Below are positions 1-64,000 of a DNA stretch of 64,000 nt, in pieces. The notes below the pieces were generated by a model. That model was not told the origin of the DNA and searched no databases. It saw only the letters and a list, made by a program, of their open reading frames with translations. The stretch spans positions 806,001-870,000 of the forward strand of contig NZ_JALKAA010000002.1 in the NCBI RefSeq assembly GCF_024171605.1, given 5' to 3'. Every line of letters begins with the position of its first letter. The first letter of the stretch is position 1. The translations under genes were made by a program, and so were the position numbers. Source of the stretch: Pontibacter sp. HSC-36F09. Its GTDB lineage: Bacteria > Bacteroidota > Bacteroidia > Cytophagales > Hymenobacteraceae.

Positions 1-1499
1 CGGGTGCTATGTTTGTAGTCGCTTACTTCAAGTACTCTGGAACCTGCAATAACCTGAGGCGGATTGGCGCGCATGTCGGCCATCATCTGCTGGATTTCCT
101 CCGCGCCACGCTGTCCTTTTTTGGTGAACGATACCAACTCTTCTTTGTAGAAGCCATGCTGTGTATAGATTTCCACCAGCATTTCCATCAGGCTCTGGCC
201 TCTGTCTTTTGCCACGGCTGCCATTTCAGCGATGAGCGCGCAGGCCGAAATCGCGTCTTTGTCGCGCACGAAGTCACCGATCATGTAGCCGTAGCTTTCC
301 TCGCCGCCGCCAATGTATAGCTCATTGCCTTCCAGTTCGCGGATCTTCTCGGCGATGTACTTAAAGCCTGTCAGCGTTTCATACATTTTTACGTTGTAGC
401 TGTCGGCAATATCCTTGATCAGGTCGGTGGTCACGATGGTCTTCACGATGAACTCCTTGCCCGTCAGTTTGCCCGCTTTCTGCCAGGCCAGCAGTAAGTA
501 GTTCATCAACAAAGCGCCTGTCTGGTTGCCGTTCAGGAGCTCGAATTCGCCTTTCAGGTTTTTCACGGCTATACCTACACGGTCAGAGTCCGGGTCGGTG
601 GCCATTACGAGATCGGCGTCGATTTCCCTGGCTTTGTTCAGGGCCAAAGTCATGGCCTCTTTCTCTTCCGGGTTCGGGTATACCACCGTTGGGAAGTTGC
701 CGTCAGGTATAGCCTGCTCTTCTACGATGTGCACGTTCGTGAAACCGAAGCGCTTGAGCACTTCCGGTACAAGCGTTATACCTGTGCCATGGATCGAGGA
801 GAAAACAATTTTGAGATCATGCTGGTTGCGGATGGCTTCCTGAGAAACGGAAAGGCTCTGCACTTTGGCCATGTAAGCCTCGTCCATCTCCTGGCCAAGC
901 ATGTGGATGTTGCCAGACTTCGTTTCCCACTTCACCTCATCAATAGAAGTGATTTTGTTCACCTCGGCGATGATATTCTTGTCGTGTGGCGTGGTTACCT
1001 GCGCGCCATCGTTCCAGTATACCTTGTAGCCGTTGTATTCTTTCGGATTGTGAGAAGCTGTTACGACCACGCCGCTGTGGCAGCCAAGGTGACGAATGGC
1101 GAAGGACAACTGCGGGGTAGGGCGGAGGGCCTCAAACAGGTATACCTCAATATCGTTAGCCGAGAAAATATCAGCGGCAATGCGGGCGAACACATCAGAG
1201 TTGTTGCGGCAGTCGTGAGCGATAGCCACTTTTACGCGCTCTCCCGGGAAGTTCTGTTTCAGGTAATTGCAGAGCCCCTGCGTGGCCATACCTAAGGTAT
1301 AGCGGTTCATGCGGTTGCTGCCTGCACCCATAATGCCACGCAGACCGCCTGTGCCGAACTCCAGGTCCTTGTAGAATGCGTCGGCAAGTGTCTCGTGCTC
1401 GTTGCGTTCCAGTAATCCGTTTATTTCTGATTTGGTTGCCTCATCGTAGTTGCCGCTCAGCCAGGCGTTTATTTTATGCTGTATAGCTGGTTCGATCAT
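1..1499 (-). CDS. phospho-sugar mutase (phosphoglucomutase/phosphomannomutase family), 3' end outside the window
   Basis: Alpha-D-phosphohexomutase that interconverts hexose-1- and hexose-6-phosphates through a phosphoserine. Reading the minus strand from the ATG at 1499-1497 gives about 499 codons without a stop before the window edge. Full-length family members are roughly 570-580 residues, so the C-terminal domain is cut off. Visible motifs are the active-site serine loop TASHNP near residue 150, the Mg-binding loop ATDPDSDR near 300 and the sugar-binding loop GGGEESYGY near 398, in the family order. The N-terminus (MIEPAIQHKINAWL) is typical of the long phosphoglucomutase type. It appears monocistronic in this window. 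The fold is certain; whether glucose, mannose or ribose phosphate is preferred cannot be told. Confidence 0.93.
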   Translation of the reverse strand, partial: MIEPAIQHKINAWLSGNYDEATKSEINGLLERNEHETLADAFYKDLEFGTGGLRGIMGAGSNRMNRYTLGMATQGLCNYLKQNFPGERVKVAIAHDCRNNSDVFARIAADIFSANDIEVYLFEALRPTPQLSFAIRHLGCHSGVVVTASHNPKEYNGYKVYWNDGAQVTTPHDKNIIAEVNKITSIDEVKWETKSGNIHMLGQEMDEAYMAKVQSLSVSQEAIRNQHDLKIVFSSIHGTGITLVPEVLKRFGFTNVHIVEEQAIPDGNFPTVVYPNPEEKEAMTLALNKAREIDADLVMATDPDSDRVGIAVKNLKGEFELLNGNQTGALLMNYLLLAWQKAGKLTGKEFIVKTIVTTDLIKDIADSYNVKMYETLTGFKYIAEKIRELEGNELYIGGGEESYGYMIGDFVRDKDAISACALIAEMAAVAKDRGQSLMEMLVEIYTQHGFYKEELVSFTKKGQRGAEEIQQMMADMRANPPQVIAGSRVLEVSDYKHST

Positions 1500-1555
1500 A
1501 GTTCTTATTGGTAATGTATGTATTGATGTTAATGTCTTTTGTAGTATGATGTAAT

Positions 1556-1580
1556 ATGGCGCGAGCGTCCTCGCTCGTGT
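1556..1580. repeat. REP-like GC-rich dyad (ATGGCGCGAGCG family), copy 1
   Basis: CGAGCG at 1562-1567 and CGCTCG at 1572-1577 form a stem over TCCT, extended outwards by wobble pairs. The left half, ATGGCGCGAGCG, is repeated exactly at 39118-39129 in another intergenic dyad. It lies upstream of the mutase in an otherwise gene-free stretch. Function unknown; a dispersed palindromic repeat is the simplest reading. Confidence 0.5.
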
Positions 1581-1690
1581 CTACTATGGTGGGGCCTCTG
1601 GCCCAGGTATAGCTTATTTTGCTTTTTAGTAACTGCTATTGCAGGTATAGCAAACTTTATTGTTTTATAGCTTCACCTGTGCGGCGGGCC

Positions 1691-1734
1691 CTACTTTTTG
1701 TCTTGACACAAAAAGTAGGCAAAAAAGTCAAGAC
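1691..1734. repeat. intergenic repeat-like element with two mutually exclusive hairpins
   Basis: CTACTTTTTGT (1691-1701) and ACAAAAAGTAG (1708-1718) form a perfect 11-bp stem over CTTGAC. GTCTTGAC (1700-1707) can instead pair with GTCAAGAC (1727-1734), which would break the first stem. Sequences of this type are, from memory, common between genes in Bacteroidota and are often mis-annotated as short proteins. The rest of 1500-1935 holds only the copy-1 REP dyad and several AGGTATA words. Confidence 0.5.
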
Positions 1735-1935
1735 CCTCCAAATCGAGGGCCCCTACCCCCACTCGCTGAACGCTCGAACAGTGGAGTGTCGTAATGGTGC
1801 ACCGGGCTCAAGCTATACCTTCGTAGCCAGCGTGCAAGTTAGTCTTGCTATACCTGTCAGTGGTTTATTAAGAAAGAAACTAGAGTGTCTATACCTGGAC
1901 TTTACTCACTCTTTTCCGCTTAATCACAGAACCCA

Positions 1936-1992
1936 CAAAAAATCACACCAGCCCTTCGTTTGCCGCGTAGCGGTTCTGAGAACTGGTGTGAT
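1936..1992 (-). terminator. probable terminator of hppD
   Basis: ATCACACCAG (1942-1951) and CTGGTGTGAT (1983-1992) are perfect inverted repeats around a 31-nt loop that contains its own small CCGC/GCGG hairpin. Read on the minus strand, the stem is followed directly by a T run (A run at 1936-1941). It lies about 60 nt beyond the hppD stop. Confidence 0.6.
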
Positions 1993-2054
1993 ATTGGTAT
2001 ATCAAAATAGAGGTATCTGATTCGGTTTACACCGTGCTATACTTTGCTTGCGGT

Positions 2055-3149
2055 CTAAAGGTTGCCGCGTAGCGCCTGCTCACGCTCGATGGCTTCGAAC
2101 AGGGCTTTGAAGTTGCCTTTGCCGAACGATTTGGCTCCTTTGCGCTGGATGATTTCATAGAAAACAGTTGGTCTGTCCTCCACTGGTTTCGTAAAAATCT
2201 GGAGCAGATAGCCCTCATCGTCGCGGTCTACCAGGATGTTGAGTTTGCGCAGGTCTGCCATATCTTCGTCGATGTGGCCGATACGGTCGATCAGGTCTTC
2301 GTAGTAGGTTTCCGGCACACGCAGGAATTCCACGCCACGGCGGCGCAGCTCTGCTACGGTATGCAGAATGTCGTTGGTGGCTACGGCAATGTGCTGCACA
2401 CCGGCACCACGGTAAAACTCGAGGTACTCGTCGATCTGCGACTTCTTCTTGCCCTCAGCCGGCTCGTTGATCGGGAATTTGATGTAGCCGTTCCCGTTCG
2501 ACACCACTTTAGACATAAGCGCAGTATACTCCGTACTGATGTCGTTGTCGTCGAAGGTGAGCAGCAGCTTAAAGCCCATCACATCCTCGTAGAACTTCAC
2601 CCACTCGTTCATACGACCCAGTTCTACGTTGCCTACGCAATGGTCTACATACTTCAGGCCAACCGGCTCAATGTCGAGTTCGCTCTGGCGTGGCACATAA
2701 CCCGGCATGAACGCACCGCTATAGTTTTTGCGCTCCACGAAGGTATGGATGGTATCGCCGTAGGTATGGATGGAGGCTACTTTCACTTCGCCATGCTCGT
2801 CGGTTAGTGTTTTCGGCTCCAGGGCTGGTTTTGCTCCACGACTTACCGTCTCACGGAATGAGGCTTCGGCATCGTCCACCCACAGGGCCAGTACTTTTAC
2901 GCCGTCGCCGTGCAAGTGCACATGCTGGGCAATATCGGAATTCGGGTCCAGCGAAGTAGTCAGTACCAAACGGATTTTCTCCTGCTGCACCACATAAGAA
3001 GCACGGTCGCGCACACCCGTTTCAGGGCCTGCGTAAGCTACCAGCTTAAAGCCGAAAGCTGTCTGATAGAAGTGAGCAGCCTGCTTGGCGTTACCCACAT
3101 AAAACTCGATATGGTCGGTGCCGTTCAGGGGCAGAATATCTGTTGCCAT
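2055..3149 (-). CDS. hppD: 4-hydroxyphenylpyruvate dioxygenase
   Basis: Fe(II) dioxygenase of tyrosine catabolism that converts 4-hydroxyphenylpyruvate and O2 to homogentisate and CO2. The 364-residue length is normal. Two vicinal-oxygen-chelate modules are visible: residues about 10-150, and the catalytic half about 165-355. Iron ligands are H170 (VDHCVGNV), H253 (VQHIAVATNDI) and E332 (FYEIIQRKG); the C-terminal helix GAKSFGKGNFKALFEAIE is also typical. The start is the first ATG before the conserved DHIEFYVGNAKQAA. An AGGTATA word abuts the start (CTATACCTATG on the minus strand), as also seen for the queuosine transporter. No hmgA or other tyrosine-degradation gene is adjacent. Confidence 0.96.
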   Translation of the reverse strand: MATDILPLNGTDHIEFYVGNAKQAAHFYQTAFGFKLVAYAGPETGVRDRASYVVQQEKIRLVLTTSLDPNSDIAQHVHLHGDGVKVLALWVDDAEASFRETVSRGAKPALEPKTLTDEHGEVKVASIHTYGDTIHTFVERKNYSGAFMPGYVPRQSELDIEPVGLKYVDHCVGNVELGRMNEWVKFYEDVMGFKLLLTFDDNDISTEYTALMSKVVSNGNGYIKFPINEPAEGKKKSQIDEYLEFYRGAGVQHIAVATNDILHTVAELRRRGVEFLRVPETYYEDLIDRIGHIDEDMADLRKLNILVDRDDEGYLLQIFTKPVEDRPTVFYEIIQRKGAKSFGKGNFKALFEAIEREQALRGNL

Positions 3150-3300
3150 AGGTATAGATATGGTTTAAATCATAAGATGCTGTAAAAATACAGCTTTTAA
3201 ACGTTTATCAAAACCCAAGGACTCTTGCGGCAAATTATCATTGTTAATTCTTGCAATTACTAGAGCATGTTTCCAACTTTGTAAAAAACAGAACGACGCT

Positions 3301-3699
3301 ATGAACGCAAATGCACTAAACAGTTCGCTGGTGGCTATCATCAGCAAGAAAGAAGAACTGAATGCGCTGGATTACAACGACGAGCGCTACGATGATATGG
3401 AAGAAGAACTCCACGACATGGAAGACGATTTCAACGAGGAGTACGGCGACTACCTGGAAGACGCGCTGGAAGAAGTGCACGGCAAGCTGCGCTCTGACGC
3501 GGATATCCTGCTACCCACTGCCTACCTGGCCAATACGCTGGAAGGTGGCATCCTGAACGCCAATGGCGAAAAAGAGGGTGTATGGGTAGAGTCAGATGAG
3601 TTTCCGGGTACAGAGATGCGCCTGGTGCTGACCGCCAACCCTGCCCGTTTCGTGGTGCTGATCGGCGACCAGGAGCGTGAGCTTTGGAAAGCTGAGTAA
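3301..3699 (+). CDS. small acidic hypothetical protein
   Basis: A 132-residue protein that I recognise only as a conserved hypothetical of this bacterial group. The chosen start at 3301 (MNANALNSSLVAIISKKEEL) follows a plausible untranslated leader; an in-frame ATG at 3241 would add 20 unlikely residues. Residues about 18-60 are extremely acidic (DYNDERYDDMEEELHDMED), probably helical. A beta-rich C-terminal half (PTAYLANTLEGGILNANGEK ... RFVVLIGDQERELWKAE) follows. No signal peptide, no membrane segment. It diverges from hppD and is followed by a strong terminator, so it is probably a single-gene unit. Function not inferred. Confidence 0.75.
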   Translation: MNANALNSSLVAIISKKEELNALDYNDERYDDMEEELHDMEDDFNEEYGDYLEDALEEVHGKLRSDADILLPTAYLANTLEGGILNANGEKEGVWVESDEFPGTEMRLVLTANPARFVVLIGDQERELWKAE

Positions 3700-3745
3700 G
3701 GTATAGCTTCAGAAAAAAGTAGCAGGCTGCGGTCTGCTTTGTGAT

Positions 3746-3788
3746 AAAACCACACGTGCTCTTAGGTATAAAGGGCGGGTGTGGTTTT
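3746..3788 (+). terminator. intrinsic terminator
   Basis: AAAACCACAC (3746-3755) and GTGTGGTTTT (3779-3788) form a perfect 10-bp stem with a 23-nt loop and a T run reaching 3790. It ends the transcript of the small acidic protein. The loop contains one AGGTATA word. Confidence 0.8.
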
Positions 3789-4136
3789 TTCGTGTATAGT
3801 CACGAGCATCCGTTTTTTGAAACGTTCAGTCACGCTTGGGTTCGTTAAGTGAAAGGCTTTGCTAACTCTGTGCAGGAAGCGGCGCATTAAAATAGTGGTT
3901 CTAAAGATTAACACAGCTGACTAAACGGGTAGAGCATGCTTCGGGATTACAACATGCCATGATGCCATAAGAAACTTTGTTTCTATGCTTGGGCTACTGC
4001 TAACATTTCTTATATTAGTATTATGCTATGGTTGAGTGGTTCCATAAAGGAATTGCAGGTATAATAAACTAACCTCCGCATATAGTGCCAATAACTGGAA
4101 TAGCTCCTTATATACTATAGTTACATGTAATTTATA
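3789..4136. other. gene-free AT-rich stretch before the cassette-like region
   Basis: No open frame with a plausible product was seen on either strand. Base composition falls sharply toward the SMI1 gene. There are short CGTTAAG (near 3842) and GCTAAC (near 3857 and 4006) words that could be decayed recombination-site ends, but no convincing dyad. One AGGTATA word lies near 4059. Confidence 0.4.
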
Positions 4137-4619
4137 ATGAATAAAGAAACAGAAGAAACAATTGATAAAATAGTCTCAATCCTAAAGCAGGATAATGAAG
4201 ATCTTTTGAAGGAATTTCCAAGCATTAAGCTCCCTCTAATCTTAACTACTTATAAAGAGACTGACTTACTGGATATTGAAAAGAAGTATAACATAAGGAC
4301 TCCAAAAAGTCACAGGGATTTCATTGAAAGGTATTCACCTGAAAGATTCCACATCATGTTTACTGATATTTATGGGATTTCTAGTTTAGAGAAAGAATTA
4401 GAAGACTACATTCCAGATGAATTATTAAAAGAGGGATACTTACCCTTTGCAGGAAGTGATGGTAATTACTACTGCTTAAGTATGGAAAGTGATGATGATC
4501 GAGTTTATTTCTTTGATCATGAAGAGTACAACATATCTAAATCAGGGTTATCTTTTGGCTCTTTCTTTAAGGATTTGCTCGCAGCAAAAGTAGAACTTGA
4601 CAAGAAAAACAGTATGTAA
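4137..4619 (+). CDS. SMI1/KNR4 family protein
   Basis: A 160-residue protein with the SMI1/KNR4 (SUKH) fold. The hallmark segment is present: an early helix with IEKKYNIRTPKSHRDFIERYSP, then FTDIYGISSLEKELEDYIPDE, and the late GYLPFAGSDGNYYCLSME ... VYFFDHEE. In bacteria this family includes immunity proteins against polymorphic or contact-dependent toxins, but no toxin gene is nearby, so the role here is open. The gene is markedly AT-rich compared with hppD or sseA, which suggests acquisition. Its stop codon overlaps the first bases of an attC-like dyad, as in integron cassettes. Confidence 0.8.
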   Translation: MNKETEETIDKIVSILKQDNEDLLKEFPSIKLPLILTTYKETDLLDIEKKYNIRTPKSHRDFIERYSPERFHIMFTDIYGISSLEKELEDYIPDELLKEGYLPFAGSDGNYYCLSMESDDDRVYFFDHEEYNISKSGLSFGSFFKDLLAAKVELDKKNSM

Positions 4620-4676
4620 CAATGTGCAGCCTGTAAGCTCGGCTACGCCAGCCCATCGGCTGCACGAGTACCGTTA
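4617..4676 (+). repeat. attC-like dyad 1 (integron-type recombination site candidate)
   Basis: TAAC (4617-4620) and GTTA (4673-4676) are the complementary outer ends. GTGCAGCC (4624-4631) and GGCTGCAC (4658-4665) form a perfect inner 8-bp arm, with a small GGC/GCC hairpin at the centre. Total length is 60 nt. The layout (TAACAA ... GGCT ... CCGTTAG) and size resemble short attC sites such as that of the aadA cassette. It overlaps the stop of the upstream gene and sits 17 nt before the next start codon. No integrase gene is in the window. Confidence 0.5.
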
Positions 4677-4693
4677 GCAGGAATAAGTAATTT

Positions 4694-5182
4694 ATGAAGA
4701 AAACAATTTTGGTTTTTTTTATAGTATGTGTTACTGTACTATCAGCCAAGGGACAGGACACACCGATAAAAGATAAACCAAAGTTGATTTTATCACCAGG
4801 TATATCATATCAGGGACAATTCCTTGGAGAGATAAACTTGATGTATGCAAGCCAATACATTGGGCATGGTGGCAATGCCATTTGGGGACCTAGAGTTGGT
4901 ATAGAAGCTAACATAAACAAGGACAGATTTATCTATGCTCCTAAGCTTGGTTTTGAACTTTCAGGCTTATTGATAGCTGTGCGTGGTAATGTAGTTGGCT
5001 ACATAGATGATAAAAGGTTGGACTTGAGATTATTATCAGAAGCTGGAATAAGTTTATTGGGTGCAGTTAATTTAACTTATGGGTACAATTTACCAGTACT
5101 TAACTTTAAATCACTAGAAATAGCAAGTCATAGAATCATGCTTACAGCTAATGTACATCGTGAAATTTGGCATGCACTATAA
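4694..5182 (+). CDS. secreted hypothetical protein, cassette-like
   Basis: A 162-residue protein with a clear signal peptide (MKKTILVFFIVCVTVLSAKG, cleavage before QDTPIKDK). The mature part alternates short hydrophobic beta segments with glycine and aromatic residues (SPGISYQGQFLGEINLMYASQYIG, APKLGFELSGLLIAVRGNVVGYI, GAVNLTYGYNLPVLNF). This suggests a small periplasmic or outer-membrane beta-barrel-like protein of a type common in Bacteroidota. No named family is recognised. The gene is AT-rich, begins 17 nt after the GTTA end of attC-like dyad 1, and is followed by a second, weaker dyad. Confidence 0.7.
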   Translation: MKKTILVFFIVCVTVLSAKGQDTPIKDKPKLILSPGISYQGQFLGEINLMYASQYIGHGGNAIWGPRVGIEANINKDRFIYAPKLGFELSGLLIAVRGNVVGYIDDKRLDLRLLSEAGISLLGAVNLTYGYNLPVLNFKSLEIASHRIMLTANVHREIWHAL

Positions 5183-5197
5183 AAGAATTACTGACTG

Positions 5198-5258
5198 CTA
5201 ACAAGGCATAGAAGGCATACTTTGGCTATGACTCGCTCGCCTTTTACACAAACACGTA
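5198..5258 (+). repeat. degenerate attC-like spacer 2 (weak)
   Basis: After the secreted protein's stop, the spacer begins GCTAACAAGGC and contains GGC...GCC arms with nested ATAG/CTAT around 5207-5227 and a CGCTCG loop. The expected GTTA end is replaced by CGTAAT. It has the same position relative to genes as dyad 1. The dyad is imperfect and may be a decayed site or coincidence. Confidence 0.25.
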
Positions 5259-5293
5259 ATACAAGCCCGGGTGATAACTAAACGCTTCGAACT

Positions 5294-5722
5294 ATGGCGG
5301 ACAAAACTGAGGATGCTATATTAGAATTCTTCAAGGGGCGAGAATCCTCATTAAAATTGTTCAGACTACTTCGTCGGGTTATCGAAAGAAATTGTTCTCC
5401 CGAAATAAAAGTATCCAAGACACAGATATCATTTGGGGAGATCTATAAATACATTTGGGTATGGCTTCCTCAAGTGTGGGTTGCTAATAGACCGGAGGGC
5501 AGTTTAGTGCTAACGATTGTTACCGGCGGAAGCTTAACGAGTGACAGAATAGTTGAATCTGTTCAGCCGAAGAAAGGTTATTGGACGCACCATATTATTA
5601 TTGAAAACGAAAAGGACATTGACACCCAAATCGAGGACTTGATCAAAAAAAGCTACGACTTTTATACAGAACGTCTGGATCACAAAAAGCAACAAAGGGC
5701 GAAGAAAAAGACCCGCGAATAA
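5294..5722 (+). CDS. DUF5655 domain protein
   Basis: A 142-residue protein that matches DUF5655 as I remember it. The defining segment is KVSKTQISFGEIYKYIWVWLPQVWVANRPEGSLVLTI, followed by GYWTHHIIIENEKDIDTQIEDLIKKSYDFY. The first 30 residues (EDAILEFFKGRESSLKLFRLLRRVIE) are helical, and the C-terminus is a basic Lys/Arg tail. It is probably cytoplasmic; family function is not established. The gene is AT-rich and oriented with its unrelated neighbours. It is followed immediately by another long attC-like or boundary element. Confidence 0.75.
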   Translation: MADKTEDAILEFFKGRESSLKLFRLLRRVIERNCSPEIKVSKTQISFGEIYKYIWVWLPQVWVANRPEGSLVLTIVTGGSLTSDRIVESVQPKKGYWTHHIIIENEKDIDTQIEDLIKKSYDFYTERLDHKKQQRAKKKTRE

Positions 5723-5731
5723 CAGCGCATA

Positions 5732-5848
5732 TAACGTATGGCGGGAAATTGGTAAATTCAGATTTTGTGCTTTTAAGCAAGTTTGTTGCAAGCCCTCAGG
5801 AGTTACTTCGAAAGCCGTTACAAGTCACATGCGAAGACCGTCAGCGGA
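5732..5848 (+). repeat. attC-like / cassette-boundary element 3
   Basis: A 117-nt spacer that runs from TAACGTATGGCGGG (5732-5745) to GACCGTCAGC (near 5835-5845). AAGCCGTTACAAGTCAC lies internally at 5811-5827, with internal dyads around TTTAAGCAAG. Spacers of this wording recur, from memory, between genes in many Bacteroidota genomes. The usual end CCGTTAGC is CCGTCAGC here, so the site may be inactive. It separates the DUF5655 and DUF6157 genes. An open frame reading through it upstream of 5879 is not treated as coding. Confidence 0.4.
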
Positions 5849-5878
5849 TTCTACAAACAGCAACCTCATCAAACCAAA

Positions 5879-6295
5879 ATGAAAGTCCACACCACAAATT
5901 ATTTTAACACTTTTATTCAAGTGGCAGAAGATACAAAAGCAGGTTGTGGGATAAAGCCGACATCTAAAGGTGATAAAAAAACGATTGCCGAAATGCAATA
6001 TGATTTGATCGCCAGGCATCCGTACAGGTATACTTCTGACGATGTGCTATTTCAGGTTTTTGCAGCCAGAAATGATTTGTATGAAGCCGAATACACCCAG
6101 GAAAGGGAACAATTCTTCTCGAAGGGGCAAGCCTGTTTCAGAGCATCGCCTCTGACAAAAACCTACGGCTTTGGCGTCCATTGCGACAGCGAAGGTAAAA
6201 TTGCCATCTATGGGGTGGAAACGGCAGAATATGAAAAGTTTGCTGCCGACCCAAATCTAAAGAAAGTGAAAGCTATGAAATCGAGCAGAAAATGA
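5879..6295 (+). CDS. DUF6157 family protein
   Basis: A 138-residue protein of the DUF6157 type (MKVHTTNYFNTFIQVAEDTK ... KGDKKTIAEMQYDLIARHPYRYTSDDVLFQVFAARNDL). The ATG at 5879 is chosen because the conserved family N-terminus starts there. An in-frame extension to 5783 runs through the repeat-like spacer. The middle segment FFSKGQACFRASPLTKTYGFGVHCDSEGKIAIYGVE is also typical. No signal peptide or membrane segment, so presumably cytoplasmic; function unknown. Its last codons overlap the next start (ATGA at 6292-6295), so the two genes are translationally coupled. Confidence 0.8.
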   Translation: MKVHTTNYFNTFIQVAEDTKAGCGIKPTSKGDKKTIAEMQYDLIARHPYRYTSDDVLFQVFAARNDLYEAEYTQEREQFFSKGQACFRASPLTKTYGFGVHCDSEGKIAIYGVETAEYEKFAADPNLKKVKAMKSSRK

Positions 6296-6744
6296 AATCC
6301 ATTTTTGACAAGTCAACCCGGGACGAAATCATTGCCAGAGTAGCGTCCATCACTGCTGACAGCAGCCCTCAATGGGGCAAAATGAATATTCACCAGATGG
6401 TTGAGCACAATACCTACTGGAACGGTTGGATACTGGGAAAGGACAGTCATACCTACAAGCAGGCTTTTCTGGGTAAAGTCTTTGGTAAAATAGCGTTGCG
6501 GAAAATGATAAAGGACGAGCAGCCTTTTGATAAGAATATACCTACTTCCTCCCAGTTCAAACCGAAAGAAACGGGCGGAGATCTGGAAGCAGAAAAATTG
6601 AAATGGATATCACTGACAGAAGCTTATAAAAATTACCACAACCCAACCTTCATTCACGATTTTTTCGGGAAAATGACGAAGGAGGAGATTGGCATACTGG
6701 TATACAAACATTCGGACCATCATCTTAGACAATTCGGTAAATAA
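6292..6744 (+). CDS. DUF1569 (DinB-like) protein
   Basis: A 150-residue member of DUF1569 in the DinB/YfiT-like four-helix-bundle group. The diagnostic pieces are PQWGKMNIHQMVEHNTYWNGWILGKDS early, with a metal-site-like histidine on the first helix (HQMVEH), and a late KHSDHHLRQFGK carrying the histidine pair. DinB-like proteins often bind a divalent metal and some act on small thiols, but no substrate can be inferred. Overlaps the DUF6157 gene by 4 nt, so it is probably co-transcribed. The following 96-nt spacer has only a weak CTCAC/GTGAG hairpin (6766-6781). Confidence 0.82.
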   Translation: MKSIFDKSTRDEIIARVASITADSSPQWGKMNIHQMVEHNTYWNGWILGKDSHTYKQAFLGKVFGKIALRKMIKDEQPFDKNIPTSSQFKPKETGGDLEAEKLKWISLTEAYKNYHNPTFIHDFFGKMTKEEIGILVYKHSDHHLRQFGK

Positions 6745-6840
6745 GCAAGGCAACGAGCCGCTAACCTCACCTAGTTGTGAGCCGGATAGATTGCTGTTTA
6801 GCTATTAGCAGCACATAACCATTTCAACAATCTAAAGCTT

Positions 6841-8187
6841 ATGATGAATGTAAGTGATTTAAAGCTCAAGGATGAGGTGCTACCATGCTTCGACTACACA
6901 AATAGTGAGCAGGCTGCCTTACGTCTTCTTTCTCTGCTTCAGGAAATACCATCCACAGAAACTGAAGTCCTGGAAAGGCAGGCTATCACGAAGGGTTTTA
7001 TAAGTAACTGGGCTGTTTTGGAGAACTTCACCTACCGACGGCTTGACTTGCATGAGGTCTTTGCTTTCTTAGAAAGTATCGCAGTAAATAACACCTTGCC
7101 GAATGATGGAAAACTCAAGATCACTTTAAAGCTAAGGCTGTCAGGATCAGAGCGAAAAAGGCTAAAATCGAAGCTGGTACAGGCTGTGCTGCTTCTAAAC
7201 GGAATCTACGTGCAGTACCTGAGTCGGATAGACAAGGATGCTTTTCCTGCAGGCTACCAGGTGCAGCTACAAAGGGCTCTTTTATTTCTCAACAAACTCA
7301 ACTTAGAGGCTTCTGCAGAGCTTATAAAGGAAGACCGCTTTACCGTTACAAAAATAGTTGAGCTCTCCCGCCGGTTAAGCACTCTTGCTCAAAACGAAAT
7401 CAGAGGCTTCTGGGATTTCTTCTTCACATTCGAAGCGTTCTGGTCAATAGCCAAAGGGGCACTTGCAAATGGCTTCACATTTCCTTGTTTTGGCACCGAC
7501 GGCATCCTGATGGAGGAATTCTACCATCCAACACTCAAAACCCCTATAAAAAATTCTTTAACGATGGAAACGGAGCAGAATGTGCTGCTTCTCACAGGGC
7601 CGAATATGTCTGGTAAATCAACACTGCTGAAAGCCTTAGGACTTTGCGTATACCTGGCCCGGGCTGGATTTGCGGTTCCTGCATCGCGTTGCGCTGTTCC
7701 TTTCTTCAGTTCAATTGCTATAGCCGTTAACCTTAATGACAGCCTCCAGGATGGGTATAGCCACTTTATGGCAGAAATTATGAACCTGAAATCAGTTGTT
7801 CAGGCGACGGAAGGGGAAGGAAGATGCTTTGCCGTTTTTGACGAAATCTTTAAAGGAACGAATACGGATGATGCGCGTGATATTATCCAGACAACCATTA
7901 GTGGATTGACAAGAAGAAAAGGGTCTTTTTTCCTTATCTCTACCCATATGCTGCAATTGGATGAGCAGTTGAGTAGTGACGATAGCAGAAATGTTAGAAA
8001 GTGCTATATTGAATGTGCCCTTGACAAAGGCTTCCCGAAGTTCTCATACCGACTGAAAGGAGGTTGGTCACAGCTCAGGATAGGAAAGATTCTGTTTGAA
8101 AAGGAGGGCTTAACGGAGCTACTTACATCCAAAGATGAAACATGGCAACATCCAACAGTGTCAATCAGTAGCTATACCCAACGATAA
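6841..8187 (+). CDS. MutS-like ATPase lacking mismatch-binding domain
   Basis: A 448-residue ATPase with the MutS core/lever region (about residues 20-225) and the MutS domain V ABC-type ATPase (about 226-430). The Walker A motif GPNMSGKS is at residue 253, a MutS signature region follows (NDSLQDGYSHFMAEI), Walker B is near 330-337 (CFAVFDEIFKGTN), and the STH switch is near 367. The N-terminal mismatch-recognition and connector domains of MutS1 are missing. So is the C-terminal Smr nuclease of MutS2, making it one of the short MutS-related proteins of unknown function. Probably cytoplasmic and dimeric. It is followed closely by, or overlaps, a DUF2071 gene. Canonical mismatch repair is unlikely from this domain set. 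Confidence 0.85.
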   Translation: MMNVSDLKLKDEVLPCFDYTNSEQAALRLLSLLQEIPSTETEVLERQAITKGFISNWAVLENFTYRRLDLHEVFAFLESIAVNNTLPNDGKLKITLKLRLSGSERKRLKSKLVQAVLLLNGIYVQYLSRIDKDAFPAGYQVQLQRALLFLNKLNLEASAELIKEDRFTVTKIVELSRRLSTLAQNEIRGFWDFFFTFEAFWSIAKGALANGFTFPCFGTDGILMEEFYHPTLKTPIKNSLTMETEQNVLLLTGPNMSGKSTLLKALGLCVYLARAGFAVPASRCAVPFFSSIAIAVNLNDSLQDGYSHFMAEIMNLKSVVQATEGEGRCFAVFDEIFKGTNTDDARDIIQTTISGLTRRKGSFFLISTHMLQLDEQLSSDDSRNVRKCYIECALDKGFPKFSYRLKGGWSQLRIGKILFEKEGLTELLTSKDETWQHPTVSISSYTQR

Positions 8188-8200
8188 GCCGGCCCCTTAC

Positions 8201-8935
8201 ATGATCCCAAAAATGAGTTTCCTGAAAGCAGATTGGCGTAAGTTAGTGTTGACAAACTACGAGGTGGACCAGTCGGTGCTTGCGCCATACCTGCCGTATG
8301 GCACAGAGTTGGATTTATGGAACGGCAAATGTTATGTCAGTCTGGTCGGATTTATGTTTTTAAACACAAAGCTGCTGAACATCCGAATTCCCTTTCATGT
8401 AAACTTTGAAGAGGTCAATCTTCGGTTTTATGTCCGTCGACTGGAGGACAAGGTATGGAAACGGGGCGTCGTGTTTATCAAAGAGATCGTTCCGAAACCT
8501 GCACTGACCTTTGTTGCCAACACGGTATATAAAGAGAATTATCAAACGCTGCCGATGCGGCACGAGTGGCGTGAAACTGCAAGCGAACAGCTCGTTTCGT
8601 ATAGCTGGAAAATGAACGCCAAATGGCAAAACATCAGTGTTCAAGCGAGTACACAAGCCACTGAAATTACTCCTTTAAGTGAAGCAGAATTTATCACGGA
8701 GCATTATTGGGGCTATGCCAAAGCAAGCAACACGAAAACGAACGAGTACGAGGTAACTCACCCGAGATGGCAGGTATACGAGGTGCTGGACTATAGCATA
8801 ACAGTTGATTTTGGGCAGGTATACGGGCCCGGTTTCGGTTTTCTGAGTAGCCAAACACCTGCTTCGGTGATGCTGGCAGAAGGCTCAGAAATAACCGTTG
8901 AAAACAAGAAGAGTATAAAGAAGCCCTCCACGTGA
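8201..8935 (+). CDS. DUF2071 (YqjF-like) protein
   Basis: A 244-residue protein of the DUF2071/YqjF family. The pattern is SFLKADWRKLVLTNYEVDQSVLAPYLPYGTELDLWNGKCYVSLVGF early, then NFEEVNLRFYVRR and KRGVVFIKEIVPK. The family is related to acetoacetate-decarboxylase-like folds, but its activity is unknown. I start at the ATG at 8201, just after the MutS-like stop. An in-frame ATG at 8135 would overlap that gene by 53 nt, and another ATG exists at 8213. It probably shares a transcript with the MutS-like gene. The stop comes just before the sulfurtransferase promoter. Confidence 0.82.
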   Translation: MIPKMSFLKADWRKLVLTNYEVDQSVLAPYLPYGTELDLWNGKCYVSLVGFMFLNTKLLNIRIPFHVNFEEVNLRFYVRRLEDKVWKRGVVFIKEIVPKPALTFVANTVYKENYQTLPMRHEWRETASEQLVSYSWKMNAKWQNISVQASTQATEITPLSEAEFITEHYWGYAKASNTKTNEYEVTHPRWQVYEVLDYSITVDFGQVYGPGFGFLSSQTPASVMLAEGSEITVENKKSIKKPST

Positions 8936-8963
8936 TTGCGTAAGTTTACGCATCGTAATTTTG
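8936..8963 (+). promoter_or_regulatory. candidate promoter of sseA
   Basis: TAATTTTG at 8956-8963 fits the Bacteroidota -7 consensus TAnnTTTG, about 44 nt before the start codon. ATTG at 8935-8938 could be the -33 element, but the 17-nt spacing is shorter than the usual 19-21. Confidence 0.4.
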
Positions 8964-9006
8964 CATATCTGATACCGTAGCCTTTCACCATCAAACACAC
9001 CATACC

Positions 9007-9846
9007 ATGTCTCCAATCATCACCGCCCAAGAACTTGCTTCTATCCTCAAAAATGAAAACCTGGTATTGATCGATGCCCGCTCCGGCCCCAATGGCAGTA
9101 CCAAGTATGAACAAGAGCATCTGGCCGGGGCACTGCATGTAGACCTGGACAAAGATCTGGCTGACATCAAACCAGACGCAGCCCAGGGGGGACGCCACCC
9201 GCTGCCAGAACCTGAAAAATTTGCCGAACTGCTGGGTCGCTTAGGTATAGCGCATGGCAGCCATGTGGTAGTGTATGATGACATGAGCGGTGCCAATGCC
9301 GCTTCCCGGTTCTGGTGGGTGCTGCGCGCTTCCGGACACACACAGGTACAAGTGCTCGATGGTGGCTACCAGGCGGCTATAGCGGCCGGTATACCTGTGA
9401 GCAGCGGAGAAGAACATCCAAAGCAAGCCGAACCATACCCATTCAAGGCTTGGGAACTGCCGACCATCTCGATGGAGGAAGTTGCGAAGGCTGCTAAGGA
9501 CCCAAACTATTTAGTGGTGGATGTGCGCGATGCAGCCCGTTATCGTGGCGAGACCGAACCAATTGACCTGGTGGCTGGACATATTCCGGGAGCTACGAAC
9601 ATTCCTTTTCAACAAAATCTGGCAGCAGATGGTACTTTCTTGTCACCTGAAGTTTTGAGGGAAAAATACGAAGCTGTATTGGACGGTCGCGATATGGACC
9701 ATGTAGCGGTTCACTGTGGCTCCGGGGTAACGGCCTGCCACACAGCGCTTGCCATGGACTATGCCGGCTTAGGTATACCGACACTCTATGTAGGTTCCTG
9801 GAGCGAATGGTCGCGCAACGACCGCCCGATCGGAACCGGAGCCTGA
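9007..9846 (+). CDS. sseA: thiosulfate / 3-mercaptopyruvate sulfurtransferase
   Basis: A tandem-rhodanese enzyme of 279 residues that transfers sulfane sulfur from 3-mercaptopyruvate or thiosulfate to an acceptor. The N-terminal inactive rhodanese domain spans about 5-130 (LIDARSGPNGSTKYEQEHLAGALH). The catalytic domain spans about 155-275 (VVDVRDAARYRGE ... AGHIPGA) with C237 in the loop CGSGVT. A CG[S/G]GVT loop is the signature of mercaptopyruvate-type enzymes rather than classic rhodanese (CRKGVT). Cytoplasmic, no signal peptide. It has its own promoter-like element and ends at a terminator shared with convergent trpS. Sulfur handling fits the met locus 9 kb away, though linkage is only suggestive. 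Confidence 0.93.
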   Translation: MSPIITAQELASILKNENLVLIDARSGPNGSTKYEQEHLAGALHVDLDKDLADIKPDAAQGGRHPLPEPEKFAELLGRLGIAHGSHVVVYDDMSGANAASRFWWVLRASGHTQVQVLDGGYQAAIAAGIPVSSGEEHPKQAEPYPFKAWELPTISMEEVAKAAKDPNYLVVDVRDAARYRGETEPIDLVAGHIPGATNIPFQQNLAADGTFLSPEVLREKYEAVLDGRDMDHVAVHCGSGVTACHTALAMDYAGLGIPTLYVGSWSEWSRNDRPIGTGA

Positions 9847-9849
9847 GAT

Positions 9850-9875
9850 AGGTATAAACTTAAGGTATAGGTATA
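9850..9875. repeat. dense cluster of the AGGTATA word
   Basis: Three AGGTATA copies lie within 26 nt (9850-9856, 9863-9869, 9869-9875), between the sseA stop and the terminator. They exemplify a word found throughout the window on both strands. No function can be assigned from the sequence. Confidence 0.6.
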
Positions 9876-9880
9876 AACAC

Positions 9881-9914
9881 AAATCGGCTGCTGAAATCAC
9901 TCAGCAGCCGATTT
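9881..9914. terminator. bidirectional terminator between sseA and trpS
   Basis: AAATCGGCTGCTGA (9881-9894) and TCAGCAGCCGATTT (9901-9914) form a perfect 14-bp stem over a 6-nt loop. It lies between two convergent genes and is flanked by A- and T-rich ends, so it can serve both. Confidence 0.85.
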
Positions 9915-9934
9915 GCATTTGGCAGGTATAGCGC

Positions 9935-10909
9935 TTAGTAGCCCAGCTTCTGGCGCACGCGCTCCAGAACTGGCGTGGCAATGGCTTTCGCTTTATTGGC
10001 GCCTTCCAGCAGTTTTTTGTCTATTTCAGGCAGGTTGTTCATGTAGTAATTGAACAGCTCACGCTCTTTGGCAAACTTGCGCACAATCAGCTCATACAGC
10101 GCCTGCTTGGCATGTCCGTAGCCGTAGCCACCGTTCTGGTAGTTGTTGCGCATCTGCAGAATCTCTTCCGGGGAAGCGAGCAGACTGTAAAGCTTAAAGG
10201 TAGTATCCTCGTCCGGATCTTTTGGATCTTCCAGCGGAGTGCTGTCCGTTACAATGCTCATGATTGTTTTGCGCAGCGGCTTGTCGGCCTCAAAAATATC
10301 AATGATGTTGCCATAAGACTTGCTCATTTTCTCGCCGTTAACGCCAGGCACAGTCATCACTGTTTCATCCGTTTTCGCATCCGGCAGCACAAACGTATCG
10401 CCGTAGATGTGGTTGAACGAGCTGGCAATGTCGCGGGTGATCTCGAGGTGCTGCACCTGGTCTTTGCCTACCGGTACGATGTTGGCGTCATACATGAGGA
10501 TATCAGCCGCCATCAGCACCGGGTAAGTGAACAGACCCGCATTCACATCAGCCAATCCTCTGCGGCTCGACTTGTCCTTAAACGAATGGGCGTTGGCCAG
10601 CATCGGGAAAGGAGCGAAGCAGTTGAGGTACCAGTTGAGCTCGGTCACCATTGGCACGTCCGACTGGCGGTATAAGATGTGTTTATCGGTGTCGAAGCCA
10701 CAGGCCAGCCAGGCGGCAGCTACCGAGTAGGTGTTGTGGCGCAGCACCTGTGGGTCGCGGATGGTAGTAAGGGAGTGCAGGTCCGCTATAAAGTAAAGCG
10801 CCTGCTCCTGCGATGCCTTCGAAAGTTCGATGGCGGGGAGGATAGCACCCAGCAGGTTGCCCAAATGCGGACGGCCTGTGCTCTGAATGCCCGTAAGGTA
10901 TCGTGCCAT
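9935..10909 (-). CDS. trpS: tryptophanyl-tRNA synthetase
   Basis: Class I aminoacyl-tRNA synthetase that charges tRNA-Trp. From the ATG at 10909 it is 324 residues (MARYLTGIQSTGRPHLGN), normal for bacterial TrpS. An upstream in-frame ATG at 10960 would add 17 residues without family support. The HIGH-type motif is PHLGN at about 14-18, and the KMSKS loop is GEKMSKSYGN. The Trp-binding segment (PVLMAADILMYDANIVPVGKDQVQH) is present. The C-terminal helical domain ends KLGY. No tryptophan operon or T-box-like element is visible. It converges on sseA. Confidence 0.96.
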   Translation of the reverse strand: MARYLTGIQSTGRPHLGNLLGAILPAIELSKASQEQALYFIADLHSLTTIRDPQVLRHNTYSVAAAWLACGFDTDKHILYRQSDVPMVTELNWYLNCFAPFPMLANAHSFKDKSSRRGLADVNAGLFTYPVLMAADILMYDANIVPVGKDQVQHLEITRDIASSFNHIYGDTFVLPDAKTDETVMTVPGVNGEKMSKSYGNIIDIFEADKPLRKTIMSIVTDSTPLEDPKDPDEDTTFKLYSLLASPEEILQMRNNYQNGGYGYGHAKQALYELIVRKFAKERELFNYYMNNLPEIDKKLLEGANKAKAIATPVLERVRQKLGY

Positions 10910-10996
10910 AGTCGGGGAAATGTTTACAACTGCAAAAATAACGCAAATTGCTGAGAACACGTCTAGCCCAACTACGACAATTCTATACCTGTAGCC

Positions 10997-11557
10997 CTAA
11001 AGTTTCCTGAGTGAGTGATTTTTTGAGCTTCCGATCTCGTCCTGCGTTTTGGTCAGCAGCTTCACCTCCGTATCGCTCACCTGCAGAAAATACATCGGGT
11101 CTATGTCGCCGGCGGTAGGTATAAGTTGCAGCACCACGGCGTCGGGGTTTTGCTTGTTGCCTTTGGCCAGGAACCACTTGCCGCTGCTGTTCACCACACT
11201 CTTATCTGCCGGCTTACCCATGTAGATTTGCTTCATCGTGAACGAGCCTTTGGAATCGCCATTCAGAGTGAGTTCTGTTTTAATACCCTGGCAGTCTTTG
11301 CAGGCCAGTGTGCCCCGGAAAGTGCCGCTTGGTGACGCCAGTACAGGAGCTGCCTCCAGGGCAGGCTCTGCAGCTGCAGTGGCCTCGGCTTTCGTAGGTT
11401 TGGCTTTGCTTTTGGCCGGGGCTTTTGCTGTCGTTTTCTTACCGCCGGCACGGTTTTCCTCCAGCCACTCCTGGTAGCTTTTACCTGACTGTGCCTGTAC
11501 CTGCTGCAAGCCAAGAGTAAGAGAGAATAGGATGAAAAGGGCGATTATTGCTTTCAT
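10997..11557 (-). CDS. secreted NlpE-like domain protein
   Basis: A 186-residue exported protein. It has a type I signal peptide (MKAIIALFILFSLTLGLQQVQAQ, cleavage after QAQ) and an Ala/Lys/Pro linker (about 40-80). The C-terminal domain opens GTFRGTLACKDCQGIKTELTLNGD and matches the NlpE N-terminal domain, with its CxxC pair. Unlike NlpE it lacks a lipobox cysteine, so it should be soluble in the periplasm rather than membrane-anchored. The NlpE domain in Enterobacteria senses envelope stress and copper; that role cannot be transferred here. It lies close behind trpS on the same strand but looks independent. Confidence 0.75.
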   Translation of the reverse strand: MKAIIALFILFSLTLGLQQVQAQSGKSYQEWLEENRAGGKKTTAKAPAKSKAKPTKAEATAAAEPALEAAPVLASPSGTFRGTLACKDCQGIKTELTLNGDSKGSFTMKQIYMGKPADKSVVNSSGKWFLAKGNKQNPDAVVLQLIPTAGDIDPMYFLQVSDTEVKLLTKTQDEIGSSKNHSLRKL

Positions 11558-11953
11558 GTCGTTTCCTGTTTATCGTTCGGGCTGATCCTATCAGAAAATA
11601 TACCAGTTTTTCAGAAGCATGAATCTGAGCCGACTGTATCTGATTTAACTGTTGAAAATTTAATTTATTGTGTGCTGTAGCGAAGGCGATGCAGCGGCGG
11701 CTGACACTTGGCCTTGTGCCCGGATGTGAGATACGAAAGCGGTGCGGCGGGGTTGAGGGAAAGGTAGACGTCAGGTACAAATTGCACTAGTTTGGTGGCC
11801 ATGGACTACCCTTAAAAAGCAAATGACCAGGCGCTTCACTTAAGAGCAGACACCCAGCCATTCAAAAAAATCAAATCAAATCTTATTGTTTTATGTCAAT
11901 TACATCATAGGCTTGCTCGGGGTTAAGTAAAAAAACAGTCAATCTTATAGGGT
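11558..11953. other. gene-free intergenic stretch
   Basis: Upstream of the NlpE-like gene and downstream of the EamA gene. Short open frames here have no recognisable composition or motif. No TAnnTTTG box in the right orientation, tRNA, or clear terminator dyad was found. Confidence 0.4.
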
Positions 11954-12865
11954 TTAGGCTGTTGCCAGCTTTTTATTTTTCTGCGACCGGTATAACCTGT
12001 TTAGGTTGCTTATAATAATGGCCAGGAGGATCAATGCCACCCCCAGCCATTGTACCGTCCACACTTCTTCCTGCAGCACGAAGTACGACATGGCCACCGC
12101 CACCGGCAACTCTGCCGAGCTGAGGATGGCACTTAGTGCCAGACCGGTTTTAGGTATACCGTAGGCAAAGAACAGCGGCGGAATAACCGTGCCGAACACA
12201 CCCAGTAGTAAGCCCCACTTGAACAAACCATCCCCCAAAGCCCCGTTAAACAGGAACATCGGCGGGAAAATGCTCAGCACCAGTATGGTAGCACCCGTTA
12301 GCAGGAGCGCACTTTTGGTGGTCGGGTGCAAGTGGTTGCCAGCCGCCCCATTGATCATCAGGAATACCGAATAACACAAAGCCGCCAGCAGTCCGAAGCC
12401 AATACCTGCCAAGTCGAAGTCAGGTATAGTGCCTGAGAAAAGCCTGCCTGCCATGGCCGTGCCCACCAGCACCAGCAGTACCATTATCACCTGCGACAGT
12501 TGTGGCATTTTGCGCTTGATCACCGACTCCAGCAAGAGGCTGATCCAGGTAAACTGCATCAGCAGCAGAATAGCGATAGAGGCCGGTACCGCCTGCACAC
12601 ACTTGTAGTAGAAGATGCTCACCATGCCCGTGCTGGTGCCCATGGCCACCAGCTTCAGTTTGTCCATGGTTGAAACGCCGAGGGTGCGGTGGCCCATTAG
12701 GTGGCGAACCAATACGATGCTCCAAAGTATAACGAAGCCAAAAGAGACCTGCGTGCCGGTAACGTCACCCAAGGTATAGCCTTCCTGGTAAGCCAGTTTT
12801 ACGAATGTGGATAGTATGCCGAAGCTACACGCTCCGAGGAATACCAAAAGGATGCCTCTGAACAT
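11954..12865 (-). CDS. EamA/DMT-family transporter
   Basis: A 303-residue inner-membrane protein with about ten transmembrane helices in two homologous EamA halves (about 1-140 and 150-290), the drug/metabolite-transporter layout. The N-terminus MFRGILLVFLGACSFGILSTFVKLAYQEGY shows the typical first helix with a conserved small-residue motif. The second half carries GTVIPPLFFAYGIPKTGLALSAILSSAELPVAVAMSYFVLQEE, very close to the EamA consensus with its late Pro and Glu. The C-terminus is short and basic (NRLYRSQKNKK), consistent with a cytoplasmic end. The substrate is unknown; amino-acid or metabolite export is usual for the family. Apparently monocistronic. Confidence 0.9.
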   Translation of the reverse strand: MFRGILLVFLGACSFGILSTFVKLAYQEGYTLGDVTGTQVSFGFVILWSIVLVRHLMGHRTLGVSTMDKLKLVAMGTSTGMVSIFYYKCVQAVPASIAILLLMQFTWISLLLESVIKRKMPQLSQVIMVLLVLVGTAMAGRLFSGTIPDFDLAGIGFGLLAALCYSVFLMINGAAGNHLHPTTKSALLLTGATILVLSIFPPMFLFNGALGDGLFKWGLLLGVFGTVIPPLFFAYGIPKTGLALSAILSSAELPVAVAMSYFVLQEEVWTVQWLGVALILLAIIISNLNRLYRSQKNKKLATA

Positions 12866-13069
12866 AGATGTTCCTTTAGAAAATGAAATAAATTAGGAAT
12901 AGGAGGGCTACACGGGCCCAATTTTAGGAATGGCGACTGTTAGAGATCGTGCAGGACGTACCCGGTAATGAAAATTTGTGTATGTGCTAAGTGTGCAGCC
13001 ATTTTGTTTTGCAAGACCACAAAGATAGGGTCCTATTCAGCTCAAAAGCAAATTTATTTAAAACTCAGG

Positions 13070-13861
13070 CTATTCCTCGCTTTCTTTGGCAGCTGCTTCT
13101 ATCATGGCTTCAGTGGTGCGATGGCCCAGGTAACCGTCTATCAGATAGTGTGCTAGGTATAGGAGCGGCGTGAGGGCGATGGCAATGAAAAATTTATAAA
13201 TGTAATTGATAACAGCTACCGACATCACCAGCGAAAGCGGCCAGTTGCCGAAAATGTAGAAGGCCACAAAAAGCACCACCACACTGTCGATTAGCTGCGA
13301 CACCAGCGTAGAGCCCGTTGCCCGCAGCCAGATCTTGCCGCTGCCTGTAAAAGAGCGCAGCCAGTGAAACACGGTAGCATCCAAAAACTGCGAGATCAGG
13401 AAAGCCACCAATGAGCCGATAATGATCCCCAGCCCCTGCCTGTAAATGGAGTTAAAGGCATAGTCGATGTCAAAAGGATTGCCAGCTGCATCCTGGTTGT
13501 TGAGTTCCAGCCAAAACGCAGCAGGTGGCAGACCCGTCACTATCGTGATCACCAGGAAGGCATACAGGATCAGGATGACAGTGAGGATACTGATTTTCTG
13601 GACGCCCTTTTTGCCAAAATACTCATTGATGATGTCGGTGGTCACAAACACGACAGGCCAGATGATAACGCCCGCCGTGAGGTTGAAGTCGAACTTCTCC
13701 CCCATGAGCCCGATCTGGGCACCCGGCATACCAAAAAGCGCTTCGGCCGAAAAAATCTTCACACCGATCAGTTCTGCCAGCAGGGCGTTGGCTAGAAAGA
13801 TGCCACTCAGGACAAGGAACAGATTCGTGCGTTTTTTCTCGAGGGAAGGGGTTGCCGCCAT
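13070..13861 (-). CDS. queuosine precursor transporter (DUF165/YhhQ family)
   Basis: A 263-residue inner-membrane protein with about six helices. The family signature is seen in LLAELIGVKIF, NLTAGVIIWPVVFVTTDIINEYFGKKGVQK and SQFLDATVFHWLR. The late STLVSQLIDSVVVLFVAFY is also typical. YhhQ-type proteins import 7-cyano-7-deazaguanine or related queuosine precursors. The extra loop between helices (AAFWLELNNQDAAGNPFDIDYAFNSIYRQ) is common in Bacteroidota members. The start codon is preceded directly by an AGGTATA word. No tgt or queA gene is adjacent, so the assignment rests on family only. Confidence 0.9.
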   Translation of the reverse strand: MAATPSLEKKRTNLFLVLSGIFLANALLAELIGVKIFSAEALFGMPGAQIGLMGEKFDFNLTAGVIIWPVVFVTTDIINEYFGKKGVQKISILTVILILYAFLVITIVTGLPPAAFWLELNNQDAAGNPFDIDYAFNSIYRQGLGIIIGSLVAFLISQFLDATVFHWLRSFTGSGKIWLRATGSTLVSQLIDSVVVLFVAFYIFGNWPLSLVMSVAVINYIYKFFIAIALTPLLYLAHYLIDGYLGHRTTEAMIEAAAKESEE

Positions 13862-13933
13862 AGGTATAGAAATGGTGCAGCAAGATAGGGATTTTGCAAT
13901 TAAGAAACCTGCAGGTCGCAGGCGTTCCTGCGC

Positions 13934-14851
13934 TTATTCCTGCACACAGAAAATGCTGCCTTCGGTAGCTAGATCCGTTTTCGGGAATACTTCCTTTGCC
14001 TCCTCCAGTAGAGGCGTCAGGTCTTTGTAGCGCACCGAAAAGTGGCCGAGCAACAGGTGGCGTACCTGCGCGGAGGCGGCCATCTCGGCAGCTTGGCGGG
14101 CGGTGCTGTGGAAAGTATAATGGGCGCGCTCACGCAGCTCGTCGGTAAAGGTGGCTTCATGGTAAAGCAGATCTACGCCCTTTAAATAGGGAAGCAGGTC
14201 GGGCTTATACCTGCTGTCGGCGCAGTAGGCATAACTGCGGCTGCGCTTGGGCTCTAGTGTTACCACGGAGTTGCGCACCAGCACATGGCCCTGCTCGTCG
14301 CGCACGTCCTCCCCCCACTTCAGGCGCACGAGTTGTGGTGGCGTCAAAAAGCCGGGCAGGTTCTCTTTGATCAACGGTCGTGGCTTTGGTTTTTCGCGGA
14401 ACAGGAAACCACAGCAGGGCACGCGGTGCTCCATAGGTAAGGTGTGCACCGTAATCTTCTTGTCTTCATAAATTTTGCGGTAGAGGCCTGTGTCAAGCTC
14501 ATGAAAAATAAGCTTGTAGCACAGGTTGGTGCCGGAGTATTTGAGTTGCAGACTAAGGATTTCGGAAAGGCCGGGAGGGCCGAAGAGATGCAGCGGCTGC
14601 TGGCGGCCCTGCAGGTGCATGGTAGAAAGCAAACCTGCCAGACCAAAGTAATGGTCGCCGTGCAGGTGGCTGATGTAGATGTTAGAAATGCGCTGATGCT
14701 TTATTTTGTAAAGCATCAGCTGCATTTGGGTTCCTTCTCCGCAATCAATCAGATGAAGCTGATTGTCGATGGTCAGCAACTGGGCGGTATGATGCCGGTT
14801 TGCCGAGGGTGTGGCCGACGAACTGCCAAGTATTCTGAGTTCGAAATCCAC
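13934..14851 (-). CDS. rnz: ribonuclease Z
   Basis: Zinc-dependent metallo-beta-lactamase-fold endonuclease that trims the 3' ends of tRNA precursors; 305 residues is the normal short-form length. Motif II SHLHGDH is at about 61-67. The GSSSATP loop lies near the N-terminus, and the exosite region is the Pro/Lys/Arg-rich stretch about 150-190. Further ligands are in MEHRVPCCGF, AYCADSR, LYHEATF and LLLGHFS. Cytoplasmic. It follows the STAS gene by 13 nt on the same strand and probably shares its transcript, a pairing I recall from other Bacteroidota. Confidence 0.95.
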   Translation of the reverse strand: MDFELRILGSSSATPSANRHHTAQLLTIDNQLHLIDCGEGTQMQLMLYKIKHQRISNIYISHLHGDHYFGLAGLLSTMHLQGRQQPLHLFGPPGLSEILSLQLKYSGTNLCYKLIFHELDTGLYRKIYEDKKITVHTLPMEHRVPCCGFLFREKPKPRPLIKENLPGFLTPPQLVRLKWGEDVRDEQGHVLVRNSVVTLEPKRSRSYAYCADSRYKPDLLPYLKGVDLLYHEATFTDELRERAHYTFHSTARQAAEMAASAQVRHLLLGHFSVRYKDLTPLLEEAKEVFPKTDLATEGSIFCVQE

Positions 14852-14864
14852 AAAGTAGGGTTTG

Positions 14865-15242
14865 CTAGTCTTCCTTGTTGGTCAGGTCCTGCTCGATCTC
14901 GTGCAGAAACACACGGTCAATCGCCTCTTCCACCGTAGGAAGGATGTTAAGCACAGACTCCAGTTTAGAGATCGTGATCAGTTTCATCACGTGGTCCTGC
15001 AGGCTTGTCAGAATCAGCAAACCGTTAGAGGAGTTGCAAAGTCTGTTCGCAATCAGGATAGAGCTCAGGCCTGAAGAGTCAGTATATTTTACGTTATTGA
15101 GGTCAAGAATCAGGTTGGTGATCCCTTCGGCATTCAATTTCACGAACTCAGATTTCAAATCCGGAGCGATTGAAGTATCAAGTTTCTTCTCGTCTATCGT
15201 GATAATCGTGTAGTTTTCTTTCTTATCAATCGTGTACTTCAT
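14865..15242 (-). CDS. STAS-domain protein (anti-sigma-factor antagonist type)
   Basis: A 125-residue single STAS domain. MKYTIDKKENYTIITIDEKKLDTSIAPDLKSEF leads into ILDLNNVKYTDSSGLSSILIANRL, with the phosphorylatable serine in the DSSGL loop, as in SpoIIAA/RsbV. I take the ATG at 15242; a longer in-frame start at 15287 adds 15 non-conserved residues. In its family it is switched by a serine kinase/phosphatase partner-switching pair, but none is encoded here. Co-directional with rnz (13-nt gap). Confidence 0.88.
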   Translation of the reverse strand: MKYTIDKKENYTIITIDEKKLDTSIAPDLKSEFVKLNAEGITNLILDLNNVKYTDSSGLSSILIANRLCNSSNGLLILTSLQDHVMKLITISKLESVLNILPTVEEAIDRVFLHEIEQDLTNKED

Positions 15243-15297
15243 AGATCTACCAGTAAAGGATTTAAACGCGAATGTACCAAAATCCACGTTAATAATT

Positions 15298-16245
15298 CTA
15301 ATTTTTCTCGTTAAAAATGTTTTCTACGATGTGATTCTCCATGCGTGAGAGCACATTATCGTAACTTTCTTTGTGAAACGGCTGCCCCGTGAAAACCTCG
15401 TAAAGCTCAATGTAGCGGTCCGAAATACTATGCACCACTTCGTCGGTCATTTCAGGCACGGTTTGCCCTTCTTTTCCCTGAAAATTGTTCTCGATCAGCC
15501 ACTGACGCACAAACTCTTTCGACAGTTGCTTCTGCGATTCGCCGTTCTGCTGGCGCGCCTCGTAACCTTCCAGATAGAAGTAGCGCGAAGAGTCCGGCGT
15601 GTGGATCTCGTCAATCAGGTATACCTCGCCATTGTAATTGCCGAACTCATACTTGGTATCCACCAGTATCAGTCCGCGCTGCGCGGCCAGTTCCGTGCCT
15701 CTCGCGAAGAGTGCCCGGGTATAAGCTTCTAATTTAATATATTCTTGCTCAGATACAATGCCTTTTGCTATAATTTCTTCGCGCGAGATGTCTTCGTCAT
15801 GCCCTTCGTCAGCTTTGGTGGTAGGGGTAATGATCGGCTCCGGCAGTCTGTCGTTTTCACGCAGACCTTCAGGAAGCGCCACACCGCACACACTGCGTTT
15901 GCCTTCTTTGTACTCGCGCCAGGCATGCCCGGCCAGGTATCCTCTGATCACCATCTCTACTTTGTATGGTTCGCAGCGGTAGCCAATGGTTACGTTCGGG
16001 TCTGGCGTCGATAGCACCCAGTTCGGCACCAGGTCCGAAGTAGCTTTCAGGTTGATGCTCGCTATTTGGTTTAATACCTGGCCTTTATAAGGTATAGCTC
16101 TTGGCAGCACCACATCGAAAGCCGAAATACGGTCTGTTGCTAAAACGGCTAGTCGGTTTTCAAAATAATAAACGTCGCGTACTTTGCCTCTGTAAAAACC
16201 GGTCTGCCCGGCGAAGGAGAAATTCGTTTCTTTTATGGCCTCCAT
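15298..16245 (-). CDS. purC: phosphoribosylaminoimidazole-succinocarboxamide synthase
   Basis: SAICAR synthase of purine biosynthesis, which ligates aspartate to CAIR with ATP. From the ATG at 16245 the protein is 315 residues, fitting the longer PurC type. A 35-residue upstream extension to 16350 lacks family similarity. Visible motifs are [29 protein letters not shown] (ATP/CAIR region), [49 protein letters not shown] and [12 protein letters not shown]. Cytoplasmic. No other pur genes are next to it. Confidence 0.96.
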
Positions 16246-16422
16246 TAGGTCTGTTAGGTTTGAGAAAGGCAAAGTTAAAATATTTTTTCTCGGTGAGCGT
16301 GATAAGGTATAGGTATAAATGTAAAATGCCTGCGCAGAAGGGGTAAGCATCTGAGTAAAGACACTGCTATATACTCTTAAGTATAGTGATAGTTTTATAT
16401 TATGAAATCTATTGTTTGTACA

Positions 16423-17907
16423 TTATCGAGAATGTTGTGTTGGCGGTGATAATTTGTCAAGAAGAGGTTCCTGGTAATGAATGATGTTGTGCGCCATTCC
16501 TTTAAAAATGACAAAATGAAAAGGCAACATGGCGTACCAGTATAGCCTGCCAGCCAACCCATCCGGGCGGAAAGCGGCCAGTTGTTCTAGGTAGTTGCCC
16601 TCGGCCTCGCGGCTTATTCTAAATTGTAACCAGGCCTCTCCTGGAAGTTTCATTTCAGCATAAAGCAACAGGCGCCCGACTTTGTGGTCTACTGCCAGCA
16701 CGCGCCAGAAATCGATTGAATCGCCGGTCTTTACGTCGATTGGGTGTCTTCGACCACGCTGCAAGCCAACGCCGCCCACCATTTTGTCGAGCAGGCCACG
16801 TAGCTCCCACAGGAAATCAGTCTTGTACCAACCACGCTCACCGCCGATACGCAAAATGTTATCCATCACCTCCTCAGGGGCTCTGTCGAAGCGCATACGC
16901 TGCCGGTCGGTGAGCACGCCGTGTTCTGGTATTTGTACAAAATCCATAAAATCGAGTTGCATATTTCCACTCACCAGTGCATCCTTCCAGCTCGAGACCA
17001 CCATATTCTGCTCCATCTTGGTAAAAGCCAGATTAAGCGCACTCTCGTAGCTCAGGCACTTGTGCGGGATTAACTGCTGTATGCTGCTGTCTTTCACAAC
17101 CGCATCGTTGCGCAGACTCTCCACCAGGCTGCGGGCCAATGTGTAATTGGTGCTCGTAACAAAGTACAACCAGTAAGAGGAAAGCTTGGGTGTGAGCACT
17201 GGCAAGGTATAGATGCGTCGTTTCAGGTTTCGGACTTTAGCCAGTTGCAACAGCATTTGCTTGTAGGTGAGCACATCGGGCCCGCCAATCTCGAAACGCC
17301 TGTCATAACAGTCCGTGCGGCCGAGCACCTCAATCAGGTAAAACATGACGTCGCGTATGGCAATGGGCTGACAGCGGGAGTTGAGCCAGCGGGGTGTTAC
17401 CATTATCGGAAGCTTCTCCACCAGGTCACGGATGATCTCGAAAGAAGCGCTGCCCGAACCGATGATAATAGCGGCGCGGAGTACCGTTAGCCTCGCTTTG
17501 CCCTGGGCAAGTACGTCCTCCACCTGCCGGCGTGAGGTCAGGTGCTTCGACAAATGCGCGTCGTTGGCAATGCCACTGAGGTAGATCACCTGCTTGGCAC
17601 TAGTTGTATCAAGGTAGTTGACGAAGTTCAAAGCAGAAGCTTTCTCGGCCTCCCCAAAGTCTGCGGAGCCGGAGCCCATGGAGTGCACCAGGTAGTAGGC
17701 GGCGTCTATGTTGCGGGGTAAATCCTGCAGACTTTCCGGCTTGAGCAGATCTCCTTTTACCACCTGTACTTTGTCCTGCAGACTTTCCGGCAACTCGAAG
17801 CGACGCGGGTCCCGGACAAAGCAAACGACCTCGTGTTGTGCCTCTATCAGCACAGGCAGGAGTCGTTTGCCAATGTAGCCGTTTGCGCCGGTCAGGAGTA
17901 TCTTCAT
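16423..17907 (-). CDS. SDR-type NAD(P)-binding protein with DUF2867 domain
   Basis: A 494-residue two-domain protein. The N-terminal half is a Rossmann fold with the GANGYIG nucleotide-binding loop at 7-13. It continues NIDAAYYLVHSMGSG, QVIYLSGI, RRQVEDVLAQGKARLTVLRAAIIIGSGSASFE and RFEIGGPDVLTYKQML, as in atypical NmrA-like SDRs. The C-terminal half (about 330-480) is a DUF2867/polyketide-cyclase-like region (GGERGWYKTDFLWELRGLLDKMVGGVGLQRGRRHP). Such fusions are common in Bacteroidota and Actinobacteria and are annotated only as epimerase- or DUF2867-type proteins. The substrate is unknown. Monocistronic. Confidence 0.88.
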   Translation of the reverse strand: MKILLTGANGYIGKRLLPVLIEAQHEVVCFVRDPRRFELPESLQDKVQVVKGDLLKPESLQDLPRNIDAAYYLVHSMGSGSADFGEAEKASALNFVNYLDTTSAKQVIYLSGIANDAHLSKHLTSRRQVEDVLAQGKARLTVLRAAIIIGSGSASFEIIRDLVEKLPIMVTPRWLNSRCQPIAIRDVMFYLIEVLGRTDCYDRRFEIGGPDVLTYKQMLLQLAKVRNLKRRIYTLPVLTPKLSSYWLYFVTSTNYTLARSLVESLRNDAVVKDSSIQQLIPHKCLSYESALNLAFTKMEQNMVVSSWKDALVSGNMQLDFMDFVQIPEHGVLTDRQRMRFDRAPEEVMDNILRIGGERGWYKTDFLWELRGLLDKMVGGVGLQRGRRHPIDVKTGDSIDFWRVLAVDHKVGRLLLYAEMKLPGEAWLQFRISREAEGNYLEQLAAFRPDGLAGRLYWYAMLPFHFVIFKGMAHNIIHYQEPLLDKLSPPTQHSR

Positions 17908-18099
17908 CAGGGTTTGTCAGGTATTTTATACCTGCACAACAGGTATAGCTTCGTATTGTTATGAGAAAGCAATTATACTTATTCAAAGATAGTAAATTAA
18001 CAGGTATAAGTGGTTTGTATTATACAGCATGTAAGTTGCTGATAGGCAGATGTGTGAAATTGATTTATTAGAGGAACTTGCAATTATTTTAAATAATTA

Positions 18100-18131
18100 T
18101 TTGGATTATTTAAAATGCTGCTCTAGCTTTG
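18100..18131 (+). promoter_or_regulatory. promoter of the met operon
   Basis: TTTG at 18100-18103, then 20 nt, then TAGCTTTG at 18124-18131. This matches the Bacteroidota sigma consensus (TTTG, 19-21 nt, TAnnTTTG). Transcription would begin near 18137, directly before the riboswitch leader. The flanks are very AT-rich. Confidence 0.7.
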
Positions 18132-18143
18132 CATCATCAAGTC

Positions 18144-18266
18144 TGATATCCCTTGTGGGTATCGATTTATAAAGAAGCGCGGAGAGACAGGCTCTGTGAA
18201 GCGCTAGCAACCAGCCCCGAGCAAGGTGCTAATTCCTGATTCCGGAAGTCCGGATGTATATAAATT
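18144..18266 (+). ncRNA. SAM-I riboswitch aptamer
   Basis: The conserved S-box core is present. TGAAGCGCTAGCAACC at 18197-18212 has GCGC at 18177-18180 pairing with 18201-18204 as P2. AAGGTGCTAATTCC is at 18223-18236. P1 can be closed by ATTTATA (18165-18171) with TATAAAT (18259-18265). A small hairpin, CCC ttgt GGG with flanking GATA/TATC, precedes it at about 18144-18163. It lies between the promoter and metY-metX-hom, so S-adenosylmethionine should repress methionine synthesis. No clear Rho-independent terminator follows the aptamer. The next recognisable element is a Cys-rich ORF that starts 11 nt after P1. Confidence 0.88.
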
Positions 18267-18275
18267 GATAACGTT

Positions 18276-18413
18276 ATGGAAAAGGGAACCAAGCCAACAC
18301 AACTTCTTTTATTTTTTACACCGGCAGCTCAATGCCCGGTTCTTTCGCATGCCTATACCTGTGCTACTACCTGCTGTGGCCGAATGTGCATGTGTTGCTG
18401 CTGCTGTTGCTAG
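18276..18413 (+). CDS. Cys-rich leader peptide (uORF) between SAM riboswitch and metY
   Basis: A 45-codon open frame, ATG at 18276-18278 and TAG at 18411-18413. The peptide begins MEKGTKPTQLLLFFTPAAQC and ends TTCCGRMCMCCCCCC. Eleven of 45 residues are Cys and the last six codons before the stop are all Cys (TGT TGC TGC TGC TGT TGC). It sits 11 nt after the aptamer's P1 and about 145 nt before metY. The placement and composition suggest a ribosome-stalling leader that reports cysteine charging, comparable in principle to Cys-attenuator ORFs known in mycobacteria. That role is inference. A run of TGC triplets could also arise as a simple repeat. Confidence 0.5.
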   Translation: MEKGTKPTQLLLFFTPAAQCPVLSHAYTCATTCCGRMCMCCCCCC

Positions 18414-18509
18414 CGCGACCAACCCCCAAACTTTTTGCTGCAATGCCGTCGTGCCTCAGGTAGATCCTGTGAGCGTCCGACTGTAGCCATTTCATTGTTC
18501 TTGTCTTAA

Positions 18510-19891
<1,382 letters not shown>

Positions 19892-19892
<1 letters not shown>

Positions 19893-20950
19893 TGCCTGAA
19901 CAATTAAATTTTCATTACCAGAAACAGTTTCAGCTGGAGTCGGGAGCCTCGCTTCCCGGCTTCCAACTGGCCTATACAACCTATGGACAACTCAACAGAG
20001 AAAAAAGCAATGTGGTGTGGGTATGCCACGCCCTCACGGGCAGCTCGGACTTCACCGATTGGTGGGGCGAATTATTTGGCGAGGGAAAACTATACGACCC
20101 GGCGGACTGGTTTGTGGTTTGTGCGAACACCTTGGGTGGCTCCTATGGATCCACGGGACCACTTTCGGTTAATCCGGAAACGCTGCAACCCTTCTACCAC
20201 AGCTTCCCGCAGCTGACCAACCGGGACATTGTGCGTGCATTTGATCTGCTTCGGCAGGACTTAGGTATAGCGCAGGTGCATACCTTGCTTGGTGGCTCGC
20301 TGGGCGGGCAGCAGGCACTGGAGTGGGCCATTTTACAGCCGGAGGTTTTCCAGAACCTGATCCAGGTAGCATCCAATGCGCGGCATTCGGCCTGGGGCAT
20401 CGCCTTCAATGAAAGCCAGCGCATGGCCATCCGGCAGGACCCAACCTGGGCGACTAATACACGGGAAGCAGGTATAGCGGGACTCAAAACGGCCCGTGCC
20501 ATCGCCATGCTTTCTTACAGGCACTATACCTGCTACGAGGAGAGTCAGCAGGAGCCGGGCAACAGCATTACCGACGATTTCAGGGCGGCCTCTTATCAGG
20601 TATATCAAGGTGAAAAACTGGCCAATCGCTTCAATGCCTATACCTACTGGCTGCTCTCCAAAGCCATGGACTCGCATAACATCGGCCGCGACAGGGGAGG
20701 AGTCGAGAAGGCCTTGGGTCGCCTTCAGGCCAAAGCGCTTTTTGTCGGGGTGGACACCGACCTGCTCTTTCCGATAGAAGAGCAACAGCAGCTGCACCGG
20801 CTGGTCCCGGGCTCCCGCTTCGCACTCCTCCACTCCGGCTACGGGCACGACGGATTTTTAGTGGAAACGGCACAACTCACGCAGGCCATCCGGGAATTTT
20901 ATGAAACAGAAACAGTAAAGCACATTCACTATGAAAATACAGAAGTTTAA
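19892..20950 (+). CDS. metX: homoserine O-acetyltransferase
   Basis: Alpha/beta-hydrolase acyltransferase that makes the MetY substrate O-acetylhomoserine. Its 352 residues are normal for MetX. The nucleophile serine lies in LLGGSLGGQQALEWA, and the catalytic Asp/His are in the late FVGVDTDLLFP and GYGHDGFLVE. The substrate-pocket segment LTGSSDFTDWWGELFGEGKLYDP and NTLGGSYGSTGPLSVNP match the family. Whether acetyl- or succinyl-CoA is used cannot be read safely; pairing with MetY favours acetyl. It overlaps metY by 1 nt and hom by 20 nt, strong evidence for one transcript. Confidence 0.95.
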
Positions 20951-22193
20951 AAAGCGCATCGGGCTGATCGGCTTTGGCTGCGTTGGGCAGGGATTGTATG
21001 ATGTGGTAGAAGCCAACCGGCACCTGGGCTGGGAGATCGGCAGTATCTGCGTAAAAGACAAAGAAAAACCACGCTCCCTGCCAGCCTCCGCCTTCACCTA
21101 CGATGTGCAGGAGGTGCTGCAGGATCCAAGCCTCGATATCATTGCAGAGTTGATCAGCGATCCCAAAGAGGCGCTTGTCATAATCCGGCAAGCCCTGCAA
21201 CAGGGCAAAACCGTGGTGTCGGCTAACAAAAAAGTGGTTGCCGAAAACCTGCCGGAACTGATCCAACTGCAGCAGCGGCACGGAGGTGTGTTGTTGTATG
21301 AAGCCTCCGTGTGCGGCAGTATACCTGTGCTGCGCACACTTGAGGCCTACTATGGCTCGGAGCCGCTGGTTGAAGTGCGCGGGATTCTGAATGGATCTTC
21401 TAATTATATATTAAGTAAGCTGCACGCAGAGCACGGTAATTTTCAGTCTGCCCTGGCGCAGGCGCAGGAGCTGGGATTTGCGGAGGCCGACCCGTCGCTG
21501 GACGTGGAGGGAACGGATGCGTTGCACAAACTTTGCATTATGGCGGCGCATGCCTATGGTTTGCTGGTGCACCCGGATGAGGTGCTGCACTTTGGTATCC
21601 AGCACATTACCTCCGAAGCCGTTGAGCTGGCCGATGCATTAGGTTGCCGGATCAAGCTGGTCGGGTCTTTAAAAGCTGCCGCAGACGGAGAGGTTGCACT
21701 ACAGTTGCTGCCAACGTTTATACCTGAGGGTGATGCTTTGTATGAGGTGGAAGCGGAATTTAATGGACTGGAGATAGAGGGGCGGTTCGCCGGGAAGCAG
21801 TTCCTGAAAGGGCGTGGTGCCGGCAGTCACCCGACCGGATCGGCTGTATGGGCCGATGTTGCAGCGGCTGTGCGCGGCTACCGCTATACCTACCCCAAGC
21901 TTTGCACCAGCCAGGTGTCTGCCACATCCGGAGATGAGCAGCTCACTGTTTTGCTACAAGGCACGGAAGAGCGTGTTGCGGAGTTACTGGAATTGCTGAA
22001 GCCTGCCATCCAGCACCAAACGCCAGACCAAAGCCAGGTCATCCTGTCACTGACGCCACAGCAACTAAGGCAACACCAGGACCTGCTGAACCAACGAGGT
22101 ATTTTCGTAGCGGCCATACCGGCAAGTGTACCGCTTGATATAATACCAGAAGCGTTTAGTCAAACAGAGGCTATACCTATAGGAAGCTTATAA
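20931..22193 (+). CDS. hom: homoserine dehydrogenase
   Basis: NAD(P)-dependent enzyme that reduces aspartate semialdehyde to homoserine and so feeds MetX. Its 420 residues cover a Rossmann domain (IGLIGFGCVGQGLYDVV), the VSANKKVVAENL loop, and the catalytic domain with GILNGSSNYILSKL and EADPSLDVEGTDALHKL. About 90 C-terminal residues (YPKLCTSQVSATSGDEQL onward) could be a divergent ACT-like tail. It is the last biosynthetic gene of the SAM-riboswitch operon, so the branch-point enzyme is under methionine control. The convergent lysC provides the upstream step of the same pathway. Confidence 0.95.
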   Translation: MKIQKFKKRIGLIGFGCVGQGLYDVVEANRHLGWEIGSICVKDKEKPRSLPASAFTYDVQEVLQDPSLDIIAELISDPKEALVIIRQALQQGKTVVSANKKVVAENLPELIQLQQRHGGVLLYEASVCGSIPVLRTLEAYYGSEPLVEVRGILNGSSNYILSKLHAEHGNFQSALAQAQELGFAEADPSLDVEGTDALHKLCIMAAHAYGLLVHPDEVLHFGIQHITSEAVELADALGCRIKLVGSLKAAADGEVALQLLPTFIPEGDALYEVEAEFNGLEIEGRFAGKQFLKGRGAGSHPTGSAVWADVAAAVRGYRYTYPKLCTSQVSATSGDEQLTVLLQGTEERVAELLELLKPAIQHQTPDQSQVILSLTPQQLRQHQDLLNQRGIFVAAIPASVPLDIIPEAFSQTEAIPIGSL

Positions 22194-22459
22194 GTTTAAC
22201 TTATGCTCAGCTAAGCGAGCTAATTTGGAAAATTTATTTAAGGTATGTCGGTTGTATAAGAATAATTCAATTTGTATTATTTAATAATTGTAATTTAAAA
22301 TTGTACATTAATTGTATATATATCATGCAATTAATTGGTTTAGAGCTTTTGTGATAGTATTATAGAACATTTATATAAATAACGCTGTCATTTTCATCTG
22401 TTTATGGTTTGTCTATCGTACAATGAATATTTATGGACGATTCATAATACCTGAAAGCA

Positions 22460-23149
22460 ATGAAAATCTATATACCCTGGCTCAGCTCTCTACTTCTGAT
22501 AATTATATTTTCATCATGTAGGAACGACAACGTATCGCCTATCCGGAACGTGCGTTTTGACCCCGGTCTGTTAAATCCGCTGCAAGCGGCCGGTAGTATA
22601 CCCTGCACTGCGCATACCTATTATTATAATGGTGCGGAAAAGTCGCTGGGCACGGTTTACAGTGGCATGATTCTTCTGTCGTTCAGCGACGAACTGAGTC
22701 ATGAGCAGGCCACGGCCGCAGCGGCACGTCATGGGTTTATAGAGCAACTCGGACAGCCGATCCAGACAAACTCCGCCCGGCTGTATCCGGCCAAAATGGC
22801 TCCGGGCCTCAACTGCCGGCAGGTAGAAGTGGCGCTTTCTGAAATTTCAAAAGATCCGGCCCTGGACTACGCCGCCCCTTATTTTGAATCGGCAGGCGGA
22901 CAGCTGCTAGGTGTATCAAACGAATTTATAGTGGTGGTAGAAGAGGGCAAGCTACCAACTGCACAGGTGCTGAAGCGCCTAAGTGGGGCAACCGGAACTG
23001 AAGTGGTGAGCGCCCTGAGCGAAGATACCTTTGTGCTGCGCGCCAATAAGAACTCCCAGGGCAATGCCCTTGAAATGGCAAACTTTTTCAACAAGCATCC
23101 GCTTATAAAACATGCTGAGCCAGATTTTGTGGTTTCGCTGGCCATGTAA
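22460..23149 (+). CDS. lipoprotein with two subtilase-propeptide-like modules
   Basis: A 229-residue lipoprotein whose signal sequence ends LLLIIIFSSC (lipobox Cys near residue 20). Two similar modules follow: residues about 67-140 (GMILLSFSDELSHEQATAAAARHGF ... DPALDYAAPYF) and about 150-228 (NEFIVVVEEGKLPTAQVLKRL ... HPLIKHAEPDFVVSL). Both have the beta-strand, Ala-rich helix and final Y/H-A-x-P-x-F of subtilisin propeptides/inhibitor I9. No protease domain is attached or adjacent, so it may be a free-standing inhibitor or chaperone; this is inference. It is separated from hom by 266 AT-rich nt and ends in a strong terminator. Confidence 0.7.
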   Translation: MKIYIPWLSSLLLIIIFSSCRNDNVSPIRNVRFDPGLLNPLQAAGSIPCTAHTYYYNGAEKSLGTVYSGMILLSFSDELSHEQATAAAARHGFIEQLGQPIQTNSARLYPAKMAPGLNCRQVEVALSEISKDPALDYAAPYFESAGGQLLGVSNEFIVVVEEGKLPTAQVLKRLSGATGTEVVSALSEDTFVLRANKNSQGNALEMANFFNKHPLIKHAEPDFVVSLAM

Positions 23150-23184
23150 AATACTTGATTGTGATGGTTTTGGGTTAAGAGTGA

Positions 23185-23221
23185 GAAAGCCCCGCTTCCG
23201 TAAATTGGAAGCGGGGCTTTC
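23185..23221. terminator. strong bidirectional terminator
   Basis: GAAAGCCCCGCTTCC (23185-23199) and GGAAGCGGGGCTTTC (23207-23221) form a perfect 15-bp stem over 7 nt. It sits between the convergent lipoprotein gene and lysA. Confidence 0.88.
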
Positions 23222-23248
23222 ATTTTGTAGATGGGGTACGTTTAAGAG

Positions 23249-24394
23249 CTACCCTAGGTATACGGCGGCTGCCTTCTCTCTCAGATTGTATGACGAAGAC
23301 ATCACCTCACCATAAGCACCTGCCGTTCGGATCGCGATTAGGTCACCGCGGTTTGTCTCAGGCAATACGACCGCTTTTCCGAAGCAATCGGACGACTCGC
23401 AGATGGGGCCTACCACATCGTAGCGCTCTTCAGCACCTTTGCTGGTCAGGTTTTCTATTTTGTGATACGACTGGTATAGCGCCGGACGGATCAGCTCGGT
23501 CATGCCGGCATCCAGGATGGCAAAGTTCGTCGACACGCCTTTTTTAATGTAAAGGACCTTGGAGATAAGCGTACCGCTCTGGGCAACCAGGGCGCGCCCC
23601 AGTTCAAAATGCACCTGCTGGTTCGGGCGCAGTTCCAGAAACTGGTTGAACAAAGAAAAGTATGCCTCAAAATCAGGTATAGGCTGCTCGTCCGGGCTGT
23701 AGTAATCCACCCCAAGTCCGCCGCCCACGTTGATGTGCTCCAACTGTACCTGCTGCGATTCAAACCACTCCTGAAACTCGTTCACGCGCGTGCACAGGTT
23801 GCGGAAAGCCGACAAATCTGTAATCTGCGAACCAATGTGAAAATGCAGGCCGATCAGCGACAGGTTAGGCAGCGTTTTGAGCAGCGCCAGCACATCGGGT
23901 AGTTCCCAGGCATTGATGCCAAACTTGTTTTCTTCGAGCCCAGTTGTGATGTACTTGTGTGTATTGGCATTTACGTTCGGGTTGATGCGCAGCGCGATGC
24001 GGGCCGTTTTGCCTTTGGCCTCCGCCAGTTCGTTCAGCACGATCAGTTCGTGGCTCGACTCGCAGTTAAAGCAGAAAATGTCCTGATCCAGCGCAAAGTT
24101 GATTTCAGCATCCGACTTGCCCACGCCTGCAAATACGACATGGTGCGCCGGGAAGCCATTTTCAATAGCGCACTTCACCTCGTTACCGCTCACGCAGTCA
24201 GCTCCGAAGCCCGCAGCGCGCATTTCGTCCAGGATCGGGCCGTTTGTGTTGGCCTTCAGGGCATAGTGTACCTGAAAATTATACCTGGCGGCCTCCTGGC
24301 TGACCTGCTGCAGGGTTTGGCGCAACAGGTTGAGGTCGTATACATAAAAGGGAGTAGCGTGCTGCTGCAACTCCTGCACAGAGAGATTAAGCAT
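23249..24394 (-). CDS. lysA: diaminopimelate decarboxylase
   Basis: Fold-III PLP enzyme that makes lysine from meso-diaminopimelate, about 381 residues from the ATG at 24394 (MLNLSVQELQQHATPFYVYD). An alternative ATG at 24412 adds six residues. The PLP lysine is in VHYALKANTN. Further landmarks are GFGADCVSGNEVKCAI, GLHFHIGSQI, the glycine loop HINVGGGLGVDYYSP, FELGRALVAQSG, and the active-site Cys/Glu region VGPICESSDCFGKAV. The start lies inside the lysC end (8-nt overlap), so the two are translationally coupled. Converges on the met locus. Confidence 0.95.
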   Translation of the reverse strand: MLNLSVQELQQHATPFYVYDLNLLRQTLQQVSQEAARYNFQVHYALKANTNGPILDEMRAAGFGADCVSGNEVKCAIENGFPAHHVVFAGVGKSDAEINFALDQDIFCFNCESSHELIVLNELAEAKGKTARIALRINPNVNANTHKYITTGLEENKFGINAWELPDVLALLKTLPNLSLIGLHFHIGSQITDLSAFRNLCTRVNEFQEWFESQQVQLEHINVGGGLGVDYYSPDEQPIPDFEAYFSLFNQFLELRPNQQVHFELGRALVAQSGTLISKVLYIKKGVSTNFAILDAGMTELIRPALYQSYHKIENLTSKGAEERYDVVGPICESSDCFGKAVVLPETNRGDLIAIRTAGAYGEVMSSSYNLREKAAAVYLG

Positions 24395-25718
24395 TTTTCT
24401 GGTTCCTTTCAAAGATGCCCTCGTTCAACAGGATCAGGGATCTTTCTTTATCGGTTGTATTGATCAATAAGCTGATGTTGTTCTTGCTCCCGCCATACGA
24501 GATCATGCGCAACGGAATGTCTTTGAGCGCCTCAAAAATCTTCAGTCCCGAGCCACTGCGTTCTGCAATAAAATCGCCCACCACACAGATGATGCTCTGG
24601 TTCTGGTCAACTTCCACCTGGCCGTACTCCTGCAATTCGCGGGTAATTTCGGTCAAAAACTTCGGGTTATCAATAGTCAGCGACACAGCCACCTCGGAAG
24701 TCGTGATCATGTCGATCGGAGTCTTATACCTTTCGAACACCTCGAACACGCTGCGCAGGAAACCATAGGCCAGTAGCATACGCCCTGACTTGATCTTGAT
24801 CGCCGTGATACCGTCTTTGGCCGCTACCGCCTTGATGCCGCCCTTTCCGGTCTGGGCCGAGATAGTAGTGCCGTGCGCCTGAGGCTGCAAGGTGTTGAGC
24901 AACCGCACCGGTATGTTCTTCTGCTTGGCCGGCTGTACGCTGGAGGGGTGCAGGATCTTGGCACCAAAATAGGCAAGCTCAGCTGCCTCGTCAAACGACA
25001 GTTCTGCGATCGGGAAGGTGTCTTTGACAACACGCGGGTCGTTGTTGTGCATCCCGTCAATATCGGTCCAGATCTGGATTTCGGAGGCATCGGCTGCCGC
25101 ACCGATCAGGGAAGCAGAGTAATCCGATCCGCCTCGCTTCAGGTTGTCTACTTCACCAAAGGAGTTGCGGCAAATGTATCCCTGTGTGACAAACAAGGTG
25201 GTGTCTGGGTACTTCTCTAGTTCCAGTTTCAGGTTCTTGCTGATATAGGCGGTGTCCGGCTCCTCGTTCTCATCGATCTTCATGAAGTTGAGGGCAGGCA
25301 AAAGCACCGATGCTATACCTTGTTCTTCGAGGAAGAACTGAAACAAAGCCGTTGACAGCAATTCGCCCTGTGCCAGCACCGAACGCTCTTCGTAAATGGT
25401 AAAGAGGTCGAGCGTGAAAGAACGGATATGATCAAAATGTAGGGAGATCAGTTCGAACGCCTGCTTTTTCTTTTCGTCGGTTTGGTAGAGCGCTTCTACT
25501 ACCTGTTTATATTTATCGTGTAGCGCGTCAATGAGCGCATTGGCTTCCTGGTTGGCATTCTGGTAGAGCGTTTCAGCTATCTGTACCAGCTGGTTTGTGG
25601 TACCCGACATGGCCGAGAGCACCACTATTTTAGGCGACCCATCGTTGATGAGGTCCGCCACCGCTTTCATTCTTTCAGCCGAGCCTACAGAGGTGCCGCC
25701 GAACTTTAAAACTTTCAT
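24387..25718 (-). CDS. lysC: aspartate kinase
   Basis: First enzyme of the aspartate family; it phosphorylates aspartate. 443 residues. The kinase domain starts MKVLKFGGTSVGSAERMKAV. It contains ITQ-type segment FVTQGYICRNSFGEVDNLKRGGSDYSASLIGAA and the IWTDIDGMHNNDPRVV catalytic loop. Two C-terminal ACT modules follow at about 300-440 (ITAIKIKSGRMLLAYGFLRSVFEVF, ICVVGDFIAERSGSGLKIFEAL), implying amino-acid feedback. It is an unfused aspartate kinase. A TAAATTTG -7-like box on the minus strand (25802-25809) lies upstream without a good -33. lysC-lysA form a two-gene operon. Confidence 0.95.
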   Translation of the reverse strand: MKVLKFGGTSVGSAERMKAVADLINDGSPKIVVLSAMSGTTNQLVQIAETLYQNANQEANALIDALHDKYKQVVEALYQTDEKKKQAFELISLHFDHIRSFTLDLFTIYEERSVLAQGELLSTALFQFFLEEQGIASVLLPALNFMKIDENEEPDTAYISKNLKLELEKYPDTTLFVTQGYICRNSFGEVDNLKRGGSDYSASLIGAAADASEIQIWTDIDGMHNNDPRVVKDTFPIAELSFDEAAELAYFGAKILHPSSVQPAKQKNIPVRLLNTLQPQAHGTTISAQTGKGGIKAVAAKDGITAIKIKSGRMLLAYGFLRSVFEVFERYKTPIDMITTSEVAVSLTIDNPKFLTEITRELQEYGQVEVDQNQSIICVVGDFIAERSGSGLKIFEALKDIPLRMISYGGSKNNISLLINTTDKERSLILLNEGIFERNQKNA

Positions 25719-25846
25719 CTAATCAGTCTGAAATAAAGGTATAGTCGGGAGATGGTCAGGTATATCCTTTTGCAAGGTATAATATGAGCAAAATCCGGCT
25801 GCAAATTTAATGAATTCAGGGCAGATGTGTCATAAGCAGTCAAAAA

Positions 25847-25878
25847 AGAAAAGGCAGCCATTTGCGGCTGCCTTTTCT
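25847..25878 (-). terminator. terminator of the T9SS Ig-repeat gene
   Basis: AGAAAAGGCAGCC (25847-25859) and GGCTGCCTTTTCT (25866-25878) form a perfect 13-bp stem over 6 nt. On the minus strand it runs into TTTTTTG. It separates the large secreted-protein gene from the lysC promoter region. Confidence 0.85.
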
Positions 25879-25898
25879 GTGGTTGTTATACCTGGTTC

Positions 25899-28800
25899 TT
25901 AATTCTTCATGATTCGGGTGGTGGATTCCATACCTTCGCCCACCACTTTCAGGATATACATGCCCGACTGTAATTGGCCTAGCTGAAGCTCCAGCACGTT
26001 CACCCCAGCATCCAGATCCAGGTCTTTGACTATGACGCGGCGACCATTGATGTCGTAGATGGTCATGGCGGCGACCTGTGCCTCCGGTACTGTGAGTGTT
26101 ACCTTGATCACGTCCTGGAACGGATTCGGATAAGCCTGCGTGGCCAGCTCGCGCGCCAGTCCTTTGGCATTTACCGCAATCACATTGCTGTAGGCGAACT
26201 GTCCATCGGTATCCACCTGCTTGAGGCGATAGTACACGGTGCCCTGCACTGGTGTGCGGTCAGTGAACTGGTACTTGGTTTCCAGACTGGTCGTGCCTTT
26301 GCCTTTCACCGTGCCAACTTTCTCGAAGCTCCTTGCATCTAGGCTGCGCTCTATCTCAAAGCGGTCGTTGTCCAGTTCCGAGGCCGTGAGCCACTCGAGG
26401 TGAGCCTGGTTGTTGCGGACCGTGGCTGTAAAGTATACCAACTCGACTGGGAGCGGGATGATGATCGGGGAGTCTTCATTGATCAAAATTGTCACTACCA
26501 GGTTTGTAACATCGCCCAAGGCGTCCACCAGTCTGACGTTAAGTTCATAGATGCCCGTTACAAGTAAATCTGGATTGCCCACTGTGATGTTACCGTTGGT
26601 AGGCGAGAGCACAAAGCCCGGAGGCAGCGTGCCGCTCAGCAGCGTAGCAGCCGTAATTCCGCCGTCAGTGTCCACTGTGTATGCCAGGGTGTCGCCGCTG
26701 ATGTACTCATCCCTGTATTTAGGTGGCAACACCACATATGAGGCTTCACAATTCACTGTGATTCTGACAATATTAACTACTGGAGGAGTTGGTGTGCCGC
26801 CGCAAGTGGTCACCACCGACCATTGGAATTCATAGATACCTGAAACCAGACCACTGACAGTAGAGTTCGGGTTGTTTACATTAGCAAAAGTCGGATCGGC
26901 ACTTCCTGCAGGTTTGGTCACGGTAGACCACGTGCCTACACCCGGTGCAGCCGATTGTGCTGCGAGAACAGCATCGCTGCCACAGACTTCCTGGTCTTCG
27001 CCGGCATTGGCTATACCTGGGTTGTTTGTAACTTCCACGGTGGCAGTTTGCAATACCCTGCGGGCCAGGCAGGAAGGACTCGACACTTCCACATAGAAGG
27101 TATAGGTGCCAGGTGTATTCAGAGCGGCTGAAGGTACGGTGATTATGTTGCCTGTGCCCTGTATTTCATCTCCAATCTGAGTCAGCGAGTTTCCAGGACC
27201 GACTTGAAATACATCATAAAGATAGTCGGCATTGGCTTGGGTAGACACATTGATTATTGCTGGTCCTCCAACGCATACCCTGTCATTGGTGGCAAACACC
27301 GGCCTGTCGATGGCTGGTCCGGAGATATTTGCCGTGTACCGTGCCGCATCTATCAGCACACACTGGTTGGTGTTATTGGTAATGACAACACTGTACGTCG
27401 CATTGAAATTAACCGGACCGGTTGATAAGTTGATCGTCGAGCCAGTGCCAGCAATTGGGTCACCTACCAACTCACCGGTTGCCTCGTTCAGTAGTTGATA
27501 GGTATAGCCTGATGCAGAGGTGCTGAGCTGCAGTAGGACAGTGGAACCTGCGCACACATTGCTTGTAAGCGGCACAACAGTATAGTTGGTTGGTGCCTGT
27601 GGCAGCACTGATTGGGTGATGGTTCCATTCAGGATAGCTTCACAGCTTGCAGGCAAAGCCTCTCCTGTAGCACCCATGATCCTGCGGGCTCTCACCGACA
27701 GCACTACATCTCTGTTAGCGTTTGTCGTGTTGCTGATCGGTCCTGACGTGATGGTAATCGCATCGCCCGTACCCATCACAGAAGCACCTGACTCTACTCC
27801 ATCAACCAGTAAGGAGTAGATCACTCCAAGTTGCGAGGAGGCCAGGTCTACGACTACAGGTGTACTTCCTCCACAAATGGTGGCCGGCGTGCTTGATGTT
27901 ACTGTGAAGGTGGTTGTCAGTGGTTCACATTCCACTATCACGCTTTCAGCAAATTCACTCTCGCACTGCCCGGTAGCCGTCACCGTAGCGCTTATCTCAG
28001 CACCTGGAAATATCTCCGTACGTGAGAAACCGGAGATGCTCCAAGTTCCATTCTCAGGTATAGAGATTGGGGTGAAGGGAGTACCGTCAATGTAGAGTGT
28101 CAATTGTGTGCCACCCGGGCCTGTTCCTGAGATCGTAGTGGCAGCTTCCAGGATGGGGCTGTTAATGGTCAGGCCTTCTGCCGATGTTTGTGGAGTAGCG
28201 GTGACAGGCTCAGAATCCGGACTTTGAGTTCCACCTGGGGCAGTGGCCCGCGCCGTGAAGGCTGTGCCCTGTGATATAGAGAGTCCGGTTACTGACCAGA
28301 AACCGTTCAGGTTAACAGTAGTCGGGGAGCCAACCGCTGTGCCACCAGCGTATACTTGGATCGATGTGCCGGCAGGTTCTGTTGATGTACCGGTTACAGT
28401 AGTCGTCACGCCGCAGTATTCCCCTGTGATGATGGGAGCTGTAGTTGCGCAGCTTGTTACGGTTACGCTTGATGACTCACCATAATAAGTAGTTGCCGTT
28501 CTGGCTCGGGCTAATAATGTGTTTCCGGCAGTGAAACCTAAATTGCCTGTGAAACTCCAGTTACCAGCAGCATCTGCTTGTGCTGTGTAGGCGTTGTCTG
28601 CTGTTGATACAAGGTATATTGGGCGGCTGTTAAGGAATACAGTCACGAAAGCGTTTGGCGCTGCTGTACCGGAAACTGTTGACGAACTGACGCAGACCGG
28701 AGTTGTAATTGTGGTGGCTGGGTTGGTAGCTGTCGTCAGACCATTTACGAACGGAGCGGATGGGTTTGACTGACAACCCGTGCCTATCTGTTGTGTTGCA

Positions 28801-30149
28801 GTAAACACGCCATTGCCAATACAGTTACTAGGTGCCTGTTGGGGAGTACAAATAACAAATTCCCATGTACCAGTGTTGCTTGCTGTTGTCGTTGTAACAC
28901 CACCTACTAATGTTGAGAGAAGCACTCCATTTCTGTAAACGCGAATTGTAGCACCGGGTGCCGATGTTCCTCTTATAAGTCTTCTAGATCCATCTGCACC
29001 TGTGATTGTTGGAACTGGTGCATTACAAATAGTGCTTGTTACTATAACTGCACTGGATACTTCAGAAACCGGGCGGTTTGGTGCAGTGGCTGTTGCTGTG
29101 ATGCGGTTACCTTCTGCCAATGTCACGCCACTAGGTAATGTGAATGTCCAATTTCCAGTAGCCGTTACAGCCGTATTGCCCAGCGCGGTGCCGTTTCGCT
29201 GCACCTGAATAATGGTACCGGCCGGTTCACGGGAAGTACCTGAGATGGCGGTTGCAGCAGTAGTTATTGGGAAATTGATAACCGGTGCAAACGTTCTAAT
29301 CTGAGCAATTTCGTTTGCTACCAGGTTGTTGAGCGTTACAGGAGGCGTGACGCCAATAATATCACGCCAGGCTGCAAGCGCTTCCTGGTTATAGGTTCTG
29401 AAATCTACTCCCGCTACGTCAGCCACTAGGCTTAGATCTGAAAGTGCGCTGCGCCCAAGATTGAGGGTACTGGCTACCATGCGCAGGGGGGTGCTGGGAG
29501 TGATCCCATTGCCAAAAGCGATAATCGGGACATAGAAATCATAGAAGTAATCCGCGTCGCCGCCGCCAACAGAAGCTGCCTGCGCTCGTTGCGAGAACTG
29601 AGTGACTGCGCCACTAAAGAGTGTTCGTGATGAAGTGCCAGTGTGACCGATGAGCCTCACCTCAGAGTTTGAGAAGAGCACCACTTCATACTCAAAACCC
29701 GGATTTGCGCCAGTGCCTGCAAAAGTATTGTCTGAGTCGATGAGGACACTGTACCCTCGCGCAGCTGATGAGATACCGCCCACCCTCAGTCTGAACATGA
29801 GGTTTCTGCCAACAAAATACACCTGTAGGGGAGAAGGAGAGGCAAAGTCGGTGTGGCTACCGGCTGTTCCGTTTTTAACATCCCCCAAAGGCTCTGATGC
29901 CAGCGTAGGCAATGCCCGGTAGGGAATTTCACTGATCCCTTCTCCAATATCATTGGTGCCTGAGAATCCGGTGGCTGTTGTCGATATATAGTCGTCACCG
30001 TTTGGATCTAATATAACCTCCCCACCGTTTCTGGCTGACTGTACAATCATGCCAGGCGTTTGCGCAAAAGCGCTTGCGATCGTAACTACGAGTAAAATAG
30101 CAACCAACAGGCTGCTCCGTAGAAACGAGACTTGTATAAATTTTTTCAT
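25899..30149 (-). CDS. large secreted Ig-repeat protein with T9SS sorting domain
   Basis: A 1416-residue exported protein. It has a signal peptide (1-29, ending ASAFAQ), an N-terminal region about 30-270 with aromatic-rich beta strands (FRLRVGGISSAARGYSVLIDSD), and several bacterial Ig-like repeats about 280-760 (each with ISGT..EPAGTIIQVQRNG-type strands and GNWTFT). PKD/Ig-like gliding-type repeats follow to about 1130 (AGEDQEVCGSDAVLAAQS), then a cadherin/put-Ig-like module (GTLPPGFVLSPTNGNITVG), a fibronectin-like module (NNQAHLEWLTASELDNDRFEIERS) and a type A C-terminal sorting domain (AYPNPFQDVIKVTL ... GMYILKVVGEG). It should be exported by type IX secretion to the cell surface. Adhesin or matrix protein is likely, but the ligand is unknown. 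Monocistronic. Confidence 0.88.
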   Translation of the reverse strand: MKKFIQVSFLRSSLLVAILLVVTIASAFAQTPGMIVQSARNGGEVILDPNGDDYISTTATGFSGTNDIGEGISEIPYRALPTLASEPLGDVKNGTAGSHTDFASPSPLQVYFVGRNLMFRLRVGGISSAARGYSVLIDSDNTFAGTGANPGFEYEVVLFSNSEVRLIGHTGTSSRTLFSGAVTQFSQRAQAASVGGGDADYFYDFYVPIIAFGNGITPSTPLRMVASTLNLGRSALSDLSLVADVAGVDFRTYNQEALAAWRDIIGVTPPVTLNNLVANEIAQIRTFAPVINFPITTAATAISGTSREPAGTIIQVQRNGTALGNTAVTATGNWTFTLPSGVTLAEGNRITATATAPNRPVSEVSSAVIVTSTICNAPVPTITGADGSRRLIRGTSAPGATIRVYRNGVLLSTLVGGVTTTTASNTGTWEFVICTPQQAPSNCIGNGVFTATQQIGTGCQSNPSAPFVNGLTTATNPATTITTPVCVSSSTVSGTAAPNAFVTVFLNSRPIYLVSTADNAYTAQADAAGNWSFTGNLGFTAGNTLLARARTATTYYGESSSVTVTSCATTAPIITGEYCGVTTTVTGTSTEPAGTSIQVYAGGTAVGSPTTVNLNGFWSVTGLSISQGTAFTARATAPGGTQSPDSEPVTATPQTSAEGLTINSPILEAATTISGTGPGGTQLTLYIDGTPFTPISIPENGTWSISGFSRTEIFPGAEISATVTATGQCESEFAESVIVECEPLTTTFTVTSSTPATICGGSTPVVVDLASSQLGVIYSLLVDGVESGASVMGTGDAITITSGPISNTTNANRDVVLSVRARRIMGATGEALPASCEAILNGTITQSVLPQAPTNYTVVPLTSNVCAGSTVLLQLSTSASGYTYQLLNEATGELVGDPIAGTGSTINLSTGPVNFNATYSVVITNNTNQCVLIDAARYTANISGPAIDRPVFATNDRVCVGGPAIINVSTQANADYLYDVFQVGPGNSLTQIGDEIQGTGNIITVPSAALNTPGTYTFYVEVSSPSCLARRVLQTATVEVTNNPGIANAGEDQEVCGSDAVLAAQSAAPGVGTWSTVTKPAGSADPTFANVNNPNSTVSGLVSGIYEFQWSVVTTCGGTPTPPVVNIVRITVNCEASYVVLPPKYRDEYISGDTLAYTVDTDGGITAATLLSGTLPPGFVLSPTNGNITVGNPDLLVTGIYELNVRLVDALGDVTNLVVTILINEDSPIIIPLPVELVYFTATVRNNQAHLEWLTASELDNDRFEIERSLDARSFEKVGTVKGKGTTSLETKYQFTDRTPVQGTVYYRLKQVDTDGQFAYSNVIAVNAKGLARELATQAYPNPFQDVIKVTLTVPEAQVAAMTIYDINGRRVIVKDLDLDAGVNVLELQLGQLQSGMYILKVVGEGMESTTRIMKN

Positions 30150-30605
30150 AGTCTGGGTAAAAGTTTGTTATGGCAAGTATTTAGTTAAAAGGTAATTAAT
30201 ACAAAAAAGTTAGTGTGAATCAGGCAGGTCATGCCCTATTCGCACTTTTAGATTGTATTGAGTTATACGTGCCTGTGCTATAAAACTTTAGTGTGCAATT
30301 GGACTGGAATCGAAAAGTAAGGCAGTGGTAAATTGTATTAATAAGTTCCTATATTAATATACCTTAATCTTAGTGTAGGCAAAATTTAGTTTGTTTCCTG
30401 TGTTATGCTCGATTTCACAGAGAAGGATAAGAGAAGAGTAAACTATAAAAAAAGCAGAGGCTACGTAATAGCGTTGAAACTATGCAATTTTAGAAATGGG
30501 GTCTAAAGGAAGATGTAGTGGAAATGTACAATAATTGTACTATATAGAAGATGTCTATGGATTGAATTAAAACAGTCTCATAAATTGTATTTTTACAATT
30601 TATTT
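30150..30605. other. AT-rich intergenic stretch with small palindromes
   Basis: No coding frame on either strand. It should contain the leader of the Ig-repeat gene, but no TAnnTTTG box was found in the right orientation. GTACAAT (30526-30532) and ATTGTAC (30534-30540) make a 15-nt palindrome. One TATACCT word lies near 30358. Confidence 0.4.
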
Positions 30606-31805
30606 CTAAACTATACAAAGGATAATGCTGGCGGCATTTCCGCCGAAACCTGCCGCGTTCATCATAAGGCGTTGCATGCCTAAAGGGGGTGAAGTTGGGA
30701 ATGATAAAGGGTAATCAGGTGGAGTAATTTGTTGTCGATCAAGTAGATGCAGTGCATACTGTAGACTAAGGGCACCGGAGGCGCCTAATGTATGACCAAG
30801 CAGGTGTTTATTCGTGGTGATAGCGGGGGGATTATTTTTGAAGATTGCTTTAATTGCATTTAATTCAGCCGTGTCTCCCGCCCTGGTGCCGGGCGAATGC
30901 GTAATGATGGCATCAACAGATTGCTTTTGAAGCGGGAGCTGTGACAAGGCATGCTGCATGGATTGTTGAAAATTGAGTCCTTCAGCGGATATGCCTGTTT
31001 TGCTTTTGATTGGCTCAAAACCGAAACCAACTGCTTCGATCACCATATCGCCTTTCATAAGCTGAGAGGTAGTTGCTTTCTCGAGGGCCAGAACGGCTGC
31101 ACCTTCGCCCAGCACAAAGGTATTCTCGCCGGAAGTACCATAGGGTTGGCAAGGAAAAGGCTGGTCGTGCATGGAAGAGTAAATTCCGATTGCTTTCATT
31201 TGGGCAATCGTGAAATCGGTGAGGGGTGCTTCGGTGCCACCGGCCAGAAAGCGGTTGGCCATACCTGCCCGCAGCCAGGCTACTCCGTTTGCTATGGCCA
31301 TCAGCGCCGTGCTGCAAGTAATGGAGTGGCTGATCTGCGCACCGCCCGCATTCACGGCGTGACCTACCCAACTGGACAAATTTCCCAATGTAGTGGTAGG
31401 CGAGGCAGAAGCCGAGAGTCGCTCTTGCTGAAAAGCCTCAAAATGCTGCTCAAATAAGCCGGTAGCCCCTCTGGAGGAGCCGATATTCACAGCCAGGTCT
31501 TGCTGTGGTACTGAAGAAGCATTCAACCAACCCGCCTGATCTGCTGCCTGACGGGCAGCGTAGATGGCCATGAGCACAGAACGGTCCAGTTGACGATAGC
31601 TGGGGTTCTCAGCCTGGAGTTTTCGTAATGCGCTTTCGCCAGCTGCTGAGAGGGCGGCTACAGGGGTTGGCTGCTGCAGGTGTTTTATAACAGAAAAAGA
31701 AGGCCTGCCGGAAAGATAGGCTTGTGCCGCAGATTGCGCATTTATACCTAATGCAGAGATTGCCCCGCAGCCCCTGATCACGATATGTTCTCTTTCAGCT
31801 TCCAA
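30606..31805 (-). CDS. beta-ketoacyl-ACP synthase (KAS I/II type) in the biotin locus
   Basis: A 399-residue condensing enzyme of the FabB/FabF fold. The complete Cys-His-His triad is visible: C164 (SITCSTALMA), H303 (THSPGTRAGD) and H338 (KHLLGHTLGASGAL). The N-terminus REHIVIRGCGAISALGINAQSAAQAY matches the family. It should elongate acyl-ACP chains with malonyl-ACP in the cytoplasm. It lies 74 nt after bioA on the same strand, at the end of the biotin gene string, while bioC and bioH are not seen. A role in building the pimeloyl moiety is therefore plausible but inferred. Other polyketide or lipid roles remain possible. Confidence 0.88.
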   Translation of the reverse strand: MEAEREHIVIRGCGAISALGINAQSAAQAYLSGRPSFSVIKHLQQPTPVAALSAAGESALRKLQAENPSYRQLDRSVLMAIYAARQAADQAGWLNASSVPQQDLAVNIGSSRGATGLFEQHFEAFQQERLSASASPTTTLGNLSSWVGHAVNAGGAQISHSITCSTALMAIANGVAWLRAGMANRFLAGGTEAPLTDFTIAQMKAIGIYSSMHDQPFPCQPYGTSGENTFVLGEGAAVLALEKATTSQLMKGDMVIEAVGFGFEPIKSKTGISAEGLNFQQSMQHALSQLPLQKQSVDAIITHSPGTRAGDTAELNAIKAIFKNNPPAITTNKHLLGHTLGASGALSLQYALHLLDRQQITPPDYPLSFPTSPPLGMQRLMMNAAGFGGNAASIILCIV

Positions 31806-31879
31806 ATCAATCGCAAAGGTAAAGGGTTTCAGACGAAATTTCCTCAGGTGTTGACCGGGACTATGGAAGTCAGACAGGA

Positions 31880-33208
31880 TTAATCATGCAAAGTAGTCTG
31901 AGATGACGGCTCAAAGTAACGTGCGCCGGTGATCAGTTCGCGCATACCTTGGATGGTCAGGTATACCTGGTCAAGCTGTGCATCGGTAATGCAGTAGGGA
32001 GGAATCACATAGATAATGTTGCCGAGCGGACGCAGAATCACACCTTGTTCCAGGGCAAAGCTGTAAAGTGTATCGCCCAGTTTGTTGAAGTAAGAAGTGC
32101 CGTCGGCTTCGAACTCCACTGCCAGAATGGTGCCTCGCTGCCTTACATCCACTACTTTATCCATTGACCTTAACTGCTCGGCAAAAGCTGCGTGGCGCTT
32201 GCTGATGCGGTCGATGTGTTGCTGGGTTTCTTCCTGTAGCAGCAAATCCAGGCTGGCCAGACCAGCGGCGCAGGCAACGGGGTTGCCGGTGTAGCTGTGC
32301 CCGTGAAACAGGGTTTTGCGCTTGTCATCGCTCAGGAAGGCTTCGTAGATCTTTTCGTTACAGGAAGTGGCACCCAGCGCCATCGTGCCGCCGGTGAGCC
32401 CTTTTGAGAGCGTAACCATATCCGGTTTATGCTGCAAATAATCGCTGGCGAATGTGCGGCCGGTGCGACCGAAACCTGTCATCACCTCATCGGCAATAGT
32501 CAGGATGTCGTGCTGCTGGCAGATGGTGAGCAACAGGTCGAGTACCTCCGGCTGATACATCACCATACCTGCCGTGCCGAGTACCAGTGGTTCGTAAATA
32601 AATGCTGCTACGTCGCCACCTCGGGCAAAAGCCTCCAGCTGTTTTACGGTTTCTTCTTCCTGCCCAGGTATAGGCACATCAATGAATTCCACCTCGAACA
32701 AATATGACCAAAAGGGGGCTGTAAAGGCGCTGCGGGCGCTCACGGCCATGGCACCAAAGGTGTCGCCGTGGTAGCTGTTACGGAAGGCGATGATTTTTCG
32801 CTTCGGTATACCTGTGTTCTGCCAGTATTGTATGGCCATTTTTAGCGCGACCTCTACAGCGGTGGAGCCATTGTCGGAGTAAAAGATGCGGCTCTGGCCC
32901 TGGGGTAAGATCCGTATTAAGCGTTCGGCAAAAGTTACCGCGGCGGGATGCGTGAATCCGGCAAAAATGACGTGCTCCAGGGTCTGCAATTGCTCCGCAA
33001 CTTTTTGGGCGATGTAGGGGTGCGCATGCCCGTGCAGGTTTACCCACCACGAAGCTACTGCATCGATGTACGTCTTTCCGTCCTCTGCATAGAGTAAAGC
33101 TCCTTCGCCCCGCACAATAGGTATAGGGAGGGCGGCGGTTTTCATCTGCGTGTACGGGTGCCAGATGACCCGTTGGTCGCGGCTGGCAAGGTTATCAGAA
33201 AGGGGCAT
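31880..33208 (-). CDS. bioA: adenosylmethionine-8-amino-7-oxononanoate aminotransferase
   Basis: Class III PLP aminotransferase of biotin synthesis that converts KAPA to DAPA with S-adenosylmethionine as amino donor; 442 residues. Landmarks are RVIWHPYTQMKTAALPIPIVRGEG (substrate-side N-terminus), ASWWVNLHGHAHPYIAQ, FYSDNGSTAVEVALKMA, and RNSYHGDTFGAMAVS. The catalytic lysine is in TLSKGLTGGTMALGAT, and GHSYTGNPVACAA and RPLGNIIYVIPPYCI also match. The WHPYTQ and HGH segments are BioA-specific and separate it from ornithine/GABA aminotransferases. It lies between the HEAT-like gene and the ketoacyl synthase on the minus strand. Confidence 0.95.
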   Translation of the reverse strand: MPLSDNLASRDQRVIWHPYTQMKTAALPIPIVRGEGALLYAEDGKTYIDAVASWWVNLHGHAHPYIAQKVAEQLQTLEHVIFAGFTHPAAVTFAERLIRILPQGQSRIFYSDNGSTAVEVALKMAIQYWQNTGIPKRKIIAFRNSYHGDTFGAMAVSARSAFTAPFWSYLFEVEFIDVPIPGQEEETVKQLEAFARGGDVAAFIYEPLVLGTAGMVMYQPEVLDLLLTICQQHDILTIADEVMTGFGRTGRTFASDYLQHKPDMVTLSKGLTGGTMALGATSCNEKIYEAFLSDDKRKTLFHGHSYTGNPVACAAGLASLDLLLQEETQQHIDRISKRHAAFAEQLRSMDKVVDVRQRGTILAVEFEADGTSYFNKLGDTLYSFALEQGVILRPLGNIIYVIPPYCITDAQLDQVYLTIQGMRELITGARYFEPSSQTTLHD

Positions 33209-33257
33209 AAGTCAGGTATAGCTCTGGTGCGAAAGTATAAAACACCGGGGTATTTGC

Positions 33258-33827
33258 CTACCGATTGTGTGGAAAAAAGCGCTTTAGCAGCCTTTTGCCC
33301 CGGCTGAGCATGGCAGGGGAGCCGTCTTTCAGCAGAAATTCAATCTGAGCTTTCAGCTCGTCTTTTATCCATGGAAACTCATCTTGCAGGTATGCCAATA
33401 CATCCAGGCAGTTAACCTTTACTGCTACAGGTGTGCGCGGATCGATCAACCACTCAAACATGGTTTCCACGACGGCTTCATGTTCAGGTATAGCGCTCCA
33501 GGCGGTGCTGTAGATAGGCCTTGCCTTGGGATTGGCGCAGCACATCAGTATTTTGGTGAAATGCCGCTGGCAACTCAGGTTATGCTGAGCAGACAATTGG
33601 CTGACAAAATCCGGCAGGTGAGGCACGAACTGTTCGGGGTAGGTATGGGCCACTTCTTCCAGCACCCAGGCAGCCCGAAAAGCAACAGCTGGTTTGTGCT
33701 GCGTGTAACAAAGACGCAGCAAATCCGCGACTGGCAGCTTGCCTGAATTCGCCTGAGCCGCCAAATGCTGTACCTGCGCTTTGCTCTGTATCTGACTCAA
33801 AACCTCAAAAAGTTCTTCTGTATGCAT
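33258..33827 (-). CDS. HEAT/ARM-like helical repeat protein
   Basis: A 189-residue all-helical protein. Repeated pairs of amphipathic helices are visible (FRAAWVLEEVAHTYPEQFVPHLPDFVSQL, CQRHFTKILMCC, VVETMFEWLIDPRTPVAVKVNCLDVLAYLQDEFP). This fits a short HEAT/ARM scaffold. No catalytic motif, signal peptide or membrane segment. It stands between bioD and bioA on the same strand, separated by 189 nt and 49 nt. The position may be incidental, since similar genes occur elsewhere in Bacteroidota. Function not inferred. Confidence 0.72.
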   Translation of the reverse strand: MHTEELFEVLSQIQSKAQVQHLAAQANSGKLPVADLLRLCYTQHKPAVAFRAAWVLEEVAHTYPEQFVPHLPDFVSQLSAQHNLSCQRHFTKILMCCANPKARPIYSTAWSAIPEHEAVVETMFEWLIDPRTPVAVKVNCLDVLAYLQDEFPWIKDELKAQIEFLLKDGSPAMLSRGKRLLKRFFPHNR

Positions 33828-34016
33828 GCGCCATGTCCAGAATTTGGGAAATCAGGTATAGCACCTGACCAAATTTAGGTATAGAGAATAGCTTTTCATA
33901 GCACTAATAGCAAGGAAATTGCCTGGTGCCATGTCAGGTTTTAAGCGGAAGTTGTAATCGTTTTAGTAGAGTTTAACCAATAGGCAAGGTGTAGGTGTAT
34001 CCTTTGTTATATGAAC

Positions 34017-34631
34017 TTACAGGTATGGGGTGAAGCTCTTAGCATACTCAGCTACAGCCTCTTGGCAAAAGTCAGCTTCCTGCCGGATAGAGGGTAGACG
34101 GCGCAGTCCGGTATACTTGATGATGAAGTCTTCTGAAGTCTGGTTTTCTTCCCCGTTAAAAATGATGCCCGCCACCGGCACTTTGCGGTAGCGCAGCACC
34201 TCGGCCGTGAGCAAGGTATGGTTAATGCTGCCCAGGTAGTTCCTGGAAACCAGTATCACCTCCAGACCCAGCTGCTGCACCAGGTCCAGCACCAGGTAGC
34301 GCTTGTTAAGGGGCACCATCAGGCCGCCAGCTCCCTCCACGATTAGGTTATTCTGCGTTTCGGGGAGTTTCAGACCGTGCACATCTATTTCTATACCTTC
34401 GGCGGCCGCTGCTTTGTGCGGAGACGAGGCCATCTTCAGGCGATAAGCTTCGGGGTGAAACACAGAAATCTCATTCGACACCAGGCTTTTGACCATGTCG
34501 GTGTCCGTAAAATCGAGGCCGCCCGCCTGCACGGGTTTCCAGTAATCGGCGTGTAAGGCTTCGGTGAGTATGGCTGCGGCAACTGTTTTGCCAACGTCCG
34601 TTCCGATGCCTGTTACAAAATATCTTTTCAT
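34017..34631 (-). CDS. bioD: dethiobiotin synthetase
   Basis: ATP-dependent carboxylase that closes the ureido ring of dethiobiotin; 204 residues, slightly shorter than the E. coli enzyme. The P-loop variant GIGTDVGKTVAAAIL is at the N-terminus. The substrate-lysine region YWKPVQAGGLDFTD and the loop VEGAGGLMVPLN are characteristic. The HPEAYRLKMASSPHKAAAAEG segment matches BioD. The start overlaps the bioF stop by 4 nt (ATGA), so they are translationally coupled. Cytoplasmic homodimer by family. Confidence 0.94.
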   Translation of the reverse strand: MKRYFVTGIGTDVGKTVAAAILTEALHADYWKPVQAGGLDFTDTDMVKSLVSNEISVFHPEAYRLKMASSPHKAAAAEGIEIDVHGLKLPETQNNLIVEGAGGLMVPLNKRYLVLDLVQQLGLEVILVSRNYLGSINHTLLTAEVLRYRKVPVAGIIFNGEENQTSEDFIIKYTGLRRLPSIRQEADFCQEAVAEYAKSFTPYL

Positions 34632-35794
34632 GTACCTTTCGCTATGGCCTGCACGAGGCCGTCAATTTCTTCTTCACTATTATAGGCATGCACGATCACG
34701 CGGAGCCGTTCTGTGCCGGCAGGCACAGTTGGGGGCAACACGGGGCGCACATCAAATCCAGCTTGTTGCAGCGCAGCCGCAAGCGTCTTGAGTTGCCGGG
34801 GCTCTTGCGGGAAAACAGATAGGATCACACTGTCTTCCGGGGTGCAGCGTATGCCGCTAAGTTTGTTCAGTTTTTGGTACAGTCGGGTTGCGAGTTGCTG
34901 CACGCGCTCACGCTGGGGCGCGAGTTCGGGCAGCAGGGTATAAGCACACTTCAGAGCTACCAGCGCATGCGTCGGCAGACCCGTTGTGTATATAAATGCT
35001 CTACTATAATTGATCAAAAAGTCGCGCAGCACTTGTGGACCGACCACAGTTGCTCCATGTGCGCCCATGGCTTTTCCATAGGTGATGACCTGCGCAAATA
35101 CTTGTTTTTCCAGCCCAAGAGCCACTGTTAATCCTTCGCCTTTATCGCCATAAAGACCCACGGCATGGGCTTCGTCCACAATCAAAGCGGCCCCCTGCTC
35201 GTTGCATACCTGAGCCAGTTCTTGCAAAGGTGCTTTGCCGCCATCCATGGAGTAAACCGATTCTACCACCACGTATACCTGTCCGGTCGCGCGCTTCATT
35301 TTTTGCCGGAGGTCCTCTACGCTGTTGTGCCTGAAACTGTAGGTTTTGGCAAAGCTCAACCGCAGCCCGTCCTTCATAGAGGCATGGCTGGCCTCGTCGT
35401 AAAACACCGTGTCTCCACGCTGCGGCAAAGCAGACAATAGCCCCACATTGGCCGTATACCCCGAGTTGAAAAGCAGCGCTGCCTCCCCCTTGTGGAAAGA
35501 CGCAACTATACCTTCCAGCTCTTCGAAAAGGCCGTGGTTGCCGGATAGCAGTCGGGAGCCCGTTGCTCCCAAAGGCAAATGTCTGTAGCGTTCCTCTTCC
35601 TTACGGATGAGCGCCCGCAATTTCTCACTGCGAGCAAGGCCGAGGTAGTCGTTGGAGCAGAAGTCAATGAGCCCGGCGGTAGTTTTAAGCGAACGCAATG
35701 TCCCCTGCGCCGCCCGCTCCGCCAGGTTCTGCTGTAGTTTATTTTTTAATGGACTATTAGACAAAGGAATTCCTGACAAAAGATTGAATGACAA
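34628..35794 (-). CDS. bioF: 8-amino-7-oxononanoate synthase
   Basis: PLP alpha-oxoamine synthase that condenses L-alanine with a pimeloyl thioester; 388 residues. Landmarks are LIDFCSNDYLGLA, GATGSRLLSGNHGLFEELE, FNSGYTANVGLLSAL, ESVYSMDGGKAPL, VDEAHAVGLYGDKGEG, and the PLP lysine in ITYGKAMGAHGATVVG. The SNDYLGL and GSRLL signatures are shared with KBL and ALA synthase, but the operon context favours BioF. The start ATG at 35794 follows bioB by 59 nt, a spacer with repeated TCTTTTGTC words. It overlaps bioD. Confidence 0.93.
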   Translation of the reverse strand: MSFNLLSGIPLSNSPLKNKLQQNLAERAAQGTLRSLKTTAGLIDFCSNDYLGLARSEKLRALIRKEEERYRHLPLGATGSRLLSGNHGLFEELEGIVASFHKGEAALLFNSGYTANVGLLSALPQRGDTVFYDEASHASMKDGLRLSFAKTYSFRHNSVEDLRQKMKRATGQVYVVVESVYSMDGGKAPLQELAQVCNEQGAALIVDEAHAVGLYGDKGEGLTVALGLEKQVFAQVITYGKAMGAHGATVVGPQVLRDFLINYSRAFIYTTGLPTHALVALKCAYTLLPELAPQRERVQQLATRLYQKLNKLSGIRCTPEDSVILSVFPQEPRQLKTLAAALQQAGFDVRPVLPPTVPAGTERLRVIVHAYNSEEEIDGLVQAIAKGT

Positions 35795-35844
35795 AAATCA
35801 AGTTACAAAAAAGTCTTTTGTCTTATATCAGATAGTCTTTTGTC
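35775..35844. promoter_or_regulatory. repeat cluster (AGTCTTTTGTC) between bioB and bioF, putative operator
   Basis: AGTCTTTTGTC occurs at 35812-35822 and 35834-35844, exactly 22 bp apart, two helical turns. The inverted core GACAAAAGA is at 35775-35783, inside the first codons of bioF. Same-face spacing of identical words suggests protein binding, for example a biotin regulator. No known BirA site can be claimed. Confidence 0.4.
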
Positions 35845-35853
35845 AAAGAAAAA

Positions 35854-36852
35854 CTAGCAAACGTGTTGTGCTTCTTCTTTAAAAGACTTGCGTGGCGTCA
35901 GACCCAGCATTTCGAACATGGCTTTGTCTGCGTCGAAGTCCGGGTTTGGCGTTGTCAAAAGCTTTTCGCCTGTGAAGATAGAATTGGCGCCGGCCAGGAA
36001 GCAAAGGGCCTGGTCGGTTACGCTCATGCGCTCACGGCCTGCCGATAGACGTACCATCGTTTTTGGCATCAGGATACGGGCCGTGGCAATCATGCGCACC
36101 ATTTCCCAAACTGTAACCAGCGGCTGATTTTCCAGGGGCGTACCTTTTACCGGTACAAGCGCATTCACGGGCACAGACTCCGGGTGCTGTACCAGAGTAG
36201 ATAAGGTATGGAGCATACCAATGCGATCTTCGTCTGTTTCGCCCAAACCAATTATGCCGCCCGAACAAACCGATATACCTGCTTTGCGCACGTTTTCAAT
36301 CGTGTCGAGGCGGTCATCGTAAGTACGGGTTGTGATGATGTTGGAGTAATTTTCTTCTGACGTGTCGAGGTTGTGGTTGTAGGCGTACAGACCGGCTTCT
36401 TTCAGCTTCTCGGCCTGGTATTCGTTCACCATACCCAGGGTACAGCAAACTTCCAGGCCCATTTCGTTCACGCCCTTTACCATGTCCAGCACCTTGTCGA
36501 AGTCGCGGTTGTCGCGCACCTCGCGCCAGGCCGCACCCATGCAGAAACGGGTAGAACCACCGTCTTTGGCACGCTGTGCCGCCGTGAGCACTTGCTCCTG
36601 ACTCAACAGTTTGTGCACATCCACATCCGTATGGAAACGGGCCGCCTGCGGACAATACGCGCAATCTTCCGGACAGCCACCGGTTTTCACTGACAATAAA
36701 GTACATACCTGTACCTCACCGGTTGCCTGGTGCTGCTTGTGCACATTGGCTGCCTCCACGATCAGTTCCAACACTGGTTTATTGTAAATCGCTTTGATCT
36801 CCTCTAATGTCCAGTCGTTTCGAATAACTGCGTTTAGTCCGTCTTGCGTCAT
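35854..36852 (-). CDS. bioB: biotin synthase
   Basis: Radical-SAM enzyme that inserts sulfur into dethiobiotin; 332 residues. The [4Fe-4S] SAM cluster motif is CPEDCAYC within [22 protein letters not shown]. Further BioB-specific stretches are [68 protein letters not shown] and [35 protein letters not shown], where a conserved Arg serves the auxiliary [2Fe-2S] cluster. It is the first gene of the minus-strand bioB-bioF-bioD string. No TAnnTTTG box was found just upstream. Confidence 0.97.
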
Positions 36853-37163
36853 AATGCTTGGGTTTGGATTACGAAGATAATTTGAAGATTTAGGAATAAA
36901 AAATCAAGTCTGGGGGTATGTTCGGTGGATAACTTGTTAACTATTTAAGCTACTGCATTATTTCTGTGGATAAAATGGTTTGTTAATTTGTTAGGAAGCT
37001 GAATTTGACGGATTAGGGTTGGAACACAGGTATAGCTGAACAAAATGATCAGGCATATTTGCTTCCTGCGAAGACCAGTAACCCGCACACGGCAACAGAG
37101 GAAGTCGTTTTAAGGTATACCTTAATCTGTAAAATTTAGAGTCCTGTTCTGACATGCTGACTT
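36853..37163. other. divergent intergenic region, bioB / membrane protein
   Basis: About 310 nt between two divergent genes. Three AGGTATA/TATACCT words were seen: one near 37030 and an overlapping pair near 37114-37122 (AGGTATACCT). No clear promoter, operator palindrome or RNA element was recognised. Confidence 0.4.
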
Positions 37164-37910
37164 ATGCTGCTAACTTCTACTTCCCCGACCACCACACCCT
37201 TGCTTCTTTCTCCTGAAAATGTGCTTCGGAAGCTCAGCATAATTATTTTCGTGCTGCTGCTCGCTGATATTGCCGGGATTGTACTGGACAGTGTTTTGCA
37301 GTACGACTCCAGATTGACGCGGATATTGATGTATTACTTTACCTTCAACGGAGAGAGTAACATCCCCGCCTTCTTCTCTTCGGTAATGTTACTGGCCGCA
37401 AGTGGGCTCCTTTTTCTGATTTACATTCAACACAAACGATCTGCTCAGGAAAACTATACCCGTCATTGGTTTATACTGGGGTGCCTCTTTCTGTTCATGG
37501 CCATCGACGAGAACACACAGGTACACGAAAGAGTGGCGGATTTTGTGCGACCTCGCCTAACGACTGACTTGTCAGGTATGCTACATTGGGCCTGGGTGGT
37601 GCCATACGGTGTGCTTACGCTGGCTGTGGTAGCCTATTTCTTGCGTTTTGTGCTCCGACTGCCTGCCTATACCCGTAACCTGATCCTGGTGTCGGGTGCG
37701 CTGTTTGTGACAGGTGCCCTGGGGCTGGAGTTTTTTGAGGGTTATCTGTACAAGCGCTATGGGATCGACCACCTGTACAACCGAATCCTCTACTGCCTGG
37801 AGGAGTTGATGGAAATGTCTGGAGTAGCACTCTTCATCTATACCTTACTCGACCACCTGGCAAGGTATGGCACCCAGATCGTGCTGGCTCCGGAGGACAG
37901 CGAAGCATAA
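37164..37910 (+). CDS. hypothetical inner-membrane protein
   Basis: A 248-residue protein with about six transmembrane helices (near 25-45, 65-90, 105-118, 140-165, 172-195, 210-235). A conserved-looking polar motif MAIDENTQVHERVADF follows helix three, and EFFEGYLYKRYGIDHLYNRILYCLEELMEMSG precedes the last helix. Both contain His/Glu clusters that could bind metal. I recognise it only as a conserved hypothetical. No signal peptide separate from the first helix. It lies directly upstream of the DEAD-box gene (54 nt) but that gene has its own -7-like box. Confidence 0.75.
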   Translation: MLLTSTSPTTTPLLLSPENVLRKLSIIIFVLLLADIAGIVLDSVLQYDSRLTRILMYYFTFNGESNIPAFFSSVMLLAASGLLFLIYIQHKRSAQENYTRHWFILGCLFLFMAIDENTQVHERVADFVRPRLTTDLSGMLHWAWVVPYGVLTLAVVAYFLRFVLRLPAYTRNLILVSGALFVTGALGLEFFEGYLYKRYGIDHLYNRILYCLEELMEMSGVALFIYTLLDHLARYGTQIVLAPEDSEA

Positions 37911-37916
37911 TATTCG

Positions 37917-37946
37917 TACCTTTGCAGGTATACGGGCAATTGCCCG
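37917..37946 (+). promoter_or_regulatory. -7 box plus GGGCAATTGCCC palindrome upstream of the helicase
   Basis: TACCTTTG (37917-37924) fits TAnnTTTG. Eight nt later CGGGCAATTGCCCG (37933-37946) is a perfect 14-bp palindrome, 18 nt before the start codon. The same core, GGGCAATTGCC, precedes two other genes in the window. No good -33 was seen. Confidence 0.45.
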
Positions 37947-37964
37947 CGACTCATACCTGTATTT

Positions 37965-39107
37965 ATGTCATTTTCTGCACTGGGCCTTTCGGCGCCACTT
38001 CTTCGTTCCATCCAAGCCCAGGGCTATACCGCGCCCTATCCGATACAGACACAGGCTATACCCTCCATCCTGAAAGGGAAGGATGTGCTGGGTATAGCGC
38101 AAACAGGTTCCGGCAAGACGGCTAGTTTTGCGCTGCCTATACTGGAGATGTACCAGAAGAAGCAAGCCGGCCGCAACCGCTATGTGCGCACGCTGGTGCT
38201 CGTACCTACTCGCGAATTGGCGGTGCAGATAGAAGAGGTGTTCCGTGCTTTCGGTAAGGAGCTTGACAGACCGGTAAAGACGCTGGCGGTGTATGGTGGC
38301 ATCTCCATCAATCCGCAGATGATGAAACTGAGCGGTACCGATGTGCTCGTCGCAACGCCTGGCCGCTTACTCGACCTGGTCGAGCACAAAGCGGTGCACC
38401 TTTCGGAAGTGGAAACGCTGGTGCTGGACGAGGCTGATAAAATGCTGCATCTGGGTTTTCAGGAGGAAGTGAACAAGTTGCTTTCCATGTTGCCAGCCAG
38501 GCGGCAAACCCTCTTGTTTTCGGCTACTCTGAGCCAGGATGTAGAAGACCTGATAGCGAAGTTGCTGACTGACCCTGTGCGGGTGATGGTGCAGGAAGAA
38601 GCTACGGTGCCGGAACTAATCAAGCAATCCGCTTACCAGGTGGATCCTGAAAAGAAGGGACCTTTGCTGCGCTACCTCATCCGGCAATACGACATGCAAC
38701 AGGTGCTGGTATTCGCTTCGTCTATTCGGACGGCCGACAATGTGGTAGGCAAGCTCAAGAAGCATGGGATAGAAGCAGCAGCCTTTCACGGCGACAGAAG
38801 CCAAGGCGGCAGAACAGAAGCGCTCCGGCAGTTTAAGGCAGGCAAATTGCGCGTACTGGTTGCCACCGACCTTGCCTCCCGGGGTATAGATATCAAGTTT
38901 TTGCCTTATGTGATCAACTACGAACTGCCCCGTTCCCCGAAAGACTACGTGCACCGCATCGGGCGCACGGGCCGCGCCGAGGCCTCCGGCGAAGCCATCT
39001 CGCTGATTACGACAGAGGATGCGCACCACTTCAAGATCATCCAGAAGAAAATGGGCGTACGAGTGGAGATCCTGCCTACAGATGATATCGACCTGCAGGG
39101 GCAGTAA
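37965..39107 (+). CDS. DEAD-box RNA helicase (RhlE-like)
   Basis: A 380-residue minimal DEAD-box ATPase that unwinds RNA. All motifs are in order: Q motif (GYTAPYPIQTQAIP), I AQTGSGKTASF, Ia PTRELAVQ, TPGRLLD, II VLDEADKML, III SATL, then domain 2 with VFASSIRTAD, IV-V VATDLASRGIDI and VI HRIGRTGRA. It lacks the long basic C-terminal tail of many RhlE proteins, ending soon after motif VI. Cold adaptation or ribosome assembly roles are usual for the family. It is preceded by a palindrome around the likely transcription start and ends at a dyad shared with the convergent GH13 gene. Confidence 0.93.
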   Translation: MSFSALGLSAPLLRSIQAQGYTAPYPIQTQAIPSILKGKDVLGIAQTGSGKTASFALPILEMYQKKQAGRNRYVRTLVLVPTRELAVQIEEVFRAFGKELDRPVKTLAVYGGISINPQMMKLSGTDVLVATPGRLLDLVEHKAVHLSEVETLVLDEADKMLHLGFQEEVNKLLSMLPARRQTLLFSATLSQDVEDLIAKLLTDPVRVMVQEEATVPELIKQSAYQVDPEKKGPLLRYLIRQYDMQQVLVFASSIRTADNVVGKLKKHGIEAAAFHGDRSQGGRTEALRQFKAGKLRVLVATDLASRGIDIKFLPYVINYELPRSPKDYVHRIGRTGRAEASGEAISLITTEDAHHFKIIQKKMGVRVEILPTDDIDLQGQ

Positions 39108-39116
39108 GGTATGGGG

Positions 39117-39146
39117 TATGGCGCGAGCGAGGATACTCGCGCCATA
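39117..39146. terminator. GC-rich dyad between convergent genes (REP-like, copy 2)
   Basis: TATGGCGCGAG (39117-39127) and CTCGCGCCATA (39136-39146) form an 11-bp perfect stem over 8 nt between the helicase and GH13 stops. It lacks a clear T run. The left arm shares ATGGCGCGAGCG with the dyad at 1556-1567, so it may be a dispersed repeat that also acts as terminator. Confidence 0.5.
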
Positions 39147-39150
39147 AAAC

Positions 39151-40818
39151 TTAACTCTTCTTCAGCAAATGACTCAGGTCGCCGGCACGGAACCAGCGGT
39201 AGCCGTATGCGTCCAAAGTGATGTAGTGCCTGCCTTTCGCATCAGCTTTGCTTTCATAGCTCACCATCAGGTCAATCAGCTTGTACTCTTTTTCCTGGTT
39301 GTCTTTTCTCTCCTGTTTCAGGTCGAGTACAACTTCGTGGACCATCTCGTCGAAGTTGTGCAAAATGATCAGTGAGCTGCCTTGCCAGCTGTAGTGCATG
39401 CAGAGTACTTTAGGCTTGTTCGTTTTGAGGATTTGCCATTCGCCCCAGCCAATCTCCGTACACTCTTGCCGAAGCCGGATCAGGGCAGTCATCCAGTTCA
39501 GAAGCGAGTTTGGGTCGCGGCGTTGGTTCTCGACGTTTACGTGATGATAGGAGTAAGGGCCTTTGTCGATGACAGGATGTACCAACTTGTCGGCTTTCGA
39601 GAAACCAGCCTGGTGATCGTCCGTCCATTGCATGGGGGTGCGCACGGCATCGCGCTCCTTCAGGCTCTGGTCGTCGCCCATGCCGATCTCGTCGCCATAG
39701 CGGATCACGGGGGTGCCGGGCAGCGAGAACATCAGGCTGTAGGCCAGCTCGCTTTGCTGTCTGTTGCCCAGCATGGTAGAGAGGCGGCGTCGTATACCCC
39801 GCTCGTAGAGCAGCATATCTTCATCCGGCGCGAACCGGGCGAACACCTTCTCGCGTTGCTCGTCGGTGAGGCGGCCCAGGTCCAGTTCGTCGTGGTTGCG
39901 CAGAAAGTGTGCCCATTGCACGTTCGGGAAGTTGGTGCGGGTGGCCTCCAGTGCTTCGATCAGCGGATCAATTTCGGTGGTAGCCAGTGCGTAGAACATA
40001 TGCTGGTTCACATAAAAATTGAACATCATGTGAATGCCATTTCCTTCTTTCCCGAAATACTTTTTGTTTTCTTCGGGCAGCACGTTGGCCTCGCCCAGCA
40101 AGATGGCATCTCCCCGGCGCCACTGTACAAAGCGGCGGATTTCACGGAGGTAATCGAAGTTGAGCTCGTGTTTACTGGTGTTCGGCTCAGGCGATTCGAT
40201 CATGAATGGAACGGCATCCACACGGAAGCCAGCTACGCCCAATTCCAGCCAAAAACCAATGATGCGTTTGATCTCAGCGCGTACATCCGGATTATCCCAG
40301 TTCAGATCGGGCTGGAAATGGTGAAAGCGGTGGTAGTACCAGAATTTGGCTTTTTTGTCGTAGGACCAGGTAGAGTCCTGTACGCCGGGAAATACCATAC
40401 CTTCGTTCCAGTCAGACGGTTTCTTTTTATTCCAGACATACCAGTCTCGGTATGGTGCGTTTTCGCTGCTGCGGGCATCCTGAAACCAGGGGTGCTGGTC
40501 AGAAGTATGGTTCACTACCAGGTCGATGATCACTTTGATGCCGCGCTTTTTGGCCTGGTGCATAAACTCCACAAATTCACCGCTGGAGCCGTGCCTTGGG
40601 TCCACCCCGTAATAGTCGGAGATGTCATAGCCGTTGTCTTTGTTGGGAGAGGGCTGGAAAGGGGCGAGCCAGATGCAGTCGATGCCCATAGCATTGAGGT
40701 AATCCAGGCGACGAGCAAGCCCTTCGAAGTCGCCCACCCCGTCGCCGTTCAGGTCCATAAAGGTTTCGAGATCGAGACTGTAAATGATTGAGTTTTTATA
40801 CCATAGCTCTTCCAGCAT
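39151..40818 (-). CDS. GH13 family enzyme, trehalose synthase / alpha-amylase type
   Basis: A 555-residue (beta/alpha)8 glycoside hydrolase from the ATG at 40818 (MLEELWYKNSIIYSLDLETF); a 39-residue upstream extension to 40935 is not family-like. GH13 regions are visible: NGYDISDYYGVDPRHGS, DLVVNHTSDQHPWFQ, the nucleophile in GVAGFRVDAVPF, the acid in ILLGEANV and the third acid in FLRNHDELDLGRLT. DLNGDGVGDFEGLARRLDYL is typical of trehalose synthases and oligo-1,6-glucosidases. The opening resembles TreS (maltose to trehalose), but no maltokinase domain is fused and the activity is not certain. No signal peptide, so cytoplasmic. Confidence 0.86.
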   Translation of the reverse strand: MLEELWYKNSIIYSLDLETFMDLNGDGVGDFEGLARRLDYLNAMGIDCIWLAPFQPSPNKDNGYDISDYYGVDPRHGSSGEFVEFMHQAKKRGIKVIIDLVVNHTSDQHPWFQDARSSENAPYRDWYVWNKKKPSDWNEGMVFPGVQDSTWSYDKKAKFWYYHRFHHFQPDLNWDNPDVRAEIKRIIGFWLELGVAGFRVDAVPFMIESPEPNTSKHELNFDYLREIRRFVQWRRGDAILLGEANVLPEENKKYFGKEGNGIHMMFNFYVNQHMFYALATTEIDPLIEALEATRTNFPNVQWAHFLRNHDELDLGRLTDEQREKVFARFAPDEDMLLYERGIRRRLSTMLGNRQQSELAYSLMFSLPGTPVIRYGDEIGMGDDQSLKERDAVRTPMQWTDDHQAGFSKADKLVHPVIDKGPYSYHHVNVENQRRDPNSLLNWMTALIRLRQECTEIGWGEWQILKTNKPKVLCMHYSWQGSSLIILHNFDEMVHEVVLDLKQERKDNQEKEYKLIDLMVSYESKADAKGRHYITLDAYGYRWFRAGDLSHLLKKS

Positions 40819-40910
40819 AGCGAATCGGTTTTGGTTGGTTAAAAATGATTCGTCTATACGGGAGAAGCCGGGCAAAAGTCGGGACGTAGACTTAAAAGGA
40901 GGTGAACTGT

Positions 40911-41357
40911 TCAGGACTTTTTCTGAGCCAGCCACTTGTCGTAGCGCATCTCAAATTTGATCTCGGAACGGCCGTGTATACCTGTTTCGCGCCAGCCTTG
41001 CTTTCGGTAAAAAGCTTCGGCCCTGGTGCCGGGGTCTGTGCCCAGCCAGATGGGTTCTGGTGTTTGCTGAAAATACCAGTCGAGCATGATGCGGTGGAGT
41101 TGCTTGCCTATACCTTGTCCTTCAGACTCAGGCAGCAGAAACAAGGCCCACACATTATAGTCTTGCAGGTCGACGATAGCAAAGCCCACGACTTGTCCTT
41201 CCACCTCGCATACCCAGCCTTTTCCACGCTCCGTCAGGTATAGCACACAGAGTTCATCGGTTACCAGTGTCGGGTCAGAGAGGATGTTTTCCTTTACCGA
41301 GTGGCGGATGATCTGGAGTTGGGGAATGTCGGAGGTTGTGGCTTCGCGGAAGAGCAT
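40911..41357 (-). CDS. GNAT-family N-acetyltransferase
   Basis: A 148-residue GNAT fold. MLFREATTSDIPQLQIIRHSVKENIL opens it, VGFAIVDLQDYNVWALFLLPESEGQGIGKQLHRIMLDWYF carries the acetyl-CoA loop (E-G-Q-G-I-G), and TRAEAFYRKQGWRETG is the typical C-terminal helix. I use the ATG at 41357, which leaves an 11-nt gap to the upstream gene; an in-frame ATG at 41405 would overlap it. Substrate unknown. Its stop lies 92 nt beyond the GH13 start, on the same strand. Confidence 0.88.
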   Translation of the reverse strand: MLFREATTSDIPQLQIIRHSVKENILSDPTLVTDELCVLYLTERGKGWVCEVEGQVVGFAIVDLQDYNVWALFLLPESEGQGIGKQLHRIMLDWYFQQTPEPIWLGTDPGTRAEAFYRKQGWRETGIHGRSEIKFEMRYDKWLAQKKS

Positions 41358-41368
41358 AATGAAATGAG

Positions 41369-42535
41369 TCAATCGGAAACGAAGAACCAAGGAATATTGA
41401 ACCAACCATTTTGAAAATATATGGTTACTTGATCTCCGTTCTCAAATTGATTGTAAAATTCTTGTTTTACGGACACCTCCTCGTTTTTGTCTTGGGTGCC
41501 CCATTTGGTAAGTTCAAGATAATAAGAAATATTCTTGCCCGTGCTGATGCGTTTATTTACTATGGTTGCCTTGTATATTTTGCTATCTGATTTATCGTAA
41601 TAGCAATTAAGAGTAATGATTGCACCATAACTATAACAAACCACAGCTATTAAAATGCTGGATGCGGCTAGGTAATCTTTCGCTTTTTTAAAATTAAACT
41701 CACGATTGCGTAAAAAAATAATGTTCAATAAAGCGACAGCTAAAATTGAGGTAAACAGCCCTGCATTATTGAAATCGTAAATTTTAAAATCTAGAAGTGC
41801 TCTTAACCCAAGCGCGAAGCTAGGGGCAAATATAGCCCAAGACAAAGATGGATGAACGCTCTCATTATTTTCGTCAATTCTGAAAAGCCCACTTGAGAAT
41901 TTTAAATTGATAAGAGTTAGAACAGGTATGGCAATGGAAGTGAGTATAGCGAATTCGTATGGAATTGGGTAAAAAAATGTCCAGACACCAGCCAATCCGC
42001 CTGTCCAATTCAATATTTTAGCTTTCTTTTGAGCTGATCGAAATTTAGCCGCTCTTGCCTCAAGCGTGTGCCCGTACTGTTCATTAGATAAGATCTGCTG
42101 TGTGTCCGCTTCTATTTTCAGATCATCGAGGTTAGGGTAATATCTGGTGAGTAAATCCACTAGTTCAGATAAGTTCTTAATGGAGGAATAGAACTTAAGG
42201 CTTTTCTTATCCGATGTGGCTGATTCAATGATAATATTATTAATTGTGACTTTAAATCCCTTTATTTCATCAAAATAAAGTTCTCTATCAGAAAATGTTT
42301 TAATCACCTGAATTCTATCGTCATGTACAATGATTCTACCATTAATCGTATTAAGTAACCCGATTGTAGAGAATCCAATTATGAACAAACCCATTGGCCA
42401 CAATAGAAAAATGAGTGGCAAGTTATTGTCTTGCATGAAGGGTACAATTAGACTCAAAATACCCAGCAAAATGATGAGTGGAGCAAAAATGAAAACGAAA
42501 ATTGCTGGGCCCTTCGCCGTCTTGTATACCTGCAT
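41369..42535 (-). CDS. AT-rich hypothetical membrane protein
   Basis: A 388-residue protein. It has two N-terminal helices (about 10-33 and 40-63), a soluble PH-like segment (GRIIVHDDRIQVIKTFSDRELYFDEIKGFKVTINNIIIESATSDKKSL), a coiled region to about 170, then about four to five further helices (180-310). A final DUF3592-like beta domain follows (IYKATIVNKRISTGKNISYYLELTKW ... GDQVTIYFQNGWF). No named family fits the whole length. It is strikingly AT-rich against the flanking GH13, GNAT and MORN genes, suggesting later acquisition. A TATACCT word overlaps its start region. Confidence 0.7.
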   Translation of the reverse strand: MQVYKTAKGPAIFVFIFAPLIILLGILSLIVPFMQDNNLPLIFLLWPMGLFIIGFSTIGLLNTINGRIIVHDDRIQVIKTFSDRELYFDEIKGFKVTINNIIIESATSDKKSLKFYSSIKNLSELVDLLTRYYPNLDDLKIEADTQQILSNEQYGHTLEARAAKFRSAQKKAKILNWTGGLAGVWTFFYPIPYEFAILTSIAIPVLTLINLKFSSGLFRIDENNESVHPSLSWAIFAPSFALGLRALLDFKIYDFNNAGLFTSILAVALLNIIFLRNREFNFKKAKDYLAASSILIAVVCYSYGAIITLNCYYDKSDSKIYKATIVNKRISTGKNISYYLELTKWGTQDKNEEVSVKQEFYNQFENGDQVTIYFQNGWFNIPWFFVSD

Positions 42536-42643
42536 TTATGACGTGAATTTCTGATTTGATTTGCGAAATTAAATATAGGCATTGTAGCTAAAAAACTGCA
42601 TGTGCGCTAAAGACAATAAGTTGAAGAGAGCTAATTCAAACAA

Positions 42644-42676
42644 AAAGTCCCCCACTCACATTGAGCGGGGGACTTT
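42644..42676 (-). terminator. terminator of the MORN-repeat gene
   Basis: AAAGTCCCCC (42644-42653) pairs with GGGGGACTTT (42667-42676), with a further CTCA/TGAG step inside the loop. A runs on the left give a T run on the minus strand. Confidence 0.82.
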
Positions 42677-42696
42677 CCTATACCTGTAGCTATACC

Positions 42697-44025
42697 TTAC
42701 TTTTCCTTCTCTTCCACAACCTCACCATTTCGGTAAAGGCGGGTCTTGTATACCTTGCCTTCTGGGTTGTGGTATTTCCAGGTACCGGTGGCTTTGTTGT
42801 TGCGATGCTGACCGGTTACTTCTACTTTGCCGTCTTCGAAGTACTGCTTGTATGGACCGAAGCGCAGACCATCTTTATAGCTTGTCTCAGATTTCAGTTT
42901 GCCGCTTTCATAGAATTCCTGGCTGCTCACGATTTTGCCATCGCCTTTGCCGTAGGTATACTTCGCTTTGGCCTGACCGTTTTCATAATATACCACTCGC
43001 TCACCAATCAGTTTGTCGGCGTTGTAGGTTTCGGCTACCTCTACTTTTTTGCCGGGGGCGTCGTAGTAAGCTTTCCAGTTTCCGGTGCGTAGTTTGTTTT
43101 TGTAGTGCTCCTCCGCTTTTATGTTGCCGGAAGGGTAGTAGGTTGTGATCTTGCGGTCATCGCCGTTGTTGCTGTACTGCCCTTCTTCCTTCAGTTTGCC
43201 ATCTTCGAAGTATACCTGCGAAAGCCCCTGTACCTGCCCGTTGCGGTAAGTGATCATGCTGCGCAGGTTGCCGTTCTCAAAATAGGCTTTGGACGGTCCG
43301 TGCATTTTACCTGACGCGAAGCTTCCCTCGGTGCTCAGTTTGCCACTGCGGTAATAGCTCTTGAACGTGCCGTTGCGTTGACCCGCCACATTAATCACTT
43401 CTGTCTCCAGCTGACCATTGTCGAAATACGTTTTGTAAGAACCTTCCAGCATACCGTTGCGGTAAGTGGCCTCGGTCTCCAGGTTGCCGTTCTCGAAGTA
43501 AGTTTTAGCCGGACCGTTCTGTTGGCTGTTCTGGTAGGTAATCTCCGATTTAAGCTTGCCGTTCGGGTAAAACTCACGTACCAGTCCCTCCGGAAAACCG
43601 TTCACAAAATTGGTCTCCTTGCGCACCTTGCCATCAGCATAAAATGTCCTGAACACGTCGCTCTGCTGGTCTTTGTCGTAGCTGCCTTCCTGCAACAAGC
43701 GCCCATCCGGATGAAAAGCTTTAAAAGGTCCCTGCTTCTGATCCTGCACATAGGTTACCTGCATGCGGGGCTGTCCGTTCTGGTAATACTCCGTGAACAC
43801 ACTATCCTTTTTGCCTTCCACAAATTTGGCAAACGCCTCCCGCTCACCAGTCGGGTAATAGCGGTTGTAGTAGCCCACAATCGCCGAGTCGGGCGTCATG
43901 TAGTATACCTCTTTTACGCTCGTCATGGACTCGTCGTGGTAGGTGACTACTTTGCGTTGCGCCTGCCCGAAAGCTGAAGCACTGACTAGCAAAACAGCGG
44001 AAAGGATGAAAAGTGATTTAAGCAT
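42697..44025 (-). CDS. secreted MORN-repeat (YwqK-like) protein
   Basis: A 442-residue exported protein with a signal peptide (MLKSLFILSAVLLVSASAFGQ, cleavage before AQRKVV). The remainder is a long array of about 22-24-residue MORN_2-type repeats, each of the form YYENGxLxxExxYxxGxxxGxxKxY, from about residue 45 to 440. Such proteins are often labelled YwqK antitoxin-like, but that function is not supported here. The array suggests an elongated beta structure in the periplasm or outer membrane. The repeats are conserved at the protein level rather than as DNA tandem repeats. Monocistronic with its own terminator. Confidence 0.85.
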   Translation of the reverse strand: MLKSLFILSAVLLVSASAFGQAQRKVVTYHDESMTSVKEVYYMTPDSAIVGYYNRYYPTGEREAFAKFVEGKKDSVFTEYYQNGQPRMQVTYVQDQKQGPFKAFHPDGRLLQEGSYDKDQQSDVFRTFYADGKVRKETNFVNGFPEGLVREFYPNGKLKSEITYQNSQQNGPAKTYFENGNLETEATYRNGMLEGSYKTYFDNGQLETEVINVAGQRNGTFKSYYRSGKLSTEGSFASGKMHGPSKAYFENGNLRSMITYRNGQVQGLSQVYFEDGKLKEEGQYSNNGDDRKITTYYPSGNIKAEEHYKNKLRTGNWKAYYDAPGKKVEVAETYNADKLIGERVVYYENGQAKAKYTYGKGDGKIVSSQEFYESGKLKSETSYKDGLRFGPYKQYFEDGKVEVTGQHRNNKATGTWKYHNPEGKVYKTRLYRNGEVVEEKEK

Positions 44026-44060
44026 GGGTACTATTGTTTGACTGTAGTGAAGGTATAGGG

Positions 44061-44591
44061 CTATACCTTCTTTTTGGTAATTTCTTTTGCTACTAACTTC
44101 AAAAACGGGTCAGCATCTCTCACGTATTGCTGTGCCAGTTCCATCGCCTTGGCACGGTTCACTTTGTTCAGGCTCAGCAAAGCACGACGGACCACATACT
44201 TGTCTTCGCCTTCAATCAATTGTAGCAACATTTTCTCGCGGCCTTCGACCTCCATATGACCAAGCAATTCGGCCATTTGCCACCTGGCTTGTGGTTGATC
44301 AGAGAAGATGGCCTTCCGTACAAAACGGAGCGGGTCTGCTAGCTTCTCCTCTACAATTTTTAGCACCACACCCGCTTCATTGTCAATGGCCAGCGCATAC
44401 ACCAGCTGTTGTGCCAGATCGTGGTTGAATTCTTGGTTGAGTTGCTCCAGCGCTTCATTGGCCGCCTTGTACAACGCTTCCCAGCCAGGATACCCGGCTT
44501 CCCACTCACCCAATCCTCTTTCATTGTTATAAGTGTCGGGCGTCATGTTGGCCCACTCCCAGAAGTTGGCCAATTTGGTTTCTAATGACAT
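44061..44591 (-). CDS. HEAT-repeat domain protein
   Basis: A 176-residue helical protein. The N-terminal half (MSLETKLANFWEWANMTPDTYNNERGLGEWEAGYPGWEALYKAANEAL) is not recognised. The C-terminal half shows HEAT-like helix pairs (PLRFVRKAIFSDQPQARWQMAELLGHMEVEGREKMLLQLI, KYVVRRALLSLNKVNRAKAMELAQQYV). No catalytic motif, signal or membrane segment. It lies 35 nt upstream of the MORN gene on the same strand and may share its transcript. Function unknown. Confidence 0.72.
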   Translation of the reverse strand: MSLETKLANFWEWANMTPDTYNNERGLGEWEAGYPGWEALYKAANEALEQLNQEFNHDLAQQLVYALAIDNEAGVVLKIVEEKLADPLRFVRKAIFSDQPQARWQMAELLGHMEVEGREKMLLQLIEGEDKYVVRRALLSLNKVNRAKAMELAQQYVRDADPFLKLVAKEITKKKV

Positions 44592-44659
44592 ATCAGTCTA
44601 AAATGGATAAACACCAAAAATATGGGAAACAGTTTAATATTCAGGCAAGGTACAAAAAA

Positions 44660-44686
44660 GAAGCCCTACGAATAACGTAGGGCTTC
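44660..44686. terminator. terminator of the thiolase gene
   Basis: GAAGCCCTACG (44660-44670) and CGTAGGGCTTC (44676-44686) form a perfect 11-bp stem over AATAA. An A run on the left provides the minus-strand T run. Confidence 0.82.
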
Positions 44687-44714
44687 CTGCAAAAAATATA
44701 CCGCAAAGCGGAGA

Positions 44715-45899
44715 TTACATTTTCTCGATCACCAGGGCAGAAGCACCGCCGCCGCCATTGCAGATACCGGTCACACCGATCTTGCCGCCTTTTTTGTCCA
44801 GCACGTTGCAAAGTGTGGTGACGATGCGGGCACCGGAAGCACCCAGTGGGTGACCCAGCGATACGGCACCGCCGAACACGTTCACGTTGCCGCCTTCCAG
44901 ACCAAGTTTCTGATTGTTGGCAATTGAAACCACAGAAAAGGCTTCGTTGATCTCGTAGAAGTCTACCTCCTCAGGCGATACGCCAGCGTTTTTCAGCGCC
45001 TTAGGTATAGCCAGTGATGGTGTCGTCGTGAACCAGATCGGATCCTGCTCGGCGTCCGCAAAGCCACGGATCTTGGCAATTGGCTTCACACCCAGTTCTT
45101 CCGCTTTCTCTTTGCTCATCAGCAACAGGGCGGCAGCACCGTCATTCAGGGTAGAGGCATTGGCAGCCGTTACCGTACCCGCTTTGTCGAACACAGGGCG
45201 CAGGCCGGCTATTTTATCAAAGCTTACTTTTTTGTATTCCTCATCTTCTGACACTACGATCGGGTCTTTGCCACGTTGCGGAATTTCAACCGGCACGATC
45301 TCGTCCTTCATCATACCGGCCTCGGCGGCAGCGGCTGATTTCTTGTAAGAACTGATCGCGTATTCGTCCTGCATTTCGCGGGTGATCTTCATCTCACGGG
45401 CAGTGTTCTCAGCGGCATTGCCCATGTGGAAGTCATTGTACACATCCCACAAGCCGTCTTTCAACAGGCCATCCGTCATCTGACCGTGACCCAACTTCGC
45501 ACCGAAGCGGGCTTTGTCCAGATAGAAAGGCACGTTCGACATGCTCTCCATACCGCCTGCCACAATGATGTCTTTGTGACCCAGCATGATGGCCTGCGCC
45601 GCAAACATGATCGCCTTTGTACCCGATGCGCATACCTTGTTCACAGTCGTACACTCTACTTCATAGCCCAGACCCGCCTTTACAGCCGCCTGACGCGCAG
45701 GAGCCTGACCCACGTTGGCCGACAGCACGTTGCCCATGATCACTTCCTGTACTAAACTCTTGTCAACACCGGCTCTCTCCAACGCACCTTTGATAGCGGC
45801 TGCTCCCAGTTCTGTGGCAGAAAGGCTGGCCAAAGCGCCGCCAAAGCTTCCGATCGGGGTACGTACAGCCGAGATTATATAAACTTCTTTCGTTTGCAT
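44715..45899 (-). CDS. acetyl-CoA C-acetyltransferase (thiolase)
   Basis: Thiolase of 394 residues that condenses or cleaves acetoacetyl-CoA. The nucleophilic C90 (VNKVCASGTKA), H350 (LGHPLGASGAR) and C380 (GICNGGGGASAL) are all in place. The N-terminus KEVYIISAVRTPIGSFGGALASLSATELG is typical of biosynthetic or degradative type II thiolases, as is NEAFSVV. It could serve fatty-acid/leucine breakdown or acetoacetyl-CoA synthesis; no HMG-CoA, PHB or beta-oxidation partner is adjacent, so the direction is undetermined. Cytoplasmic tetramer by family. Monocistronic, with a divergent S9 peptidase upstream. Confidence 0.95.
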   Translation of the reverse strand: MQTKEVYIISAVRTPIGSFGGALASLSATELGAAAIKGALERAGVDKSLVQEVIMGNVLSANVGQAPARQAAVKAGLGYEVECTTVNKVCASGTKAIMFAAQAIMLGHKDIIVAGGMESMSNVPFYLDKARFGAKLGHGQMTDGLLKDGLWDVYNDFHMGNAAENTAREMKITREMQDEYAISSYKKSAAAAEAGMMKDEIVPVEIPQRGKDPIVVSEDEEYKKVSFDKIAGLRPVFDKAGTVTAANASTLNDGAAALLLMSKEKAEELGVKPIAKIRGFADAEQDPIWFTTTPSLAIPKALKNAGVSPEEVDFYEINEAFSVVSIANNQKLGLEGGNVNVFGGAVSLGHPLGASGARIVTTLCNVLDKKGGKIGVTGICNGGGGASALVIEKM

Positions 45900-46180
45900 A
45901 AGATTGTGTCTAATAGTTTTATAGTGTGAAATTATCAGGATTCGAGCGGAAAACCAAACAATCGTTAGGTAAATGACCTATGAATGGTTTAATGACTTCA
46001 TTGTTAAATTGTTGATCCTTGGAAAGTGGATTCACAGCATGTAAATGTTGCTGCGAAACCTTGCGACTTTAAACCTTCTTGATAGAGCAACCTCTAAAGC
46101 TATAACGCGCGCACGCGCAAAATAATTTGTACATTTAGAGAACCAATCAAAACCGCTAACCGATAGTCAAACCTTTTACA

Positions 46181-49087
46181 ATGAAGAAATTCTTATTGTT
46201 GATGGCGTTGTTCGGAGCCGGCCTCAGTCAGGCGCAGGCACAACAGCAAGCCACCAAAAAACCACTCACCCACGACGTATACGATAGCTGGAAAGGCGTA
46301 GCCGGAGACAAACTCTCTAACAACGGCCAGTACGTGCTTTTTAACGTCGATCCGCAGGAAGGCGATGGCGCCCTCTACATCCGAAACTACGCCAGCAAGG
46401 CCATACGGGAGTTCGCCCGCGGCACCAAAGCGGAGTTTACCAATGATAGCCGCTACGCTGTTTTCCAGATCAGGCCGGAGTATAACACCGTACGTGAGCT
46501 CAAGCTAAAGAAGAAAAAAGGCGATGACCTGCCGAAGGACTCCCTGGCGATCGTGGCACTGGAGAACATGAGCGTGGTGAAAGTGCCGCGCGTGAAATCC
46601 TACAAGCTGCCAAAGGAGGGAAACAACTGGGTAGCCTATCAATTGGAGAAACCGGCTCCGGCGAAAAAGGAAGCAGTTAAAAAAGGAGAACCGAAAACAG
46701 AGCCCGCTATACCTGAAACTCCGAAGACCGAGCCTGCCAAAACAGCTGCCGCAAAACCCGCTGCCAAGCCAAAGCAAAAGAAGTCAGAAGGCACAGAGCT
46801 GGTTGTGCGTAACCTGCAAAGTGGACAAGAGCACCGCTTCAACCGCGTGGTGGATTACGTGTTCTCCGAAAAGGGCAACATGCTCTACTTTGTGAAGGAC
46901 GAACTTGACTCGCTGCACACGGCTGGAGTTTACGCCTTCAGCACAGCAGACCTCAAAGTAATGCCGATCGACACGGGCAAGGTGACTTACACAGGCATCA
47001 GCACCGACAAAGCAGGCGAGCAGCTGGCCTATGTAGCAACCACCGACACTGTAGGAGCGGAGCTGCGTTATTTTAACCTCTACCACTGGAACAAGAAAGA
47101 TAATAAAGCAGTTACGCTGGCCGATACGGTAACCAAAGGAATGCCTGCGGCCTGGATGGTGAGCGAACATGGCAACCTGCGCTTTTCGGAAGATGGCCGC
47201 CGTTTGTTCTTTGGCACTTTCCCGCGCCCGACCCGCTTCGAAAAAGACACCACCAAACTCGAGGAGGAAAAAGTGAGCCTCGACATCTGGGGTTACAAAG
47301 ATCCGCTGATCCAGCCGATGCAGCTCAAACAGTTAACCCGCGACCAGAAGCGTTCTTTCCTGGCCATGTACGACCTGCGCGGCAAGAAAATGCAGCAGCT
47401 GGCCACCCTCGAAATGCCCGACGTATACCTGGACGCTTATGGCCAGGCAGACGTAGCCCTTGGTGTGAGCGATGAGAAGTACAAAGTAACCATCGGGTAT
47501 GACACCCCAACCCGCAAAGACGCCTACCTGATCGATCTGAAAAAAGGAACAGCCAAGCAGATACTGAAAGAAACAAGAGGGATGCCGCGCCTGTCGCCAC
47601 AGGGTGCTTACGTATATTGGTACGAGCCAACCGACAGCAGCTGGCACGCCATGACAACCAAAGGCGGAGCTAACATTAACCTGACCAAGCGCATCGGTTT
47701 GCCATTTTATGAAGAGGACAATGACGTGCCTGCTTTGCCTGGCTCCTACGGAACAGCTGGCTGGGTAGAAAAGGACAACGCCTTGCTGGTGTACGACCGC
47801 TTCGACATCTGGAAGCTGGACCCAAGTGGCAAAAAAGCTCCTGAGAACCTGACCGACAAGTATGGCCGTACCAACAAACTGCGTCTGCGCTACGAACAAC
47901 TCGACAACGAAGAGAAATTTATACCTGCCGATGCCACGCTATACCTGAGCGCCTTTAATCTGACTGACAAGTCCTCCGGTTTCTTCCGCGATTATGTAAG
48001 CAAAACAGCACAGCCTGAAAAACTGGTGATGAGCCCGCACGGCTATACCTCATTTAAGAAAGCCAAAAACAGCGACCGCATCACGTTCCGCCGTGGCTCT
48101 TTCCGGGAGTATAACGACCTCTATACCTCCGACCTGAGCTTTGCCAATGTGGAAAAGCTGAGTGATGCCAATCCGCAGATGAAGGACTACCTGTGGGGCA
48201 ATGTGGAACTGGTGAACTGGAAGTCGACGGACGGTATACCTTTGGAGGGCCTCCTGTACAAGCCTGAGAATTTTGATTCGAAGAGAAAGTACCCGATGAT
48301 GGTGTACTTCTACGAGCGCTCTTCTGACGGCATACACAACCACCGTATACCTGCGCCGAGTGCCTCTACCATCAACATCCCATACTTCGTGAGCAACGAT
48401 TACCTTGTGTTCGTGCCAGACATCGTGTATACCGAGGGCTATCCAGGCGAGAGCGCCATGGACTGCATCATACCGGGTGTGCAGAGCGTCGTGGCACAAG
48501 GCTTCGTGGATGATAAGAATATGGCCTTGCAGGGACAGAGCTGGGGCGGTTACCAGATCGCTTACATGGTGACCCGCACCAACATGTTTAAGGCTGCGAT
48601 GGCCGGCGCGCCGGTGTCGAACATGACGAGTGCTTATGGCGGTATACGCTGGGGTACAGGCCTGAGCCGTCAGTTCCAGTATGAGCGCACGCAGAGCCGA
48701 ATTGGCGGTACGTTATGGGAAAAGCCGATGCAGTTCATCGAGAACTCACCGCTCTTCTTCGCTGACCGCGTGAAGACACCTTTACTGATCATGCATAACG
48801 ACCAGGACGGTGCCGTGCCGTGGTATCAGGGCATCGAGTTTTTTATGGCGCTCCGCCGTCTTGAGAAGCCGGTATGGATGCTCGTGTACAATGGCGAAGA
48901 CCACAACCTGGTGCAGCGCAACAACCGCAAAGACCTGTCGGTGCGCATGTCGCAGTTCTTCGACCATTACCTGAAAGGCGCTCCGGCACCGAAGTGGATG
49001 GACCAGGGTGTGCCGACTCTGCTCAAGGGCAAAGACTATGGCTTTGAACTGACGGAGCCGCAGGTCTCTTCTGCGCCAAAGGAATAG
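46181..49087 (+). CDS. secreted S9-family (prolyl oligopeptidase-like) peptidase
   Basis: A 968-residue exported serine peptidase. It has a signal peptide (MKKFLLLMALFGAGLSQAQAQ) and an N-terminal beta-propeller-like region of about 30-690, interrupted by a Lys/Pro/Ala/Glu-rich linker near 160-205. A C-terminal alpha/beta-hydrolase domain follows with S787 (QGQSWGGYQ), D876 (HNDQDGAVPW) and H908 (NGEDHNL). The propeller is unusually long and the charged insert is atypical for DPP-type enzymes. It probably cleaves peptides in the periplasm. Peptide import or nutrient scavenging is the likely context, inferred. No C-terminal T9SS domain was seen. Confidence 0.92.
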   Translation: MKKFLLLMALFGAGLSQAQAQQQATKKPLTHDVYDSWKGVAGDKLSNNGQYVLFNVDPQEGDGALYIRNYASKAIREFARGTKAEFTNDSRYAVFQIRPEYNTVRELKLKKKKGDDLPKDSLAIVALENMSVVKVPRVKSYKLPKEGNNWVAYQLEKPAPAKKEAVKKGEPKTEPAIPETPKTEPAKTAAAKPAAKPKQKKSEGTELVVRNLQSGQEHRFNRVVDYVFSEKGNMLYFVKDELDSLHTAGVYAFSTADLKVMPIDTGKVTYTGISTDKAGEQLAYVATTDTVGAELRYFNLYHWNKKDNKAVTLADTVTKGMPAAWMVSEHGNLRFSEDGRRLFFGTFPRPTRFEKDTTKLEEEKVSLDIWGYKDPLIQPMQLKQLTRDQKRSFLAMYDLRGKKMQQLATLEMPDVYLDAYGQADVALGVSDEKYKVTIGYDTPTRKDAYLIDLKKGTAKQILKETRGMPRLSPQGAYVYWYEPTDSSWHAMTTKGGANINLTKRIGLPFYEEDNDVPALPGSYGTAGWVEKDNALLVYDRFDIWKLDPSGKKAPENLTDKYGRTNKLRLRYEQLDNEEKFIPADATLYLSAFNLTDKSSGFFRDYVSKTAQPEKLVMSPHGYTSFKKAKNSDRITFRRGSFREYNDLYTSDLSFANVEKLSDANPQMKDYLWGNVELVNWKSTDGIPLEGLLYKPENFDSKRKYPMMVYFYERSSDGIHNHRIPAPSASTINIPYFVSNDYLVFVPDIVYTEGYPGESAMDCIIPGVQSVVAQGFVDDKNMALQGQSWGGYQIAYMVTRTNMFKAAMAGAPVSNMTSAYGGIRWGTGLSRQFQYERTQSRIGGTLWEKPMQFIENSPLFFADRVKTPLLIMHNDQDGAVPWYQGIEFFMALRRLEKPVWMLVYNGEDHNLVQRNNRKDLSVRMSQFFDHYLKGAPAPKWMDQGVPTLLKGKDYGFELTEPQVSSAPKE

Positions 49088-49111
49088 TTGAAAAACTTAT
49101 ACCTGAACTAG

Positions 49112-49142
49112 AAAAGAGCCGCCCCAGGGTGGCTCTTTTTTT
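49112..49142 (+). terminator. terminator of the S9 peptidase gene
   Basis: AAAAGAGCC at 49112-49120 pairs with GGCTCTTTT beginning at 49131; the stem continues inward through GCCC/GGGT and is followed by a long T run. It also faces the convergent thioesterase gene. Confidence 0.82.
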
Positions 49143-49163
49143 ATCCGTATACCTGCAAGGTTG

Positions 49164-49622
49164 CTATACCTGTGTGTCAGTTTCCCAGCCCGGCAAGTTC
49201 TCCCATGGCTGAGCAGTCCGCATAAACTGTCCGGTCCCGAAAGCTACTTCCTTACCGCGTTCATTGTACAAGGTAGCCTCTGCTACAAACAGACTTTTGC
49301 CCACAGAGCGCACCGTGCCCACGGCTCTCAGGGTGCCGGAATTTACCGGGCGCAGCAGATTGATCTGGAACGAAGATGTCACGATAAACACATCCGTTAC
49401 GAGTGAGGCTACAGCAAAGTAGGCGGCGTCATCGAGCAGTTTGAAGTAGGTTGCCCCGTGGATAGCCTGAGCCCCATGAAAGTATTTTGGATCTACCGGA
49501 AGCGTAATCTCGGCCTTGCCATACGCCACCCCGATATCGCTGCCGCTAAATAACTGCTGTACATTGGCGCTTAGGTATAGCTGCTCTAGTTTCCGGTAAT
49601 GCGCTTCGGGTATGGTAGACAT
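49164..49622 (-). CDS. PaaI-type hotdog thioesterase
   Basis: A 152-residue single hotdog domain from the ATG at 49622 (MSTIPEAHYRKLEQLYLSANVQQLF); a long upstream in-frame stretch to 49790 is not family-like. The hotdog core reads GKAEITLPVDPKYFHGAQAIHGATYFKLLDDAAYFAVASL, with HGAQAIHGATYF resembling the PaaI HGG-type catalytic segment. VTSSFQINLLRPVNSGTLRAVGTVRSVGKSLFVAEATLYNERGKEVAFGTGQF follows. Acyl-CoA hydrolysis is likely, substrate unknown. A GGGCAATTGCC palindrome lies 38 nt upstream of the start on the minus strand. Confidence 0.85.
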   Translation of the reverse strand: MSTIPEAHYRKLEQLYLSANVQQLFSGSDIGVAYGKAEITLPVDPKYFHGAQAIHGATYFKLLDDAAYFAVASLVTDVFIVTSSFQINLLRPVNSGTLRAVGTVRSVGKSLFVAEATLYNERGKEVAFGTGQFMRTAQPWENLPGWETDTQV

Positions 49623-49659
49623 GCTGAGTTTTTTGCGCAAGTATACGCAATGCAGATCA

Positions 49660-49670
49660 GGCAATTGCCC
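49660..49670 (-). promoter_or_regulatory. GGGCAATTGCC palindrome upstream of the PaaI-type thioesterase
   Basis: GGCAATTGCC at 49660-49669 with a following C at 49670, so GGGCAATTGCC in the gene's direction. It is identical to elements before the DEAD-box and VWA genes. No matching -7 box was found here. Confidence 0.35.
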
Positions 49671-49827
49671 TTTTATGGAAGAAAGAAAAGGCAAGGAGTG
49701 ATGGAATGTTTGTATCTTCGCTTTAGGTGAGGTATAGCTGTGTGAACGCATTGTGGAAACAGTAAAACGGAACAGGCATTCCTCTCTCAATTTTACGAAA
49801 GCAAAACAGGAATAAAAAAATACGATT

Positions 49828-50169
49828 ATGTCAGAAGAATTGAAACAGTGTCCTAAATGTAGTTCACCTTATGGCTATGCGATGGGCGAAGAACTTTACG
49901 CTTGTCCGGAATGCGGCAACGAATGGAATCCGGCTGAAGAGGAACAAGAAGCAGGCTTGAAAGTAGTGGATGCAAACGGTAACCAACTCCAGGACGGCGA
50001 CACGGTTGTGGTGATAAAAGATTTGCCGGTGAAAGGTGCTCCGAAACCAGTGAAAGCGGGAACAAAAGTGAAGAATATCCGCCTGACCGACGGTGATCAT
50101 AACATCGACTGTAAAATAGATGGCTTCGGGTCTATGGGGCTCAAATCTGAGTTTGTAAGAAAAGCTTAA
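49828..50169 (+). CDS. yjdM: zinc-ribbon protein YjdM (PhnA family)
   Basis: A 113-residue cytoplasmic protein. The N-terminal zinc ribbon has CPKC and CPECGNEW (residues about 8-33). The C-terminal SH3-like PhnA domain reads [71 protein letters not shown]. This matches YjdM, formerly called PhnA; despite the old name there is no sound link to phosphonate breakdown. It is followed at 38 nt by an SRPBCC gene on the same strand. Confidence 0.93.
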
Positions 50170-50207
50170 TCAGTAGGCGAAAATAGGCGGGCTGGGGTCA
50201 GAATTAT

Positions 50208-50645
50208 ATGGTAAATGTTTTCACTGAAATAGACATTAATAGACCACTTTTCGAAGTGTCAGCTTATGCTGCGGATCCGGATAATGCGCCGGCGTGGTAT
50301 GATAATATCAAGTCGGTGGAATGGAAGAAGTCGAAGCCCCTGGTTGTCGGTTCGCAGGTAGCTTTCGTCGCTCATTTTCTGGGTCGAAGGCTCTCCTATA
50401 CCTACGAAATTGTAAGCTATGTTCCGGGGCAAAAAATAGTGATGCGAACGGCCGAAGGACCATTCCCGATGGAAACCACCTATACCTGGGAGGCGATCGA
50501 TGCGGGCAGCACCCACATGACCCTGCGCAATGCAGGACAGCCATCCGGGTTCTCTAAAGTGTTCGCTCCCTTCATGGCAACCATGATGCGTAAAGCCAAT
50601 GGCAAAGATCTGAAAAAGCTAAAGGTAATTCTGGAAAACAGCTAG
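50208..50645 (+). CDS. SRPBCC (START-like) family protein
   Basis: A 145-residue polyketide-cyclase/START-like fold. [39 protein letters not shown] opens it, with the typical W-y-d-n-i. [54 protein letters not shown] follows, with a C-terminal helix. The family binds hydrophobic ligands in a large cavity; the ligand is unknown. Cytoplasmic. It is followed 31 nt later by a VOC gene, and the two with yjdM may form a short operon. Confidence 0.85.
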
Positions 50646-50676
50646 ATCTTATACCTTGAGCAAAGAAGCCCTACAG

Positions 50677-51066
50677 ATGGAATACCCCTACGGACCCGGC
50701 ATCAACCACATCGAATTCTGGGTGAAAAACCTGGAGGAAACGGTGCGGTTCTATAGCGAATTATTTCCTTTGATTGGCTGGCGTGCACTCAACCAAACTT
50801 CTTTTAGCAGCGGGCAGCAAGAAATCTATTTCAAAGAAATGCCAATCGCCCTTCATGAAAGTCTGGGTGTGCGGCATATCTGTTTCCATGCCATTAGCCC
50901 GGAGGTGGTAGATGCGGTGGGAGCGTGGTTGCACCGGCAAAACGCTGACATTATCCGGGGGCCGCTAGAGATGTCGCACTACAGCGCAGGTTACTATACC
51001 GTCGATTTTCGTGACCCGAATGGCTTTGTGCTGGAGGTAGCGCATACCCCCAATGCAAGGCTTTAA
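50677..51066 (+). CDS. VOC family (glyoxalase/dioxygenase-like) protein
   Basis: A 129-residue vicinal-oxygen-chelate protein. GINHIEFWVKNLEETVRFYSELFPLIGW opens the fold. VRHICFHAISPEVVDAVGAWLHRQNADIIRGPLEMSHYSAGYYTVDFRDPNGFVLEVAHTP closes it, with metal-ligand-like H and E residues (NHIEF, VRHICF, LEVAH). I start at the ATG 50677; an in-frame TTG at 50656 would add seven residues. The substrate cannot be inferred. Co-directional with the SRPBCC gene and ended by a terminator at 51099. Confidence 0.85.
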   Translation: MEYPYGPGINHIEFWVKNLEETVRFYSELFPLIGWRALNQTSFSSGQQEIYFKEMPIALHESLGVRHICFHAISPEVVDAVGAWLHRQNADIIRGPLEMSHYSAGYYTVDFRDPNGFVLEVAHTPNARL

Positions 51067-51098
51067 AGTAGGCTCGTCAGCAGTCTAAAAAAAACAAA

Positions 51099-51118
51099 GG
51101 CAGCTATTACTAGCTGCC
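51099..51118. terminator. terminator after the VOC gene
   Basis: GGCAGCTA (51099-51106) and TAGCTGCC (51111-51118) pair perfectly over TTAC. CGTTTTC follows on the right and an A-rich run precedes it, so it can also act for the opposite strand. Confidence 0.7.
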
Positions 51119-51235
51119 CGTTTTCATAGTTATATTTTGTGCTATGAGTTCCTTATACTCCTATTCCAAAACTATGTTTTGACGAGGTCACGAATTATTG
51201 TTGACGAGCTTTTTTGCCTCGCCGGCATACCTTGT

Positions 51236-51742
51236 TTACGGCTGTAGCACAGGCGCCATTCGCAGTTCTTTTACGCGGTCCTCGAAGTACTCTGCAGGTT
51301 TTCCTACCCCCAATATTGCCACGCTGCTAAACAGGGTTGTGAGCTCTTCACTGTGCTCTGCTTTCAGACCTTTGCGTATGTCAACGTAAGTAAATCGCGT
51401 CCAGATCACCGAGATGATCGCACCTGTTTTCGGGTCAACCATCTGGCCTTCCATCATCAGGTCAGAACTGCTATACCAGCGCAGACAAGTCCTGATCGTC
51501 ACCGTTTCCATAAACTTCACTTCACGCAGGTAAGCGAGCTGGTTAGAGGCGACCACCCAGGCCTTACCTGTCGTTTTCCCCAGTGCATAAATGTCCAGGT
51601 CATAGTTGTCGCGCAGCTGATCCTCCCGTGCATTCAGGTAGTAATCGATGTAGCGGCCATTGTTCAAGTGACCAAATGGGTCGCAGTCCTCGAAGCGGAT
51701 CAGGGCCTTACTTTCCAATACTTTGGCATACTCTTTTTTCAT
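51236..51742 (-). CDS. 4HBT-type acyl-CoA thioesterase
   Basis: A 168-residue hotdog protein. The 4-hydroxybenzoyl-CoA thioesterase signature is RFEDCDPFGHLNNGRYIDYYLNAREDQL (Asp-x-x-G-H-x-N-N). VASNQLAYLREVKFMETVTIRTCLRW and MMEGQMVDPKTGAIISVIWTRFTYVDIRKG follow. It should hydrolyse an acyl-CoA in the cytoplasm; the chain is unknown. A perfect ACCGATCGGT palindrome lies 22 nt upstream of the start and recurs, with one change, before the TetR gene. The thioesterase is therefore a likely target of that regulator. Confidence 0.88.
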   Translation of the reverse strand: MKKEYAKVLESKALIRFEDCDPFGHLNNGRYIDYYLNAREDQLRDNYDLDIYALGKTTGKAWVVASNQLAYLREVKFMETVTIRTCLRWYSSSDLMMEGQMVDPKTGAIISVIWTRFTYVDIRKGLKAEHSEELTTLFSSVAILGVGKPAEYFEDRVKELRMAPVLQP

Positions 51743-51761
51743 AGAAATTGATTTTTAAAAA

Positions 51762-51775
51762 AGACCGATCGGTTT
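51762..51775. promoter_or_regulatory. TetR-type operator upstream of the thioesterase
   Basis: ACCGATCGGT at 51764-51773 is a perfect 10-bp palindrome within AGACCGATCGGTTT, between the TetR stop and the thioesterase start. It differs by one base from the palindrome before the TetR gene, as expected for sites of one repressor. Confidence 0.6.
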
Positions 51776-51793
51776 ATTTAAGGTTAAAAAAAA

Positions 51794-52402
51794 TTAGGTT
51801 AATAATTCAGACTCAAGCATGTGCTCCAACTGAGAAATAACCGTGTTGAGGTATTTGTTATCGCCGTAGGCTTTTGAAACCATCACACCGCCTTCAATCA
51901 TGCTCACAAACAGAATAGAAAACCTCTGTGCGTCCGCTTCCGGTCTGAACTCACCACTCGCTATACCTTGCAGTACAATATTGGCGACGGCCTTATGAAG
52001 CCGGTTAAGCACTTTAACAACACTTGCCCGCAGCAGCGGATTGGTATCATCAGCTTCTACGGACGTGTTCAAAACAGGGCAACCCCCTTGAACAGGAGGC
52101 GAAAAAAGGTAGGTTCTATAAAACTGCAGAATAGCTTGCAGCTTATCCGAAGCGCTTTCCTTACTTGCTATTCGCTCCCCAATCATACGGGTAATGATGC
52201 CGGACGCATGTTCAAAAGCAGCCAGGGCAATTTCCTCTTTGCTCTCAAAATGACCATAAATTCCTCCTTTCGTCAGTCCGGTGGCAGCCATAATGTCCTG
52301 CATAGACGTGCCGGCAAAGCCCTTCTGGTTGAAGAGGGGAGCTGACTGCGTTATAATAAGCTGGCGTGTGCGTTCTGATTTAGATAAGGCTGTATCCATC
52401 AT
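51794..52402 (-). CDS. TetR/AcrR-family transcriptional regulator
   Basis: A 202-residue repressor. The N-terminal TetR helix-turn-helix is clear (SERTRQLIITQSAPLFNQKGFAGTSMQDIMAATGLTKGGIYGHFESKEEIALAAFEHA). The C-terminal ligand-binding helices include FYRTYLFSPPVQGGCPVLNTSVEADDTNPLLR, where GGCP-L is typical of the YcdC/AcrR-like group. The ligand is unknown. AAACCAATCGGTTT lies 20 nt upstream of the start and a near-identical palindrome lies in front of the downstream thioesterase, so autoregulation plus control of that gene is likely. The thioesterase follows 51 nt after its stop. Confidence 0.92.
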   Translation of the reverse strand: MMDTALSKSERTRQLIITQSAPLFNQKGFAGTSMQDIMAATGLTKGGIYGHFESKEEIALAAFEHASGIITRMIGERIASKESASDKLQAILQFYRTYLFSPPVQGGCPVLNTSVEADDTNPLLRASVVKVLNRLHKAVANIVLQGIASGEFRPEADAQRFSILFVSMIEGGVMVSKAYGDNKYLNTVISQLEHMLESELLT

Positions 52403-52421
52403 GCTTTTGAATACGCGAAAT

Positions 52422-52435
52422 AAACCAATCGGTTT
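52422..52435. promoter_or_regulatory. TetR-type operator upstream of the TetR gene
   Basis: AAACCAATCGGTTT at 52422-52435 is an imperfect palindrome that matches the ACCGATCGGT site at 51764-51773 in nine of ten core bases. It sits 20 nt before the regulator's start, consistent with autorepression. Confidence 0.55.
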
Positions 52436-52454
52436 TTAATTTCCAAACAAGTGT

Positions 52455-53423
52455 TTACCAATCCGGTTTGGTAGGGTCAGGTTTTCGAGTCGCTTTTTTG
52501 GGTAATTGCTGGATATACTGTTGTTCTGCACTACGCATGGCTTCCAGCATCAAACGGGCTTTTTCGGGGTTGATGTTGTGCTGTTGCAGCCGGTTGTTTC
52601 TGGTCTGTGCCCGTTGTTCTGCATCAGAAAGCGGTTCTGCGCTTCGGCTCCGCTCCGGCCGTTTCGGGTCGAAGTTGCTCTCGGGGTTCATGCCTTGCGT
52701 CTCACCGGGTTCCTGACCGCTGATCTCCTGTTTCTCAGCCGACTTGCCATTTTCCTTTCCATCCTGCTCCTGACCAGCTCCTCCCTGCTCTTGCTGTTGC
52801 CCCTGGTCATCTTGCTCGGCTTTATCTACTTCGGCCTCCTGGTCGCCTTCGCTGTCGGGGTTTTTACGGGGCTGTTCCACCTGCTCTTCCTCTTCGGGTT
52901 TCTGTTGCTGCGGTTTCGGTTGGTTTTGGGCCGCTTGCTGATCGGCAGGCAAGACCTCGTCTTCTTCATCGGCCTGGGCCAGTTCAGGACGCTCTTCCAG
53001 TAGTTTTTGAATCAGCTCGAAGTTATACCTGGCCGCTTCATTGCCCGGCTCCACGATCAGCGTTTGGCGAAAGTAGGAGAGGGCCTGCTTGTACTTTTTG
53101 CTTTGCGCGGAAATAGCCCCCAGCTGTAGAAGCGAAACCGCTTTGATGTGGCGGGTGGCATGGTTGGCCAGCAAGGTATACTGCTGCTGCGCTTTCTGTA
53201 GCTCACCTATCCGGAAATAAGCATGCCCCAGGTTAAGCCGTACCTGGTCATCCTGCACATCGAGGTCTTCGAGCAGATATTCGTAGGAGGCCACAGCTTC
53301 AATGTAATTTCCGCGCTTATAAGCCGCCGCAGCCAGGTCTGCGTGTTCGTTCATGAGCGAGATAGAGCGCAGCCCCCCCGACAGAAACTCGATAAACAGT
53401 ATAACCGCCACGAATGCCTTCAT
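52455..53423 (-). CDS. TPR protein of Bat (aerotolerance) type
   Basis: A 322-residue protein. It has a hydrophobic N-terminus (about 1-20, signal/anchor), TPR-like repeats about 25-150 (AYKRGNYIEAVASYEYLL, LGHAYFRIGELQKAQQQYTLL, KYKQALSYFRQTLIVEPGNEAARYNFEL), a long Gln/Glu/Lys-rich low-complexity stretch about 155-260, and a conserved end (NINPEKARLMLEAMRSAEQQYIQQLPKK). This is the layout of BatC/BatE partners of Bat VWA proteins. It overlaps the VWA gene by 4 nt (ATGA), so they are coupled. The remaining bat genes are not adjacent. Confidence 0.82.
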   Translation of the reverse strand: MKAFVAVILFIEFLSGGLRSISLMNEHADLAAAAYKRGNYIEAVASYEYLLEDLDVQDDQVRLNLGHAYFRIGELQKAQQQYTLLANHATRHIKAVSLLQLGAISAQSKKYKQALSYFRQTLIVEPGNEAARYNFELIQKLLEERPELAQADEEDEVLPADQQAAQNQPKPQQQKPEEEEQVEQPRKNPDSEGDQEAEVDKAEQDDQGQQQEQGGAGQEQDGKENGKSAEKQEISGQEPGETQGMNPESNFDPKRPERSRSAEPLSDAEQRAQTRNNRLQQHNINPEKARLMLEAMRSAEQQYIQQLPKKATRKPDPTKPDW

Positions 53424-54391
53424 ATCCTGATCAGTTTAACGGTGATAAGTAGATCAAGCAGGATGAGGACCAGGGCCAGGGCCAGTGGGTATATGTATTT
53501 GTTAGCGGTTACATCAATGGTTTTGCTTTCGCGCAGTTCCCCTTCTATGTTGTTGATGGCGTTGATGAGGCGGCTCACTTCGCTGATGCGGCCATTTACC
53601 TCGAAGTATTCGCCTTCTGTCGCATCTGCCAGCTGCTCCAGTCCCTCAGGGTGCAGACGCGTAACGACAGGATTGCCCTCCGGATCCTTTTTATAAGAAG
53701 CACCAACCGGAATCTGCGTACCGTCTGTGGTGCCGATGCCCAGAGCAAATACCCGTATGTTTTGTTCGCGTAGCCTGTCAGCCCAGTCGGAGGTTCGACC
53801 TCCGAAATCTTCTCCGTCACTGATGAGCACCAGAATGCGGGCCTTTTGCTCACTTGCCCCCGGCGAAGCGGCTTGCCCGAATTTTTGGGATACAAGCTCC
53901 AGCACAGGTATAAAACTGGTTCCGCCATGTGGCAGCAGACCCGTGCGCAAGGTTTGGGTATAGAGCGTGAGTGCTTGCTGGTCGTAGGTAAGAGGACTTT
54001 GCAGATAAGCTTCCGAATCGAATACGATCAGTCCGATTCGGTCGGAATTGAAGCGGCTGATCAATCGTATGATATCACGTTTGGACCGTTCCAGGCGGGA
54101 GGGTTGCACATCGTTGGCATCCATAGAGGCCGAAAGGTCCACGGCGATGTAGATGTCCTTGCCGATCGTTTTGATCTCTTTTTTCATGGCTCCAAAAGAG
54201 GGCCCGAGGATGGCAATGATGAGCAGGACCACATAGGCGTGTCGCAGCACGAACTTCACCCAGACACCATGCGGGCGCTGCCCAAAAAAAGCCGATACCC
54301 TCTGTACCCGCCACAGATACCCGATGTACAGCCCCAGGAAGAGGATGCCGAACAGGATTTCGAGCAGTGTTAGCGTTTGGTACCAGGTCAT
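53420..54391 (-). CDS. VWA-domain membrane protein (BatB-like)
   Basis: A 323-residue protein from the ATG at 54391 (MTWYQTLTLLEILFGILFLGLYIGYLW). Two N-terminal helices (about 8-27, 50-68) are followed by a von Willebrand A domain with the MIDAS motif DLSAS (VDLSASMDANDV), then LRTGLLPHGGTSF and LVLISDGEDFGG. A C-terminal helix ends it (about 300-320). The pattern is BatA/BatB of the Bacteroides aerotolerance locus; the domain faces the periplasm by family. It overlaps the TPR gene. A TATATTTG -7 box and a GGGCAATTGCC palindrome lie just upstream. BatA, BatD and MoxR-like ATPase genes are absent here, so the exact role is uncertain. Confidence 0.86.
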   Translation of the reverse strand: MTWYQTLTLLEILFGILFLGLYIGYLWRVQRVSAFFGQRPHGVWVKFVLRHAYVVLLIIAILGPSFGAMKKEIKTIGKDIYIAVDLSASMDANDVQPSRLERSKRDIIRLISRFNSDRIGLIVFDSEAYLQSPLTYDQQALTLYTQTLRTGLLPHGGTSFIPVLELVSQKFGQAASPGASEQKARILVLISDGEDFGGRTSDWADRLREQNIRVFALGIGTTDGTQIPVGASYKKDPEGNPVVTRLHPEGLEQLADATEGEYFEVNGRISEVSRLINAINNIEGELRESKTIDVTANKYIYPLALALVLILLDLLITVKLIRI

Positions 54392-54405
54392 GTTGAGCAG
54401 AATCA

Positions 54406-54429
54406 GGCAATTGCCCGATGACAAATATA
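54406..54429 (-). promoter_or_regulatory. -7 box plus GGGCAATTGCC palindrome upstream of the VWA gene
   Basis: On the minus strand TATATTTG (54429-54422) fits TAnnTTTG. Five nt downstream lies GGGCAATTGCC (54416-54406), 15 nt before the start codon. The arrangement mirrors the DEAD-box gene. No -33 was recognised at the usual spacing. Confidence 0.45.
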
Positions 54430-54654
54430 AGAAAGGAAAGCCAATGTACAGGACTTTTGCGTGGCGCAGAAAGCAGATACAGGTATAGGTGGCGGAGCAG
54501 ATGCCGTGTGGCGTAGTGAAAAGAGGGTGTCAGGTTAAATTATTTAAAAAAAATCTGGCATCAGAAAGCTAAATAGAATCAGGTAGTTAGTTTTAGAAAA
54601 GGGAGTTTAGAGGTATACCAGGCGGGTTTATTTGCTAAAATTTTGGGGTATGCT

Positions 54655-54686
54655 ATTGTGTGAGCAAATTTAATGTAGTATGTTTG
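54655..54686 (+). promoter_or_regulatory. promoter of the tRNA cluster
   Basis: TTG (54656-54658), 20 nt, TATGTTTG (54679-54686): a good match to the Bacteroidota promoter. Transcription would start near 54693, about 19 nt before tRNA-Ser. Confidence 0.65.
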
Positions 54687-54711
54687 CAATCTCTTCAGCA
54701 GGGAGAGACCC

Positions 54712-54798
54712 GGAGGGGTGGGTGAGTGGCTTAAACCAGCAGTTTGCTAAACTGCCGTACTGGAAACGGTACCGGGGGTTCGAATCCCCCCTCCTCCG
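54712..54798 (+). tRNA. tRNA-Ser (GCT)
   Basis: An 87-nt class II tRNA. The acceptor GGAGGGG (54712-54718) pairs with CTCCTCC (54791-54797). The anticodon stem is GCAGT/ACTGC with loop TTGCTAA (anticodon GCT). A long variable arm contains GTAC ... GTAC-type pairing, and the T arm is GGGGG-TTCGAAT-CCCCC. CA follows the discriminator G; a full CCA is not clearly encoded. Confidence 0.95.
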
Positions 54799-54912
54799 CA
54801 AGCGGAAAAAATAAATTGAAAATGTTTTGACAATTTAAATTCTTCGCTTACTTTTGCACCGCGTTCAACATTAACGGCGACACAATCGCTGACCGGAGTT
54901 GGAAGCATAGTT

Positions 54913-54986
54913 CGGGGTGTAGCGTAGCCCGGTATCGCGCCACATTTGGGATGTGGAGGTCGTAGGTTCGAATCCTGCCACCCCGA
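54913..54986 (+). tRNA. tRNA-Pro (TGG)
   Basis: A 74-nt tRNA. The acceptor CGGGGTG (54913-54919) pairs with CACCCCG (54979-54985). The anticodon stem is CCACA/TGTGG with loop TTTGGGA (anticodon TGG). The T arm is GTAGG-TTCGAAT-CCTGC. CCA is not encoded. Confidence 0.95.
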
Positions 54987-54989
54987 CTT

Positions 54990-55021
54990 AAAAAATTTCG
55001 GAAGCAATTCCGAAATTTTTT
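54990..55021 (+). terminator. strong terminator-like hairpin between tRNA-Pro and tRNA-Arg
   Basis: AAAAAATTTCGGAA (54990-55003) and TTCCGAAATTTTTT (55008-55021) form a perfect 14-bp stem over a GCAA tetraloop, with the T run inside the second arm. It begins 4 nt after tRNA-Pro. Only 36 nt then remain before tRNA-Arg, too few for a full promoter, so read-through or processing would be needed. Confidence 0.7.
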
Positions 55022-55057
55022 GTTTAAGGGTAGAGCTAACGCTCTCCTAAGGACGCT

Positions 55058-55131
55058 GGTCTCGTAGCTCAGCTGGATAGAGCAACTGCCTTCTAAGCAG
55101 TAGGTCTTTGGTTCGAATCCAAACGGGATCA
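55058..55131 (+). tRNA. tRNA-Arg (TCT)
   Basis: A 74-nt tRNA. The acceptor GGTCTCG (55058-55064) pairs, with two wobbles, with CGGGATC (55124-55130). The anticodon stem is ACTGC/GCAGT with loop CTTCTAA (anticodon TCT). The T arm is TTTGG-TTCGAAT-CCAAA. Confidence 0.94.
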
Positions 55132-55140
55132 CTTTCACAC

Positions 55141-55171
55141 AACGCCAGATCGTCAAAAACGGTCTGGCGTT
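55141..55171 (+). terminator. terminator of the tRNA cluster
   Basis: AACGCCAGA (55141-55149) and TCTGGCGTT (55163-55171) form a 9-bp stem, with additional CG pairs inside. A T-rich stretch follows. Confidence 0.75.
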
Positions 55172-55352
55172 GTTGTTTTCGGGCTTTTTGACACTTTTGC
55201 ACCATTCCGTATCAGCGTTAGATATCTCCTTTTATGCGCATCCGGGGCACACCGCAGAAAAGCCATAATCACAACCCTTTTTTACCTCCACAACAAAGCT
55301 TACAACAAAGGCGAACGCCTGCTCTACGTGTAAATACGCCTGAGCGGTATAC

Positions 55353-57701
55353 CTACAGAAACCTCACAGTGATATAACTGTCCGTGTTCCTTCCCCGGTC
55401 ATCGGTGCAGGAAATCTTATACCTGCCGGACTTTTGTGGCTCAAAAAAAACCTTCTCGTTAGCGGGTGTGGCACGTAGAAATTTATCGTTGATATACCAG
55501 TATACTTGCTTAACTTCGTTGTGCGTGTTGCTGTGCAGCATCAGTTGCTGGCGTTCTTCCTGCTCAAGCAGATACTCCATACCTGCAGCCGGCGAGGTGA
55601 TAACCGGAGCGTGCTCTTTAAAGATGCGGCGGCAACTGGGGTTGTGTGCCGGAATCTGCTGGTAAGGTATGCGCTCCGCATCGTAAAAGGTGAGTAGCTC
55701 CGGCGCATGGTTAGGGTACAACTGTTGCACAAAACCTGTTGGTGGCAGGCAGCTGGTGCAGTAGCTATACCGCTTGTCTCCGGACACGGTAATGTTTTTC
55801 AGGTGGCTGCACTTTTGCGTGGACGAGATGCCGGGTATAAAGTTATCCAGTACCTGATTTTTGCAGAAGCTGTTAACGGGGCTGCCGCTCTCTGCGCAAA
55901 CCACTCTTAAACCAATGTCTTTAGGTTGTTGAAACCACCCGTCAGTGGAGTTATAATCGATGCTGTTGAAGATGTCGAAAAGCAGGGGAGTGGCCGAGTC
56001 GGTGCCGTTTAGTTCGGGTACGCCCTCGCCGGAGAAATTGCCCACCCACACGCCTACTGTATACTTTTTGTTGTAGCCGATGCTCCAGGCATCTTTACGG
56101 CCATAAGAGGTGCCGGTCTTCCAGGCGATCTTGGGCAGGTTCGGACTGTTGTGCGCATTGTGCGGCAGATCAGGGCGGGTGAGCTGCGTCAGAATTTGGC
56201 CCACCATGTAAGCCGATGCTGGCGAAAGCAGCTGCGTTTCCGCTTGCGTGGTATCCTGTTGCAGCCACTTAACAGGGCTATACTTCCCTTGGTTAGCCAA
56301 AGCGGCGTAAAACAAGGTCAGCTCTTCCAGTTTTACATCACATCCTCCCAGAATCAGGGAAAGGCCGAGCTGGTGGTCCATCTGCTTCATCTGCGAAAAT
56401 TCTGCCTGCTTCAGCTTCTGCACAAAAGCATCCACACCCACCAGGTCAAGTACTTTTACGGCGGGCACGTTGAGCGAAGTGGCTAGGGCATGTTCTATGG
56501 TGACGTTACCATTGTAGTTGCCAAAGTAGTTCTGCGGGCGATACCCGGCATAATCCACGGGCACATCGGTGATGATGGTTTTCGGGGTGAGCGTACCTTT
56601 GTCGAAAGCGGTGGCATACAGGAACGGCTTTAAAGTACTTCCCGGCGAGCGAACTGCCCGAATGCCATCTACCTGCCCGTGGTGCGCAAAATCGTTAAAA
56701 TCGGCAGAACCCAGGTAGGCCTCTACCGCTCTTGTTTGGTTGTTGATGACCAGTACCGCCGCGTTGTGGATGTTCAGGTGGCGAAGCCGCTGCATGTAGT
56801 TGTAGGCCAGTTGCTCCACTTTTTCCTGTACCTGCCGGTTCAGCGTGGTTTTAATGATGGCCTGATTCTTATACCTGCGGAACATGCGGTAAGCAAAGTG
56901 CGGTGCTACTTTCGGAGCATCCAGACGACGTGCTTCCAGCGGCTCCAGCAAAGCGTCTTCTATCTCCGAAGCCGGAAAAGCCTGTTGCGCCTGGTAATAG
57001 CGCAGCCACTTATTACGGAAGTCAACTATTCGCTCGTTCTGCTCACCGATCCGCAGCGAGGAAGGTTTGTTCGGAATAACCGTCAGCGTAACCGCCTGCG
57101 CCAAGCTCAGCTGCCTGGGCGACTGTTGAAAGTATAAAACAGAGGCAGCCTTTACACCTTCGATGTTCCCACCAAAAGGTACCAGGTTCAGGTATAGCTG
57201 CAGGATCTCGTCTTTGCTGTAGTACCACTCCAGTTGCAGTGCCCGGAACATCTCCATCAACTTGTTAGCATAGGTGCGCTGCTGGGGGTATAGCAGACGA
57301 GCCACCTGCATGGTAATGGTAGAAGCGCCGGAGGTTTTCTTATATTGAAAGATATTGTTGGTTAAGGCGCGCGTTATCGCAAAGGGATTAATGCCCGGGT
57401 GATAATAAAAGTATTTGTCCTCCTTCAGTAACACCGCTTTTTTGAGGACAGGATTTATTTCGTCCGGCTCCAGCTGCATCCGCCACTTATCATCCCGGCT
57501 CAAAAAAGCATTGATCACGCTGCCATCCGAAGCAGTGATAACGGGGGAGTAGGAGATGTTTATTTTGAGTGGGTAGAGGTAGTTAAGTATAACTAAGGTA
57601 AGGCAAAGCGTCAGCACAAAGTATAAAGTATACTTCAGCAAGGGCCTACTATACTTTAGCAGCCGCTGGCTTGGTTTATACTTTGGTTGTTGTGCTTGCA
57701 T
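55353..57701 (-). CDS. pbpC: penicillin-binding protein 1C
   Basis: Bifunctional class A PBP of 782 residues, anchored by one helix (about 24-44). The glycosyltransferase (GT51) domain is about 60-250 with KEDKYFYYHPGINPFAI and TSGASTITMQVARLL. The transpeptidase domain is about 310-590 with SxxK S355-TLK-358 (RSPGSTLKP), SxN in ATSLNVPAV, and KTGTS at 528-532. A C-terminal PBP1C extension (BiPBP_C, about 690-782) ends in an Ig-like fold. It polymerises and cross-links peptidoglycan at the inner membrane. In many bacteria pbpC follows an alpha-2-macroglobulin gene directly; here a GIY-YIG gene and a palindrome intervene. Confidence 0.95.
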   Translation of the reverse strand: MQAQQPKYKPSQRLLKYSRPLLKYTLYFVLTLCLTLVILNYLYPLKINISYSPVITASDGSVINAFLSRDDKWRMQLEPDEINPVLKKAVLLKEDKYFYYHPGINPFAITRALTNNIFQYKKTSGASTITMQVARLLYPQQRTYANKLMEMFRALQLEWYYSKDEILQLYLNLVPFGGNIEGVKAASVLYFQQSPRQLSLAQAVTLTVIPNKPSSLRIGEQNERIVDFRNKWLRYYQAQQAFPASEIEDALLEPLEARRLDAPKVAPHFAYRMFRRYKNQAIIKTTLNRQVQEKVEQLAYNYMQRLRHLNIHNAAVLVINNQTRAVEAYLGSADFNDFAHHGQVDGIRAVRSPGSTLKPFLYATAFDKGTLTPKTIITDVPVDYAGYRPQNYFGNYNGNVTIEHALATSLNVPAVKVLDLVGVDAFVQKLKQAEFSQMKQMDHQLGLSLILGGCDVKLEELTLFYAALANQGKYSPVKWLQQDTTQAETQLLSPASAYMVGQILTQLTRPDLPHNAHNSPNLPKIAWKTGTSYGRKDAWSIGYNKKYTVGVWVGNFSGEGVPELNGTDSATPLLFDIFNSIDYNSTDGWFQQPKDIGLRVVCAESGSPVNSFCKNQVLDNFIPGISSTQKCSHLKNITVSGDKRYSYCTSCLPPTGFVQQLYPNHAPELLTFYDAERIPYQQIPAHNPSCRRIFKEHAPVITSPAAGMEYLLEQEERQQLMLHSNTHNEVKQVYWYINDKFLRATPANEKVFFEPQKSGRYKISCTDDRGRNTDSYITVRFL

Positions 57702-57759
57702 CTTGGGTTATGAATTTATTCGGATTACTTTTTGTAGTTTGAAAAATGAATTACTACTG

Positions 57760-58065
57760 ATGATATTTCACAATTACTTTGTATACATTTTAACCAATCC
57801 GAAGAAAACTACTTTATACATCGGCATAACCAATGATATTGTCCGTAGACTGGAAGAGCATTGTGAAAATGCAGGTAATCCTGCAACATTTGCCGGAAAG
57901 TACTTTTGCCATCTCCTGATGTATTACGAACGCTTCAGCTCAGTTGAACATGCCATAGCGCGTGAAAAAGAGTTAAAGAAGTGGAGTCGGGATAAGAAAG
58001 ACGCTTTGATTAATAGCACCAATCCTCATTGGTTTCCGCTTAATATAGAAGTCCAGGAGTATTGA
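57760..58065 (+). CDS. small GIY-YIG nuclease-family protein
   Basis: A 101-residue GIY-YIG domain of the stand-alone YhbQ/UvrC-N-like type. From the ATG at 57760 it reads MIFHNYFVYILTNPKKTTLYIGITNDIVRRLEEH, where YILT ... LYIGIT is the YIL/GIY-YIG signature and R-R-L-E-E-H the catalytic helix. FSSVEHAIAREKELKKWSRDKKDALI carries the conserved Glu. An in-frame start at 57703 adds 19 residues. It is the only plus-strand gene between two minus-strand genes that usually adjoin. A 28-bp perfect inverted repeat follows its stop by 28 nt. Association with a repeat suggests a mobile or repeat-processing role; that is inference. Confidence 0.85.
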   Translation: MIFHNYFVYILTNPKKTTLYIGITNDIVRRLEEHCENAGNPATFAGKYFCHLLMYYERFSSVEHAIAREKELKKWSRDKKDALINSTNPHWFPLNIEVQEY

Positions 58066-58092
58066 CCTCCAATTTTATCATTTTTCCCTCTT

Positions 58093-58174
58093 TGTCATTT
58101 CGAACGCAGAGAGAAATCTGGATCATTTCATGACCTCAAAATATTTCAGATTTCTCTCTGCGTTCGAAATGACA
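58093..58174. repeat. 28-bp perfect inverted repeat (REP/MITE-like palindrome)
   Basis: The arms at 58093-58120 (beginning TGTCATTTCGAACGCAGAG) and 58147-58174 (ending GCGTTCGAAATGACA) are exact reverse complements over 28 bp around a 26-nt loop. The GTCATTTCGAACG...GAGAAATCT wording is, from memory, that of dispersed palindromes found in many Bacteroidota genomes, often near small GIY-YIG genes. It lies directly after such a gene and 17 nt before the A2M stop. It could also terminate transcription. Confidence 0.8.
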
Positions 58175-58191
58175 ACACTGCTAGGACAATA

Positions 58192-61100
58192 CTATTTTAC
58201 AGTAACAACCCCACCCCCTGAATAACTATGATACTCCGCATTATACATGGCGTCTGCCCCAATTGGTCCTAACTGGAATGTACCCTTTGATACCGCGCGC
58301 ACCTGATAGAAAAAGTACTGCTGCTCGGGTTTTGCGGTAGCGTACAGATTGATCCTGTCGTCCCTAATATCAATGTGGTCCGGGGTGGCGGGTTTTTGGG
58401 CTTCTATCCAGCCAAACTCGCGGGCAGTCATCAGGCGTGGGTTTTCTATTTCGAAACCGGCGGGTAGCATGTCGGTAATGGCGATGTTCGGCATACTTCT
58501 GCCATCCAGCGACTGCAGTTCCACACGCACCACCACCAGGTCATTTTGCCGGAACGTGTTGTTGGTGATCTCCCGGCCGTTGCGGTCGAAGAAGGTTTTG
58601 CGCACTTGCAGGTAATTGTCTTCGCGCTTCACATATCCGCTCTGGCTGATGCCTTCCAGTTCCCAGAAATAGTATAAAGAGCCTGTTCCCTTACCCCGAA
58701 TGCTGATCGGGTCGCTGCCGATGTTGTTGGTCAGCGTCAGGTCCTTGCCTGAGAAAGTACCGATTTGTTTGTCATTTTGGTATACCTGCGCTGTCTGGTC
58801 GCCCTGGTTTCTGCTCGAAAGCTTGCCTAAAGCCATCAGCGCAAAAGCACGTTCCTGGGTGTTATACCAGCGTTTGGAGCGCAGTTCATCCGATAAGTGC
58901 CTTGCCATCGTTCCAACCTGCGGATTATCCGGGTCAGCTTCCAGCAAACTGTTCAGCGAGATTGCCATGTCGCGGATCGGGGAGTAAAAGCTGCCGCCGA
59001 GGGCACGCACTGAAGTTTCGCCGGAGAAGGAGCGGGGCAGGATCTGGTTGAAGCTCTCGCGACTGCCGTTCAGGGCGTAAGTACTGGCCAGCATATACCT
59101 TGCATCAATCGACAGCAATTCAGGTTTGGCTTTGTAGTAGTTCATCGTGGACCAATCTACCTTGCCAGCTATACCTAGCACGTACAGCGAATAGGTGGTT
59201 TCGCGGGCTGCGATGTACTTGCTCTGCACCTGGCGACTGGCGTCGTAATAGCTGTATTCTTCCATGGCCTTGGCTTTTACTTTTTGCTGCAGATAGCGCA
59301 GGGCTTTATCGAGCACCTCCTGCGTTACCGGGAAGCCAGCTTTTTTGGCTTCCAGCAAGAAGTGCGTGGCATAGGTGCTGCTCCACCAGTCGGTGTAGGT
59401 GGCGCCGGGCCAGTAGGTAAAGCCGCCGTCGTACTGCTGCATCAGCTCAATTTTGTTGATAGCCTCCTGCACCAGGTAATTCGGGTTAAAGGTGCGGCTC
59501 TTCTGGTCCTGGTTCAGCGAACGGGCCAGGTCGGTGTAGTATAAAAGCGGGAAAGCCGTGGAAGTGGTTTGCTCCAGGCAACCGTGCGGGTAGCGCAGCA
59601 GGAAGGTAATGTCGTCGGTGAACTGCGCCAGCGGCGAACGACTCAGCACGAGCTTAGCCGACACAGACGAAGGTATAAAATCGTTAGCCAGCTTGATGTT
59701 GGCCGTGGCGCCATCTTTTACACTGCCGGCCTCAGTTACTTTGGTAAGTGGAGCGATGGGGCGAACCGTGATGTCGGTATTGCTGGCAAAAGTCTCGTTA
59801 AGGGCATTGACCGCTACTTTCACTGTAGCCTGACCTATGGCAGGCGTAGCCACTAGTTTATAAGTCACCTGCGCCTCGGCGTTCGGATTTATACCTGCTG
59901 ATTTCCGGGTTTCGCCAACTATACGCAAAGGGCCTGTCACCGAAATAGTGCTGGCGGCTGTGGCTTTGGTAGTGGTGGTATTGCTCAGCGTTACCGGCAC
60001 CAATATCGTATCGCGCGGACTCACAAAACGGGGGAGAGCCGTACTGATCACCACCGGATCCGAAACACGCATCATCTTTTCAGAAGAACCGAAAGCATTG
60101 TCCTTATACGCCACGGCCATAATGCGGACTGCGCCCGAAAATTCAGGTATACGCACGTTTACTGTAGCCTCGCCGTTGGCATTTGCTTTTAACTGCCCGC
60201 TCCACAACGACACCAGTTTTACCCGTTTGTTGGTGAGCGGATTGATGCGTTTGGCCAGATCGTAGCCGTCGCCACCGGTGCTGGAGCGCGCGCCCAACTC
60301 CGGGAACAGGTAGGGGTACAGGTCGTAGCCGGCAACTTCCAGCGCGCGTTTTTGATAGAAGAAGCCATGTGGGTCGGGTGTCTGGTAATCCTTAATTTGC
60401 AGGATGCCTTCGTCTACCACAGCCAGCGTAACTTCTGCGTTCGGAGCAGTTTTCACCTTAACCTGCTGCACCTTACTGGAGCGGGAAGTTTCAGGAGCAA
60501 GTATAGCAACAGCCAGCTGCGTACTTTTCCTGGTGACCGCTAAAGGTTTAAATCCTCGAGCAATGGTCAGTGGCATCTGGTTATCTTTTACCTGGCGAAG
60601 CGCAATGGCGGTGATGTAAGCCGTTGGCAGGTGCTCGTCCTTGATCGGCAGCGTAAGCGAGGCGGCTTTTTTGTCGGTTTTGAGGTAGTAATAGCTGAGC
60701 ACTTTGTTCTGCTCGACGGTTACCAATATCTTGCCTGCAAACGGCGATTTGAACAGCACTTTCGCTTCGTCACCTACTTCGTATTTTTCCTTGTCCAGCG
60801 AAATGTCTACTTCGCCTTCCGTGTTCACGGCAAAGGAGGTGCTTTCGGTATCGCCCCAGCCGTAGGCATAGAATTCCTGCGCCACATAGTTGTGGGCACC
60901 CGGCCGCATTACGCGTATTTCGTATTGGCCGGAAGAAACAGGCGTGAAATTGAACGTAGCTCCGGTGGCAGGTATATTGATGTTCTGGCTGACGATGACG
61001 TTCTCTTTGCGCTGCGATTTATAGTTGTATTCGTCGCTTCTCCGCTCAATCACCGACTCGTAGGTATAGCGCACCAGTTGCACGCGGGCTGTGGTATTAA

Positions 61101-63627
61101 TGGGACTTCCTGCACGGTTAAGCGCGATTAGCGGGATGTTCATGGCGCGGCGGGTGCTCACGTAATCATCAAAGTTTTTGATGCCGAAGAAGGCCTGTTG
61201 TGTGCTCACGTCAAACTTGTTGAGGCGGTTTACCGGGCGACCTGTCTCATCAAAAACCGTGGTATGGAGCGACCCATCCAGCAAGCCGATATCCTGGAAG
61301 TTCTCCAGCTCAAATACCTCTTGTCCTTTGCCCTGCGCATCGGTTTGGCCCTGTCGGGTGCTGGTCTGGATGTTGATGGAGCCGGAGGTATGGATGTCGA
61401 AGGTATAATCGGGATAGCGTTTGGCTTCAAAAATTTTCTTTTTGAGGCTGAGCTGCGTTTCGTAATTACGGTTGGCAGCCGGCGGACCGAACAGGTTTTG
61501 CGCGGTCAGGTTAAGGATTAATTTCTCGCCGGCGTTATAAGTCTCCTTGTTCAGGACAGCTGTTACTTTCAGGCGGTCGGGCATAAACTCTTCCACACCA
61601 ATTTTTTTCGCGTTGAGCAGCACGTCGTTGCCCGAGTATACTTCTAAGGTATAGGTACCCGTCACAGCGGCGCCGTTCAGTATAAAGCTGGTTTCGCTGG
61701 CACCCTGCTTGTTGAGTTTGCCTTTGGTGCTGCGGTATTCTTTGCCGTTAGGCAGTAGCAGTTTTACTTTGATGGGAAGTCCGGCCACTGTTTTCCAGTC
61801 CGGCGTGCGCACCACGGTGTTGACATGGATGGTGTCGCCGGGGCGGTAGAGGTCGCGGTCGCCGTAGATAAAAGCATCGTAGTTAAGTTCGTTCAGGCGT
61901 TTGCCGCCCACCTCAAAGCGGGAAGTGTTCACCTGCGTCTGGCTGTAAGGCATGTAATTGAAATCATCGCCTTTGCGGGCTGTGATCATACCGATCTTAA
62001 AATCCGGGGTTGTCTGGCTGGTGTTGCTGAAACGGGCGACGCCATCTTTGTCAGTAGTGGCTTTGTGCACCACCTGGTTGTTCGTGCTGATGAAGTGAAT
62101 TTCCACACCGTCCATCGTAGTCGCCTCGCGGATAGAGTTGGCAAACACCACCACTTCGTCCTTGCCCTGTTTGGCAATCAAACCAATATCCGAAACCGAC
62201 ACAATCTTGGAATCCTTCAGCCAGTTTTTGTCGGTGCTGGCCACGGTGATCACATACAACCCTTTAAACTGACTGTCGAAATCGAGGTCGTGCAGGTTGA
62301 GGTTGAGCAGATAAGAACTGCCTTGCTTGCGCAGGCTTTCAGTGCTGTACTCGCGCTCGAATAGCGTGTTGCCGTTGTTCTCGTTTACATCGTAGTAGGA
62401 GCTGGAGTAGTATTCTTCCGTGGCTTCGTCGTAGTAGCCGTCGTACATTTTGCCCTCCCGCAGGTAGTGCAGAATGTTATTTTCGTATACCTTGCTGATG
62501 CTCACTTTAATGCGCGGCACCTGGTTCAGGTTAAGGGCAATGTTGCGGGCGCCCTGGCTGCTGAGGTAAATGCTTTTGGCGTTGGCGAAACTGATGCCGG
62601 GCTGTGTGTCGGCAAAAGTAACGCTGTGCCGGTACGGCAGGCCCATTGGTTTGCCTTCCATACCTGCCAGGTCGCCGGAGAGGGTCAGGGTATAGGTGCT
62701 GCTCTGGTTGAAATTGCCCTTCAGCACCAGGCCGTTTTGCAGGCGCTCCACGGTATACTCACGGCGCGGGCTTACCTCTATTAAGTTGCCGATGTTGCTG
62801 TTGGTGACAGGTTGTGTGGTGAGAATGTAAATGCGCTCCTGACCTTCTTCCAAAGCGGTAGTTACTTCTGTCACCATCATGCGCTGGCGACTGGGCAGCA
62901 AAATGTCACGCTCGATGGTCTGGTCGGTTTGGTTGGTGCTGCCGGCCACGCTCAGGCCTTTGGCTATACTGAGGCGTAAAGGGATTTCTTTCTCCTGCTG
63001 CCCCTCTACATTCTTTACCCGGATGGTGATGTTGTCGCGGTTGCCGCTGGTTAATTCTATGGGCAATTCTTTGGTGCCGGCGTATACTTTTAAATGCTCC
63101 CGCAACTCCTGAAAAAGCACCGGATAGTTAAAGTCGAGTAGCAGGCTGGCCTCCAGTTGGTTTGGGCTGTTCTCGTTTGCCACCCAGTAGCTTTTGACCT
63201 GCTGCAGCTTGAGGTAGGGGGTATGGAAGGTGATTCCCTGTCCGGCAGGTATAGTATACTTCTCCGCCGCGTGGCGGAGCAGGTTTTCGGTTAGTTCTGC
63301 TTTGTAATTGGTTGTCGGGGCGAAAGGCTTGTCCGGCGAAAAAACCAGTTCGTTCGGGGCGGTCCACTTATACTTTCCGGCCACTTTCGGCGTGAGGCTC
63401 AGGTATGGAATCGTGTCCCACTGATTCAGGAGCGAATCACCGACTAAATCTTTATCGAAGGTGAACACCAGGTTCTGCTCCCGGGCTATTTCCTGCTCAA
63501 AATTCTTGCCTTTCAGCCGTAGTTCGTCGCTGTTGCCGCGGCAGCTGAAGAAGCAAAGTATGCACAGCAGCAAACTGATTTTGAGTAGATGTTGAAGCGG
63601 AGCGGGATGAACTTGTTTTATATTCAT
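58192..63627 (-). CDS. bacterial alpha-2-macroglobulin lipoprotein with thioester
   Basis: An 1811-residue protease-trapping protein from the ATG at 63627. A lipoprotein signal ends LLLCILCFFSC with the lipid-attached Cys at 29. MG-type beta domains run over about 60-950, including the MG2 region (NELNYDAFIYGDRDLYRPGDTIHVNTVVRTP), followed by a bait/MG region. Then come the A2M domain (LYPYLFPELGARSSTGGDGYDLAKRINPLTNKRVKLVSLWSG) and a thioester domain with the intact motif GCLEQ (Cys near 1350). A C-terminal receptor-like domain follows. The thioester implies covalent capture of attacking proteases in the periplasm. It cooperates by context with PBP1C, which repairs peptidoglycan, as proposed for YfhM-PbpC. 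Confidence 0.93.
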   Translation of the reverse strand: MNIKQVHPAPLQHLLKISLLLCILCFFSCRGNSDELRLKGKNFEQEIAREQNLVFTFDKDLVGDSLLNQWDTIPYLSLTPKVAGKYKWTAPNELVFSPDKPFAPTTNYKAELTENLLRHAAEKYTIPAGQGITFHTPYLKLQQVKSYWVANENSPNQLEASLLLDFNYPVLFQELREHLKVYAGTKELPIELTSGNRDNITIRVKNVEGQQEKEIPLRLSIAKGLSVAGSTNQTDQTIERDILLPSRQRMMVTEVTTALEEGQERIYILTTQPVTNSNIGNLIEVSPRREYTVERLQNGLVLKGNFNQSSTYTLTLSGDLAGMEGKPMGLPYRHSVTFADTQPGISFANAKSIYLSSQGARNIALNLNQVPRIKVSISKVYENNILHYLREGKMYDGYYDEATEEYYSSSYYDVNENNGNTLFEREYSTESLRKQGSSYLLNLNLHDLDFDSQFKGLYVITVASTDKNWLKDSKIVSVSDIGLIAKQGKDEVVVFANSIREATTMDGVEIHFISTNNQVVHKATTDKDGVARFSNTSQTTPDFKIGMITARKGDDFNYMPYSQTQVNTSRFEVGGKRLNELNYDAFIYGDRDLYRPGDTIHVNTVVRTPDWKTVAGLPIKVKLLLPNGKEYRSTKGKLNKQGASETSFILNGAAVTGTYTLEVYSGNDVLLNAKKIGVEEFMPDRLKVTAVLNKETYNAGEKLILNLTAQNLFGPPAANRNYETQLSLKKKIFEAKRYPDYTFDIHTSGSINIQTSTRQGQTDAQGKGQEVFELENFQDIGLLDGSLHTTVFDETGRPVNRLNKFDVSTQQAFFGIKNFDDYVSTRRAMNIPLIALNRAGSPINTTARVQLVRYTYESVIERRSDEYNYKSQRKENVIVSQNINIPATGATFNFTPVSSGQYEIRVMRPGAHNYVAQEFYAYGWGDTESTSFAVNTEGEVDISLDKEKYEVGDEAKVLFKSPFAGKILVTVEQNKVLSYYYLKTDKKAASLTLPIKDEHLPTAYITAIALRQVKDNQMPLTIARGFKPLAVTRKSTQLAVAILAPETSRSSKVQQVKVKTAPNAEVTLAVVDEGILQIKDYQTPDPHGFFYQKRALEVAGYDLYPYLFPELGARSSTGGDGYDLAKRINPLTNKRVKLVSLWSGQLKANANGEATVNVRIPEFSGAVRIMAVAYKDNAFGSSEKMMRVSDPVVISTALPRFVSPRDTILVPVTLSNTTTTKATAASTISVTGPLRIVGETRKSAGINPNAEAQVTYKLVATPAIGQATVKVAVNALNETFASNTDITVRPIAPLTKVTEAGSVKDGATANIKLANDFIPSSVSAKLVLSRSPLAQFTDDITFLLRYPHGCLEQTTSTAFPLLYYTDLARSLNQDQKSRTFNPNYLVQEAINKIELMQQYDGGFTYWPGATYTDWWSSTYATHFLLEAKKAGFPVTQEVLDKALRYLQQKVKAKAMEEYSYYDASRQVQSKYIAARETTYSLYVLGIAGKVDWSTMNYYKAKPELLSIDARYMLASTYALNGSRESFNQILPRSFSGETSVRALGGSFYSPIRDMAISLNSLLEADPDNPQVGTMARHLSDELRSKRWYNTQERAFALMALGKLSSRNQGDQTAQVYQNDKQIGTFSGKDLTLTNNIGSDPISIRGKGTGSLYYFWELEGISQSGYVKREDNYLQVRKTFFDRNGREITNNTFRQNDLVVVRVELQSLDGRSMPNIAITDMLPAGFEIENPRLMTAREFGWIEAQKPATPDHIDIRDDRINLYATAKPEQQYFFYQVRAVSKGTFQLGPIGADAMYNAEYHSYSGGGVVTVK

Positions 63628-63654
63628 AGTAGGGGTTGGGAAAGCGGTTAACAC

Positions 63655-64000
63655 GCCGTATATGATTTACGATGTTGGATGCCGGCATGCTGGTTTTTTT
63701 ACCTTAAAGCAGGTATAAATCTTTCCCTGAAAAGCAGGTATAAGCGTGCCTTTTTCCATCGGACAATATAGTGATTTTCTGTCTCACTTATACCTGAGCA
63801 GCATCTTGCTCCTGCGCTATACCTGCTATTGCTCTTCACGAGAAAGGCATTGTGCCTGAGAAGGAATTAAATGCACAAGTCCCCTGGATTATTGAGGGAG
63901 TAAGGTATATATTAGCTGAGGAAAATATAAAGGGTTGAAGTGTTTATAAATGGTAAGCCTGGAGCTGAAGTATGGGAACCTATACCTTTGCACATAGTGA
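63655..64000. other. gene-free end of the window with six AGGTATA words and a -7-like box
   Basis: No coding frame was recognised. AGGTATA/TATACCT occurs at 63711, 63736, 63789, 63818, 63903 and 63981. TACCTTTG at 63983-63990 fits the TAnnTTTG -7 box and overlaps the last word; a gene may begin just beyond the window. No -33 was seen at the right distance. Confidence 0.4.

Follow-up and report, generated by a model that had tools for sequence, protein, structure and literature searches.

Organisation of the metY leader in Pontibacter sp. HSC-36F09

The window, the whole stretch of 64,000 nt that was analysed, lies in a genome of 4.4 Mb in 19 contigs and carries, in order along the plus strand, a promoter-like site, a hairpin, a SAM-I aptamer, a 45-codon open reading frame (ORF) with six terminal Cys codons, a 144-nt spacer and the genes metY-metX-hom. 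The features are as follows, in window coordinates.

18100..18131, plus strand: Bacteroidota-type promoter TTTG-N20-TAGCTTTG (TTTG at 18100-18103, a 20-nt spacer, TAGCTTTG at 18124-18131), read directly in the sequence and of the Bacteroidota consensus type
18139..18168, plus strand: 5' hairpin, candidate anti-P1 element, which overlaps the P1 5' strand and would exclude P1 formation
18164..18266, plus strand: SAM-I (S-box) riboswitch aptamer (RF00162, 76.6 bits, E 3.2e-16, cut-off 44.4)
18259-18266, plus strand: P1 3' strand, ending 9 nt ahead of the ATG of the upstream ORF (uORF)
18276..18413, plus strand: poly-Cys leader uORF of 45 codons, 11 of them Cys, with the translation MEKGTKPTQLLLFFTPAAQCPVLSHAYTCATTCCGRMCMCCCCCC followed by the stop
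18393..18410, plus strand: six-Cys run TGT TGC TGC TGC TGT TGC, then the TAG stop at 18411-18413
18414..18557, plus strand: spacer from the uORF stop to metY with an excess of C over G, candidate Rho-loading or output region
18457..18469, plus strand: CAGG-UAGAU-CCUG hairpin core, recurrent in metY leaders according to the consensus fold of 30 aligned metY leaders
18558..19892, plus strand: metY, O-acetylhomoserine sulfhydrylase, the proposed regulated gene (TIGR01326, 694.6 bits, cut-off 495.1)
19892..20950, plus strand: metX-like homoserine O-acetyltransferase of the operon (TIGR01392, 350.2 bits, E 1.2e-104, under the curated cut-off of 500)
20931..22193, plus strand: homoserine dehydrogenase of the operon (NF004976, 312.8 bits, cut-off 205)

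Family matches and the sequence itself bear out the order of promoter, aptamer, ORF and operon proposed in the original prediction, the aptamer scoring above the curated cut-off of RF00162, and the translation of 18276-18413 agrees with the frame described there, with 11 Cys codons and the last six consecutive before TAG. The distances given there need one correction, the uORF ATG standing 9 rather than 11 nt behind the aptamer, while the gap of about 145 nt to metY is sound (144 nt from the uORF stop to the metY ATG at 18558). A very similar uORF is found in Pontibacter lucknowensis (L253), and sites resembling TAnnTTTG were seen by eye 5' of most of 50 leaders inspected. As to the neighbours, a divergent gene at 16423-17907 on the minus strand carries NAD(P)-binding and DUF2867 domains, and a 229-aa ORF after hom (22460-23149) gave zero Pfam or NCBIfam matches at the thresholds applied.

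Recurrence of the uORF among SAM-I sites

The comparison drew on 139 distinct SAM-I sites, mostly of the same genus as the window, 39 of them before metH and 100 not, and a uORF was scored where an ATG-started ORF had at least three Cys among its last 15 residues. Such a uORF is present at 90 of the 100 non-metH sites as against none of the 39 metH sites, the rate expected by chance being 1.4% (5000 dinucleotide shuffles). A run of three or more Cys is found in 85 of the 90, the other five having scattered Cys without such a run, and in all 90 leaders the ATG lies 38-56 nt 3' of the GGTGC motif. The original prediction had named a lack of conservation in related leaders as the outcome that would speak against it; this is contradicted by the recurrence of uORF and Cys tail before sulfur genes, and the poly-Cys ORF behind the SAM-I aptamer is confirmed as real rather than a product of chance.

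The genes downstream of the uORF leaders fall into metY, cysH, sulfite reductase, siroheme, transporter and ATP-grasp classes. Labels were taken from representative proteins (metH, cysH, nhaC-like, NirA/sulfite reductase-like, SusC, CysG N-terminal domain, O-succinylhomoserine sulfhydrylase-like and, weakly, RimK/ATP-grasp) and extended to the other members by BLAST clustering; several representatives are cut proteins below the curated whole-protein cut-offs, so that the gene names are class labels and uncertain. Within the cysteine pathway lie metY, cysH, the sulfite reductase-like genes and the siroheme synthase domain, as well as cysS behind the SAM-free copies described below, and for the leaders of nhaC-like, SusC-like and ATP-grasp genes the pathway link to cysteine is not clear.

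Searching 36 genomes for five Cys codons followed by TAR gave 30 matches in 20 genomes, and a reversed control pattern gave none. Twenty-two of the matches adjoin listed SAM-I sites and one more adjoins the aptamer at locus L274; at the other seven (L267-L273) an aptamer at the gathering score was not found. Six of these (L267-L272) resemble chance frames inside other sequence and were rejected as aptamer-less leaders. The seventh, L273, is a 66-codon stop-to-stop frame on the minus strand with six terminal Cys, 190 nt ahead of a SusC-like gene and without a SAM aptamer at the gathering score.

Among the SAM-I sites fetched, the metY uORF is missing in three of 37 genomes of the genus, and that of locus L014 appears degenerate. 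Three metZ-like sites have no uORF, and there the start codon of the gene itself follows the GGTGC motif at 46-48 nt; the uORF thus occupies the position of a riboswitch-controlled gene. A second short ORF with an MGN start, rich in Met and Arg and with a Cys-rich end, follows 3' of the first poly-Cys uORF at L042 and L044 and, judged by eye, at L073, L078, L084 and L128, all six upstream of SusC-like or nhaC-like genes.

Evolution of the uORF and its Cys tail

In 84 uORFs, the last 12 residues are 50% Cys and all others 1%. The Cys codons are mixed (301 TGT and 223 TGC), the longest run of an identical codon being mostly 2-3, and the length of the Cys run differs between sites. Across 40 close pairs, the uORF body carries 120 synonymous single changes where 119.8 are expected, and 308 others where 308.2 are expected, so the body peptide appears to drift without constraint, as if neutral. 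Applied to Cys codons, including those outside the run, the same pair test gave 37 synonymous and 32 other changes against 34.1 and 32.9 expected; amino-acid changes are not depleted, so single Cys codons show weak pairwise constraint, and the case rests on the tail recurring in distant leaders. When 61 pairs were compared without gaps, the last five codons, counted from the stop, showed 61 nonsynonymous and 49 synonymous changes among 305 codons (ratio 1.24) and codons 2-16, counted from the start, 315 and 88 among 915 (ratio 3.58), though here, as in all pair and leader statistics, members share sequences, are not independent and carry no tree correction. Clustered codons of the presumed regulating residue are kept despite drift elsewhere, as in amino-acid leader peptides, and a tail that persists on an apparently neutral body is in line with a leader peptide that is irrelevant as a product.

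Cys tails without a SAM aptamer

The pattern of six Cys codons plus stop occurs eight times in a sample of 198 genomes of the phylum, against four matches for the reversed control, and a SAM aptamer accompanies two of the eight, the window itself and L280, which lies before cysH. Two others, L278 (1500-1520, plus strand) and L279 (minus strand), are poly-Cys mini-ORFs 60 nt ahead of a cysteinyl-tRNA synthetase gene (PF01406), with no SAM aptamer found at the gathering score. The related ORFs at L283 (minus strand) and L284 (plus strand) end in MRMCCCCCC(C) and a stop, directly after TACATTTG and 52-53 nt before a gene of the PhyH family, and no aptamer was found there either. L277 and L281 resemble chance frames and were set aside. 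Cys uORFs in cysS leaders of Rhodobacterales have already been proposed as attenuators, according to the excerpted account in PMC8632094, so the cysS copies provide a SAM-independent link of the tail to Cys-tRNA.

Distribution across Bacteroidota

Scanning GTDB contigs for the aptamer motif followed by four Cys codons at the proper distance returned at least 116 stretches. Among the matches listed, 45 have GCAACC 5' of the motif; Rfam confirmed SAM-I in 42 of the 44 GCAACC stretches run (L241 was left out) and in none of the four others run, and the remaining 67 were judged on the motif only. Confirmed carriers among these matches include Cyclobacteriaceae, Fulvivirga, Chryseolinea, Microscillaceae, Saprospiraceae, Lewinella, Chitinophagales, Mucilaginibacter, Psychroflexus, Hymenobacter, Rufibacter, Cesiribacter and Pontibacter, and all group-named members of the 42 confirmed loci presumably belong to Bacteroidota. 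Rfam found no aptamer at L209 (Pseudomonas) or L247 (an archaeon).

A uORF is present at 46 of 47 further aptamer-bearing loci (the 42 plus L241, L274, L280, L323 and L324), the sole miss being L172, where the Cys run is internal; 45 of these loci came to light via their Cys codons (L323 and L324 did not), so this figure shows spread and not frequency. Behind the 46 uORFs stand 30 genes of the metY/Z class, two cysH, two SusC-like, one sulfite reductase-like and one ATP-grasp gene, and ten without a BLAST label, of which L180, L254 and L258 look metX-like by eye and L154, L245 and L259 ferredoxin-like.

In the unconditioned phylum sample, RF00162 is present in 167 of the 198 genomes. The uORF was found at two of 40 SAM-I sites picked across families (L323 and L324), with L315, L327, L343 and L351 unscored as the motif failed, and at none of the 30 best-scoring SAM-I sites of the phylum sample. 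Taken together, the genus, scan and phylum samples indicate an arrangement that is common in the genus of the window and turns up repeatedly but patchily outside it, the sites sampled in many lineages being without it. In one distant family, 18 SAM-I sites (L285-L298, L300, L302, L303 and L310) share a short frame with an MMYA or MMVC start about 35 nt past the motif, which has no Cys tail at any of them and may reflect nucleotide conservation rather than coding.

Coupling of the aptamer to the uORF start

In 86 uORF leaders, the P1 sequence UAUAAA lies mostly 8-13 nt from the uORF ATG. In predicted folds of these leaders, the uORF start region (-18 to +5) is unpaired at 0.36-0.50, depending on class, with P1 formed, and at 0.74-0.93 in folds of the 3' part by itself, an upper bound in that the aptamer is omitted by design. 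The uORF start is thus located where, by these predictions, P1 would conceal it, in keeping with the proposal of the original prediction that the aptamer sits beside the start.

The hairpin 5' of the aptamer has an energy of -10.5 kcal/mol in a 38-nt segment. Its mean z-score is -2.58 at 43 metY/Z-class sites and -2.68 at eight ATP-grasp sites, and the same test did not give a clear hairpin in cysH, nhaC, sir or susC leaders. An alignment of 30 of the 38 metY-class leaders listed, with the eight ATP-grasp leaders left out, has 86.1% of cells paired and five of 12 pairs changed on both sides, values reached by two and one of 500 shuffles, respectively. Sliding the partner columns by 1-3 lowers the paired cells to 28-53%, but a slide of -1 has six double-change pairs, so the double-change count alone is not decisive for this hairpin. 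In the fold of the window without SAM, an extended P1 is the minimum and the upstream hairpin a minority state with a probability of at most 0.37. There, UCCCUU (18149-18154) pairs with AAGGGA (18282-18287, codons 3-4), the A and U of the AUG being paired as well. This predicted pairing with AAGGGA, seen in the fold of the window alone, could account for the MxKG start that recurs in metY-class uORFs. The position of the hairpin suggests that it could act as an anti-P1 element.

The aptamer core (18201-18211, GCGCTAGCAAC) is perfectly complementary over 11 nt to the uORF end (18406-18416), and long complementarity of this kind is also seen in close relatives, not across gene classes. In 84 leaders, it averages 6.26 nt within the own locus against 6.04 nt in swapped pairs, with two of 1000 shuffles as high; by class, 23 of 1000 shuffles are as high for metY, 580 for cysH and 1000 for nhaC. 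A core-to-end pairing was set aside as a lineage effect.

Output of the leader

Access to the main start hardly changes in folds with the Cys run and stop blocked (mean +0.008, median +0.002 in 82 leaders), and the masking of the main-gene start by the Cys run that marks mycobacterial-type leaders was not found. The original prediction had expected ribosome stalling to expose or hide metY, which does not hold in these folds, as start access is unchanged when the run is blocked. Intrinsic terminators are not enriched, terminator-like hairpins occurring in 11 of 89 leaders and 45 of 356 shuffles; at this shuffle level they were rejected as a general output, and the terminator/antiterminator pair of a classical leader-peptide attenuator was likewise not found. 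At two of four uORF-less SAM-I sites scanned, L001 and L003, a clear intrinsic terminator stands directly before the gene. A single conserved fold 3' of the uORF stop was not found, the 30-leader metY alignment giving one small hairpin and subsets of nine and eight leaders giving more; in most members of the subset of eight, a AGGUAUAA/UUAUACCU helix is seen by eye a few nt past the stop.

The leaders are rich in C and poor in G, the difference of C minus G being +0.149 in uORF bodies and +0.078 after the stop (90 leaders), compared with +0.017 in main genes and -0.008 in metH leaders, and a rho gene is present in the genome. This combination is what a Rho-type output calls for and is suggestive. 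With neither an unmasked start nor an excess of terminators in the predictions, the favoured candidate for the output is Rho-dependent termination within the C-rich leader, and the output is more likely transcriptional.

Proposed model: a SAM-gated cysteine leader peptide

The best explanation, and a probable one, is a two-input RNA attenuator in which SAM gates a cysteine leader peptide. Transcription would begin just 5' of the aptamer. At high SAM, P1 would close and, as its AU-rich 3' strand lies 10-17 nt ahead of the uORF AUG, keep the uORF untranslated; in metY leaders, the competing form without SAM would be the 5' hairpin, which would capture the P1 5' strand. At low SAM, the uORF would be translated and the Cys run just before its stop would gauge Cys-tRNA, ribosomes finishing and leaving when cysteine is plentiful and stalling within the run under cysteine shortage. 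With a ribosome parked at the uORF end, the transcript would continue into metY-metX-hom, whereas absence of the ribosome at high SAM or its departure at high cysteine would leave the C-rich, G-poor leader naked for Rho to end transcription, so that the operon would be on only when SAM and Cys-tRNA are both low.

SAM-I switches usually repress at high SAM. If SAM stops translation of the uORF and must in this way switch the operon off, the untranslated state is the off state and a stalled ribosome the sole on state, which amounts to AND logic; an OR gate would require the untranslated leader to be on. The masking of Rho termination by a parked ribosome would fit the C bias, the rho gene and the Cys run right before the stop. 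What sequence comparison establishes is how the leader is built, that it recurs, that Cys tail and frame persist while the body appears neutral, and which genes are concerned. From these, control of the uORF by SAM is very probable and its sensing of Cys-tRNA equally so, the AND logic is rather likely, and Rho as the output is a tentative choice. The integration of SAM and cysteine signals advanced in the original prediction is well supported by the comparison, and its stalling-dependent exposure of metY is the part left unsupported.

Alternative explanations

A translational output as in mycobacteria, in which RNA of the Cys run pairs with the metY start region and a stalled ribosome frees the start, is unlikely here. 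In its favour, the excerpts of PMC13236596 and PMC9031893 present the poly-Cys leaders of M. smegmatis as acting by translational attenuation, which can involve pairing of the uORF over a ribosome site; moreover, start access rises by more than 0.05 in ten of the 82 leaders once the run is blocked. Five leaders lose as much, however, a control block produces five gains and six losses, the mean gain is negligible, as given above, and the spacing from uORF to gene varies from 91 to over 300 nt. The riboswitch might instead control only the uORF, whose translation would protect the mRNA, with the Cys run decorative or a pause unrelated to cysteine. The neutral body of the uORF peptide agrees with such a simple tandem, as does the B12 switch of M. 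tuberculosis ppe2, which controls a uORF on which the main gene depends (from the part of PMC11260477 drawn on here), but the Cys-rich ends of 90 leaders with largely unrelated bodies, their absence before metH and the SAM-free cysS copies would go unexplained, which makes it improbable.

Slightly less probable still is metal sensing, in which a Cys-rich nascent C-terminus would bind copper or zinc. Its model would be Bordetella CruR, presented in the excerpts of PMC9426467 as a copper-sensing uORF with a Cys motif (CXXC) upstream of a TonB-dependent transporter and with Rho as output, and some poly-Cys uORFs do precede SusC/TonB genes. The downstream genes are mostly those of sulfur assimilation, however, the SAM-free copies precede cysS, and the tails are contiguous Cys, with no fixed motif or common residue pattern after them by eye. 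That the ORF is a microsatellite or arose by chance can hardly be credited: TGY runs are of low complexity and vary in length, a part of the microsatellite argument raised in the original prediction that stands, and six Cys codons plus stop are rare in both directions in the 198 genomes, but the mixture of TGT and TGC codons contradicts simple repeat expansion, and the fixed start position, the 1.4% shuffle rate and the count of 30 forward to no reversed five-Cys matches in 36 genomes speak against both origins.

Relation to known leaders

The proposed SAM-gated cysteine leader peptide has separate precedents for its parts. Leaderless poly-Cys short ORFs of mycobacteria mediate cysteine-responsive attenuation in M. 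smegmatis (Canestrari et al. 2020, as cited in the excerpts of PMC9094748, PMC9031893 and PMC13236596), and the extract of PMC1262725 describes leader peptides of actinobacterial cys operons with a Cys run near the stop and no obvious terminators, for which Rho was suggested. The window ORF resembles both as a short ORF with a Cys run near its stop and without obvious terminators, and differs from the mycobacterial ORFs, which are leaderless and carry no mention of a riboswitch in those excerpts, in standing behind a SAM-I aptamer, in Bacteroidota, with no predicted unmasking of the main start. Ribosome-mediated attenuation has also been proposed for the uORFC-8-2 motif, a uORF with Cys codons before cysS in Rhodobacterales, which, as outlined in the portion of PMC8632094 consulted, differs in having two tandem Cys codons, an intrinsic-terminator stem with a U-run and no riboswitch, and in belonging to alpha-proteobacteria.

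The M. tuberculosis ppe2 leader is alike in that a riboswitch governs a uORF needed by the downstream gene; it differs in its B12 aptamer and its termination-reinitiation onto the main gene, and the excerpted text describes no amino-acid sensing by the uORF (PMC11260477). The enterobacterial mgtL/mgtA leader similarly combines alternative structures, a uORF sensitive to elongation rate and Rho-dependent termination, in the extract of PMC11552253, and differs in responding to Mg2+ and to proline or acidic residues, with no SAM-I aptamer and no Cys run. SAM-I riboswitches with the ribosome site in the P1 3' strand, as seen in part of PMC2258182, are likewise similar, but control the gene itself, whereas the window SAM-I is proposed to control a sensor ORF. 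A flavobacterial transcriptome study reports leader-peptide attenuation before amino-acid operons and, in its excerpts, does not mention SAM-I with poly-Cys (PMC9723704), and no SAM-I plus poly-Cys leader was found in the CC-licensed PMC literature, subscription papers being outside the scope of the search. Poly-Cys attenuators, riboswitch-controlled uORFs and leaders joining structure, uORF and Rho are thus each on record, and the apparently new part is the combination of SAM-I with a poly-Cys ORF.

Implications for sulfur regulation in Bacteroidota

A broader reading, held as a possibility that is somewhat doubtful as a whole, is that a composite RNA gate governs a widespread sulfur regulon of Bacteroidota: SAM-I would act directly on a sensor ORF rather than on a metabolic gene, the poly-Cys ORF would set the output via Rho, the anti-P1 hairpin would be the switch partner in metY leaders and the Cys module would be separable. 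Among the sites read, control would be divided by gene, metH responding to SAM only, the genes of sulfide and sulfate assimilation to SAM and cysteine, and cysS, in two other genomes, to cysteine only. If this is true, riboswitches can act via a sensor ORF as an intermediate, many short ORFs would be marked as likely translated sensors, and the leader would constitute a natural RNA AND gate and a testable attenuation model for Bacteroidota. The SAM and cysteine sensors would then be separable modules, joined or kept apart by gene during evolution, with the aptamer deciding whether the cysteine sensor is read at all, and a single leader would read both ends of sulfur metabolism, SAM and Cys-tRNA, without a regulatory protein.
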